A DNA stretch of 45,090 nt from Patescibacteria group bacterium. GTDB taxonomy: Bacteria > Patescibacteriota > Microgenomatia > UBA1406 > GWC2-37-13. The stretch covers positions 69,940 to 115,029 of the forward strand of contig BPJD01000004.1 of NCBI GenBank assembly GCA_026004435.1, read 5' to 3'. The notes under the pieces are model-generated. The model did no database searches. It was given only the letters and a program-made list of their open reading frames with translations, and had not been told where the DNA came from. The stretch's first letter is position 1, and every line of letters begins with the position of its first letter. The position numbers and the translations under genes were made by a program. This document shows positions 1-45,090 of the stretch, one piece after another.

Positions 1-2
1 TT

Positions 3-818
3 TTATCTCATGACTTTTTTAACTATTTATTTGATGCTAAAATCCTGACTTATTACAAACAAAACCCTTACCTAACAAAGCCAATGGACTTTCCAGATGA
101 CCCCTGGCTTAGATTTATGCACTGGACCCACAGAACCTATCCTTACGGACCTGTGTTTTTAATCCTTACAACTGTAACAAGCGCCTTATCTTTTGGCAAG
201 TTTATCTTAAGTTATCTTGCAACTAAGGCAATGTTTTTCTTTTTCTATTTATTGACTGTATTTTTTTTAAAAAAACTTAGCAACAAAACAGCTATGTTTT
301 TTGCTACTAATCCTTTAGTGATTATCGAGGGCTTAATAAATCTGCATAATGATCTAATTGCTGTTGCTCTCTCAGTTATTGGAGTATTTTATCTAATTAA
401 GAGCAAACATTATCTGAAGTCTTATGCTTTTTTTACTCTCTCAGTTCTTATTAAGTATTTAAACTTTCCTGTTTTACTGTTACTAAAGAACCAAAAACTC
501 TACGCTTATCTGTCATTTTTATCATTTCATTTATTAATGATCTACATAGCTATTTACAAAGAAATTCAGCCTTGGTACTTTCTAAATTACTTTACTCTAT
601 TACCCCTTGTTTATAGACAAATTAATAAAATGAATATTTTAATCTTAAGCCTGTTGCTGTCTTATTATCCTTATGTCAGATACTCTCAATGGAGCAATCC
701 AGAAAACATTGTTATAAAACATAACATTATTTTAATTGGCGCTGCAATTTATCTGGCAGTTGCAGGCATTGATTATTTAAAAAATACCAAATTAACAGCT
801 TACTTTTTAAAAAAGTAA
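3..818 (+). CDS. Polytopic membrane glycosyltransferase-like protein, 5' end outside window
   Basis: The reading frame is open from the window edge, so the ATG at 84 is probably internal and the true start lies upstream. The visible ~271 residues begin with a polar stretch containing DAKILTYY, followed by DFPDDPWL and a Tyr-Pro-Tyr-Gly-Pro motif. About seven hydrophobic helices follow and the end is lysine-rich. The layout (a conserved polar loop, then many helices) resembles the GT-C/PMT-type membrane glycosyltransferase-like proteins that are numerous in CPR genomes. I see no clear catalytic DD/DE pair in the visible part, because the first loop lies mostly outside the window. The next two genes are a flippase and a second GT-C-like protein, which supports a role in building or moving a surface polysaccharide. 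The membrane-protein call is secure and the enzyme role is inferred. Confidence 0.6.
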   Translation, partial: LSHDFFNYLFDAKILTYYKQNPYLTKPMDFPDDPWLRFMHWTHRTYPYGPVFLILTTVTSALSFGKFILSYLATKAMFFFFYLLTVFFLKKLSNKTAMFFATNPLVIIEGLINLHNDLIAVALSVIGVFYLIKSKHYLKSYAFFTLSVLIKYLNFPVLLLLKNQKLYAYLSFLSFHLLMIYIAIYKEIQPWYFLNYFTLLPLVYRQINKMNILILSLLLSYYPYVRYSQWSNPENIVIKHNIILIGAAIYLAVAGIDYLKNTKLTAYFLKK

Positions 819-1169
819 ATTAGGTCTTGCCTATTTAACAACACTAAAAAGTAAAGTCTTAACGCTATATAATAAACTAATCTAAAAAGTTATAAAAGTC
901 GGCAAATTTCAAGACAAATTATACAGTTCTGTTTAATGTTCAGTTGGATAATCAATTAAACAGGGAAAGATTAAATTAAATTATGTGAACTTGGGAAATT
1001 ATTAGTTTTTAGTTTACTGAAAAATATTCTGAACTATTAATATCTAAGCAAGACTTTTGATTTTAAAGTTAAGTTTAATTTGGCAACAATTAGAATCACT
1101 CAATTGCTATACTGCAAGAATAAGATTAAAATTGTTATAATACAAAGCTGTTAATTTAACCTAATTTAA
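819..1169. other. AT-rich intergenic region without a gene
   Basis: No reading frame or RNA gene is supported here. The sequence is AT-rich with scattered stop codons. TATAAT-like hexamers occur near 867 and at 1136-1141; only the second is well placed for a downstream gene. No strong terminator hairpin follows the stop at 818. Confidence 0.6.
1136..1141 (+). promoter_or_regulatory. Candidate -10 box for the flippase gene
   Basis: A perfect TATAAT lies 28 nt before the ATG at 1170. No convincing -35 hexamer is at the standard distance, so this rests on the -10 match and its position. It implies a leader of roughly 20 nt without a Shine-Dalgarno sequence. Confidence 0.4.
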
Positions 1170-2651
1170 ATGGAAAACTCATTTGCAACTGAAAAAAAAC
1201 GAGGCTTGTTAAGCAGTTTGGCTCTTTTTACTCACAGTGGATACACTACCTTGCTTGGTTTTGTTAGTTTTTTTTTAATAAGCTACAAGTCTACAGCTGA
1301 GATCTTAGGCATTTACAACACTGTTTTAGCAAGTTTGTCTTTCTTAAACTATATTACAAATCTTGGACTGCCTGCTGCCTTAATCACTAAACCCAAGGTT
1401 GATGAAAAAGATCTTAACTCTGTTTTTTATTTTCAAACTGCAATAACAAGTTTAGCAATCATTCTTGGCATTATGTTTATGCATAAGATCTTTCCAAATA
1501 TTAATCAATTGCCTGCTGAAACCAAGTATATTTACCTTGCTGTACTAATATCGTTTTTGTTTTTTGCTCTAAAAACACCTATATCTGTAATCCTTGAGAA
1601 AAATATACAGATCTATAAAAATGTACTGGTTCAAGGCATTGAAAACACTGTCTTTTACTTAACAGTAATAGTTTTTACTCTTTACAATAATCCCTTATGG
1701 GGAATTGTAGCAGGCGTGCTATTAAGATCAAGCATTGGAGTGACTTTATTGTATCTCTTCCAACCCTGGAAACCCAAACTAATATTTTCATTAACCAGAC
1801 TAAAAAACCTGCTAAGATTTGGACTAATGTTTCAGGGAACTTCTTTTTTAGCCTTAATCAAAGATGACTTTTGGATTATTTACCTTAGCAGAAGCATTGG
1901 TCTTAACAATTTAGGATACTTAACTTTTGCAAAAAAATATGCTGAGATCTTTATAAGAATTGTAATTGACAACTTAAACAGAGTATTTTTTCCAATCTTT
2001 TCAAGAAATCAGACCAATAAGGAAAAACTTAAGTACTATCTGACTATCTATCTAAAATACGCTACCTTAATTACCTTTCCTTTAATTATAGGCGCAATGT
2101 TAATCTTTAAAAATTTTTTGTTAATTTTTCCAGAATACTACAACAAATGGCACTCTGCACTGCCAATGTTTTATTTGTTCTCAGTTTCTTCCATCCTAGT
2201 AATCTTTACCTCGCCTTTTATAAACTTTTTAAATGGCATAGGCAAAGTTGCTATCAGTTTAAGATTTATGTTTTTCTGGACTGTTATAATGTGGGCTGGC
2301 ACTCTGCTTTTGCTTGCACAAAATATCCAGAATTACAGATTGTTGCCTTTAATATTTATTCTTATTGGAATAACCTCTATTTTTGTAATTATAATTGTAA
2401 AAAAGATTATTGATATAAATGTATTTGGATCAATAAAAACAGCAGTACAGGCAAGTCTGGTTATGATTGCAACATTTTTTATTACAAAACTCCTGTTGGG
2501 TTATCTTAATCTAAATCAAGTTGTTATAACAACAATTCTTACAACAATATCTGCCTCAAGTTACTTAGGGATGGTCCTTGTTTTGGAAACCAAAGAAATT
2601 ATATTTAGATTTATATCTTTATTTAAAAATGATAAAACAAATACTAATTAA
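1170..2651 (+). CDS. Wzx-like oligosaccharide flippase (MOP superfamily)
   Basis: This 493-residue, highly hydrophobic protein has about 12-14 predicted membrane helices. Its N-terminus is short and basic, and a large first helix begins near residue 15. Length, helix count and charged loops such as the one near residue 280 (Asn-Arg-Val-Phe-Phe-Pro-Ile-Phe) fit the polysaccharide biosynthesis/oligosaccharide flippase family (PF01943/PF13440 type). These proteins move lipid-linked oligosaccharides across the cytoplasmic membrane. Flanking GT-C-like genes on the same strand support a surface-glycan operon. The ATG at 1170 is used, with a TATAAT 28 nt upstream and no ribosome binding site. A MATE-type exporter is a less likely alternative given the neighbours. 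Confidence 0.8.
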   Translation: MENSFATEKKRGLLSSLALFTHSGYTTLLGFVSFFLISYKSTAEILGIYNTVLASLSFLNYITNLGLPAALITKPKVDEKDLNSVFYFQTAITSLAIILGIMFMHKIFPNINQLPAETKYIYLAVLISFLFFALKTPISVILEKNIQIYKNVLVQGIENTVFYLTVIVFTLYNNPLWGIVAGVLLRSSIGVTLLYLFQPWKPKLIFSLTRLKNLLRFGLMFQGTSFLALIKDDFWIIYLSRSIGLNNLGYLTFAKKYAEIFIRIVIDNLNRVFFPIFSRNQTNKEKLKYYLTIYLKYATLITFPLIIGAMLIFKNFLLIFPEYYNKWHSALPMFYLFSVSSILVIFTSPFINFLNGIGKVAISLRFMFFWTVIMWAGTLLLLAQNIQNYRLLPLIFILIGITSIFVIIIVKKIIDINVFGSIKTAVQASLVMIATFFITKLLLGYLNLNQVVITTILTTISASSYLGMVLVLETKEIIFRFISLFKNDKTNTN

Positions 2652-3792
2652 TAAAGATTTGCGACATTACCTAAAGCTGTTTCTAATTACCTTTCTGCCA
2701 GTATGCTTTATTTTACTGCCCTTCTACCTTAAACTGAATAAGCTATTGTTTTTAAACCTTAATGATAAAGGCTTAATAAACATCTACCAAAACTGGGACG
2801 GTCCCAATTACCTGATTGTTGCCAAAAGCAATTATGATCTGGAAACAACAAGAAAGTTGTTAATAACAAACACTCCAGACACCTACTTTACTGCTCACCT
2901 GCCTTTATACCCCTACCTAATAAGAATTGTCAGCATCATTATCCCTATACTTCCTATTGCTGGCTTGTTCGTAAACTTTGTGTTTTCGTTTTTGTTGAAT
3001 TTGTTGTTTTTTAAGTTTATTAAAGATAAAACCAAACACCCTTATTTTGCTGTTTTTGTTTTTACTCTGTTTCCAGCCAGAATTTTTGTAACCAGAAATA
3101 TCATAGCTCCTGAACCAATGTTAATGTTTTTAACTTTATTGAGTTTAGTTTTTGCTGATAACAAAATGTTTTTAAAATCTGCTGTAGCTTTTAGTTTATC
3201 TATTTTAACCAAATTGCAAAACATAGTAATTCTGCCTGCTTTTTTTATTTACTATATTCTGCAGGATATTAAAAGGAAACTTAACAAACAGACAATTTTA
3301 AAGTATCTTTATCTGGCAATTCCAGTTACTGCTGTTTTTCTGGTGTTTTATTTTTACTATCTTAAAACAGGAGACTTTTTTATCTATTTTAAGGTTCAAG
3401 AACTCAATAATCTTCAGATGAGCCTGCCGTTTTCACAGTTTGACAAAACTGCTGTCTGGGTAGATAACATCTGGCTTGAAGAAATAATTTTCTACTATTT
3501 GTTTTTATTTTTTGCAGGTATCACTTTAATTGAGCAGAAAAAGCATTTATACGGGTTTGCTGTTTTAATTTATACTGCCTTCTTAACCACTCTACCGCAC
3601 AATGATATAGTCAGGTTCTCATCAAGCGTTATCCCTTTTGTTTATCTGGCTTTCGCCAAAATCTTTGACAGCAGAGCCTTCAGATTAGCCTTTATCCTAA
3701 CTTTGCCTGCTATTTATTTTTTTACATTAAACTTTATTCTGCATAATCAAGCGCCTGTTGCAGACTGGAGTTATCTTTGGTTCAGCAGGTAA
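2629..3792 (+). CDS. GT-C family mannosyltransferase-like membrane protein (PIG-V-like)
   Basis: About 387 residues from the ATG at 2629, which leaves a 23-nt overlap with the flippase gene. An in-frame ATG at 2578 would give a 74-nt overlap and a non-hydrophobic preface, so I prefer the later start. After the first helix comes the loop motif WDGPNYLIVA and then LPLYPYLIR. Together these match the first luminal/periplasmic loop of the PIG-V-like mannosyltransferases (Trp-Asp-Gly then Pro-Leu-Tyr-Pro). The Asp of WDG is the likely catalytic or metal-associated acid. About ten further helices follow. The predicted substrate is a polyprenyl-phosphate sugar transferred outside the membrane. Acceptor and sugar cannot be told from the sequence. 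Confidence 0.72.
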   Translation: MIKQILINKDLRHYLKLFLITFLPVCFILLPFYLKLNKLLFLNLNDKGLINIYQNWDGPNYLIVAKSNYDLETTRKLLITNTPDTYFTAHLPLYPYLIRIVSIIIPILPIAGLFVNFVFSFLLNLLFFKFIKDKTKHPYFAVFVFTLFPARIFVTRNIIAPEPMLMFLTLLSLVFADNKMFLKSAVAFSLSILTKLQNIVILPAFFIYYILQDIKRKLNKQTILKYLYLAIPVTAVFLVFYFYYLKTGDFFIYFKVQELNNLQMSLPFSQFDKTAVWVDNIWLEEIIFYYLFLFFAGITLIEQKKHLYGFAVLIYTAFLTTLPHNDIVRFSSSVIPFVYLAFAKIFDSRAFRLAFILTLPAIYFFTLNFILHNQAPVADWSYLWFSR

Positions 3793-3797
3793 TCTAG

Positions 3798-3803
3798 TAT
3801 AAT
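3798..3803 (+). promoter_or_regulatory. -10 box for a leaderless transcript of the RHH-nucleotidyltransferase gene
   Basis: A perfect TATAAT ends 6 nt before the ATG at 3810. Initiation at the usual distance would fall on the A of the start codon, giving a leaderless mRNA. The box begins 5 nt after the stop codon of the upstream gene, so this gene appears to have its own promoter. Confidence 0.6.
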
Positions 3804-3809
3804 AAAGTT

Positions 3810-4625
3810 ATGAAAAAAAGAATTACTATTACTTTAGACAGCAATCTGCTAAACAAAATAGATAACTTAGCCTTAAATCTTCAAGGAGAGAACCGCTCAA
3901 GCGTGATTGAAAAGTTTTTATCTGAGTATTTAAAATCTAATATAAAAACTGCTGTAGTGCTGGCCGGAGACCCGAAATTAAAGAAAAATCAACCCATAAA
4001 GGCCTTAACCAGCATAAACAATAAGCCTGCTATTTATTATATTTTAAAAAAACTATCTAATGCTGGCATACAGGAAGTCTATATCTGTATAGATAAAAAT
4101 ACTGCTGAGCTAAAAGATAAAGTTAAAGCTAAAGAGTTTCCTGATCTTAAACTTAAGTTTGTTTTAGAACATAAAAGTTTGAATACAGGCGGAGCAATCA
4201 AACAACTTAAGAATAAATTAATCTTTCCTTTTTTAGTTTATTACGCTGACATCTTAACTAATCTTGATCTTAATAAATTGCTAAGTTTTCATATTAACTA
4301 CAAGCCATTGGCAACAGTTGTTGTAAGTCCAAGCACTAAGCCCAATTTGTTTGGACAGATCACTCTTGAAGGCATAAATCTTGAACATTTTTACGGCAAG
4401 CAGTCTCAACAAAAAAGCGTTATTGTCAATACTGGAATTTATGTTCTTGATCCTGAAATCTTTAAATACTTTCCTGTTGAAGACAAATTTGAACTGGATG
4501 CAGTACTGAAAAAGTTAATACCTTCAAAAAAAATAATAGGCTATATAACAAATAGTTCTTGGATAGACTTAGGCACCAGTGAAAAGATAAAAGACAATCT
4601 TAAAAACCTGGTCCTTGAAGATTAA
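3810..4625 (+). CDS. Ribbon-helix-helix domain fused to sugar-phosphate nucleotidyltransferase
   Basis: 271 residues in two domains. Residues 1-44 (MKKRITITLDSNLLNKID, then a helix pair with SSVIEKFLSEYL) look like a CopG/MetJ-type ribbon-helix-helix DNA-binding domain. Residues 46-268 resemble NTP_transferase (PF00483) enzymes such as mannose-1-phosphate guanylyltransferase or glucose-1-phosphate thymidylyltransferase. Visible motifs are the metal-binding Asp in YYADILTNLDL (D146), TGGAIK (126-131), VNTGIYVLDPEIF, FELD (227-230) and WIDLGT with D253. The usual GxGTRLxPLT nucleotide loop is replaced by LAGDPKLKKNQPIKAL (51-66), which keeps the Lys before the KP motif but loses the Gly-rich core. 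The partner glycan genes favour a role in nucleotide-sugar supply. The degenerate loop leaves room for a regulatory sensor without full activity. Confidence 0.72.
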   Translation: MKKRITITLDSNLLNKIDNLALNLQGENRSSVIEKFLSEYLKSNIKTAVVLAGDPKLKKNQPIKALTSINNKPAIYYILKKLSNAGIQEVYICIDKNTAELKDKVKAKEFPDLKLKFVLEHKSLNTGGAIKQLKNKLIFPFLVYYADILTNLDLNKLLSFHINYKPLATVVVSPSTKPNLFGQITLEGINLEHFYGKQSQQKSVIVNTGIYVLDPEIFKYFPVEDKFELDAVLKKLIPSKKIIGYITNSSWIDLGTSEKIKDNLKNLVLED

Positions 4626-4926
4626 AGATATACGCAACTATCTTGACTATTACAAATGATGATGTCAATAAAATCAAACCAATAATGGCTCCTGTTAATT
4701 TCCTTTTAGCGTCAGAAAACTTCTCAGAATTACCTTGCGAGTTAATTAACTCATAGCCAGCCATAATAAAGGTAAAAACAAGTATGATAGCTACAAACCC
4801 CATACCAAAATTAAACAACAGAGAAAGCAGATCCCAAATTGTTGTAATATCTGACCTCAATGGTCCTTTTATGGTTCTGTCTCCTATTATAATTTCCTGC
4901 GCAATTACAGTAAAAAACAATAACAT
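4600..4926 (-). CDS. VirB2/TrbC-like small pilin (PF18895 type)
   Basis: A 108-residue protein with two long hydrophobic helices (about residues 35-58 and 76-100). They are joined by a polar loop that reads NSQGNSEKFSDAKRKLTGA, then IIGLILL. The pattern 'GxxxxxSxGxxEKxxxAKxxxxxAxxGLxxL' between two helices is the hallmark of the small T4SS pilin-like proteins of CPR bacteria and mycoplasmas (Mbov_0395/TrbC type). The N-terminus is short and hydrophobic and could act as a cleaved signal. The ATG at 4926 lies 9 nt beyond the clp stop on the same strand. An AT-rich TAATAT sits just before it, so it may be co-transcribed or have its own start. Its 3' end overlaps the convergent gene by 26 nt. Expected role: membrane pilin subunit of a secretion apparatus. 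Confidence 0.7.
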   Translation of the reverse strand: MLLFFTVIAQEIIIGDRTIKGPLRSDITTIWDLLSLLFNFGMGFVAIILVFTFIMAGYELINSQGNSEKFSDAKRKLTGAIIGLILLTSSFVIVKIVAYIFNLQGPGF

Positions 4927-4935
4927 ACTTTTATA

Positions 4936-7900
4936 TTAAACTGCGGATTGAACTTTTTGTTGCGGCTCAGCATCATTTTTTTGTGTATTTGAGTTCTCTA
5001 CCGCAACAGTTTTTTGATTGTTATTTATTGTTATATTTTCAGATAAATCAGGTTGTTTATTGTTGACCTGACTCTCATTTTTATCATCTAGTTTATTATT
5101 AGGTTTTTTATCATTGCCAGCCGATAATATTTGATCATCCATAGACTCAAGCTTCCTTTCTGTATCAGCTAAAGAATTATTTTGATCTTTATAGATTAAA
5201 CCCTGATCTGTCTGATCCTCAGTTTTATCTAATTTCTGGTTTTTTATTTGAGCTTCAAAGTTTTGTGGCTGAGTATCACCTGCATCGTTTAAAGAATCTA
5301 TCTCTTTTAGACTGTTGCCGTAGGACAAACACTTAGGACAAATAGTTGTGGCAAAATCTACGACCTCAGTCTCAAATCTGTTGCCGCAGTTTTGACAGAC
5401 AAAAGTTTTTCTCTTAACATTATTAATAGTTTGATCCAGTTCTATTAAAGATGGATCAATTTTATTAAAGACAAATTTATTGTTCTCATAATCCAACTCT
5501 ATAAAATCGCCTGGCTTAAGACTACCTGATATAATCTGAGTTGATAGCACATTCTCAATATTTATCTGAATTGCCCTTCTTAACGGCCTTGCTCCAAATA
5601 CTGGATCAAAACCGAGTTTTACTATTGCTAGTACAGCTCTTTGTGTATAGGTAAAGCCAAATCCCTGCTCTGAAAGCCGCTTCTCCAAGTCTTTAAACTG
5701 AAGTTTTACGATTTCCTTCATATGCTCATACTTTAAAGGTTCAAACACAATAACTTCATCAAACCTATTAATAAGCTCTGGCCTGAAAAACTGACCAAGC
5801 TCATCCATAACCTTGGCTTTGATCCTTTTGTAAACATCTTCTTCAACTTTGCTTAACTCGTTTTTGTCTTTTTGCCAAGGATACTGACCTAAAATGTCAG
5901 ATAAGAGGTAAGTTTTCCATCCCTGATCTTCTTTGATCCAAACCTTTTCCTTAACAACTATTGCTTCTTTATTGTTGATTCTAGTATGCAGATCCCAGTA
6001 ATCTTCCGGGAATTTATCTTCTTTATTTAATAAAACTTCTTTGGCAAAATAATCTTTCAATGGCATCATCTTCCAAGTTTTTTCCTGCAGTTTTCTAACC
6101 CAGACCGTATCTCTTAATGAGATAACCTCTTTTGTGTTGTCAAAATAATGAGTCTTCCACCTTTCAGTTGGAAACTCACCTTCCTGATCAGCTGTTGATG
6201 CAATACTAAATCCTTTAAAATAACTTTTCAGATTTGTTGTTGTATAATCCTTTGATTTCAACTCTCTGATATAAAGCATATCACCTGCTGAGATATACTC
6301 TTTGTTTGATGAATAAGCCAAAGTGTCTACCTTATGAGGAAAACTAACCAACTCAGAGTCACTGATTCTTTTGTCTGCAAATAATTCCTGCAGAGTTTGT
6401 TTTTGCCAGTTTCCTTGTTTGTCTTTTAAATAAATATTATTGGCTTTAATAACTCTAAAACCAGTCTCTAACTCCTGCAGAACATCAATTATTCTCTCAG
6501 GCTCAACCTCGCTTAATCCTTCTTTAAGCAGTTCCTTTTGAATTGTTTTTGTCCCTATATTTGAGGTACAGATAACTATTGTATTTTTGAATGAGATAAC
6601 TCTGCCCTTATTGTCTGTCAGTCTGCCATCATCTAAGATCTGAAGCAGAATATTGAAAATATCAGGATGCGCTTTTTCTATCTCATCAAACAATACTACC
6701 GAGTATGGTTTTGTTCTAACAGCCTCTGTAAGTTTTCCGCCTTCCTCATAGCCAACATAGCCTGGTGGAGCTCCAAGCAGTTTTGCTACCTCATGTTTTT
6801 GCATATACTCAGTCATATCAAACCGAATCAGAGACAACTCATCACCAAACAACACCTCTGCCAAAGTCTTGGCCAACTCGGTTTTACCCACTCCTGTAGG
6901 ACCTAAAAACACAAAACTGCCGATTGGTCTTTTTTCAGATTTTAAACCTGCTCTGGATCTTCTTATAGCCTCAGACACTGATTTTACTGCTCCTTCTTGA
7001 TCAATCAGTCTTTGATGTATAATTTCCTCAAGTTTTAATAACTTCTCGGTTTCAGACTCAGTAATTTTTGATAAAGGAATACCCGTCCAAGATGAAATTA
7101 CCCGCTTTATAATTTCAGGTGTTACCTCAATATTGGAGCTAGCTTTTGCCTCTGCGTACTCTTCTTTTTTTTGTTTTAACAGATCCTGAGTGTCCTGAAT
7201 TTTCTTCATTAAGTTTTTGGCTGTTACCTTGTTTTTAGTTTTTTTGGCTTCATCAAGCTCTTGGTTTAGCAAAGATAATTTTTTCTCCAGCGACTTAATT
7301 TCCTCAGGCAGTGATATTAAAGGAAGCCTAACTGCTGCAGCCGCCTCATCTATTAAATCAACTGCCTTATCTGGCAAGAATCTACCTCCAACATATCTTT
7401 TTGATAAAACAACAGCTGTCTCAAGCACTGAGTCAGGAATATTTACTTTATGGTAAGCCTCATACTTATCTTTTAAAGCCTTAAGCATATTGACAGCTTG
7501 CTCAACAGTTGGTTCAGGCACATAAACAGGCTGAAATCTCCTCTCCAAAGCAGCATCTTTTTCTATGTACTTTCTATACTCATCTATGGTTGTTGCTCCC
7601 AAAACCTGTATCTCACCTCTGGCTAAAGCTGGTTTTAAAAAGTTAGAAGCATCCAAACCATTCTCACCTGCAGCTCCTGCGCCAACAATATTGTGAATCT
7701 CATCAATAAATAAAATTATCTGTCCCTGACTGGATGACACTGTTTCTATAATCTGCTTCATTCTTTCTTCAAACTCACCCCTATGACTTGCACCAGCTAT
7801 AACACTCATTAAATCCAACTGAAGTATTTTTTTCTCCAACAGATTATCAGGAACTTCTTTCTTTACAATTCTTTGAGCCAGACCTTCAACTATAGCTGTT

Positions 7901-8991
7901 TTACCAACACCTGCCTCTCCGGTTAAAACAGGATTATTCTTTCTTCTTCTTGATAGGATATGAATTATTCTTTCTATAATCTCTGATCTTTCAACAACAG
8001 GATCTAATAATCCTTGAGCTGCTTTTTCAGTCAGATCAATAGTAAACTTTGACAAATCAAAACCGCCTGAAGATTTATCCTGAGCATCTTTTTGTTCAAT
8101 CCTATTCTGGCCTAAAACCTTTTTTTCAAGTTTATCAATGTCAAGACCTACGCCTTTTAAAATTCTTGCCGCCAGACCATCGCCTTCTTTATAAACAGCT
8201 ATTAAAATATGTTCTGGAGAGATAAACTCATAGCCCTGCTTTCTTGCTATAACCAGAGAATCAGACAACACTTTTTTTACACGAGGGGCAGGCTGAATTG
8301 CTGTTGTTTTGATCTTATTCTTTTTTGGCGTTAAATACTTTTGCAGTTCAGTTTCTATTATCTGCACCTGAACCCCAAGCTCTGTCAGCAAAGAATAAAC
8401 GCCAGCATCCTTAACCAAACCAAACAACAAATGCTGAGTATCAACATTCTCATCACCAAGCTCTTTTGCTTTTTGCTGGGCAGTAAACATTACCCTGTTT
8501 GATCTCTGAGTTAAGTGAGTCAAAAAGTCAATCTTTTCTGCTTTGGACATTTCCTGCTTATCTACATCAGTCTGACTCTGATCACTTCTAGCTTTGTTTT
8601 CAGCTAATGTTTTACTGTCCTGACCTTGCACTTGAACAGATTGCTGGTCTGATTTTGTTTTTTGACCTGTATCAGGTTGCTGACCTAATTGACCTTGGTC
8701 TGTTTTAGTATCATTGGCTGACATATTATTAGAGGCTTCTGTTACATCTTGATCAGCGATAACTGCTGACTTATTAGAATCAGAGTTAACAACAACCTGA
8801 TCATTTTCAAAATTGACTGAATCAAGAGTTACTGGCTGTTGGTTTCTGTCAACAGGTGCAGTTGAGGTTGCAGTTGTTTGATTAACCACGGTTTGACTTG
8901 CAGTGCTCTGATTAGCTGAACCAGCAGGATCTTGCGTCTGAGACTTATTTGAACTTGAATTTGACGATATCTTTTTAATAAAATTTAACAT
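4936..8991 (-). CDS. Giant ClpC-like AAA+ unfoldase with repeat insertion and C-terminal zinc ribbon
   Basis: 1351 residues; ClpC is usually ~810. Order: Ser/Thr/Gln/Asp-rich disordered region 1-150; double Clp_N domain ~155-295; AAA1 with Walker A GEAGVGKT (358-365) and Walker B FIDEIH (428-433); a short coiled middle domain ~560-618, ClpC-like rather than ClpB-like; AAA2 with GPTGVGKT (697-704), LFDEIEKAH and sensor-1 TSN (809-811); a four-copy repeat insertion at 847-1060; FRPELINRF with the arginine finger (1069-1077); sensor-2 GARPLRR (1133-1139); a zinc ribbon with C1199, C1202, C1218 and C1221; and a disordered acidic/Asn-rich tail. All ATPase motifs are intact, so it should be an active hexameric unfoldase. 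It lies within a type IV secretion-like block. CATAAT, 8 nt before the ATG, suggests a leaderless mRNA. The ClpC-type call is firm; its role in secretion is inferred from position. Confidence 0.9.
5859..6453 (-). repeat. Four tandem ~52-57-residue repeats inserted in AAA2 of the Clp ATPase
   Basis: Residues 847-898, 899-955, 956-1009 and 1010-1060 align as four diverged copies. Shared landmarks are: an opening Val/Tyr/Ala-Ile; then aromatic-hydrophobic-basic (IYLK, LYIR, VWVR, VWIK); a Trp or Tyr about 8-10 residues later; Leu-x-x-(Tyr/Leu)-Phe-like (LQELF, LKSYF, LKDYF, LSDIL); Phe-Pro in the first three; and a closing Asn/Thr-Lys-Glu (SSNKE, DNTKE, INNKE). The copies sit between sensor-1 and the arginine finger, just after a Thr-Gly-Phe (843-845). 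I do not recognise the repeat family. Confidence 0.75.
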
Positions 8992-8999
8992 ATAATCTT

Positions 9000-9005
9000 A
9001 TTATG
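9000..9005 (-). promoter_or_regulatory. -10 box for leaderless clpC-like transcript
   Basis: CATAAT on the minus strand ends 8 nt before the ATG at 8991. This places the expected transcription start at or next to the start codon. The divergent gene has TATACT at 9015-9020, 11 nt before its GTG, so the two promoters are separate but packed into about 40 bp. Confidence 0.45.
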
Positions 9006-9031
9006 ATAAAAATTTATACTCTTGTCAATCA

Positions 9032-10438
9032 GTGGATAACAAACTTGAATTAATTAAAAAAGTTTTGATTGTTGCAATAATAATCGTTTTAATTTTGGCA
9101 GTTGCGTTATACTTTATTTTAAGCAGAAGAAATATAAATCAAAGTACTAATTCGACAGGGACTGTTGGAGAAAGTATAGAAACAAACACACTGCAAAACC
9201 AAAACAAAAACCAAGCATCAAAAACTGAAACAGATCAATTATCAGATGTTCAAAAAAAAATATTGGAACTAAACTTTAAAGAACAGGTAAATAATGCAAC
9301 AAATACTGAAGAAAAAGAACAAATTGTTCAAACCAAACTGCAGACACTATACGCCCTGCCATTTAACGAATCTGCGGCTGAAGAGATAAAAAGCGCTTTT
9401 ATAAATTTTTCGTCCCAAACTGACTTAGGAATTACTACTGGCAGTTCTGAACAAAACCAACCCCAAATAAGTGGAACTATTACACCAACTGCAGTACCAC
9501 AACCAAATAATATAGTAGTTAACAATGCTTTAGGTGAGATAATTGCAACTGATCTTGAAGCTATAAAAACAGTTATTAACAACGATGGTAAAGCAAGACT
9601 TATGAGGCAGTTTAACTCGTTATACATTACTCAAGATCCAAGACAATTAATGCAGGAAAGAAATGCGATTTTTTTCAGCAGAAACAGAAAAATAAATGAA
9701 GGACCAATTACTGATCAGGTTGAAAAGGCACTAACTGCTTTTCAAAATATAGATATTGACAGAGAAGCATTATTAAAGGATCTCCAGAACTTAAACCAAA
9801 ACTCAGTAGAAGATGTCAACAGGCTTCAGACCTTAGTCCAAAACAGTGTTCAAGAACAAATCTCAAGCCTGCCTGAAAACCCAACTCTTGATACCTTATT
9901 ATCGTACATAAGCCAAAAAGTAGGAGTTCCCTTTGGAGTGTTGAAAGCAATATTAATAATAGAAGGTCCTAGTTATTTAAACCTGTCATCTTATGAAATC
10001 CAAGACTATATTAAACCGGACTATGTTATTCCGGGTTGCGGCCCTAATATCTGTTCAGCAACAGGACCAATGCAGATGACAATAGGGTATGATAATAAAG
10101 GAGATTATGCCTGCAGTCAGTGCTGCTGGAATGGAAAATGTCTTAACACAAAAGGAGGATGTCCAAATGCCTGGCTCACTTATGGCTCTGCTGTAAATAA
10201 ATACGAAACAGAAAAAAGAACCCCAAATGCCTGCAATTTGCTTGACAACCTTTATGCTGCAGCAGAGAAAATTAAAACAGACAGCGCAACCAAATCCAAA
10301 AACACAAACTGGACTAAAGACGAAGTTTTTCGGGCAGCAGTAAGATATTATGGCAACTGTACTGTCACCTATGCCAGATTAAGCAATAAAACCTACTGTG
10401 ATTTTGTGTATGATATTTATCAAAGTTTAGGAGATTAA
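9032..10438 (+). CDS. Membrane-anchored VirB1-like lytic transglycosylase
   Basis: 468 residues starting at GTG (9032); no in-frame ATG precedes the first helix. A membrane anchor spans residues 11-30, with a basic SRR stop-transfer on its outer flank. Then come ~250 polar Gln/Asn/Thr-rich residues with coiled-coil character, and a C-terminal SLT-like domain from ~285. The likely catalytic Glu is E311 in IIEGPSYL. The GPMQM motif (345-349) matches the Gly-x-Met-Gln signature, and AAVRYYGN (435-442) corresponds to the Ala-x-x-Tyr-Asn region. The domain carries ten cysteines (336, 341, 361, 364, 365, 370, 377, 401, 443, 456), consistent with disulfides outside the cytoplasm. Such enzymes open peptidoglycan for secretion machines, and the next gene, 2 nt downstream, is VirB6-like. 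Function is well supported; enzymatic activity is not proven. Confidence 0.8.
   Translation: MDNKLELIKKVLIVAIIIVLILAVALYFILSRRNINQSTNSTGTVGESIETNTLQNQNKNQASKTETDQLSDVQKKILELNFKEQVNNATNTEEKEQIVQTKLQTLYALPFNESAAEEIKSAFINFSSQTDLGITTGSSEQNQPQISGTITPTAVPQPNNIVVNNALGEIIATDLEAIKTVINNDGKARLMRQFNSLYITQDPRQLMQERNAIFFSRNRKINEGPITDQVEKALTAFQNIDIDREALLKDLQNLNQNSVEDVNRLQTLVQNSVQEQISSLPENPTLDTLLSYISQKVGVPFGVLKAILIIEGPSYLNLSSYEIQDYIKPDYVIPGCGPNICSATGPMQMTIGYDNKGDYACSQCCWNGKCLNTKGGCPNAWLTYGSAVNKYETEKRTPNACNLLDNLYAAAEKIKTDSATKSKNTNWTKDEVFRAAVRYYGNCTVTYARLSNKTYCDFVYDIYQSLGD
10429..10433 (+). promoter_or_regulatory. Shine-Dalgarno site of the VirB6-like gene
   Basis: AGGAG lies 6 nt before the ATG at 10440, inside the last codons of the transglycosylase gene. 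It is one of the few clear Shine-Dalgarno sites in the window. It shows that internal operon genes can use SD-led initiation even though many first genes look leaderless. Confidence 0.65.
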
Positions 10439-10439
10439 T

Positions 10440-12254
10440 ATGATGCTGTTTTATAAACAATTACTAAACTTAACAAAGATTTTTTATAAAATACTGTTGT
10501 TTTTGGCTGTACTAATTATAATAGTAACCCTGTTTTACAAAGCCACAAACAAAGAGCAGATACTAAACAATACTGCAGATAAGCAACGAGACTATAATCT
10601 TGAATTAGCCCAAAAAGCCGCTAAAAATTTTGCGGACAAATTCGGACCAAACACAGCACTTGCAATAGAACAGATTTACTGTAGTTTAACAGGATACTTC
10701 TGCGAATCAACAAACGATAAGCCTTTAACCTACTATTTAGCAAAACCAATAGAACTAACTTTTGCTAATCTACCTCCGTCAGGCACAGCCTGGACACTGG
10801 CAAAATTAAAAGAAGTCAACCTAATACCTGAAACATATGCTCAAACCAATCTGCAAGGCATTATAACCGGAACAGGACTAACAGCAATTCTGCCGATTTA
10901 CGATATCTGGGCCAAGTTCAGAAACCTAGCCTTTTTCGTACTTATTCTGGCAAGTATGTTTATAGGCTTTATTATTTTATTCGGCATTCCTATGGGAGCA
11001 CAAGCAGAGATTACTATTCAGACAATTCTGCCTCGTATTGTAATAACAATAATTCTAATTTATTTATCCTTTCCTATAGTTGGTTTTCTGATAGACGCAA
11101 TGTACCTTACCACAGGATTAAGCATAAGTATTTTTTATGAACCATCTGTAACTGATTATGACAATCCTAAAATCCAACAACACATAAAAAATGTTTTCCA
11201 AGATCAAAACTTAAAACCCCTAGCCAACGAATATCTGACTTCATGCTTTGAATCAACCAACCCAGAAGAGTGTATAAACGCAAAAGGATCTGTTATCCAA
11301 CAGTATCTGCCAGAGATTAGAAGAGACAAAATTTCAGAGGTGCTTAACGCAGGAGTCTGGGATGTTTTTAAAATAATAAACCAACCGGGCCCAGCTTATT
11401 TACTGATTGAGTCTTATATTAACCTACTACCATTAGAGCTTAGAAAATATGCTGAATTAATATTAACTGCAGCAGCAGGATTAGTTGTATATATTTTAAT
11501 TGCAGGATCAGCTAATATTGCGTTTAATCTAATAGACGCAATAACAAAACTTATCGTAGGAGGAGAGGGAATTGCCGCTATCTGGAAAGTTATATTTAAC
11601 TCTGTTATATTTATAGGATTACTGCCTCTGGCTATTTTTCTTATTGCAACTATGTCACTTTTGTTTTTATCTTTTGCTATAGCTGGGTTTATAATATATA
11701 ATTACTTTTTGCTTATTTTCTACACAATGTTTGCTCCGATTTTGATACTACCAAATGTTATGCCCGGCAATAATGCCTTTGTCTCTTGGATTAAAAAAAT
11801 AATTGCGGCACTGATTGTTTTTCCTGTTACAGTAGCAATATTAATGGTAGCAAATTATATTATGACTGATCTACCTGCCAGAGGAGGCTTTTTTTTCAGC
11901 CCATTAGGAATTCAAATAGAAACATTTACTCTACCAATACTAATAGGGTTTGCCCTAATTTTCTCAATTCCTAAGATAGCTACTAAATTAAGATCAATGC
12001 TTGGACTTGAGGATTCTGGAATTTCTGATTTCAATATCTTTGCGCCTCTTAAGAGCGTTCCAGCCTTATTTGGGTTTAAAGACATAGCTAAACGATACTT
12101 GCAGACTAACCCATTATTAGAAAAAATTGGTGAAAAAACTGGATTAATCAAACAGAACGAGGTATTGGATGCAATAAATGACTATATTAGACAGCAAAGA
12201 CTACAAACAGTAGCAGGAAAAACAAGCGAGATAGTTGGAGGAGAAAACAAATAA
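10440..12254 (+). CDS. VirB6/TrbL-like polytopic T4SS membrane protein
   Basis: 604 residues with an N-terminal helix (16-33), a periplasmic-type segment with Cys81 and Cys88, and then about seven helices (near 160-182, 198-220, 337-357, 381-403, 405-437, 450-473 and 497-512). The segment IWAKFRNLAFFVLIL followed by ILPRIVITIILIYLSFPIVG (a Pro-Arg-Ile-Val core) is characteristic of the TrbL/VirB6-like proteins of CPR genomes. These form part of the inner-membrane channel of type IV secretion systems. A hydrophilic C-terminal tail of ~90 residues should be cytoplasmic. An SD site at 10429-10433 and the 2-nt spacing show translation with the transglycosylase gene. No VirB4/VirD4 ATPase is present in this window, so the machine is incomplete here. 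Confidence 0.75.
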   Translation: MMLFYKQLLNLTKIFYKILLFLAVLIIIVTLFYKATNKEQILNNTADKQRDYNLELAQKAAKNFADKFGPNTALAIEQIYCSLTGYFCESTNDKPLTYYLAKPIELTFANLPPSGTAWTLAKLKEVNLIPETYAQTNLQGIITGTGLTAILPIYDIWAKFRNLAFFVLILASMFIGFIILFGIPMGAQAEITIQTILPRIVITIILIYLSFPIVGFLIDAMYLTTGLSISIFYEPSVTDYDNPKIQQHIKNVFQDQNLKPLANEYLTSCFESTNPEECINAKGSVIQQYLPEIRRDKISEVLNAGVWDVFKIINQPGPAYLLIESYINLLPLELRKYAELILTAAAGLVVYILIAGSANIAFNLIDAITKLIVGGEGIAAIWKVIFNSVIFIGLLPLAIFLIATMSLLFLSFAIAGFIIYNYFLLIFYTMFAPILILPNVMPGNNAFVSWIKKIIAALIVFPVTVAILMVANYIMTDLPARGGFFFSPLGIQIETFTLPILIGFALIFSIPKIATKLRSMLGLEDSGISDFNIFAPLKSVPALFGFKDIAKRYLQTNPLLEKIGEKTGLIKQNEVLDAINDYIRQQRLQTVAGKTSEIVGGENK

Positions 12255-12258
12255 GCAA

Positions 12259-13950
12259 TTAAAAGAGCAGAAACTTAAAGATTGTATCTTCAAATATTAC
12301 TCTAAAAATCATATCTAACAGAAAACCGGCAAAGATGATCACAAGCAAACCAGTCAGACATCTTACTGCAGTTTGCTTAGCTTTAGAAACCTGATCTGCA
12401 TTTCCAGAGGATGTTTGAACCAAAAACCCTGCATAAACCAAGCATAAGATTGAAAAGATACCAGCCAGTGACAACAAAATACCTGAAGATAAACCAAACA
12501 AACCTTCTAAAGAAGGACTAATACAACCTAAAGCAGAGTAAAATCCACCACTCTTTGAGCATTGATCAATATTGTTATAACACTTATTCGTTAAAGAGGT
12601 ATTATTAAGATTATTGCAATAATTAAAACTGGCAGTAAGCAAGGCTGGTTCTTTAGAATCAAGCCTGTCAGAACAACGGCAACCTAATTCAGTTCTTACA
12701 CTTGCTATATCTCTACCTTTAACATCGTCCTCTTTTAACATCCTTCTTACTAACTTGCCTGATTTATTTTTATACTCTACCACAGGAACTCCCTGCAGGC
12801 AGTACTGTTCTCTAGAGAACTTGCTTGACTCTCCGAATTTTCTATCAATTATTTCTCCAGTATATTCTCTAACATCTTCTAAATAATTAGCAATGTCATC
12901 TCCAATAAACGGAACCTTAGAGATTATGCCAAAACCAACCATCCGAGTATCTGACTCATGAAAAAACCTAACTTCTTCAGGACTGCAACAGACTTTGTCA
13001 ATATAACCACAGCTTTTATCAAAAGGATTATAGTAATCAACTGCAACAGATATATCTGATTTCTTTTCCTCAAAATCTTTTCCTGACTGTTCTACTGCGT
13101 CATCAACACTTAATTCTTGCGGCCCAATAGAATCACTAGAAGCAATAAAACCTGATTCATCGCAGACAAACTTAAAAGATTTAACCTTACCTTCCTGAGC
13201 TATATTCATAAGTTCTGCTAAATCAGCAGATGAGGATAGAGTATTTAAGATTATACTCTTACCAGAAAACCCACTATTTTTTGACTTATCTAAGTTAGTT
13301 TCATAGTCTTCGATCTCAGATTTCTTTAAAAAGTAAACTTTATTAACGTCTAATTCCTCAACACTTTCAACACCTTGAACTCTCTTTAACTTTCCAGACT
13401 CAAACTCATATAAATAAGCTAAAAAATCGGCTTCTTGTTTATTATCATCTTCTAAATCAAAAATCAATGGCTGGGACTTGTATAATGTAATTTCTTGACC
13501 CGGTCTATACTCGATGTAAACTCTATTTGATCCTGCTTGATTATCATCAGATCCAGACCTTAATTCTTGATCAAGGTTAGCAGGTTGTTCTGGATTTATA
13601 GAAATATAATGATAAGTATCACATACTATTTCAGTTCCAGTTACAATAATATAAAATTTAGTATCTCGTAGTATACAATTATTCACTATAATTAATCTTT
13701 CATGTTGATTATCTGGAATAGATGGAAAATATGTTAAAATTCTATTCGTGTAAGCATCTGTCAAATTAACATAATTAGAACTTTCTATGGAATTAAGATT
13801 ATTATACAAAAAACATTTTCTTGATATATCTGTTGAATCATCTGTCTGAGCAAAGACCCCATTGATTAAAAAAACATTAGATAAAAGAATAAAAAGGATT
13901 AGAGTGATGAGTCTAAAAACCAATAAATTTTTTTTTGTATTAAACTTCAT
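12259..13950 (-). CDS. Secreted cysteine-bearing protein with C-terminal pilin-like membrane hairpin (copy A)
   Basis: 563 residues. Residues 1-35 form a signal peptide (basic MKFNTKKN, a long hydrophobic core, then VFAQ). A ~450-residue extracytoplasmic region holds paired cysteines including CCSPEE and CRC. The last ~85 residues are a two-helix pilin module: an AGIFSILCLVYAGFLVQ helix, the loop SSGNADQVSKAKQTA, then CLTGLLVIIFAGFLL. That loop matches the small pilin at 4600-4926. Just before it, SALGCISPSLEG is shared with the next gene. The two proteins are paralogs, separated by only 18 nt. The architecture suggests a large pilus tip, adhesin or sheath subunit built on a T4SS pilin base. 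No enzymatic motif is visible. Its end lies 4 nt from the convergent VirB6-like gene. Confidence 0.65.
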   Translation of the reverse strand: MKFNTKKNLLVFRLITLILFILLSNVFLINGVFAQTDDSTDISRKCFLYNNLNSIESSNYVNLTDAYTNRILTYFPSIPDNQHERLIIVNNCILRDTKFYIIVTGTEIVCDTYHYISINPEQPANLDQELRSGSDDNQAGSNRVYIEYRPGQEITLYKSQPLIFDLEDDNKQEADFLAYLYEFESGKLKRVQGVESVEELDVNKVYFLKKSEIEDYETNLDKSKNSGFSGKSIILNTLSSSADLAELMNIAQEGKVKSFKFVCDESGFIASSDSIGPQELSVDDAVEQSGKDFEEKKSDISVAVDYYNPFDKSCGYIDKVCCSPEEVRFFHESDTRMVGFGIISKVPFIGDDIANYLEDVREYTGEIIDRKFGESSKFSREQYCLQGVPVVEYKNKSGKLVRRMLKEDDVKGRDIASVRTELGCRCSDRLDSKEPALLTASFNYCNNLNNTSLTNKCYNNIDQCSKSGGFYSALGCISPSLEGLFGLSSGILLSLAGIFSILCLVYAGFLVQTSSGNADQVSKAKQTAVRCLTGLLVIIFAGFLLDMIFRVIFEDTIFKFLLF

Positions 13951-13968
13951 CTTAAAAACAAAAATTTA

Positions 13969-15666
13969 TTAAACAAGATAATTAAAAACTGAACTGCCAA
14001 AGACAAGTCTAAAAATCAGATCAAGCACAAACATTGAAAATATTATAACAATTAATCCGGTCAGACATTTTCTGATTCTAGTTTTTGACTCTGCTACCTT
14101 ATTTTCATCTCCAGCAGAGATCTGAATCACAAAGGCAGAAAAAATAAGACAAAGCAATGCAAAAATGCCTGAGACTCCCATAAGAACAGTGGAGATTAAT
14201 GATAATACACCCTCTAAGCTTGGGTTAATACAACCCAATGCAGTGTAAATACCATTATTGCTATTGCAGGTCTTAACATTTTCTGCGCAAATGCTGGCTA
14301 AAGAAGAGTCTGTCCCTAAATTCTGACAATAAGTATAGGCATCTTTTAAGTAAACTGTATCTGTATCATCAAGAGATGTAAGGCAGGTACAGGCCTTATT
14401 GTCCAACAAATCTGTTAAATCTCCATTAAAATCACGAGGTCTTAAGTATCTGGCAACTCTATTGCCCTGATCATCAGACTCATAAATGACAGGAAAACCC
14501 TGCAGACAAAAATTTTCTCTACTGATTTGGCTGGATGGCAATGATTGATTATCAGTTGAAGTTTGCCTAATTAAATAATTGGCAGAGTTTTCAATCTGAT
14601 TGGCTATTGGTGGACCTATTAATGGAATTTTTCTAATAGTATTTGTAAAACTAAATTTTTCAACTAAGTATCCTTTAATCTCCTCAGGTGGACAACAAAC
14701 CTGACCTTCTTTTCCACAGTTGGAGTCTGCTTTGAACGATTGGCTAGTATAATAACCAATACTGTAATTCATATTTGCTTGCTCTCGGACAATTTCAGAA
14801 CGAGTTGCTTGAATTGGTCCTTCAACAAAAGACAACTTGCCTCGTGAATCGCATTTTAGCTTAATATAAGAAATTCTGTCTTTATCAGCTAAGTAATCTG
14901 AATCAGAATCAAAAAAATAATAAAATTTAAACTCATTTGATCTACTTCGATCATAATAGTAACTTTTTAATCCTGTCAAAGTTATAAAAAACAGATAATC
15001 TTTAGGATTATCTATTCGATCATTACCCAATATCAGATCTATAGATAATTCTTGATTTATGCCTTGTGCATTTAATAGATAACTTGTTGAGGGTACAATA
15101 ATTCTTTTAGGATTTGTATCCGTATTATTTAGGTTGTTAACAAATATCAACCTTTTAGCAGCTAAGACAATCTCCTGATCTGCAGGTAAGTTTAACTTAA
15201 CACTATTAGCAGACAAGTTAAAATTTTTAAACTTAGACTCATCTAAAATATACACAAAAGCTAAACAATCAAGACCATCATAAGAATTTAAACCTATAGC
15301 AACTTTTCTATATCTGCAATCTCCATAGGGAATATAGGCTTGATTATCTTCTGGGTTAATAAAATAAAACTTTTTAGTATTTTCTTCTTTATCATACTCA
15401 GATTTAATATTAGCGAAAACACAGACATCTTCAGTCGAATTTTGACTATTTAAGTTTGTTTCAGATGATACCTGGCTATCTGAGATTGTCTCTGAATTTT
15501 CAGTAGAAACATTCTTATCTCCAACCCCTTTATACACTGAATTCATTGTTGAGGTTTCAATAGCCAACACAGATTCTGTAAATAAAAAAATAGAAACAAC
15601 CAAGATTAAAATAAACAATTTATTTCTGCTGTCCCAAAAATGGTTTAAAAAACTCCATAAACCCAT
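13969..15666 (-). CDS. Secreted cysteine-bearing protein with C-terminal pilin-like membrane hairpin (copy B)
   Basis: About 565 residues from the ATG at 15666; a TTG at 15687 would add seven residues. The N-terminus RNKLFILILVVSIFLFTESVLA is a signal peptide. Shared with copy A, in the same order, are a CCPPEE/CCSPEE cysteine pair, the block REQYCLQG/RENFCLQG followed by PV(V/I), a Cys-x-Cys, a (Y/N)YC(Q/N)NL segment, ALGCI(S/N)PSLEG, and the final helix-loop-helix with Gly-Asp/Asn and Lys-rich loop before a Gly-Leu-Ile/Leu-Val-Ile-Ile-Phe helix. The start overlaps the end of the upstream 1213-residue gene by 47 nt, so the genes are translationally linked. The duplication with divergence suggests two distinct subunits of the same surface structure. 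Confidence 0.63.
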   Translation of the reverse strand: MGLWSFLNHFWDSRNKLFILILVVSIFLFTESVLAIETSTMNSVYKGVGDKNVSTENSETISDSQVSSETNLNSQNSTEDVCVFANIKSEYDKEENTKKFYFINPEDNQAYIPYGDCRYRKVAIGLNSYDGLDCLAFVYILDESKFKNFNLSANSVKLNLPADQEIVLAAKRLIFVNNLNNTDTNPKRIIVPSTSYLLNAQGINQELSIDLILGNDRIDNPKDYLFFITLTGLKSYYYDRSRSNEFKFYYFFDSDSDYLADKDRISYIKLKCDSRGKLSFVEGPIQATRSEIVREQANMNYSIGYYTSQSFKADSNCGKEGQVCCPPEEIKGYLVEKFSFTNTIRKIPLIGPPIANQIENSANYLIRQTSTDNQSLPSSQISRENFCLQGFPVIYESDDQGNRVARYLRPRDFNGDLTDLLDNKACTCLTSLDDTDTVYLKDAYTYCQNLGTDSSLASICAENVKTCNSNNGIYTALGCINPSLEGVLSLISTVLMGVSGIFALLCLIFSAFVIQISAGDENKVAESKTRIRKCLTGLIVIIFSMFVLDLIFRLVFGSSVFNYLV

Positions 15667-18600
15667 AAGCAACAGGATAAACAACAAGTCCTAACTGAGC
15701 TATTGTTACTCCCATATGAACATTTTTCTGCAGACGAGTCAGATCAAACATCTCCCGCAGACTATCTACAGAATAATCTCCATAATAATCAAGAAAACCC
15801 TTTATGCCTAAAGCCTCAATATATCTATTAAGCTCAGCAATATCAAGAGAATACATTCGCGCTGGAGCACCGATCTGGTCCATTATCTTTCCTGCCATAG
15901 CAACATTATTACCTAAAGAAAACATTCCCAAGAGAGGCTTGAGAAAAAAATCATTTAAAAGACCAAGAGGTCTTCTTAAATTGGAGTTCTGTAAAAAGAA
16001 AGTTATAAACATCCCAGCCAGATAAAAATTGATTTTTTTTGCAGTTGCAGAATCAATTGAGCTTTTAACATAGCCTTTTACTTTATCGTGAAAATCTAAA
16101 ACACTATCTATATTTCCATCTACAGCAAACTTTTTTATAACTCCTGCAAAACCTTTGATAGTCTCAACAAGTTTTGTATACTTATCATACTGGTCATTTA
16201 CCAGTCTTGTCAATGCATTCTCCCCAGCCTCGCCAAACTTTGAGACAACAGCTTCAGTATCCAGATCAGCTGAAAAAGGATTAATGCCTCCTTTTGTTTT
16301 TTCCCATTCATAGGCAAACTGCAGAAAAAACCCATTAGCATCTCCAATATCAAAGATATGTTTAAACTCGTTTTGCGGAATAATCCCAAATAAACCATTT
16401 TTGCCAAAGACAGCATTTTTAACATCTTCTTTTCTAGAATCATCCAAAATGGAAAAATCACTCTCAATAATACGAATATCATTCATTGACTGTGGAGTTG
16501 AATTCTTTATTCTTTCGCTGGCATTCATATAAACTAAATTCATATCTTTGGAAAACTCAATTACTGCATCTTTAACGCTTCCACCATAAATAGGCACTAA
16601 TTTAGTTTCCATCCAATTATAAAAGTTCTTTAAAATATTAAAATTAGACTCACCCCACAAAGCTATAAGATCTTCTCGTTTTTCCAGAATCTCTTGTTTT
16701 TTAGAACCACTTAAACTGCCAAGCTTAGAATCGTCGTAAAATATTTCAGGATCAGTTATTAGCTGAGGAACAAGCTGATGAAGAAGCAAAATAAAATCTC
16801 CAGGATTTCTATGCAGATACTCAAAAAAAATCCTTCCTTTACCAGCCCATCTGGCATACTCTTTGGCCATAAAAAAGCTTGTTGCTTGTTTAGCGCCATC
16901 TTTTTGTATTTTGAAAAACTCCTCTAAGGGAAATTTTTTGCCAACCTTGTTTTTTAAGTATTTTTCCAGTTTTTCGATCTTAAAACCTCCAATGCTGAAA
17001 ATTGATTCTACTGAACGCTTAACTCTTTCATCATCTTTTTCAGAAAACCACCACCATAAAGAAGCTGTGCCTAACTCCTTTACAGAGATGGCAAAGAATG
17101 CTTCCCATTGCTGTGGTCCCCACTTAGAGTCTGGAATAAAATTATTATTTTGAAAAAAAATAGAATGCTGTTGGGGGTTGTTTTTTATAATATCTTTGAC
17201 CATTTCTAGATGGTCCTGAACTACCCAGCCTCCTCTTGAAGCATAATCTGCAGGAATATCTATAATATTTAACAAATCCCTAAATGTAGCAAACCTTTCC
17301 CATCTGCGATCAGTTCTAAAAAAGAAGTTGATAAAGCCTTTAAGAGATTTATCATAAGCCCATTTTACCGGCTTAATTTTTCCAACAAAACGAAGAGGAC
17401 GAAATAATTTTTCAAAAAACCTGCCCAAACCGCTTTTTCTTAGCTTTGAGTATAAGATTCTTTTTTTATTCAACATCTCCTTGTAAGTATTAGGAGATAT
17501 ACCGGTAGGAAACAGCAATCCAAGTAACGGTGACTTTCTCTTTCTAAAATGCGTAGGAGTTACCATATAATCAAGCGGAGCAAAATCAGACAGCATAAAC
17601 TGAATATCAGGATTGTGCTCTAACCTAATCTGCGTTGTTAAAGTACGCACTCCTTTATCATCGTCCCTTGGTTTGGCTGTGGCTATAATTGATTCATCCT
17701 GCAGTGTCATAGTGCCATAGGCTAAACCATAAGCAACAGCCATCTCAATTTCCCAATCCTCATAACTCTCATTATTATTTTCAGCCAACTTTCTTACTAC
17801 ATCAGTCAGTTCCTGCTTAATTTTTTCTGTATCAGGCATTGAGTAAAGTAGTTTCTCAGCAGAAAACTTGCCAACAAACAAGTCAGCAGGGAGTTTAAAA
17901 TCAGACTCAAACAGTCTTCTGCGAAGATATAAAGGTATAATCTTTCTGGCTTTCTCCATTACAGGAAACAAATCATTATAAAACAACCGCAGATTTGAGG
18001 CAGGAATTGATTTTGTCAGACCAACAATCTGTCTTAAAGCCTCATCTGAGTTTGCCCAGATAGGCACATTATGAAAAGTACCTGCCAAGTTAAGCAGTTC
18101 CCTTGGGTAATCACCAGAAATATAATTAAAGAATTTTTTAATTTCTGCATCATTATCAAAGACCAACTCAGCTACACTGCCTAAATGATTAGTCAACCAC
18201 TCTGTTAATATGCCTATATACTGCTGTACAACTGCTCTTTCTGGTACTTTTTCAAAAACCTCTGAGGCATTTTTGTGGATAATCTCTATGGCTTTATAAA
18301 TGTGCTTTGTGCTTAATCTAAATAATTTTCTTCTATCTATAGAATATCCTTGAATCTGATTAGTTTGAGGATCCCTAATCTCAACAATTATAGAGTTAGG
18401 ACCTTCAAGCAAACTGCTAATACTAAAATCTTTTGCAGCTTCTCTTAATAGATTCTGGAAAAACTCATCAGCCAAAGCATGACTTGCTCCTATCATAGAA
18501 GCATATCTTGAGATAAGTTTTTCTACTTCAAAGTAAACTATTTCTTTATCAATCTCTTTTAAAATCTCAACCAACTCCTCTTTAGAAAAAACAATATCTT

Positions 18601-19261
18601 GATTTTTTTCATCCCTAAGCGCTTTAATATACTTAACCATCTCTCTTAAACCATTTAAATAGTTGGTTGAGTAATCGACAAAGTACATTCCTGTAAACTG
18701 CGCAGTATCTCCAAAAATATCGCGCAAAAATATATGAGTATAAATCTGAAAAAAATCTTTAGCTAAAGGTTTGAATCTCTTTTGCTTAAACAGATCAAAA
18801 AAATCCTTATTAATTCTTCCTAAATCAGGGTTTATAAAAAACTTCAACTTACTATTGCGCTTTAGCCTATAAACTTCTCTTAAAAAATCAACCAAAAGAT
18901 TTAAATCATAACCGACATTGGTAGAAGTATTATCCAACTTTTTTAACAACAGAACTATAGTCTTATAAAAAGCTGAAATATCTCTTTCTTTTTTATCAGA
19001 GTATATCTCAGACAATAAAAAACCAATTTCTGCTAATTTTTCTTTTTTTTCATCTTCGCTCTTTTTTGAAAAATCCGACTCATCTTCTACAGTACCTTTG
19101 TTACTGTCATAAATAAAAACCTCATCAAATTTCTCATCAGATAACTTGTCTTTTACAACTTCAGGAATGCTAGCTTTTCTAATTTGCCCCCTTACATTTT
19201 CTAATTCATACTGAAACTTAGTTTTTAACTCAAAAAGTTCAATAAACTCTGCGTTACTCAT
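15620..19261 (-). CDS. 1213-residue orphan protein with membrane-attached C-terminus
   Basis: I do not recognise this family. There is no signal peptide, and the first ~1050 residues are charged, mostly helical and rich in Lys, Glu, Phe and Asp. Two hydrophobic segments lie near the end (~1075-1090, FYLAGMFITFFLQ, and ~1185-1205, TIAQLGLVVYPVAYGFMEFF). It is therefore probably a large cytoplasmic protein docked to the membrane by its C-terminus. No P-loop, zinc site or protease motif was found, so it is not a VirB4-type ATPase. A TATAAT 6 nt before the ATG at 19261 makes it the leaderless first gene of a unit running into the two pilin-tailed proteins. That context suggests a scaffold or platform of the secretion structure. 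Confidence 0.75.
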   Translation of the reverse strand: MSNAEFIELFELKTKFQYELENVRGQIRKASIPEVVKDKLSDEKFDEVFIYDSNKGTVEDESDFSKKSEDEKKEKLAEIGFLLSEIYSDKKERDISAFYKTIVLLLKKLDNTSTNVGYDLNLLVDFLREVYRLKRNSKLKFFINPDLGRINKDFFDLFKQKRFKPLAKDFFQIYTHIFLRDIFGDTAQFTGMYFVDYSTNYLNGLREMVKYIKALRDEKNQDIVFSKEELVEILKEIDKEIVYFEVEKLISRYASMIGASHALADEFFQNLLREAAKDFSISSLLEGPNSIIVEIRDPQTNQIQGYSIDRRKLFRLSTKHIYKAIEIIHKNASEVFEKVPERAVVQQYIGILTEWLTNHLGSVAELVFDNDAEIKKFFNYISGDYPRELLNLAGTFHNVPIWANSDEALRQIVGLTKSIPASNLRLFYNDLFPVMEKARKIIPLYLRRRLFESDFKLPADLFVGKFSAEKLLYSMPDTEKIKQELTDVVRKLAENNNESYEDWEIEMAVAYGLAYGTMTLQDESIIATAKPRDDDKGVRTLTTQIRLEHNPDIQFMLSDFAPLDYMVTPTHFRKRKSPLLGLLFPTGISPNTYKEMLNKKRILYSKLRKSGLGRFFEKLFRPLRFVGKIKPVKWAYDKSLKGFINFFFRTDRRWERFATFRDLLNIIDIPADYASRGGWVVQDHLEMVKDIIKNNPQQHSIFFQNNNFIPDSKWGPQQWEAFFAISVKELGTASLWWWFSEKDDERVKRSVESIFSIGGFKIEKLEKYLKNKVGKKFPLEEFFKIQKDGAKQATSFFMAKEYARWAGKGRIFFEYLHRNPGDFILLLHQLVPQLITDPEIFYDDSKLGSLSGSKKQEILEKREDLIALWGESNFNILKNFYNWMETKLVPIYGGSVKDAVIEFSKDMNLVYMNASERIKNSTPQSMNDIRIIESDFSILDDSRKEDVKNAVFGKNGLFGIIPQNEFKHIFDIGDANGFFLQFAYEWEKTKGGINPFSADLDTEAVVSKFGEAGENALTRLVNDQYDKYTKLVETIKGFAGVIKKFAVDGNIDSVLDFHDKVKGYVKSSIDSATAKKINFYLAGMFITFFLQNSNLRRPLGLLNDFFLKPLLGMFSLGNNVAMAGKIMDQIGAPARMYSLDIAELNRYIEALGIKGFLDYYGDYSVDSLREMFDLTRLQKNVHMGVTIAQLGLVVYPVAYGFMEFFKPFLGQQK

Positions 19262-19267
19262 ACTAAA

Positions 19268-19273
19268 ATTATA
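19268..19273 (-). promoter_or_regulatory. -10 box for leaderless transcript of the secretion-block operon
   Basis: A perfect TATAAT on the minus strand ends exactly 6 nt before the ATG at 19261. No good -35 match is at 16-18 nt. It likely drives the 1213-residue protein and the two pilin-tailed proteins downstream. Confidence 0.55.
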
Positions 19274-19299
19274 CCTAATTGAAGCAAAGTATTGCTTGG

Positions 19300-20121
19300 T
19301 TATCTAGAGACTAACCTTGACTGCAGAATAGAAAAGAAAGAAAAAGCATTCCAGTACAAAGCCAGACCAACAGGAAAAGACATAGATACCCAGCCAATCA
19401 GCACAGGAAAGATATATTTAGTCTGCATCTGCATTATTTTAGAGAAATCTTCAGTCATATCTGCATCCTTTTTATTGTCTTTGTTTTTGCTGTCTTGATT
19501 GTTTTTTAAAGAATCAGACTGATCAATATTTGACAAAGACACCTTTGAAAAATAATACTGTAAAAAACCTGTTATAACAGGAATAAGGTAGTAGTGCCAA
19601 CCAGCAGATCCAAATTTGGATAGAGCCGAAGCTGGTGATAAAGTTAAGTCATAACCTAAAAACATAGTCTCAATCTTGGTTAAGTTTATAAATGAAAAAT
19701 AAATAATATTCTTTAAACTCTGCAAACCGCCATTGCTTTCAATGCTTAAAAATATCAAAAAAGCATTGTACAAAGCATAGATAAAAGGTATCTGAACAAG
19801 CAAGATTAAGCAACCTCCAGCAGGGTTTACTCCTGCCTGAGAGTATAACTTCATCTGCTCTTTTTGAAGTTTTGCAGGATCTTTTTTATACTTAATCTGT
19901 AGTTTCTTTATTTTTGGAGCAAGCTCCTGCATCTTTTTTGCCTGCTTTAGCTGTTTTACAAACAACGGCTGAGTTGCAATTTTAAACAAAAAGGTTAAAA
20001 CTAATATTGACCAGCCTAAAGCGCCGGGGATATTAAGACCTGAAAAAGCGTAATAAATCAAGATTAGAAGATTTAAAATTGGGTAAACAAAGATAATTTT
20101 AAGCAAATCAAGCAGACTCAT
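19300..20121 (-). CDS. yidC: YidC/Oxa1-family membrane protein insertase
   Basis: 273 residues with about five membrane helices. After the first helices comes a basic cytoplasmic hairpin (QLKQAKKMQELAPKIKKLQ, then KYKKDPAKLQKEQMKLY). It is followed by AGVNPAGGCLILLVQIPFIYALYNAF, a clear YidC signature. The charged residue in the hydrophilic groove is Lys (LTFLFKIATQPL) where most bacteria have Arg. The protein inserts membrane proteins with or after SecYEG. A polar Asp/Lys-rich loop near residues 200-225 precedes the last helices. It lies 11 nt downstream of rpmH, as in many bacteria, but rnpA is missing from between them. The multi-helix secretion proteins next door are plausible clients. 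Confidence 0.93.
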   Translation of the reverse strand: MSLLDLLKIIFVYPILNLLILIYYAFSGLNIPGALGWSILVLTFLFKIATQPLFVKQLKQAKKMQELAPKIKKLQIKYKKDPAKLQKEQMKLYSQAGVNPAGGCLILLVQIPFIYALYNAFLIFLSIESNGGLQSLKNIIYFSFINLTKIETMFLGYDLTLSPASALSKFGSAGWHYYLIPVITGFLQYYFSKVSLSNIDQSDSLKNNQDSKNKDNKKDADMTEDFSKIMQMQTKYIFPVLIGWVSMSFPVGLALYWNAFSFFSILQSRLVSR

Positions 20122-20132
20122 ACTTAATTAAG

Positions 20133-20267
20133 TTAAACAGCAAGCTGTTTTCTGCCTTTTAACAATCTTCTCTTTAGCACAGCTTTTCCTGCTTTGGTTT
20201 TTAATCTTGCTCTAAAACCAAATTTGCGTACGCGTTTTAGTTTTTTAGGCTGATATGTTCTTTTCAT
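20133..20267 (-). CDS. rpmH: 50S ribosomal protein L34
   Basis: A 44-codon gene that a length cut-off would easily miss. The protein begins [20 protein letters not shown] and continues with the Arg/Lys-rich [14 protein letters not shown], matching L34 throughout (canonical MKRTYQP start and Gly-Phe-Arg core). L34 binds 23S rRNA. The ATG is at 20267 and the stop at 20133-20135. It is followed after 11 nt by yidC. A strong promoter (TTGCAA, 17 nt, TAAAAT) lies upstream. Confidence 0.95.
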
Positions 20268-20297
20268 AAAACAACTTTCTAAAATTACAACTGATCT

Positions 20298-20326
20298 ATT
20301 TTACCTTAACAACTGAAAATTTGCAA
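20298..20326 (-). promoter_or_regulatory. Promoter of rpmH-yidC
   Basis: On the minus strand, a -35 TTGCAA (20321-20326) is separated by exactly 17 nt from a -10 TAAAAT (20298-20303), 30 nt before the rpmH ATG. It is one of the few promoters in the window with both hexamers. It predicts a leader of about 24 nt. Confidence 0.6.
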
Positions 20327-20354
20327 TTTACTTAGTTTTGACTCTTTTGTAAAA

Positions 20355-22520
20355 TTAAGATCCGATCTCGTCATAAAAACTTTTGTTGGATAAACTTAGA
20401 GCAATAGCCTCTGTAACAAACGGCATATAAGGATTCAAAAGTCTTAATAAAGATAAATAAACAGTTTTTAAACTATCCAAAGCATATTCATCTCCCTGCC
20501 AAACCGCATCCTTTAGTTTTTCCAGATAATAATCAGCAAACCTATGCCAGATAAAATTATATAAAAGATCAAAGGCCATAGTCAGATTAAATCTTTTGAA
20601 AAGCTGATGAAACTTTTTCTCAACTGTTTTATACTCATTAAGCAAGTCCTTGATGACTGCCTCTACAGACTCTGAAGTCTTTGCAGAGCTTTTTTCAGTA
20701 TTAATACCAAGATAAATAAACCTTCCAATATTCCAAACTTTATTGGCAAAATTTCTCATTGCAACAACTTTCTCCTCAGACATATTTATATCTGAACCAA
20801 CCTTGGTATTAAAAATTAAAGCAGCTCTTAAAGCGTCTGCTCCATACTTATCAACAAGTTCCAATGGATCAATAACATTGCCTTTGCTTTTGGACATCTT
20901 CTGACCATACTGATCTCTAACCAAACCATGGAGTAAAACATTATAAAACGGAGTCTCGCCAACTGCAAAAACACCTAACATCAGCATTCTAGAGACCCAT
21001 CTTGATAAAATATCAAAACCTGTCTCCATAACTGTGGTCGGATAAAAGTACTTAAAGAAACTTAAACTTTTATACTGCTCCAAAGACAATAAATTTTTTC
21101 CGTTTGAGGCTAAAGACATTAAAGTGGCATAAGGCCACTGACCAGATGAAAACCAAGTGTCAAAAGTGTCTTCATCTTGAATAAACTTTTCAGAGTCACA
21201 GTAGGGACATTTTTTCGGAGTAGTCAACTCTACAAACCAGCCATTGTGTTTTTTACATTCTAGGTTGGACTGATCTTGACATTGATAGGCAGGAATTCTT
21301 ATACCCCAAACAATCTGTCTAGAAATATTCCAATCATAAAGTTTGTTTAACCAATTAATTAACTGCTGTTTGAACCTATTAGGATAGATCTTAACTTCAT
21401 TTCTTTCTAATAATGGCTTAACCTTATCAACTAAAGGTTTAATCTTAACAAACCATTGCTCTTTGGCCAAAGGCTCGATAGTTGTTTTGCATTTATAGCA
21501 TTTGCCAACTCTATGCTGATAATCTTTTTCCTCAACTAAAAAACCTTGTTGTCTTAAGTCTGCCACAACTGCTTGTCTGAACTCAAAAACTGTAAGACCT
21601 TGATACTTTAAAGCATTTTCATTGGCTCTGCCGTCAAAATCTATTATCTGAACTAAAGGAAGATTATGTCTTTGAGCAATCTGCCAATCAACCTCACTAT
21701 GAGCTGGAGTAACCTTTACAGCTCCTGTGCCAAAATCAGGATCTACAGCCAGATCAGCTACAATCGGAATCTCTCTATTTGCCAATGGCAGTGATACTTT
21801 TTTGCCGATAAGTTTTTTATATCTTTTATCATTAGGGTTTACAGCAACAGCAGTATCTCCTATCATTGTCTCTGGCCTGGTTGTGGCAACTAACACATAA
21901 CCAGATCTGTCTGCCAAAGGATACCTTATTGTCCACAACTTGCTTTTTTCTTCTTCATACTCTACCTCAAGATCAGAAAAAGAAGTCTGGCAATTAACAC
22001 AGTAATTAACAACTCTTAAACCTCTGTAAACTAATCCCTGATCAAATAATTTTTTAAAGGTTAAATAAACAATATGAATAATATCTTGATCCAAGGTAAA
22101 CTTAGACTTGCTCCAGTCTAAGGCAAAACCCAGCTTTTTAAGCTGTTTGCGCATAATACCTCTTTTTTCATTAACAAAGTCATAAACCATCTGATACAAA
22201 ACCTCTCTATCAAAATCAAGTTTGCTTTTACCTTTCTTTTTAAGCTCTTGCTCAAAAACAAACCAGGTCTCAAACCCAGCATGATCCTCTCCCGGAAGCC
22301 AGAGAACCTCTCTTCCCTTAAGCTTATAATAACGAATCAGTATATCTTCATAAACATACATAGCATGCCCCACATGAAGACTTCCATTTGCATTTGGAGG
22401 GGGAAGTATTATTACAAAGGGCTCTTTGTCTTTATTAACCTGAGCCTGAAAGTATTTGTTTTTTTCCCAAAACTCAATTAATCTATCTTCCCATTGTTTT
22501 GGCCTAAATTTTTTTTCCAT
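20355..22520 (-). CDS. valS: Valyl-tRNA synthetase, compact form
   Basis: About 721 residues from the ATG at 22520; an in-frame TTG at 22538 is less likely because a TATAAT lies between the two. Class I motifs: HIGH-type PPPNANGSLHVGHA near residue 45 and KMSKSKGNVIDP near 545. The editing (CP1) domain includes ATTRPETMIGDTAV. Two Cys pairs (CYKC, and CPYC with an upstream Cys) suggest zinc binding. The protein ends right after the anticodon-binding helices (NPYMPFVTEAIALSL), so it lacks the C-terminal junction and coiled coil of typical ValRS (~860-950 residues). It charges tRNA-Val. Its promoter is shared with the divergent membrane-protein gene. Confidence 0.93.
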   Translation of the reverse strand: MEKKFRPKQWEDRLIEFWEKNKYFQAQVNKDKEPFVIILPPPNANGSLHVGHAMYVYEDILIRYYKLKGREVLWLPGEDHAGFETWFVFEQELKKKGKSKLDFDREVLYQMVYDFVNEKRGIMRKQLKKLGFALDWSKSKFTLDQDIIHIVYLTFKKLFDQGLVYRGLRVVNYCVNCQTSFSDLEVEYEEEKSKLWTIRYPLADRSGYVLVATTRPETMIGDTAVAVNPNDKRYKKLIGKKVSLPLANREIPIVADLAVDPDFGTGAVKVTPAHSEVDWQIAQRHNLPLVQIIDFDGRANENALKYQGLTVFEFRQAVVADLRQQGFLVEEKDYQHRVGKCYKCKTTIEPLAKEQWFVKIKPLVDKVKPLLERNEVKIYPNRFKQQLINWLNKLYDWNISRQIVWGIRIPAYQCQDQSNLECKKHNGWFVELTTPKKCPYCDSEKFIQDEDTFDTWFSSGQWPYATLMSLASNGKNLLSLEQYKSLSFFKYFYPTTVMETGFDILSRWVSRMLMLGVFAVGETPFYNVLLHGLVRDQYGQKMSKSKGNVIDPLELVDKYGADALRAALIFNTKVGSDINMSEEKVVAMRNFANKVWNIGRFIYLGINTEKSSAKTSESVEAVIKDLLNEYKTVEKKFHQLFKRFNLTMAFDLLYNFIWHRFADYYLEKLKDAVWQGDEYALDSLKTVYLSLLRLLNPYMPFVTEAIALSLSNKSFYDEIGS

Positions 22521-22524
22521 TTTT

Positions 22525-22532
22525 ATTATAAT
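22525..22532. promoter_or_regulatory. Palindromic bidirectional -10 element between valS and the DUF2298 gene
   Basis: The self-complementary octamer ATTATAAT contains TATAAT on both strands. The minus-strand copy ends 4 nt before the valS ATG (22520). The plus-strand copy ends 8 nt before the ATG at 22541. With only 20 bp between the two start codons, one -10 region must serve both genes and both mRNAs would be leaderless or nearly so. Confidence 0.6.
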
Positions 22533-22540
22533 TGGCAAAT

Positions 22541-24802
22541 ATGTTTGAGTTTATTATTTTAACCTTAAACTGGTATTTAACAACCCTTGTAATCAGTCTT
22601 GCTTTTCTTCCTTTAAACCATTTTTTATTTGGAAAAAGATTCTACGACAATGGTTATCCATTCGGCCGAATACTTTCTTTAATTTTATTATCTTACTTTG
22701 TTTTTGCAACAGCATTTGCAAAAGTTCTGCCGTTTACAAGAACTACAATAATTACCTTAATTTTGTTCTTTACTATACTTTTTTGGTATAAATTTAGACA
22801 GCAAATAAAAGAGATCTTCAGCCTCAAATCTTTAAGATTTATTATTAGCTATGAGTTGATATTTTTGTTTTCTTTATTTTTATTAGCTTTTATCAGAGGC
22901 CAAAATCCAGAAATCTTTAGCTTGGAGAAATTTATGGACTTTGGTTTTGTAAACTCAATTTTAAAAACAAAATATTTTCCTCCTAAAGATATTTGGATCA
23001 TCTCAAACAACCCACAAACCCCCTACTATATTAACTACTACTACTTTGGCCATTTAATGACAGCTGTCTTAACTAAACTGTCAGGCATACCCTCCTACAT
23101 AAGTTACAATTTAATGATTGCAACTCTTTTTGCCTTAAGCTTTACGACCTCTATATCTCTTGCTAGCAACTTAGTTTATAAAATAAACCCAAAAGCAAAT
23201 ATCAGCAAACTGTTTATTATAGGGATCTTAATAGCCTCTTTAATTAATCTTGGGGGCAATTTTCAGCTTCTTTATATTTTTACCAAAGGCTATGACAAAG
23301 AAAAACCTCCAATTCCCTTGTGGGATAAAAGCATTACCTACTCTGCAGATGAACTAAAATTTCTGTTAGAAGAAAATCATATGAATCCATTAACTGTTGC
23401 GCAAAAAATAATGAGGAACTCAAATTATTGGTTTGCAGAAGCAACCAGATTTATACCTTTTACAATTCACGAGTTTCCCTCCTACTCTTACATTGTTGCT
23501 GATCTGCACGGCCATCTGCTTGATATACCCAATGTATTGCTAATAATAGCATTAATACTTGTTTTTTTCTTATTTTATGACAAAAAAATACAAAGCAAGT
23601 TCAAATATGCCTTCTCAATCATCTTTGGGTTTTTTATCTCAGTGGCTTATATGACTAATGCCTCTGACTCATTAGTTTACTTAGGTTTAATCTTTTTTCT
23701 GGCACTATTCCTGCTAAAAACAAACAGGCTGATAGAAAAAATCATTTTTATATTGCTGACTACACTATCTTTTCTAATCTTTAGCCTTCCTTTCAACACT
23801 TATTTTATCTCTTTTGTCAAAGGAATTGGTATTAACTGTCCTAATGATCTAATAATTAACTTAGCTAAAAATCTAAATAACAACACAACATTAGAAATTT
23901 ATAACTTAGGGCCTTTTGTAGTAGAGCCTAAAAACTGTCAAAAAACACCAGTCTGGATGTTTCTAATAATCTGGGGGCATCTGTTAATTTACTCAGCATT
24001 AACTGGCTACTATCTTATTAAAAACAAAAAAAGAAAAGTCTTAAAGTTTATGTTTATTTTAATACCATACAATCTTTGGCTAATTTTATTTGCAGAATTT
24101 TTTTATTTTAAAGACATCTATCCGGCTCATTTTAGGGCAAATACGCTTTTTAAATTAGGCTATCAGGCTTATATAATGCTGTCACTGATCTTTGCAATAG
24201 GCAGTTATTATTTATTTAGCAAATTAAAAACGACATCACTGACAACATCAGCAATAGAGTTATTCTTAAAGTTTATTGGCAGCTTAACTATATTAATTGT
24301 TTTATTTTACAGTTTAATTGGATTTCCCTCTATTTATGGAAATCTGGAAAAAACACCAAATTTAGACGGCAGACTCTGGATGAAGACTGATCAATCAGAC
24401 AAAAACCTGTCAGGAGATCTTGAGATAATTGAGTTTTTAAACAAACTGCCAAACCAGCCTAATATACTTGAGGCAAGCGGAGACTCCTACACAGAGTATG
24501 AACGCATCTCAGCCTATACAGGACTGCCTACTTTAGCCGGCTGGTTGGTTCACGAATGGCTCTGGAGAGGAGACTTTGAAGAGATAAGCCTAAAGGTTAA
24601 TGAAACAAAACTTATTTATACAAGCAATGACTTAACTCTAACTAAAAACCTGCTGTCCAAGTACAAAATCGAGTATGTCATTGTAAATCAGCTTGAAAGA
24701 GAAAAATATCCTGAGTTAAATGAGGAAAAATTCCAAAAACTAGGCAAATTAGTCTTTATTACCACAGATGGTCTCGGAAGAGTTTACAAAATTGAAAATT
24801 GA
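22541..24802 (+). CDS. DUF2298 (YYYFG-type) polytopic membrane protein
   Basis: About 753 residues from the ATG at 22541; a TTG at 22532 overlaps the -10 box and is unlikely. It has 12 or more membrane helices. The region PPKDIWIISNNPQTPYYINYYYFGHL carries the Tyr-Tyr-Tyr-Phe-Gly signature of the Chlor_Arch_YYY/DUF2298 family, and YSYIVADLHGHLLD follows later, also typical. Near the end, a soluble segment (LEASGDSYTEYERISAYTGLPTLAGW, then HEWLWRGDFEEI) fits the family's C-terminal part. These proteins resemble GT-C membrane glycosyltransferases, with DLHGH as a candidate active-site region, but no activity is established. Start codon distance from the shared -10 box implies a leaderless mRNA. 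Confidence 0.8.
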   Translation: MFEFIILTLNWYLTTLVISLAFLPLNHFLFGKRFYDNGYPFGRILSLILLSYFVFATAFAKVLPFTRTTIITLILFFTILFWYKFRQQIKEIFSLKSLRFIISYELIFLFSLFLLAFIRGQNPEIFSLEKFMDFGFVNSILKTKYFPPKDIWIISNNPQTPYYINYYYFGHLMTAVLTKLSGIPSYISYNLMIATLFALSFTTSISLASNLVYKINPKANISKLFIIGILIASLINLGGNFQLLYIFTKGYDKEKPPIPLWDKSITYSADELKFLLEENHMNPLTVAQKIMRNSNYWFAEATRFIPFTIHEFPSYSYIVADLHGHLLDIPNVLLIIALILVFFLFYDKKIQSKFKYAFSIIFGFFISVAYMTNASDSLVYLGLIFFLALFLLKTNRLIEKIIFILLTTLSFLIFSLPFNTYFISFVKGIGINCPNDLIINLAKNLNNNTTLEIYNLGPFVVEPKNCQKTPVWMFLIIWGHLLIYSALTGYYLIKNKKRKVLKFMFILIPYNLWLILFAEFFYFKDIYPAHFRANTLFKLGYQAYIMLSLIFAIGSYYLFSKLKTTSLTTSAIELFLKFIGSLTILIVLFYSLIGFPSIYGNLEKTPNLDGRLWMKTDQSDKNLSGDLEIIEFLNKLPNQPNILEASGDSYTEYERISAYTGLPTLAGWLVHEWLWRGDFEEISLKVNETKLIYTSNDLTLTKNLLSKYKIEYVIVNQLEREKYPELNEEKFQKLGKLVFITTDGLGRVYKIEN

Positions 24803-24826
24803 ACTCTAATGCTTAAATAGTATAAT
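24799..24826 (+). promoter_or_regulatory. Promoter of the UMP kinase fusion/recF unit
   Basis: TTGAAC (24799-24804), a 16-nt spacer and a perfect TATAAT (24821-24826) lie 17 nt before the ATG at 24844. The -35 overlaps the stop codon of the DUF2298 gene. The leader would be about 10 nt and has no SD site. Confidence 0.6.
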
Positions 24827-24843
24827 TAATAGAGTAGTTTGCA

Positions 24844-26184
24844 ATGAGATTTCTTAACAACCTAAAAAACCCTCCTATTATAATGTCAATCGGAGGCAGT
24901 CTGATTGTTCCAAATGGAGGAATAGATACACATTTTCTAAAAAAACTTAATACATTTATAAGAAAACACACTGCCAGAGGCAAAAGATTTTTTCTGGTAG
25001 CCGGAGGCGGAAAAACAGCAAGACATTATGCTCAGGCAGGAGAAGAAGTTATAGGAAATGTAACCAACGAAGATCTTGATTGGTTAGGTATTCACTCAAC
25101 AAGACTTAACGCCCACCTACTAAGAACTATTTTCAAAGACATTGCTCATCCTAGAATAATTGAAAACTACGACAGAAAAGTTACTGACTTTAAAAAACCA
25201 GTCATAATCGGAGCTGGTTGGAAACCCGGCTGGTCAACTGATTACAATGCTGTAAAGATTGCCGATGACTACAATGGCAAACTGGTTATTAACCTAACTA
25301 ATATTGATTATGTTTATACAAAGGATCCTAAAAAATATAAAACTGCTGAAAAAATAGAAAAATTAACCTGGGAGGAAATGGAAAAACTAGTAGGCACAGA
25401 ATGGCAGCCGGGCATAAACGCTCCATTTGATCCTTTAGCCACTCAGTACGCAAAAAAACTTAATTTAACAGTCATCATAACCAATGGACATAACTTCAAC
25501 AACCTAGACAAAATCCTTTCAGGAGAAAAGTTTAAAGGCACAGTAGTTGTTCCATTTGACATTAATCCAGGCTTTTATGACAAAGAATATTACTTTGGAA
25601 AAAAAGGAGAGTACAAAAGATATCTAACACCTGTTCTCAGAAGACTTTTAACATCAGTAGTTGAAACCTACAGAGCCTGGTTAATCAAACTATTTCTTAA
25701 ACCAAAAAAACTGCTTGATGTTGGCTGTGGCACTGGCACATTAGTGAAAAAACTGCGCAGATTGGGAGTTGATGCTTATGGTCTTGAGATCTCAGATTAC
25801 GCACTGCAGTCAGCTGATGATGATATAAAACCATTTTTAATCAAAGGTAGTATTAATAAACTGCCTTTTGAAGACAATAGTTTTGATACAGTAATAAGTT
25901 TTGATGTATTAGAGCATATTGAAAGAACCAACATAAAATCAGCTGTTAAGGAAACTATTAGAGTAGCCAGCAGAAATATACTACACAAAATCTACACAAC
26001 CGACAACTTATGGATTACTTTATTTCATGGCTATGATCCATCACACTTATCAATAATGTCAGCCAAAGACTGGAGGAATTTATTTAGACAGTTTGACAAT
26101 GTTATACTTACAAAAAAAGGATTTTTCAAACTTCCGTCAATATTTGAGTCAATTTTTTTGCTAAAGAAAAAACAAAGTCTTTAA
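24844..26184 (+). CDS. Fusion of UMP kinase-like and class I SAM methyltransferase domains
   Basis: 446 residues. Residues 8-237 form an amino-acid-kinase fold resembling archaeal-type UMP kinase: SIGGSL (15-20), VAGGGKTAR (52-60), GWKPGWSTDYNAVKIA (125-140) and TNIDYVYTKDP (152-162). This part would convert UMP to UDP. After a linker, residues ~285-440 form a Rossmann methyltransferase with motif I LLDVGCGTGTL (290-300), an acidic ribose-binding position in YGLEIS (312-317), and the motif DVLEHIE (354-360). The reading frame is continuous with no intervening stop, and the linker is only ~45 residues. The methyltransferase substrate is unknown. recF follows after 7 nt. I know of no standard bifunctional enzyme with this pairing, so co-function is inferred from fusion alone. 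Confidence 0.85.
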   Translation: MRFLNNLKNPPIIMSIGGSLIVPNGGIDTHFLKKLNTFIRKHTARGKRFFLVAGGGKTARHYAQAGEEVIGNVTNEDLDWLGIHSTRLNAHLLRTIFKDIAHPRIIENYDRKVTDFKKPVIIGAGWKPGWSTDYNAVKIADDYNGKLVINLTNIDYVYTKDPKKYKTAEKIEKLTWEEMEKLVGTEWQPGINAPFDPLATQYAKKLNLTVIITNGHNFNNLDKILSGEKFKGTVVVPFDINPGFYDKEYYFGKKGEYKRYLTPVLRRLLTSVVETYRAWLIKLFLKPKKLLDVGCGTGTLVKKLRRLGVDAYGLEISDYALQSADDDIKPFLIKGSINKLPFEDNSFDTVISFDVLEHIERTNIKSAVKETIRVASRNILHKIYTTDNLWITLFHGYDPSHLSIMSAKDWRNLFRQFDNVILTKKGFFKLPSIFESIFLLKKKQSL

Positions 26185-26191
26185 AGAACTT

Positions 26192-27223
26192 ATGTATATC
26201 AATCAGCTTGAACTGAAAAATTTCAGAAGATTTAAGAAACTAAAACTTTACCTCCACCCTTTACTGAACATAATAATAGCCAAAAACAGTATGGGAAAAA
26301 CCAGCATACTAGAAAGTATTTATCTGGCGCTGAACAACTCTGGATTTAGACAAGATCAGGACGAAGAGTTTATCAACTTTCAAGCCAGTTCAGCAGAAAT
26401 CAGATTAAGCCTCTCTGAGTCTGAAGATAAAGAAGACTTAAAGCTAATTATCAGCAAAAACCACAGCAAAAAGTTTATCTTCAACAAAAATAACTTAAGT
26501 TTTTACGAGGTTAGAAACAAACTTCCAAGAGCAATTCTCTTTACACCAACAGATATTGAGATCTTAACCAGCACACCAGACAACAGAAGAAAGTACTTTA
26601 ACAAAATTTTAAATAATAAAAGTCTAGAGTATAAAACAGCCTTAAACAACTATGAAAATGCCTTAAAAAAAAGAAATAAACTTTTACAACAAGCAAAAAT
26701 TACAACAGACTTTAAAACACAAATAAAATTCTGGAACACCTACCTGCAAAAACAAGCAAAAATTATAACTGAAACCAGACAAAGCCTTGTTGATCTGGCA
26801 AATACTATTCAGGAGTTTTACAACTATGAATTTAAGATTAAGTATCTTAAAAATGAATTTACAGTAGATAAAGCAGACAAACTTTTAGCTGAAGAGCTTA
26901 AAAGAGGCTTTACACTCTGCGGACCGCAGAAAGACGATTTTAATATAATGATAAAACAAGATCAAAACTGGCTTCCTGTAAAAAACTTTGGCTCAAGATC
27001 TCAACAAAGAATAGCTGTTTTATGGTTAAAAAAATTAGAAATAGTTTTTCTAAAAAATCATTATCAACCTATCTTACTGATCGATGATCTATTCTCTGAA
27101 CTTGATACAGACAACAGACTAAAAATAAGCAAGTTTTTACTTAACAATCAAACCATATTAACCTCAAGCTCACCTTTAACTGCTGAACTTATAGACTTCC
27201 CCAAGCACATAATAAAAATCTAA
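26192..27223 (+). CDS. recF: RecF-like DNA repair ATPase
   Basis: 343 residues. It opens with MYINQLELKNFRRFKKLKL, the typical RecF/SMC-like start. The Walker A region reads IAKNSMGKTSILESIYLAL, with Ala in place of the usual first Gly. The central region is charged and coiled (roughly 140-200). SRSQQRIAVLWLKKLE is the ABC signature, and LLIDDLFSELD is Walker B plus D-loop. RecF loads RecA at gaps with RecO and RecR. The length is slightly shorter than typical (~360). It sits 7 nt after the UMPK fusion gene, not beside dnaN or gyrB, so the classical replication-origin cluster is not present here. Confidence 0.85.
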   Translation: MYINQLELKNFRRFKKLKLYLHPLLNIIIAKNSMGKTSILESIYLALNNSGFRQDQDEEFINFQASSAEIRLSLSESEDKEDLKLIISKNHSKKFIFNKNNLSFYEVRNKLPRAILFTPTDIEILTSTPDNRRKYFNKILNNKSLEYKTALNNYENALKKRNKLLQQAKITTDFKTQIKFWNTYLQKQAKIITETRQSLVDLANTIQEFYNYEFKIKYLKNEFTVDKADKLLAEELKRGFTLCGPQKDDFNIMIKQDQNWLPVKNFGSRSQQRIAVLWLKKLEIVFLKNHYQPILLIDDLFSELDTDNRLKISKFLLNNQTILTSSSPLTAELIDFPKHIIKI

Positions 27224-27940
27224 AAATCAAAAGACCAACTAGATAAAGAAAGAACAAATACTTTCAATTAAGTTCTGGCTTGATCTAAAACTATCAAATT
27301 TCTCCTGTAAATTGTAAAAGATATTCCAGTTCTAGGCAAGGAAATTGATACTCGAAGACATGCAAAAATTTTGTCCGGAGTTAAGATAAATATTTTTTAC
27401 CTGAATAGGTTTGTTGCCTAATTTTACTTCTGTTCCTCGTTTCTTGTGGCAGCTCCGCTGCCCCTGTCCGTTGAGATTACACAGATTAAAGAAAAGCCGC
27501 AGTCAGAAAACCCAACGAGTAACCCAGAACTTTCGGATAGGCAACTTGACTAACACGAGCCCCGCAAAAATATAGTTTAGAATTTTTGAAAGCGCTTAAC
27601 AGCCATCAAGAGTCCTCGCATAGCGAGCATCTTAAGAAACGATCAAGCGGTTGGAAACAAATAAAGGTAAAAAATAAATCAACGGCGGCAAAAAGCAGAC
27701 TACTCTACTCTCACGGCCTGCGAGCTAGGATAGGTTGCCGCCACCTTTTTGTTTGGGTAAGTGGGAAACTACAAAATCTAGTAAAACCTTTGGAACTTAT
27801 TTTAAGGAGTAAAAATGTTTTCCGCGCACTGGCAAGGTGGGACAAAAATAACTATAAACGATTCTCCCTTTACTTGTTGCGAAAATTTCTCAAGAAAAGA
27901 AAGCGAGATAATGCTGATTCAGTTAGGGCGATTTCCCAAT
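27224..27940. other. 717-nt intergenic region with GC-elevated, hairpin-rich core
   Basis: No protein-coding gene is supported. From my count, 27421-27780 is about 44% G+C, clearly above the surrounding intergenic DNA. It contains compact hairpins: GGCAGC-TCC-GCTGCC around 27448-27462, CTCGC-ATA-GCGAG near 27615-27627, and the long pair GGCGGCAA/TTGCCGCC closing ~63 nt at about 27683-27743. This pattern suits a structured RNA of several hundred nucleotides. I compared it by eye with tmRNA, RNase P RNA, SRP RNA and 5S rRNA motifs and found no convincing match. Strand is undecided. Confidence 0.4.
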
Positions 27941-28014
27941 TGGAGCGGGATACGGGAATCGAACCCGTCTCTTCACCTTGGGAAGGTGATGTTGAGCCAA
28001 TCAACTAATCCCGC
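27941..28014 (-). tRNA. tRNA-Gly (anticodon CCC), CCA encoded
   Basis: The minus strand folds as a full cloverleaf: acceptor GCGGGAT/ATCCCGC, D arm GTTG...CAAC, anticodon stem TCACC/GGTGA with loop TTCCCAA, and T arm ACGGG-TTCGATT-CCCGT. The discriminator base is T, followed by an encoded CCA at 27941-27943. The anticodon CCC reads GGG glycine codons. Its first ten bases (28005-28014) overlap the 3' end of rsmI. Confidence 0.95.
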
Positions 28015-28694
28015 TTGAGTTTAAAAACTAAAGTAAATTCTCCTTTTGGAATAATTTTATCTAATTGATCTAAATTTTCAATAAACAGTATCTGTTGGTG
28101 AAGTTTAGTCATTTCTTGACAAACGCAGATTACAACATTAAGCTGACTTAACAAAAACTTTAAGGTTTTAACAACTCTTTTGGGAGATTCATAGCCGACA
28201 AAGACAGCAGAATCACAATTTAAGTTGATCTTTAAGATTTTCTCAGCATAAGAATTTTTAAGTTTTTTAGGGAAATAACCTAAAAATACCAACTGTTTAT
28301 AACCAAAGCCTGAAAAAACAACTGCTGTAGTAAAAGCCGATGGACCGGGCAAAACTGTATAAGGCAGACCCAGCTCCTGAACTTTTTGCAATAACAAATG
28401 ACCCGGATCATTTACCAAGGGCAGACCAGCATCTGAAAGCAGAACAACCTCTTTACCCTCACCCAGATAATTTAATATTAAATCAAGTTTCTGCAGTTCA
28501 ACCTGTTTGTAGTATGAAATTAACTTTTGCAAATGGTTTATTCTTAAGCCAAATAAAGACTGGACTGCATGCTTTAACTTTAAAAAAGACCTGGTATCCT
28601 CTGCCAAAATTATATCAGCCTTAGCAATTACCTCAGCGCTTGAAAGACTTAAGTCCTTTAAGTTGCCAATGGGAGTTGCTGTTATATAAAGCAT
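28005..28694 (-). CDS. rsmI: 16S rRNA 2'-O-methyltransferase RsmI
   Basis: 229 residues of the tetrapyrrole-methylase-like fold. Signature motifs are LYITATPIGNLKDLS at the N-terminus, ADIILAEDTR, VVLLSDAGLPLVNDPG, and VLPGPSAFTTAVVFSGF. RsmI uses SAM to methylate the 2'-O of C1402 in 16S rRNA. The C-terminus is shorter than in E. coli (286 residues) and lacks the extra C-terminal domain. Its final codons and TAG stop are formed by the acceptor stem and positions 8-10 of the tRNA-Gly gene on the same strand. A TATAAT (28706-28711) lies 11 nt before the ATG at 28694. Confidence 0.92.
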   Translation of the reverse strand: MLYITATPIGNLKDLSLSSAEVIAKADIILAEDTRSFLKLKHAVQSLFGLRINHLQKLISYYKQVELQKLDLILNYLGEGKEVVLLSDAGLPLVNDPGHLLLQKVQELGLPYTVLPGPSAFTTAVVFSGFGYKQLVFLGYFPKKLKNSYAEKILKINLNCDSAVFVGYESPKRVVKTLKFLLSQLNVVICVCQEMTKLHQQILFIENLDQLDKIIPKGEFTLVFKLKRD

Positions 28695-28705
28695 AGTTAT
28701 ACAAC

Positions 28706-28711
28706 ATTATA
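28706..28711 (-). promoter_or_regulatory. -10 box of rsmI / tRNA-Gly
   Basis: A minus-strand TATAAT lies 11 nt before the rsmI ATG, giving a leader of only about 4 nt. Since tRNA-Gly overlaps the rsmI end on the same strand, this promoter probably also produces the tRNA precursor. Confidence 0.45.
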
Positions 28712-28772
28712 TAAAAATTTATTTTAATAGTAACAAAACCAAACGCCAGAGAACAAATTAAACCGCTAATGA

Positions 28773-28778
28773 TAAAAT
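28773..28778 (+). promoter_or_regulatory. -10 box for leaderless Nudix transcript
   Basis: TAAAAT ends 6 nt before the ATG at 28785, placing the expected transcription start on the start codon. No SD sequence could fit in a leader. Confidence 0.45.
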
Positions 28779-28784
28779 AACAAA

Positions 28785-29228
28785 ATGAAGATAATAAATG
28801 AGGTATCATCAGGCGGTGTTGTTTATAAAAAAGAAAATAATAAAACGCTTTGGCTTGTCATTAAGCACAAAAATCAAGGCCACTGGTCTTTTCCCAAAGG
28901 CCATATAGCAGACAAAAACAAAAACGAAGATGCAGTCACTGCGGCTTTAAGAGAGGTTGAAGAAGAAGGAGGCGTTAAAGCTAAAATCATAGATACTAGA
29001 CCAGAGGTATCAGAGTATCAATTTAAAAGAGACAACAGCCTTGTAAAAAAGCAGGTGTTTTATTATCTAATGGAGTATATCTTAGGCGACCCAAACAATC
29101 ACGACAATGAAATTGAAACAGCAGTCTTTTTGCCGCAAAAAGATGTGCTTAACTTGCTAACTTACGAAAACGATAAAATTATTTTCCTAAAATGCTTAAA
29201 AAAATATCAACAGCTGAAAAATAAATAA
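28785..29228 (+). CDS. Nudix hydrolase, Ap4A-hydrolase-like
   Basis: 147 residues. The Nudix box runs from G39 in FPKGHI to REVEEEGGV (56-64). It has about three extra residues between the first Gly and the first Glu compared with the strict Gx5E spacing. The preceding HWSFPKGH is characteristic of diadenosine-tetraphosphate hydrolase-like Nudix proteins (MTH/Aq_158 type). The catalytic glutamates E57, E60 and E61 are present. It would cleave a nucleoside diphosphate linked to another moiety, perhaps Ap4A. Its stop is 1 nt from that of the convergent DNA-repair fusion gene. Substrate is inferred. Confidence 0.82.
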   Translation: MKIINEVSSGGVVYKKENNKTLWLVIKHKNQGHWSFPKGHIADKNKNEDAVTAALREVEEEGGVKAKIIDTRPEVSEYQFKRDNSLVKKQVFYYLMEYILGDPNNHDNEIETAVFLPQKDVLNLLTYENDKIIFLKCLKKYQQLKNK

Positions 29229-29229
29229 C

Positions 29230-30135
29230 TTAATTATCTTTACCCCAGGCTGTGATTAAGGCATGCATATTTTTGTAAACCTCAAGATCTCTGGGCAGAT
29301 GCTGCTGAAAAAATGACTGTAGATTAAGATAAGAATTTGAGCTTAAGGAAACCAAAGACAAATAACTGCCAACAAATTTTCTAGTATAAGCATCAATAGG
29401 AAAAATAAGCCTGTCAAACGCATACAAAAGAACTGTATCTGCAGTTTCTTGGCCTATGCCGTAAATAGTTAATAATTTCTGTCTAACCTTTTCAATGCTG
29501 TTTTTTTGAAAATAGTTTCTTTTAAAGTTATGTATTAACAAAGCAAGAGACTTTAATGTCTGAGCTTTGCGCGTATAAAAACCTGAAGGTTTAATACAGT
29601 TTAACAAAACAGACTCAGATGATTCTAAGATGCCTGCTAAACTGCAAATTCCTTTTAATCTCAGATTGACAACTGATTTTTCAACATTAGGCCATGATGT
29701 ATTCTGAGTTAAAACAGAGGAGATAATTATCTCCTCAAAGTTATACTCTGCCTTACCAAACCAAGGCCAAGGACCGGGAAAGCCATATTTTATTAAAAGA
29801 CAAAAATAAGATTTTAAAACAGAGTTAAATTCATAAAAGCAACTATCAACTACCTTATCTTTATAAAAAACCACTCCATCTTGTTGTAAATATTGTTTCT
29901 GTTTTAATTTACCGCCAAATAAATAACCATCAGCAAGACTGCCGTCTGATCTGACAACCTTAAAACAAGGATAAATAAACCTGTCTGCAGACTGATTCTG
30001 CCTAAGGTAATAAGACACTAATCTAGCTGAACCTATACCCAGCGACTGAGCCAACTGTTTGTAACTTACAACCTTTCCTTTAGGAATAAGCCTTAAACAC
30101 TCAAAGACAATTTTTTTATTCATAAAATAGGGCAT
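29230..30135 (-). CDS. Fusion of alkyltransferase-like (AGT) and MagIII/EndoIII-like DNA glycosylase domains
   Basis: About 301 residues from the ATG at 30135; ATG 30123 and TTG 30138 are alternatives. Numbering below counts from the TTG. Residues ~8-90 are an O6-alkylguanine alkyltransferase DNA-binding domain: LIPKGKVVSYKQLA, then PCFKVVRSDGSLADGY. The acceptor Cys (C58) is kept, but the usual PCHRV His is Phe. Residues ~115-300 are an HhH-GPD glycosylase: PGPWPW, SSVLTQNTSWPNVEK, the hairpin YGIGQETADTVLLYAF and catalytic Asp in PIDAYTRK (D249). The EndoIII lyase Lys position is Glu (E231), and no C-terminal Fe-S cysteines exist. These are traits of the MagIII-like 3-methyladenine glycosylase group. 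Both halves concern alkylated DNA, which makes the fusion functionally coherent. Confidence 0.82.
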   Translation of the reverse strand: MPYFMNKKIVFECLRLIPKGKVVSYKQLAQSLGIGSARLVSYYLRQNQSADRFIYPCFKVVRSDGSLADGYLFGGKLKQKQYLQQDGVVFYKDKVVDSCFYEFNSVLKSYFCLLIKYGFPGPWPWFGKAEYNFEEIIISSVLTQNTSWPNVEKSVVNLRLKGICSLAGILESSESVLLNCIKPSGFYTRKAQTLKSLALLIHNFKRNYFQKNSIEKVRQKLLTIYGIGQETADTVLLYAFDRLIFPIDAYTRKFVGSYLSLVSLSSNSYLNLQSFFQQHLPRDLEVYKNMHALITAWGKDN

Positions 30136-30151
30136 CAACTTAAATTTCTGT

Positions 30152-30157
30152 TATAAT
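30152..30157 (+). promoter_or_regulatory. -10 box of tRNA-Ile
   Basis: A perfect TATAAT ends 14 nt before the mature 5' end of tRNA-Ile, implying a precursor leader of about 8 nt. The divergent repair gene starts about 17-29 bp away on the other strand. Confidence 0.55.
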
Positions 30158-30171
30158 ATTAACATTAAAAA

Positions 30172-30244
30172 GCGCCTGTAGCTCAGCGGTTAGAGCGCCA
30201 TCCTTATAAGATGGAAGTCGATGGTTCGAATCCATCCAGGCGCA
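30172..30244 (+). tRNA. tRNA-Ile (anticodon UAU), CCA not encoded
   Basis: 73 nt with a complete cloverleaf: acceptor GCGCCTG/CAGGCGC, D stem GCTC/GAGC, anticodon stem CCATC/GATGG with loop CTTATAA, and T arm GATGG-TTCGAAT-CCATC. The discriminator is A. The following bases are CCT, so the CCA end must be added enzymatically. The anticodon TAT reads the isoleucine codon AUA directly. Most bacteria use a CAT anticodon modified to lysidine for this codon. Confidence 0.95.
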
Positions 30245-30608
30245 CCTAAAAATTGATAAAGCCAGATCAGCCAAGGTAATCATGGCACAAGTTTGAACAA
30301 TCTAAGATGGCAGTTTAAATCAGCCCCCTGGCACTTGAAATGAATCTTAAATTTGGTAAACCTCCCTATATTTTTACAATATTTTTACACAACTGAAACT
30401 TCACCAAATTTTTTTCTCTTAATAAATTGTAAAATAAGTTAATATAATAAGATAATTAAACGGGTTTAAGACGCATAAGGTAAGATTGAAGTTTTTTATC
30501 ACATTAGGAAAATTCTATATACGACATCAGTATTTATTAACTGCCAAATAAATAAGATTAAACAAACATCTAATTCAAATAGTAGGCTATTTGATAAAAT
30601 AATAGATT
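30245..30608. other. Intergenic region between tRNA-Ile and truB
   Basis: No gene is supported in these 364 nt. A TATAAT at 30443-30448 has no good -35 partner and could be fortuitous. No long hairpin with a T-run was seen. The last part carries the truB -10 box. Confidence 0.55.
30595..30600 (+). promoter_or_regulatory. -10 box for leaderless truB transcript
   Basis: TAAAAT ends 8 nt before the truB ATG at 30609, so the predicted mRNA has no room for a ribosome binding site. Confidence 0.45.
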
Positions 30609-31262
30609 ATGATCCTTGCAGTTAACAAACCTCCCGGCATATCATCCTTCGATGTCATAAGAATCTTTAAGAAAAAAAACGGTTTTAAAAGCAAGGTTGG
30701 ACACGCAGGAACCTTGGATCCTTTTGCCGAAGGTTTGCTGATTCTTTTGACCGATGAGGATACAAAGCGGTTTGAAGAGTTTCAACAGTATCCAAAAACC
30801 TATCTTGCAGGAGTAAAGCTCGGTTGGAAATCAAATACGCTCGATATAGAAGGCAAGCTGGAAAAAGGTCAAATAAATGAGTTTAACCAATCTCAACTGA
30901 AAGAAAAGCTTAAAAACTTTATAGGACAAATCGAACAAAAAATTCCAGCGTTTTCAGCTGCAAAGTTCAAAGGAAAACCCTTATACAAATACGCACTCGA
31001 AGGAAAAAAAGTAAAAAAAACCAAGCCTACTAGAATTTACGATATCCAATTAATTTCCCAGCTAAGATCTCTTGTATACCTGAGGTTTAAAGTTTCCTCA
31101 GGCACATATATAAGACAACTTTGTATTGACATCTTTAAAAGTTTAGGAATTGACTGTTTTGTCTTTTATCTAAAACGTGAAGCAATTGGAGAGATTACTC
31201 TTGAGCAAACAAACAGAATAGAAAATCTTTCACCCACTAAACTAAAAACATTAGCTCTCTAA
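30609..31262 (+). CDS. truB: tRNA pseudouridine-55 synthase TruB, short form
   Basis: 217 residues. [14 protein letters not shown] opens the protein. [14 protein letters not shown] carries the catalytic Asp (D37). [21 protein letters not shown] and the [21 protein letters not shown] block are all TruB signatures, followed by [12 protein letters not shown]. It makes pseudouridine 55 in the T loop of tRNAs. The usual C-terminal PUA-type domain is missing (E. coli TruB is 314 residues). Its stop overlaps the fusA stop region of the opposite strand by 12 nt. Confidence 0.93.
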
Positions 31263-33359
31263 ACCTCTCTGTTTTTTCATTTCCTGAATAATATTAGCCG
31301 GTACTTCTTCATAATGAGAAAACATTGGGTAAAAGAATCCTCTGCCTTGAGTCAAAGATCTTAATGTTGTTGCATAACCTGAAAGCTCTGATAAAGGAGC
31401 ATAGGCTTTTATCATAACTGCATTACCTCTTTTTTCAGAACCTAAGATTTTGCCTCTTTTACTTGAAAGATCTCCTATAACAGTTCCCATATACTCTTCT
31501 GGAACTGTAACTTCAACCAACATAATTGGTTCAAGCAGTACCATACCAGCTTTTTTGGCTGCTTCTGCCAAAGCCATAGATCCTGCTATTTTAAAAGCAA
31601 TATCTGAAGAATCAACCTCATGATAAGATCCGTCGTACAATATTACCTCAATATCTGTAATTGGGTAGCCCAGCAAAATTCCCTTATCCATTGCTTCTTT
31701 AACTCCTTTTTCAACAGATGGTATAAACTCCGATGGTATTACACCACCTTTGATTGCATTGACAAACTTAAATCCAGCTCCTCTTTCAAGAGGTCTAACC
31801 CTGATTAAACAATGTCCGTACTGACCTCTACCTCCTGTCTGCTTAATATACTTTCCTTCTCCTTCTGCCTCATTAATAAAAGTCTCTTTATAAGCAACTT
31901 GCGGTTTTCCTGTTTTAACATTAAGCTTCATCTCTCTTCTCATTCTTTCTGCCAGCACCTCAAGATGAAGTTCACCCATACCTGAAATAATTGTCTGGCC
32001 TGTATCATGATCTATCTTGACTCTAAAGGTAGGATCTTCTTCAGCTAATCTTTGCAGGGCTAAAGACAACTTTTCCTGATCGCTTTTGGTTGCAGGCTCA
32101 ATTGCCAAAGAGATAACCGGATCTGGAAAGGTAATCTCCTCCAGCAAAATTGGCTTGCTCTCATCTGCTAAAGTATCTCCTGTTCTTGTGTCTTTCGGTC
32201 CAACTAAAACAACAATCTCACCAGCATAGGCATCATTAATCTCTTCTCTCTGATTGGCATGCATTAGCAACAGTCTTGAGACTCTTTCTTTAATATTTTG
32301 GTTGACATTGTAAACATAACTGCCTGACTTAATTGTTCCTGAGTAAACTCTAACAAAGGTTATTTTACCTACATGAGGATCAAGTTGAATTTTAAAAGCT
32401 AGAGCTGAAAAAGCCTCATCATCTGAGAAAACTCTTTTTTCCTTTTCCCCAGTTTTAGGATTTACTCCTTCAACAAACTTTAAATCTGCTGGCGAGGGCA
32501 GATAATCAACTATACCATCAAGCAATGGTTGAACACCTTTGTTTCTTAAAGATGTTCCACAGTAAATAGGAACTACTTTATAAGCTATAACAGCTTTTCT
32601 TAATGCTTGCTTTAACTCATCTATACTAATATCTTTTCCCTCAAGATACTTTTCCAGCAAAACATCATCTGTTTCAGCAATCTGTTCTATAAGTTTAGCT
32701 CTGTATTCTTCTACTTTAGCCTCAAGATCATCTGGGATATCATCTGTTACTGTATACTTAATTCCGCTTTCATCTTGGTCCCAGATTAAGGCTTTTTTCT
32801 CAAGCAGATCTACCACACCAACAAATGAATCTTCTTTACCAATCGGATAAACCATTACTATTGGCACAGCTCCCAATCTTGTTTTAATTTCATCAACTGT
32901 TCCTTCAAAATCAGCTCCTAATTTATCCATTTTGTTTATAAAACAAAGTCTTGGGACCTTATATTTATCAGCCTGTCTCCAAACTGTTTCAGACTGACTC
33001 TGGACACCTTCTTCTGCGTCAAAAACAACTACTCCTCCGTCTAATACTCTTAAGGATCGCTCAACCTCAGCTGTGAAATCAACATGTCCCGGAGTATCAA
33101 TAATATTGATTCTGACATCTTTCCAAAAGGTTGTTGTAGCAGCAGAGACAATTGTTATACCTCTTTCCTTTTCCTGATCCATCCAGTCCATTTGTGTATT
33201 TCCCTCGTCTATATCTCCAATTTTGTAGGTTTTGCCTGTGTAAAAAAGAATTCTTTCTGTTGTAGTTGTTTTTCCAGCATCAATATGAGCTATGATACCA
33301 ATATTCCTAATTTTATCTAAATCAACCTTGCGATTTTTAGTTGTTACTGTGTTTTTCAT
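31251..33359 (-). CDS. fusA: Elongation factor G
   Basis: 702 residues, a normal full length. GTPase motifs are [13 protein letters not shown] (G1), [20 protein letters not shown] (G3) and [12 protein letters not shown] (G4). Domain II and the later [14 protein letters not shown] and [13 protein letters not shown] blocks are intact, as is the C-terminal [26 protein letters not shown]. It drives ribosomal translocation and, with RRF, ribosome recycling. It is the last gene of the rpoB-rpoC-rpsL-rpsG-fusA series, 15 nt after rpsG, with no SD site. No tuf gene follows; truB converges on it instead. Confidence 0.97.
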
Positions 33360-33374
33360 ATTTTTTTAAAAAAA

Positions 33375-33848
33375 TTACCAACGAAGATGCGCAAATGCCT
33401 TATTTGCTTCAACTAATTTTTCTACTTCCTGTCTTTTTTCTACAGCTCCACCCTCACCTTTGGCAGCAAGTAGAAGCTCATCTGTTAATTTTTCAGTAAA
33501 GTTTTTAAACTGCTTGCTGGATTTTTTTGAGGCTGCCTCAATAATCCAGTTTAAGGATAAAAATATTTTTCGATTGGGCCTTACAGGCAAAGGAACAAGG
33601 TATGATGCTCCTCCCAACCTTCTTGCTCTCACCTCCATCTCAGGAGCAGTATTTTCAATAGCTTTGTCTAAAATCTCAATAGGATCAAGCTTTTTAGCTT
33701 TGATCTTATCAAAAGCAGAGTAAACAATTCTCTCTGCTACAGACTTTTTTCCATCCTTCATAATATAATTTATCAGTTTGGCAACTGTTTTGCTGTTATA
33801 AACAGGATCAGGATTTATCTCTCTTTTTTTATATGATCTTCTAGGCAT
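33375..33848 (-). CDS. rpsG: 30S ribosomal protein S7
   Basis: 157 residues, matching bacterial S7 length. MPRRSYKKREI at the start, KLINYIMKDGKKSVAERIVY, and ENTAPEMEVRARRLGGASYLVP followed by VRPNRK are conserved S7 blocks. The C-terminus KLVEANKAFAHLRW is typical. S7 organises the head of the 30S subunit by binding 16S rRNA. It lies 13 nt after rpsL and 15 nt before fusA, with no strong SD sequence at either junction. Confidence 0.97.
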   Translation of the reverse strand: MPRRSYKKREINPDPVYNSKTVAKLINYIMKDGKKSVAERIVYSAFDKIKAKKLDPIEILDKAIENTAPEMEVRARRLGGASYLVPLPVRPNRKIFLSLNWIIEAASKKSSKQFKNFTEKLTDELLLAAKGEGGAVEKRQEVEKLVEANKAFAHLRW

Positions 33849-33861
33849 AAATTAATTTAAA

Positions 33862-34275
33862 TTATTGTTTTGAACTTTTAGTTCCATACTTTGATCTTGA
33901 AGTCTTTCTGCCCTCAACACCTGCTGTATCATAAACACCTCTGACAATATGATACTTAACTCCCGGCAAGTCCTTGACTCTTCCGCCTCTGACTAAAACA
34001 ACTGAGTGTTCAGCTAAATTATGGCCAATTCCAGGTATATATGCAGTAACCTCAACACCATTTGACAGCTTAACCCTTGCCACTTTTCTTAATGCTGAGT
34101 TTGGCTTTTTTGGCGTCATTGTACGCACTACCAAACACACTCCTCTTTTAAAAGGAGAGTTAAGTTTTACATACCTTCTCTTAATACCGTTAAACTTTAC
34201 CTTTAACGCTGCTGCTCTTGATTTTTTAATTTTCTTCTTTCTCCCGTGCCTGATCAGTTGATTTATTGTCGGCAT
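33862..34275 (-). CDS. rpsL: 30S ribosomal protein S12
   Basis: 137 residues starting with the canonical [12 protein letters not shown] at the ATG 34275. [20 protein letters not shown] and [21 protein letters not shown] are conserved. The lysines linked to streptomycin response in other bacteria (in TPKKPNS and GGRVKDLPG) are wild-type. S12 supports decoding in the A site. The start codon lies 50 nt inside the 3' end of rpoC in another frame. Since MPTINQLIR is nearly universal, the overlap is real rather than a start error. Confidence 0.97.
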
Positions 34276-37200
34276 ATTTATTTAAAAATCTTTTGTAATA
34301 ATTATTAACTAACTCTTCTGTTACTGGAACAGGTCTTCCTATTATAACATTCTCTTTCAGTCCTAGCAAGTAATCTATCTTGCCTTTTAAAGCAGAGTCG
34401 CTTAAGACATTGGTTGTCTCCTGGAACGATGCTGCAGACAACCAAGAATCAGTTACAATAGCTGCTCTGGTTACTCCAAGTATTGAGATCTTGCCGCTGG
34501 CAGGTTTGCCTCCCTGAACCAAGATTCTTTTATTCTCCTCTTCAAACCTAACTCTTGAAACAACCTCTCCTTTAATAAATGCTGTATCACCCTCATCTTC
34601 AATTATTATTTTGTCACTCATCTTTCTGATAATTACTTCAAAGTATTTGTCGTGAATCAAAATACCCTGAGACTCATAAACTTTTTGAATTTCATCAAGC
34701 AGATAAATCTGAGCTGCCCTAAGCCCTCTTATGCTTAAGATGTCCTGAACTCTAAGATATCCCTCTGACAAAGATGTTCCTGCAGTAATCAACTGTCCGT
34801 CCTTAACCTTAAGTTTCTGTGTCATTGATATAATAACCTCCTGAACCTCTTCCTTGCCATCTTTTTGTCCTACTATATTTATTTTATAAACATTATTCTC
34901 AATATCTTCATGAATGATAACCTTGCCATCAATCTCTGCAATAGGAGCCAAAACTTTAGGAGTTCTCATCTCAAACAGCTCCTCAACCCTTGGCAAGCCC
35001 TGAGTTACATCTGAGATAACGATTCCTCCAAAATGCTTAACTCTCATAGTAAGTTGTGTACCAGGCTCTCCTACAGACTGTGCAGCCAAAACTCCAACCG
35101 GTGTTCCAATCTCTACCACTTCATTAGTAGCAATATCCAAACCATAACATTTCTGGCAGACTCCATACTGAGATGAACAGTACAAAGGACTTCTGACCTC
35201 AACCTCTTTAATATTATGTTGTTTAATAAGATCAATCTGCTCTTCTTCAATTAATGTATTTTCAGGTATAATTGTCTTTTTGTTTTGGTCAAGAACAGGT
35301 TTTAATAAAAACCTTCCATGAATTCTTCTGTAAAAACTCTCTGCTCTGTCGCCCTCTGCTTTAACAACAAGGCCCTCTGCAACTGCACAGTCTTCTTCTC
35401 TAATCAAAACATCATGAGCAACATCAACCAACCTTCTGGTTAAGTAACCAGCATCTGCGGTTTTTAGAGCTGTATCTATCAATGCTTTTCTGCCACCTCG
35501 TGCCGCAATAACATACTCTAACATTGATAATCCCTGCCTGTAATTAGATTTAGTCGGAACCTCAATAACCTTGCCCAAAGGATTATAAACCATTCCTTTT
35601 ATGGCTGACAACTGCTTCAATTGTTCTTTAGAACCCCTTGCTCCGCCTGATTTAATAATCATCTTAACAGGATTTTCTTCCGGCAAGGCATCCCAAGTTT
35701 TATCTGCAAGCACCTCTGTTGTCTGCAGCCATAAATTATTTGAGTATCTTTGTCTTTCTTCGTCAGTCAATAGACCCTGCTCATATTTTTGTCTAATATC
35801 ATTTACCTTTTGCTCTGTTTCTTTTACAATCTGATCTTTTTCTGGAATAATCACACAATCAAACACTGAAAAAGATAAACCAGCTGCTTGTGTTGCGCCC
35901 CAAAAACCCATAACCTTAAGGTCATCTATTAGCTGACCAACTCTTTTTTCATCTTTTAATACCTTAATTGCTCTTTTGACCAAGTCCTTTAAATCAGCGG
36001 CCTTAACTTCATTATTAATAAACCCAAGTTCAGCCGGAATTATTGAGTTAAAGAAGACTCTTCCAATAGTTGTTTTCATCCAGCCGTATTCTTTTGAAAC
36101 AAAGACCAACACCAACTGTCTTAAATCAACTTTGTCAAACTCATAAGCCTTAAGCAGATCCTCAATTGAGTAAAAAACTCTTAGATCCTGATCTTGCTTG
36201 TTTTGATCCTCAATTCTTTCTGAGGTAATAAAGTATATACCTAAAGCCATTTCCTTATTTGGAACAACTATAGGTGAACCATCTGAAGGTTTAAGCAGAT
36301 TCTTATAAACAAACATTCGCTCCTTAACCTCTTTTATTGCCTCATCAGACAAGGGCAAAAACACACCCATGGCATCACCGTCAAAGTCTGCATTATAACC
36401 AGCACAAACAGCAGGATGAAGCTCAATTGCAAAATGATCAACCAGTTTTGGGTAAAATGCCAAGATAGACAATTTGTGCAAAGTCGGAGCTCTGTTTAAC
36501 AGAACCGGCCTGTCTTTAATAACTTCTTCTAAGATATCATAAACCTCAGGGTGTCTTTCTTCTATAAATGCTTTTGCACTTTTAATATTTGCCGCATACC
36601 CTCTTACTATAATCTCATGAGTTAGATTTGGCTTAAACAATTCTATAGCCATTTCTTTAGGAATTCCACACTCATTAAGTTTTAGCTCAGGCCCGCCGAT
36701 AATAGTAGAACGGCCAGAGTAATCAACTCTTTTACCTAAAAGATTCTGTCTGAATCTGCCTTTCTTCCCCCTTAAATTGTCAGATAAAGACTTAAGTATT
36801 TTAATTCCAGCTCTTCTTGTTGTCTGTCTGCCTTGAGCCTTAGTTAGATCAATAAGCTGATCCACAGATTCCTGCAACATTCTCTTTTCATTTCTTAAAA
36901 TAATCTCTGGAGCACCAAGTTCAATTAACTGCTTTAACCTGTTATTTCTATTTATAACCCTTCTGTAAAAATCATTTAGATCTGAGGTCGCAAATTTTCC
37001 GCCCGGCAGTTGGACAACAGGCCTTAAACCCGGAGGGAGAACAGGCAACACAGTCAAAACCATCCACTCAGGCTTAATATTTGCCTTAATCAAACCTTCT
37101 ATAACTCTTAATCTTTTAGCAATCTTTTGTCTTTTATCGCCTTTTGCTTTGGCATGAAGCTTTAAGACATCATCATAGAGTTGATTAAGATCAATGCTTT

Positions 37201-38026
37201 TTAAAACATCATAAATAACATCACCTCCCATTCCAACTTTGACAAAATCAATCAAGTTATTATCTCTTAGATAGATATAATCTTCCTCTTCAATACTGCT
37301 CAATCTTTTTGAGGTTTTAACTACTTTAGACAACCTATCAAAAAAAGCAGTCATCTCAGCAACTCTATTGGCAATAGTGTCAATAGCTTTTTTGATTTTC
37401 TTTCTATTCTCAAACTCAACCTCTTTTAAAGCAATCATCTGCTGATCTTGATTTTTTATTCTTGATTTAATCTCTTCTTTTTCTTTTTCCATTTTGTCAA
37501 GATACTTTTTCTCTACCTGTTTCTTTTCTGCCTCAAGTTTCTCAAGTTCAGTTTTTTTGATCTCTTCAAGTTTTGCCAATACTTCCTTTTTCTTATCTTC
37601 GTCTACATCTGTTACCAAATACAAAGCAAAATAAATTACTCTTTCAATAACCTGCGAAGAAATATCCAAGATCAGACTTAAAGGAGATGAGACACCCTTA
37701 AAGTACCAAATATGAACAACAGGAGCCGCCAGTTTGATATGACCCATTCGCTCCCTTCTTACTGCAGATGTTGTCACCTCAACTCCGCACCTATCACAGA
37801 TAATGCCTTGGTACTTTATTCTTTTATACTTGCCGCAGTAACATTCATAATCTTTTGTAGGACCAAAGATTCTTTCATCAAACAAACCTTCTTTTTCTGG
37901 TCTGTAGGTTCTGTAGTTAATCGTTTCTGGTCTGGTAACCTCTCCATAAGACCATTTCAATATCTTTTCTGGCGAGGCAAGAGATATTTTCAGACCAGCT
38001 ATTTTCATAATATCAAAGTCTTTCAT
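34226..38026 (-). CDS. rpoC: RNA polymerase beta' subunit
   Basis: 1266 residues, compact compared with E. coli (1407). The N-terminal zinc ribbon is seen as CYCGKYKR with CDRCGVE. The catalytic metal site is [16 protein letters not shown]: the three Asp of NADFDGD are intact, but the usually invariant QMAVH that follows reads AMGVF. The second zinc site is present ([19 protein letters not shown]). The bridge-helix region AGLS...[18 protein letters not shown] and trigger-loop-like [18 protein letters not shown] are intact. A charged coiled segment spans roughly residues 135-215. The start is 1 nt after the rpoB stop codon. Confidence 0.97.
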
Positions 38027-38027
38027 A

Positions 38028-41000
38028 TTACTCTACTGGTTCAATTGCTAACCCTAAAGAATTCAATTCTTTAAGCAAGACCTTAAATGACTCTGGCACA
38101 TTGGATTTTGGAATCTCCAACCCCTTTAAGATTGCTTCAAAGGTTTTCATTCTGCCAACTACATCATCGCTTTTAATAGTTAACATCTCCTGCAAAGTAT
38201 AAGGAACTCTATGAGCCTCCAGAGCCCAGACCTCCATCTCACCAAACCTCTGACCTCCCATCTGAGCTTTTCCTGCCAAGGGTTGTTGAGTGATTAATGA
38301 GTAAGGACCAATTGATCTTGCATGGAACTTATCCTCAACCATATGAATCAATTTCATAATATAACCTATACCAACCAAAACTCTCTTCTCATATGGCTTG
38401 CCGCTTCTGCCATCGTATAACACAACTCTGCCATCAACCGGCCAGCCTGCTTTCTTCAGGCCCTCTCTAATAAAATCCTCGCTTAATCTGTCAAAGACAG
38501 GAATAGACAATCTCTTACCCTCATACTGGGCAACAACACCTAACATTGCCTCAAGTATCTGACCCAAATTCATTCTACCTATAATAGAAGCAGGAGACAG
38601 TATTACATCAACAGGAGTACCATCCTCCAGATAAGGCATATCTGCCTCTGGCAGTATTTTTGTAATAACTCCTTTGTTTCCGTATCTGCCGGCAAGCTTA
38701 TCTCCAATTGTGATTTTTCTCAGCTGGGCTGTATGCACAACAACCCTTTTTAACACATTAGGATCCAGTTCATTAGGATCTTTTTTAGAATCAATTACCT
38801 CAACATCAATAACAGTACCTCTTTTGCCATAAGGAACTCTTAATGAAGTATCTTTAACATCTTTAGCCTTTTCTCCAAATATAGCTCTTAATAATCTTTC
38901 TTCAGCAGTAAGTTCTTTCTCTCCTTTTGGAGCAACCTTGCCAACAAGAATATCACCCTCTTTAACCTCACTGCCAATTAGAACCAGACCATTTCTGTCA
39001 AGGTTCTTTAAAGACTCCTCTCGAACATGAGGAATATCGCTGGTTAACTCCTCTGGACCAAGTTTGGTATCAACAACATCTGCAACAAACTCTTCAGATG
39101 ATATAGAGGTTAAAACATCATCTTTAACTAATCTTTCAGAGATCACAAATCCATCTTCATAACCATAACCATACAACGATGTAAAAGCAACAATAACATT
39201 TTGGCCTAAGGCAACATTGCCATTTTCTGTACCAGGCCCCTCAACCAAAAGATCACCCTTTTTAACCTTCTGGCCAAGATTAACTACCGGCCTTTGGTCA
39301 AAAACAACATCTTTATTAGTTCTTTTAAACCTTTCAAGCTCATAATTGTAAACTTTACCGCTTTTTCCTTTTACCACAACCTTTCTTGCATCAACATACT
39401 CAACCACACCATCCTCTGGAGACTCAACAACTCTGCCTGTTGCTTTTGTTACCAATCTTTCCATACCAGTGCCAACATACGGAGCTCTTGGCTTTATTAA
39501 AGGTACTGCCTGACACTGCATATGAGATCCCATCAAAGCTCTGGCAGCGTCATTATTTGGCAAAAACGGCAGTAAAGCAGCAGAGATGCCAACCAACTGC
39601 CTTGGAGAAACATCAATATAATCAACTTTATCTGCAGGAACCTCAACCACATCACCTTTATGCCTGCAGACAACAAACTCAGCCTTAATATAGCCATTTT
39701 CATCAACCTCAACATCTCCTGGAGCTATATAATACTCTTCCTCATCATCTGCCTGCATATACACAAGCTCATTGCTAACCTTTGCTTTTGTCTTGCCGGC
39801 TGAAGTTTCTTTAACCACCTTATAATAAGGAGCTTCTATAAAACCAAAATCATTGACTTTTGCATAAAGAGCAAGGTAAGTAACAATACCTATATTAATA
39901 CCTTCTGGAGATCTTATTGGACAGATCCTGCCGTACTGAGAAGATGAAATATCTCTAATGGAAAACGCAGCTCTTTCTTTTTGAATACCGCCAGGACCGC
40001 TTACAGTAACACGGCGGAGATTATCTAACTCTGACAACACATTAGTCTGGTCAACTATTGTTGACAACTGACTGCTTCTAAAGAAAGAGTTAATTCCTAA
40101 ACTTAAAGATTTAGGATTGACTATTAAAGAAGGAGTTGCTTTATCTTCATTTGAGACCAAACTCATTCTCTCTTTAATCTCCCTTTCAGCCCTTAACATA
40201 CCTACTCTAATGCCGTACATACCAACCAGCTCTCCAACCCTTCTTAATCTTCTGTTGGAAAGATGATCAATATCATCAAAGCTGCCTTCACCAACAGTAA
40301 GCCTCATCAAATACTTTAACACTGCAACAAAATCTTGTTTTGTAACAGTGTAAACATTATCAGGAACAACACCATCAAGATTAAGCTTTTTATTAATCTT
40401 GTATCTGCCGACATTTTCCAGAGAGTATCTTCTTGTATCAAAAAACATATTGTTTATAACCTCAACAGCATTTTCCAAAACAGGTGTTTCTCCGGGTTTT
40501 ATTTTCTTAAACAACTCCAGATAAGCAGTATCTTTATCAAAAACTCTATCTTTTTTTAAAGTAGGCAAAAGATACTTTTCAACCAAAGAACGATCAATAT
40601 CTGAAAAATATTTTGAGACAATCTCCCTGTCAGACTCACCGTCAAACAACTTCAAGAATGCAGTGGCAAAAAACTTTCTTCTTCTATTAACCTTCATCTC
40701 AATAAAATCTTTTTTCCCAATAGTCACATCAATCCATGCACCAACATAAGGCCTTATCTCTGCATTATAAATAGTTGCTCCAGTATTTCTATCAATCTCT
40801 GCGGTAAAGTAAACACCAGGAGCCCTAACCAGTTGATTAATAACAGCTCTTTCAATACCATTAATAAAAAATGTTCCTTTATCAGTCATTTTAGGCAAAC
40901 TAAACAAATAAACCTCTTGAGTTCTAACCTTGCCTGACTGCTTGTTCAATAAAGTGAAGGTCCCATAAACAGGAAAATCATAGGTTAATTTTTTTCTGAT

Positions 41001-41255
41001 GCATAAACTTAACGGATATCTAACATCACCAAATCTAATAGACTCAAGATTTAAAGAAAACCTTTTGCCAGTATAATCCTCAATTGGAAAAAACTCTTTT
41101 AAAATCTCAAACAACTCCTCTTCTAAAAATCTTTTCCAGGAATCTTTTTGCACAGCAATAAGATCAAGCTCACCTAACCTGTCATTCTTTTTGCCAAGAA
41201 AAAGATCCTCTGCAAGAGAATCTGTTTTTAGTAAAGAGGGCAAAGAATTACTCAT
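38028..41255 (-). CDS. rpoB: RNA polymerase beta subunit
   Basis: 1075 residues, shorter than E. coli (1342) and lacking large lineage insertions. Conserved blocks include GTFFINGIERAVINQLVRAPG, RRLRRVGELVG, the rifampicin region SSQLSTIVDQTN..RRVTVSGPGG, ERAAFSIRDISSSQYGRICPI, YGYEDGFVISERL, GDKLAGRYGNKGVI and the C-terminal GGQRFGEMEVWALEA. In the rifampicin region, the positions equivalent to E. coli H526 and S531 are Asn and Thr. A hairpin/T-tract ends 11 nt before the ATG, and TTTAAT lies 8 nt before it, pointing to a leaderless promoter after a terminator. rplJ/rplL are not upstream. Confidence 0.97.
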   Translation of the reverse strand: MSNSLPSLLKTDSLAEDLFLGKKNDRLGELDLIAVQKDSWKRFLEEELFEILKEFFPIEDYTGKRFSLNLESIRFGDVRYPLSLCIRKKLTYDFPVYGTFTLLNKQSGKVRTQEVYLFSLPKMTDKGTFFINGIERAVINQLVRAPGVYFTAEIDRNTGATIYNAEIRPYVGAWIDVTIGKKDFIEMKVNRRRKFFATAFLKLFDGESDREIVSKYFSDIDRSLVEKYLLPTLKKDRVFDKDTAYLELFKKIKPGETPVLENAVEVINNMFFDTRRYSLENVGRYKINKKLNLDGVVPDNVYTVTKQDFVAVLKYLMRLTVGEGSFDDIDHLSNRRLRRVGELVGMYGIRVGMLRAEREIKERMSLVSNEDKATPSLIVNPKSLSLGINSFFRSSQLSTIVDQTNVLSELDNLRRVTVSGPGGIQKERAAFSIRDISSSQYGRICPIRSPEGINIGIVTYLALYAKVNDFGFIEAPYYKVVKETSAGKTKAKVSNELVYMQADDEEEYYIAPGDVEVDENGYIKAEFVVCRHKGDVVEVPADKVDYIDVSPRQLVGISAALLPFLPNNDAARALMGSHMQCQAVPLIKPRAPYVGTGMERLVTKATGRVVESPEDGVVEYVDARKVVVKGKSGKVYNYELERFKRTNKDVVFDQRPVVNLGQKVKKGDLLVEGPGTENGNVALGQNVIVAFTSLYGYGYEDGFVISERLVKDDVLTSISSEEFVADVVDTKLGPEELTSDIPHVREESLKNLDRNGLVLIGSEVKEGDILVGKVAPKGEKELTAEERLLRAIFGEKAKDVKDTSLRVPYGKRGTVIDVEVIDSKKDPNELDPNVLKRVVVHTAQLRKITIGDKLAGRYGNKGVITKILPEADMPYLEDGTPVDVILSPASIIGRMNLGQILEAMLGVVAQYEGKRLSIPVFDRLSEDFIREGLKKAGWPVDGRVVLYDGRSGKPYEKRVLVGIGYIMKLIHMVEDKFHARSIGPYSLITQQPLAGKAQMGGQRFGEMEVWALEAHRVPYTLQEMLTIKSDDVVGRMKTFEAILKGLEIPKSNVPESFKVLLKELNSLGLAIEPVE

Positions 41256-41263
41256 TCGCTTTT

Positions 41264-41269
41264 ATTAAA
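41264..41269 (-). promoter_or_regulatory. Candidate -10 box for leaderless rpoB transcript
   Basis: On the minus strand TTTAAT ends 8 nt before the rpoB ATG. It partly overlaps the T-tract of the hairpin upstream. The match is only fair and no -35 is evident, so this is tentative. Confidence 0.3.
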
Positions 41270-41294
41270 AAAAAATAAACCCCTAAAAAAGGGC
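41267..41294 (-). terminator. Hairpin with T-tract directly upstream of rpoB
   Basis: Read on the minus strand, GCCC (41291-41294), a T/A loop and GGGG (41280-41283) form a short stem, followed after TTTA by a run of nine T (41267-41275). This has the form of an intrinsic terminator or attenuator. It ends 11 nt before the rpoB start codon, so it would stop transcripts arriving from upstream. The stem is short (4 bp plus possible flanking pairs). Confidence 0.45.
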
Positions 41295-41449
41295 TTTTGG
41301 TTTTTTAACTTTAAATAACTCAATGAAAAAAATTATACCTTTACTTTTCAAAAAATCAAGAGCAAAATTAACTTTCTGACTATAAATCAATAAGCCTTTA
41401 TAAAAAGCAAAAATATTAAACATAATAATAACACCTCATTTTGCAAAAA

Positions 41450-41720
41450 TCAAGTCCCTGTATAAGTCGGGTACATAGGTAACATTTTCATCAAATTATA
41501 ATTCTCATTATACCATTCAATAGGTGCCTTATAATTAAGTGCCTGGTGCGGTCTTTCAAGATTATAAAAAATTAACCACTCTGTTAATCTCCTGTTTGCC
41601 TCTTTAAGATCTGTCTCTGTTAATTGTGCCTTAAAAATATTTATCCTCCTGCATAAACTCCTTCTGTAAGCTTCTGTTAAATCTCTCATTTTCTTTTTGC
41701 TTTGTAAACATCAAAGTAAA
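41450..41720 (-). pseudogene. Frameshifted C-terminal remnant of an integrase-core (rve) transposase
   Basis: The frame ending at 41450 encodes RLTEWLIFYNLERPHQALNYKAPIEW, the typical C-terminal end of IS481/IS3-type transposases (rve_3). Upstream, the matching segment ENERFNRSLQKEFMQEDKYF is in a different frame and hits TAA at 41631-41633. The two join if one T is removed from the TTTTT run near 41632-41637. The rest of the transposase (the DDE core) and any terminal inverted repeats are not visible. It is therefore a decayed fragment, inactive, lying between rpoB and a Nudix gene. Exact IS family is uncertain. Confidence 0.7.
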
Positions 41721-42210
41721 GATTGTATTTTAAGATAACATAAGATATATATGATTATGTGATACATAATACCCATATTCTTTCTTAAATATCTTGCAAA
41801 TAATTAATACATTCTTTAAAATCTTTTACGCTTCAATCATTTTTATCCTATTTTCTGCTATACCTGACATATCTTTAATACTGGCTTTTGATGAAACTCT
41901 TAACTAAAAGTTCTCAAAGATTATAGTTTGTCGATATTTTATAGATATTTTATACAGAAAGTCCCTACACACCTTTAATGCTTCCTTGCCTAATCCTATA
42001 ATGTTTTAGAATCTATTTTGATATATAACTATTACCTGTATATCTGAACTTGCACAGTCCTTGTAGATAAAACATCTCATCTCGTAAATTATAAAAAACA
42101 TCTTAAGACTTAATCTGAATAAATTTCTATTGACCTTTAATCTAAAAATCAAAAAATGTTATATAAATTAGGTTGTTATAAAAACAACTTAATTGCTAAC
42201 TCAAGGTTAA
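41721..42210. other. AT-rich DNA without a recognisable gene
   Basis: These ~490 nt contain no supported reading frame or RNA. The sequence is very AT-rich and may include further decayed remains of the element whose transposase tail lies at 41450-41720. No homologous frame of the missing transposase core was found by eye. Confidence 0.5.
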
Positions 42211-42624
42211 TTAAACGATCTTGTTAAATAAAGCTACAATTTCTTTGGTTAAAGGCATTACTTTTAAGTTCTCAATCTCAGATTTAGCAAACCAACCAAA
42301 GTCGCTAGCTTCAGGGTTTAGCCTGATTTTCTGTTTTTTATTTACTCTTTGACATTCATAAACAATAAAGACTCCATGCCAGGAACCAAATGTTTTTGAA
42401 AACACCTTGTTTAATAATCTTTTTACTTTTACTTGAATACCTAACTCTTCTTTAAGCTCTCTGACAACTGTTTCTTCAGGAGATTCTCCAAACTCCAAAC
42501 CTCCACCAGCAAACTGCCAGGCTCCATCAAATCTAGGTTTATCAGAAGTTCTTTTTGTCAATAAAAAATTATTATTCTCAACAATAACGCCTATAACAAC
42601 AACATTAACTGTTCCTTTTTTCAT
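42211..42624 (-). CDS. Nudix hydrolase, MutT-like
   Basis: 137 residues from the ATG at 42624. A TTG at 42690 would add 22 residues lacking homology features, so I prefer the ATG. Residues 7-25 are a beta-strand start (VVVIGVIVENNNFLLTKR). The full Nudix box spans 41-63 (GG..E.GES then RELKEELG) with catalytic E56, E59 and E60. WQFAGGGLEFGE is close to MutT/NudG-type proteins (PF00293). It would hydrolyse a modified or excess nucleotide or a dinucleotide. Substrate cannot be read from sequence. It is divergent from the HD-domain gene. Confidence 0.8.
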   Translation of the reverse strand: MKKGTVNVVVIGVIVENNNFLLTKRTSDKPRFDGAWQFAGGGLEFGESPEETVVRELKEELGIQVKVKRLLNKVFSKTFGSWHGVFIVYECQRVNKKQKIRLNPEASDFGWFAKSEIENLKVMPLTKEIVALFNKIV

Positions 42625-42696
42625 TAGATCTGCTGTTTTTAAACTTTTAAGATAAAATATTTTAACAAAACCTTTAACAAACAAAAACAAAGTTTC

Positions 42697-42702
42697 TATA
42701 AT
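42697..42702 (+). promoter_or_regulatory. -10 box of the HD-domain gene
   Basis: TATAAT ends 14 nt before the ATG at 42717, predicting a leader of about 7 nt without an SD site. Confidence 0.45.
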
Positions 42703-42716
42703 TTTTCATCAGCATT

Positions 42717-43277
42717 ATGATAACTTTACAGCAAGCAGAACAGATATTGGAAGAATTTTTGGACAATCCTAATCTTAAAAAACACTGCTGGGCTGTTTGC
42801 TCTGCAATGAAAGCCTATGCCAAACATTTTAATCTAAAAGATAAAGCAGAAATAGAGAAATGGCAGGTATCCGGCCTGCTTCACGATGCTGACTGGGAAA
42901 AACATCCTGACAAACACCCAAATGTCATAGTAAATTATCTAAAAAAACTTAAGGCAGATGAAGATATTTTAAACGCAGTTGCCTCACATGGATTTGAGTT
43001 TGATGAACAACCCAAGACTCTAATGGCAAAGACTCTAAGAGCTGTTGATGAACTTACTGGCTTAATAACTGCAGTAGCCCTTGTTAAGGGCAGAAAACTA
43101 GACAATGTCACAGTGGAAAGCGTTTTAAACAAATGGAAAGACAAAAGATTTGCCTCTGGAGTAAAAAGGGAAGATATTGAGCAAGGAGCAAGAGATCTTA
43201 ACATTCCGCTTAAAGAACATATCCTGATTGTTCTGTCAGGAATGAAGGCAATTAAAGATAAATTAGGTCTGGATTGA
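42717..43277 (+). CDS. HD-domain metal-dependent phosphohydrolase
   Basis: 186 residues. HD-superfamily metal ligands can be placed at H23 (KKHCWAV), H56-D57 (GLLHDADW), H91 (ASHGFE) and D111 (AVDELTGL). This pattern and the length fit the small 'HDIG/HD domain-containing' hydrolases that act on nucleotides or phosphate esters. The C-terminus (FASGVKREDIEQGARDLNIPLKEHI) is typical of this group in bacteria. No partner domain is present. The gene ends 8 nt from the convergent acyl-CoA synthetase gene. Substrate is unknown. Confidence 0.82.
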   Translation: MITLQQAEQILEEFLDNPNLKKHCWAVCSAMKAYAKHFNLKDKAEIEKWQVSGLLHDADWEKHPDKHPNVIVNYLKKLKADEDILNAVASHGFEFDEQPKTLMAKTLRAVDELTGLITAVALVKGRKLDNVTVESVLNKWKDKRFASGVKREDIEQGARDLNIPLKEHILIVLSGMKAIKDKLGLD

Positions 43278-43285
43278 GTATCAAG

Positions 43286-45090
43286 TTATTTAAAAACAAA
43301 CCTAGCGTCAGTAATATAAAATTTATCCTTTGTAAAAATAATAGGATTTAAATCAAGCTCCTTAACATTATTTTCTGCAAACAGTTTAGCTGTCCTACAA
43401 CAGAAATTATATATCCTGCCAATATCTACATTAACAGCTCCTCTTTGGCCTGACAAAATTTTATAATACTCTGACTTCTGTAAAGCTCTTTTAAAATCAA
43501 AAAAATCAAACGGGTAAACAAGAGAACTAAAAGCTTTTAAAGTCTCAACATATATGCCGCCTAAACCAAAAGCTAAAACAACTCCAAATGCAGGATCTCT
43601 TTTTAAACCTAAGAAGAACTCAGCCCCATTTATAAAGGGCTGTAAAATTATATCCTCAAAACCAGTTTGCCTCAACTTCTCAAACTCAACAAGCAGATCT
43701 CTGCTATCCACTGCAACTTTAACAACATTTTTATCTGTTTTATGGATGCTTGATTCAACATCAGCCTTAAGCACATACGGAGCAGGCAGTTTCTCCATAG
43801 CAGAAAAAAGCTGTTTTTTACTTGACACAACAGCAAAATCTACAACAGGAAAATTGTTTTTAAACAAATAATCTAAGGCATTGCTTAAATAGTTTTTATT
43901 TTTAAAATCAATCTTGGTTATTTTTTCAGACTCTGAACCAATTAAGTTTTTTAACAAAAAGCCATAATCTTTTTGCAAAGACTGCTTCCAGTTAAAATAC
44001 TTTTTTAAACTTGATGAAAATACAGAAAAATCAGCCAAACCTGCAATTTTATTTTTTTCAAACAACTCTAAACTAGAATCAACACTTTTTCCGCCTAAGA
44101 AAACAGGAAATAATGGGATCTTAGTCTTTTTCTGTTGATCGATAATTACTTTTGCTGTTTTTAAAACCTCTGTATTAGCCTGAGGAGTCAATAAGATAAC
44201 AATTGCTCCAACAACATTTTCATCAAACCCAGACTCAAGAGCCAGTCTAAAGTCTCTAGCATTGGCATCACCTAGAATATCTAAAGGATTATGAATAGAA
44301 ACTCTCTTAAAATTAAAGGCTTTTTTCAACTCAGCTACAGTACTCTCAGACAAATACAGCAACTTGAGACCCTTAACAATCAGCTCATCTGCCAGCAAAA
44401 CCCCTGCACCTCCGCCATTGGTAATAACTAAAATTTTATCTGTTAAAGGCATTCTATTATAAGAAAATAATTTAAGCAAAAACAAAAACTCAGACAAACT
44501 CTCTGCTCGTATTACACCAAGCTGATCAAACAAAGCCTGAAAAACAGTATCAGACCCAACAAGACTTCCTGTATGAGAGGACACAGCTTCTGCTCCCTTA
44601 ACAGTTTTGCCTGACTTTAAAATAACTACTGGTTTTTTAGCAGCTGCATAACTTAATGCAGACCTAAACCTGTCTCCGTCAACAACTCCCTCAAGATAAC
44701 AAGCTATAACAGCAGATTTTTCATCATCAGCCAAAAACCTTAAACAATCAGCTGTGTCAATAACTGTTTGATTGCCAACCGAGATAAAGTGTGAAAATCC
44801 CAGATTGTGGTGATCTGCAAAGTAATCAACCAACCAACTGCCTAAAGCTCCTGATTGTGAAACCATAGCAATATTGCCTGATTTTACTTTGCCTTTAAGA
44901 AAAGTAAGATTAATATTAAGTTGAGTATTGACAAAACCAATACAGTTTGGTCCTAGTATTGATAATTTATGTTTTTGAGCAAAACTGGCTAAAGCAGTTT
45001 CTTTGTTGATATCTCCAGTCTCTTTAAAACCAGCCGCATAAATAAGAAAATTTTTTACTCCGCTTTTGGCGATCTTTGGCAAAAGCTCAA
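43286..45090 (-). CDS. ADP-forming acyl-CoA (acetyl-CoA) synthetase, 5' end outside window
   Basis: The reading frame continues past the window edge, so at least 601 residues are visible and the start is missing; the TTG at 45082 is just a sense codon. Visible order: end of the CoA-binding domain (LSILGPNCIGFVN), the succinyl-CoA-ligase-like domain (AMVSQSGALGSWLVDYF, ISVGNQ), SSHTGSLVGSD with the likely phospho-His, GGGAGVLLADE, and a C-terminal ATP-grasp domain (PYVLKADVESSIHKTDKNVV, then FGLGGIYVETLKAFSS). This is the fused alpha-beta NDP-forming acetate-CoA ligase type (ACD). It makes ATP from acetyl-CoA plus ADP and Pi, releasing acetate. That fits a fermentative CPR metabolism. Confidence 0.88.
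   Translation of the reverse strand, partial: ELLPKIAKSGVKNFLIYAAGFKETGDINKETALASFAQKHKLSILGPNCIGFVNTQLNINLTFLKGKVKSGNIAMVSQSGALGSWLVDYFADHHNLGFSHFISVGNQTVIDTADCLRFLADDEKSAVIACYLEGVVDGDRFRSALSYAAAKKPVVILKSGKTVKGAEAVSSHTGSLVGSDTVFQALFDQLGVIRAESLSEFLFLLKLFSYNRMPLTDKILVITNGGGAGVLLADELIVKGLKLLYLSESTVAELKKAFNFKRVSIHNPLDILGDANARDFRLALESGFDENVVGAIVILLTPQANTEVLKTAKVIIDQQKKTKIPLFPVFLGGKSVDSSLELFEKNKIAGLADFSVFSSSLKKYFNWKQSLQKDYGFLLKNLIGSESEKITKIDFKNKNYLSNALDYLFKNNFPVVDFAVVSSKKQLFSAMEKLPAPYVLKADVESSIHKTDKNVVKVAVDSRDLLVEFEKLRQTGFEDIILQPFINGAEFFLGLKRDPAFGVVLAFGLGGIYVETLKAFSSLVYPFDFFDFKRALQKSEYYKILSGQRGAVNVDIGRIYNFCCRTAKLFAENNVKELDLNPIIFTKDKFYITDARFVFK

Follow-up and report, generated by a model that had tools for sequence, protein, structure and literature searches.

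The fate of a chain unfolded by a Clp motor is determined by the exit-face loop of that motor. In ClpA and ClpC, the ClpP-docking loop falls between sensor-1 and the arginine finger. Other Hsp100 motors are ClpP-free and serve secretion or translocation machines, including Plasmodium HSP101 in PTEX and ClpV in T6SS. The docking loop of ClpA and ClpC has been located on the exit face, in the large AAA+ domain (PMC10149685, PMC9035409), and about 5 residues are found at the same position in ClpI-b (PMC10149685). Here, a ClpC-like unfoldase of Patescibacteria is described in which a domain predicted to be a four-bladed propeller occupies this site. The gene lies in the window, i.e., the whole stretch of 45,090 nucleotides that was analysed, and the coordinates of its parts and neighbours are summarized in Table 1.

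Table 1. Features of the unfoldase gene and its neighbourhood, numbered from the first letter of the window.
Feature	Position	Strand	Basis or remark
ClpC-like Hsp100 unfoldase, 1351 aa, two-ring	4936..8991	-	intact ORF
N-terminal peptide, 10 residues, candidate membrane-targeting	8962..8991	-	relatives MAGFFDFIKK/MALLDFIKK
Insertion, residues 822-1053, sensor-1 to arginine finger, ClpP-docking-loop position	5833..6528	-	alignment to T. thermophilus ClpB D2
Predicted propeller blade 1, residues 835-872, with TGF 843-845 hairpin	6376..6489	-	model and profiles
Predicted propeller blade 2, residues 888-927	6211..6330	-	model and profiles
Predicted propeller blade 3, residues 945-985	6037..6159	-	model and profiles
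Predicted propeller blade 4, residues 999-1036	5884..5997	-	model and profiles
C-terminal zinc ribbon, residues 1197-1222, CQNC...CPKC	5326..5403	-	weak Zn_ribbon_8 match under curated cut-off
T4SS pilin, VirB2-like	4600..4926	-	match to PF18895 exceeds cut-off; lies 9 bp downstream of unfoldase gene
Membrane-anchored protein, lytic-transglycosylase-like C-terminus (VirB1-like)	9032..10438	+	by eye; no Pfam match
Polytopic membrane protein, VirB6-like	10440..12254	+	by eye; no Pfam match
Secreted region and VirB2-like C-terminal hydrophobic region	12259..13950	-	by eye
Secreted region and T4SS_pilin domain	13969..15687	-	PF18895

From N- to C-terminus, the protein consists of a hydrophobic and basic peptide, a disordered linker, Clp_N, AAA1 with a short M coiled coil, an AAA2 interrupted by the insertion, D2-small, a zinc ribbon and a disordered tail. 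Clp_N, two AAA+ rings and a short coiled coil between the rings are the arrangement of ClpC, and D2-small is of the ClpB type. The best NCBIfam model was that of ClpB (TIGR03346), whose cut-off of 1232 bits was not reached (929 bits), so that the protein does not qualify as a ClpB equivalog. A separate ClpB-like protein, which has a long M domain and lacks the N domain and the docking loop, is encoded in the same genome. The D2 core matches the structures of ClpB, ClpC and ClpA with Z scores of 28-32 (up to 32.5 to ClpB and ClpC). The Walker A/B pairs and arginine fingers of both rings are intact, as are sensor 2 and the pore-loop regions, and on these motifs the unfoldase should be an active threading motor. 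A third Clp-type ATPase of about 750 aa was observed in many relatives (L111, G026:C1:701500-705200; L112, G019:C5:125500-130000); its N-terminal hydrophobic segments resemble membrane anchors, the first AAA+ module is degenerate, the second Walker A is intact and no ClpP-docking loop was seen.

The preliminary description of this DNA had placed four diverged repeats at the position of the ClpP-docking (IGL/VGF) loop, and its landmarks were found to be correct (TSN at 809-811, TGF at 843-845 and FRPELINRF at 1069). Direct alignment to the D2 of T. thermophilus ClpB located the insertion at that site: 178 residues align through the post-sensor-1 helix, and after a single break the alignment resumes at the pre-arginine-finger helix, with 232 residues (822-1053) facing 5 in ClpB, i.e., about 227 extra residues. 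The fourfold repetition was likewise recovered. Self-alignment of the insert gave a best score of 82, compared with 33 ± 5.6 for 200 shuffles (maximum 59), and profiles built from three blade classes recovered the fourth in 22/22 homologues with medians of 28-40 bits, the best of 2000 shuffles reaching 8-11; all four blades of the window protein were found in this way. The repeats had been described as 52-57 residues long, and these bounds shifted a little, each blade comprising about 38-41 residues with variable linkers between.

An AlphaFold2 model of residues 809-1068, computed with 22 homologues, is built of four units, each with four strands and one short helix; pLDDT averages 83 and for the most part exceeds 90 in blades 2-4. 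Its top Foldseek match is hemopexin (1hxn, E 1.2e-8). In VIA-align, the 25 entries with Z 12.9-15.9 were without exception hemopexin-like domains or plant albumin-2, and no other propeller exceeded Z 7.0; the best match superposes 172 residues at 3.0 Å (Z 15.9), in agreement with four blades of four antiparallel strands each in the prediction. A second model comprising D2 and the insert retains a normal D2 core and places the propeller between the post-sensor-1 and pre-arginine-finger helices, at the docking-loop position rather than away from it. A propeller of the WD40 or TolB type, guessed at from 'SPxG' motifs, was ruled out by the four blades and by hemopexins scoring far above six-bladed designs and other propellers. 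PF00045 did not match the window insert or the 22 homologues at E<=1, and no sequence relatives were found in Pfam, NCBIfam, PHROGs or the PDB, hemopexins in the PDB included. The disulfide that joins the first and last blades is likewise missing, with no conserved cysteine in the alignment and none in the window insert. In the viral structure library, the search yielded nothing beyond propellers of a generic kind and MMP-like hemopexin domains encoded by viruses. Thus a repeat family that had at first not been recognised can now be assigned a strongly predicted hemopexin-type fold, membership in the hemopexin family being unproven because no sequence library recognises it.

Standard ClpP is itself missing from the lineage. 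The curated model PF00574 found nothing in the window's own genome and matched in 3/57 relatives, compared with 12/14 control genomes; the three matches in relatives were rejected as evidence for a housekeeping ClpP, being divergent Clp-fold proteins. No [IV]G[FL] docking tripeptide is present in D2 of the window protein, which thereby lacks both the LGF/IGF/VGF motif and the ClpP partner that characterize ClpC. The TGF preceding the repeats, earlier regarded as a possible remnant of the docking loop, aligns instead with a conserved 'SPRGREI' hairpin of blade 1, and relatives devoid of the insert are free of the tripeptide too. Propeller-less relatives, in which ClpP is also absent, belong to the same nearly ClpP-free clade, indicating that the propeller is no one-for-one successor of ClpP. 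Of the earlier proposal that the insertion replaced ClpP with another partner, the loss of ClpP is thus upheld and a new partner is plausible, whereas a direct exchange is not. The presence of a predicted propeller at the docking-loop site in a lineage without standard ClpP suggests that the motor was given a new partner or task.

The propeller is encoded at 35 named loci of Candidatus Roizmanbacteria, Woesebacteria, Microgenomates/Patescibacteria and one Gottesmanbacteria, and lies within the Clp reading frame at every locus long enough to judge. Among 380 sampled genomes of the phylum, it was detected only in the window's own genome and one family member, besides one weak match, and no clear stand-alone copy was found. 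The weak match (L113, G335) is partial and lies in a different, membrane-anchored protein of 257 aa, possibly representing another propeller family. In a Clp-core tree, proteins without the propeller are interspersed among those that bear it; outgroups L091, L092 and L101 carry it as well. An ancestral gain followed by about five or six losses is the likeliest history read from these sequences, although counting alone cannot separate gain from loss. The propeller of the window genus is strongly diverged (about 27-35% identity to the others). In comparison with the sister of the window genome, with synonymous sites near saturation, dN/dS was about 0.14 in the insert, about 0.58 and 0.34 in the disordered ends and about 0.01 in the D2 core; by this measure, the insert is under purifying selection.

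Two natural variants deserve description. In G005 (L120, G005:C194:2500-6018), the strand 3-4 loop of blade 1 harbours an entire second propeller, and the blade profiles accordingly match one half of a blade first, then four complete blades, the remaining half and three more complete blades. In G040 (L121, G040:C14:8000-13500), the gene has shrunk to 353 residues: the N-domain and AAA1 are absent, Walker A is damaged (GPTGPAKT), and the Walker B acid pair and the arginine finger are gone. Four recognisable blades are retained, and M50-like and pilin genes still adjoin at the same locus. This copy is either decaying or a propeller with a task of its own.

With regard to the cellular setting, nearly all members of the family, with or without the propeller, start with peptides such as MAGFFDFIKK, MALLDFIKK or MLNFIKK, followed by a long disordered linker. 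We take this hydrophobic and basic peptide to resemble the membrane-targeting sequence of MinE. Its hydrophobic moment is 0.34-0.62 in most members and beats shuffles weakly, indicating modest amphipathicity; a putative membrane tether through this peptide is thus a reasonable reading of the sequences.

The unfoldase gene is embedded in a T4SS-like cluster (Table 1). A pilin homologue adjoins clpC, within about 1.2 kb, in 20/20 of the relatives' regions, and the pairing persists under rearrangement, e.g., with the pilin upstream and inverted. With a PF18895 pilin next door in the window as well, the gene is linked to T4SS genes. The pilin also adjoins the short Clp forms that lack the propeller, and the link to T4SS is therefore a trait of the motor, not of the propeller. 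Housekeeping genes for a RecF-like protein and an amino acid kinase are kept in the same neighbourhood too, and synteny by itself is therefore weak. T4SS are known in Patescibacteria and VirB2 arrays are abundant in Microgenomatia; Clp is not mentioned in the main text of that report (PMC12102498). Upstream of the unfoldase gene lie the VirB1-like and VirB6-like proteins of Table 1 and, at positions 12259-15687, a tandem pair in which each protein has a large secreted region and ends in a VirB2-like pilin region, with a PF18895 match in just one. Elsewhere in the cluster, positions 15620-19261 encode a 1213-aa protein that adjoins YidC and has no Pfam match. A small membrane HExxH protein (M50B-like) was observed between clpC and the pilin in many relatives (L039, L043, L045, L053 and others). 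As a universal partner it was rejected, being absent from the window's own genus.

Taken together, we tentatively favour, at somewhat less than even confidence, a ClpP-independent and probably membrane-tethered Hsp100 unfoldase in which the docking loop has been replaced by the propeller. The hexamer would thread its substrate through both rings and release the chain instead of feeding it to ClpP. On the exit face, six propellers would form a collar around the pore exit, a placement that follows from the known position of the docking loop. Such a collar would most likely serve as a docking or handling platform, joining the motor to a partner or guiding the chain. The most probable setting is the cell envelope with its T4SS-like pilin locus, since the N-terminal peptide is MinE-like and a T4SS pilin gene accompanies the unfoldase gene. 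Both of these traits are common to propeller-less members and hence describe the motor rather than the propeller. The motor has been retained through about five or six propeller losses, which argues that its core task is independent of the propeller.

Other readings of the propeller can be weighed against this collar. It could be an assembly or regulatory domain that sits between adjacent D2 modules, or bridges two hexamers at the exit face, controlling ring formation or a resting state without an outside partner. Six propellers on one exit face would be close neighbours, and a dispensable regulator would be consistent with its repeated loss from motors that were themselves retained; moreover, head-to-head assembly is a frequent means of repressing Clp unfoldases, mediated by M-domains in the cases which that source describes (PMC5699869). 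Nevertheless, G040 keeps its propeller despite a degenerate ATPase, and propeller-less relatives retain an intact motor sequence; on the whole, this reading is unlikely. Slightly less probable is a built-in exit chaperone, in which the propellers hold or refold the chain leaving the pore. It would suit the position at the exit and the absence of a protease to receive the chain, but no conserved exposed hydrophobic groove was identified in the propeller. Four-bladed propellers, besides, are known mainly as binding scaffolds, which also counts against a chaperone.

A further reading, considered very unlikely, is a new ATP-dependent membrane protease in which the propeller serves to dock the motor on the membrane HExxH protein. 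In many relatives, the M50-like gene follows clpC directly downstream, and it also lies beside the degenerate ATPase and propeller of G040. However, it is absent from the window genome and its genus sister, both of which bear the propeller, and can for this reason offer at best a partial answer. It adjoins propeller-less clpC and is also present in clpC-less genomes, e.g., G022 and G028, and its Pfam M50B match stays below the cut-off. Finally, the insert evolves faster than the core and has been lost several times independently, as might be expected if the domain were tolerated, close to neutral and devoid of any defined task. This too is highly improbable, given the dN/dS of the insert, a four-blade architecture intact across three families and the outgroups, and the four blades retained in G040.

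At the exit loop, this motor carries a whole folded domain in a lineage free of standard ClpP, and its natural variation includes several losses, the nested propeller of G005 and the ATPase-degenerate copy of G040. What an Hsp100 does when no protease follows it can thereby be approached through domain deletions and pulldowns. Motor and propeller fold are each known; their combination at the docking-loop site is new as far as the curated families, solved structures and literature searched, in which no propeller-Clp fusion was found.

Compared with ClpC and ClpA, the window protein shares Clp_N, two AAA+ rings, the short coiled-coil M region and the D2 structure, and differs in the missing docking tripeptide, a genome without ClpP and a propeller in place of the docking loop. 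With ClpB and ClpI-b it shares an exit loop without the LGF motif and is hence predicted to work alone, without ClpP; the propeller-less relatives resemble these two, the stretch from sensor-1 to the arginine finger being 41-73 residues long in them. Unlike ClpI-b, it carries a folded domain of 227 residues at the loop, together with the N-terminal peptide and the zinc ribbon. The predicted four-bladed fold is that of the hemopexin domains of MMPs, hemopexin, vitronectin and plant albumin-2, whereas identity is 6-14%, PF00045 and the conserved cysteines are wanting, and the domain is cytosolic and lies inside an AAA+ module. The D2 of HSP101 is also among the structural matches (6e10, Z 28.0). 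We know of no exit-loop propeller in HSP101 or ClpV, from which the window unfoldase differs further in that its T4SS role is read solely from gene neighbourhood. It is a decidedly improbable extension of the collar reading that a membrane-tethered Hsp100 with six propellers at its exit hands unfolded proteins to a T4SS-like apparatus or extracts pilins for it; if true, this motor, serving the T4SS of putatively epibiotic bacteria, would be a bacterial counterpart of the PTEX motor.
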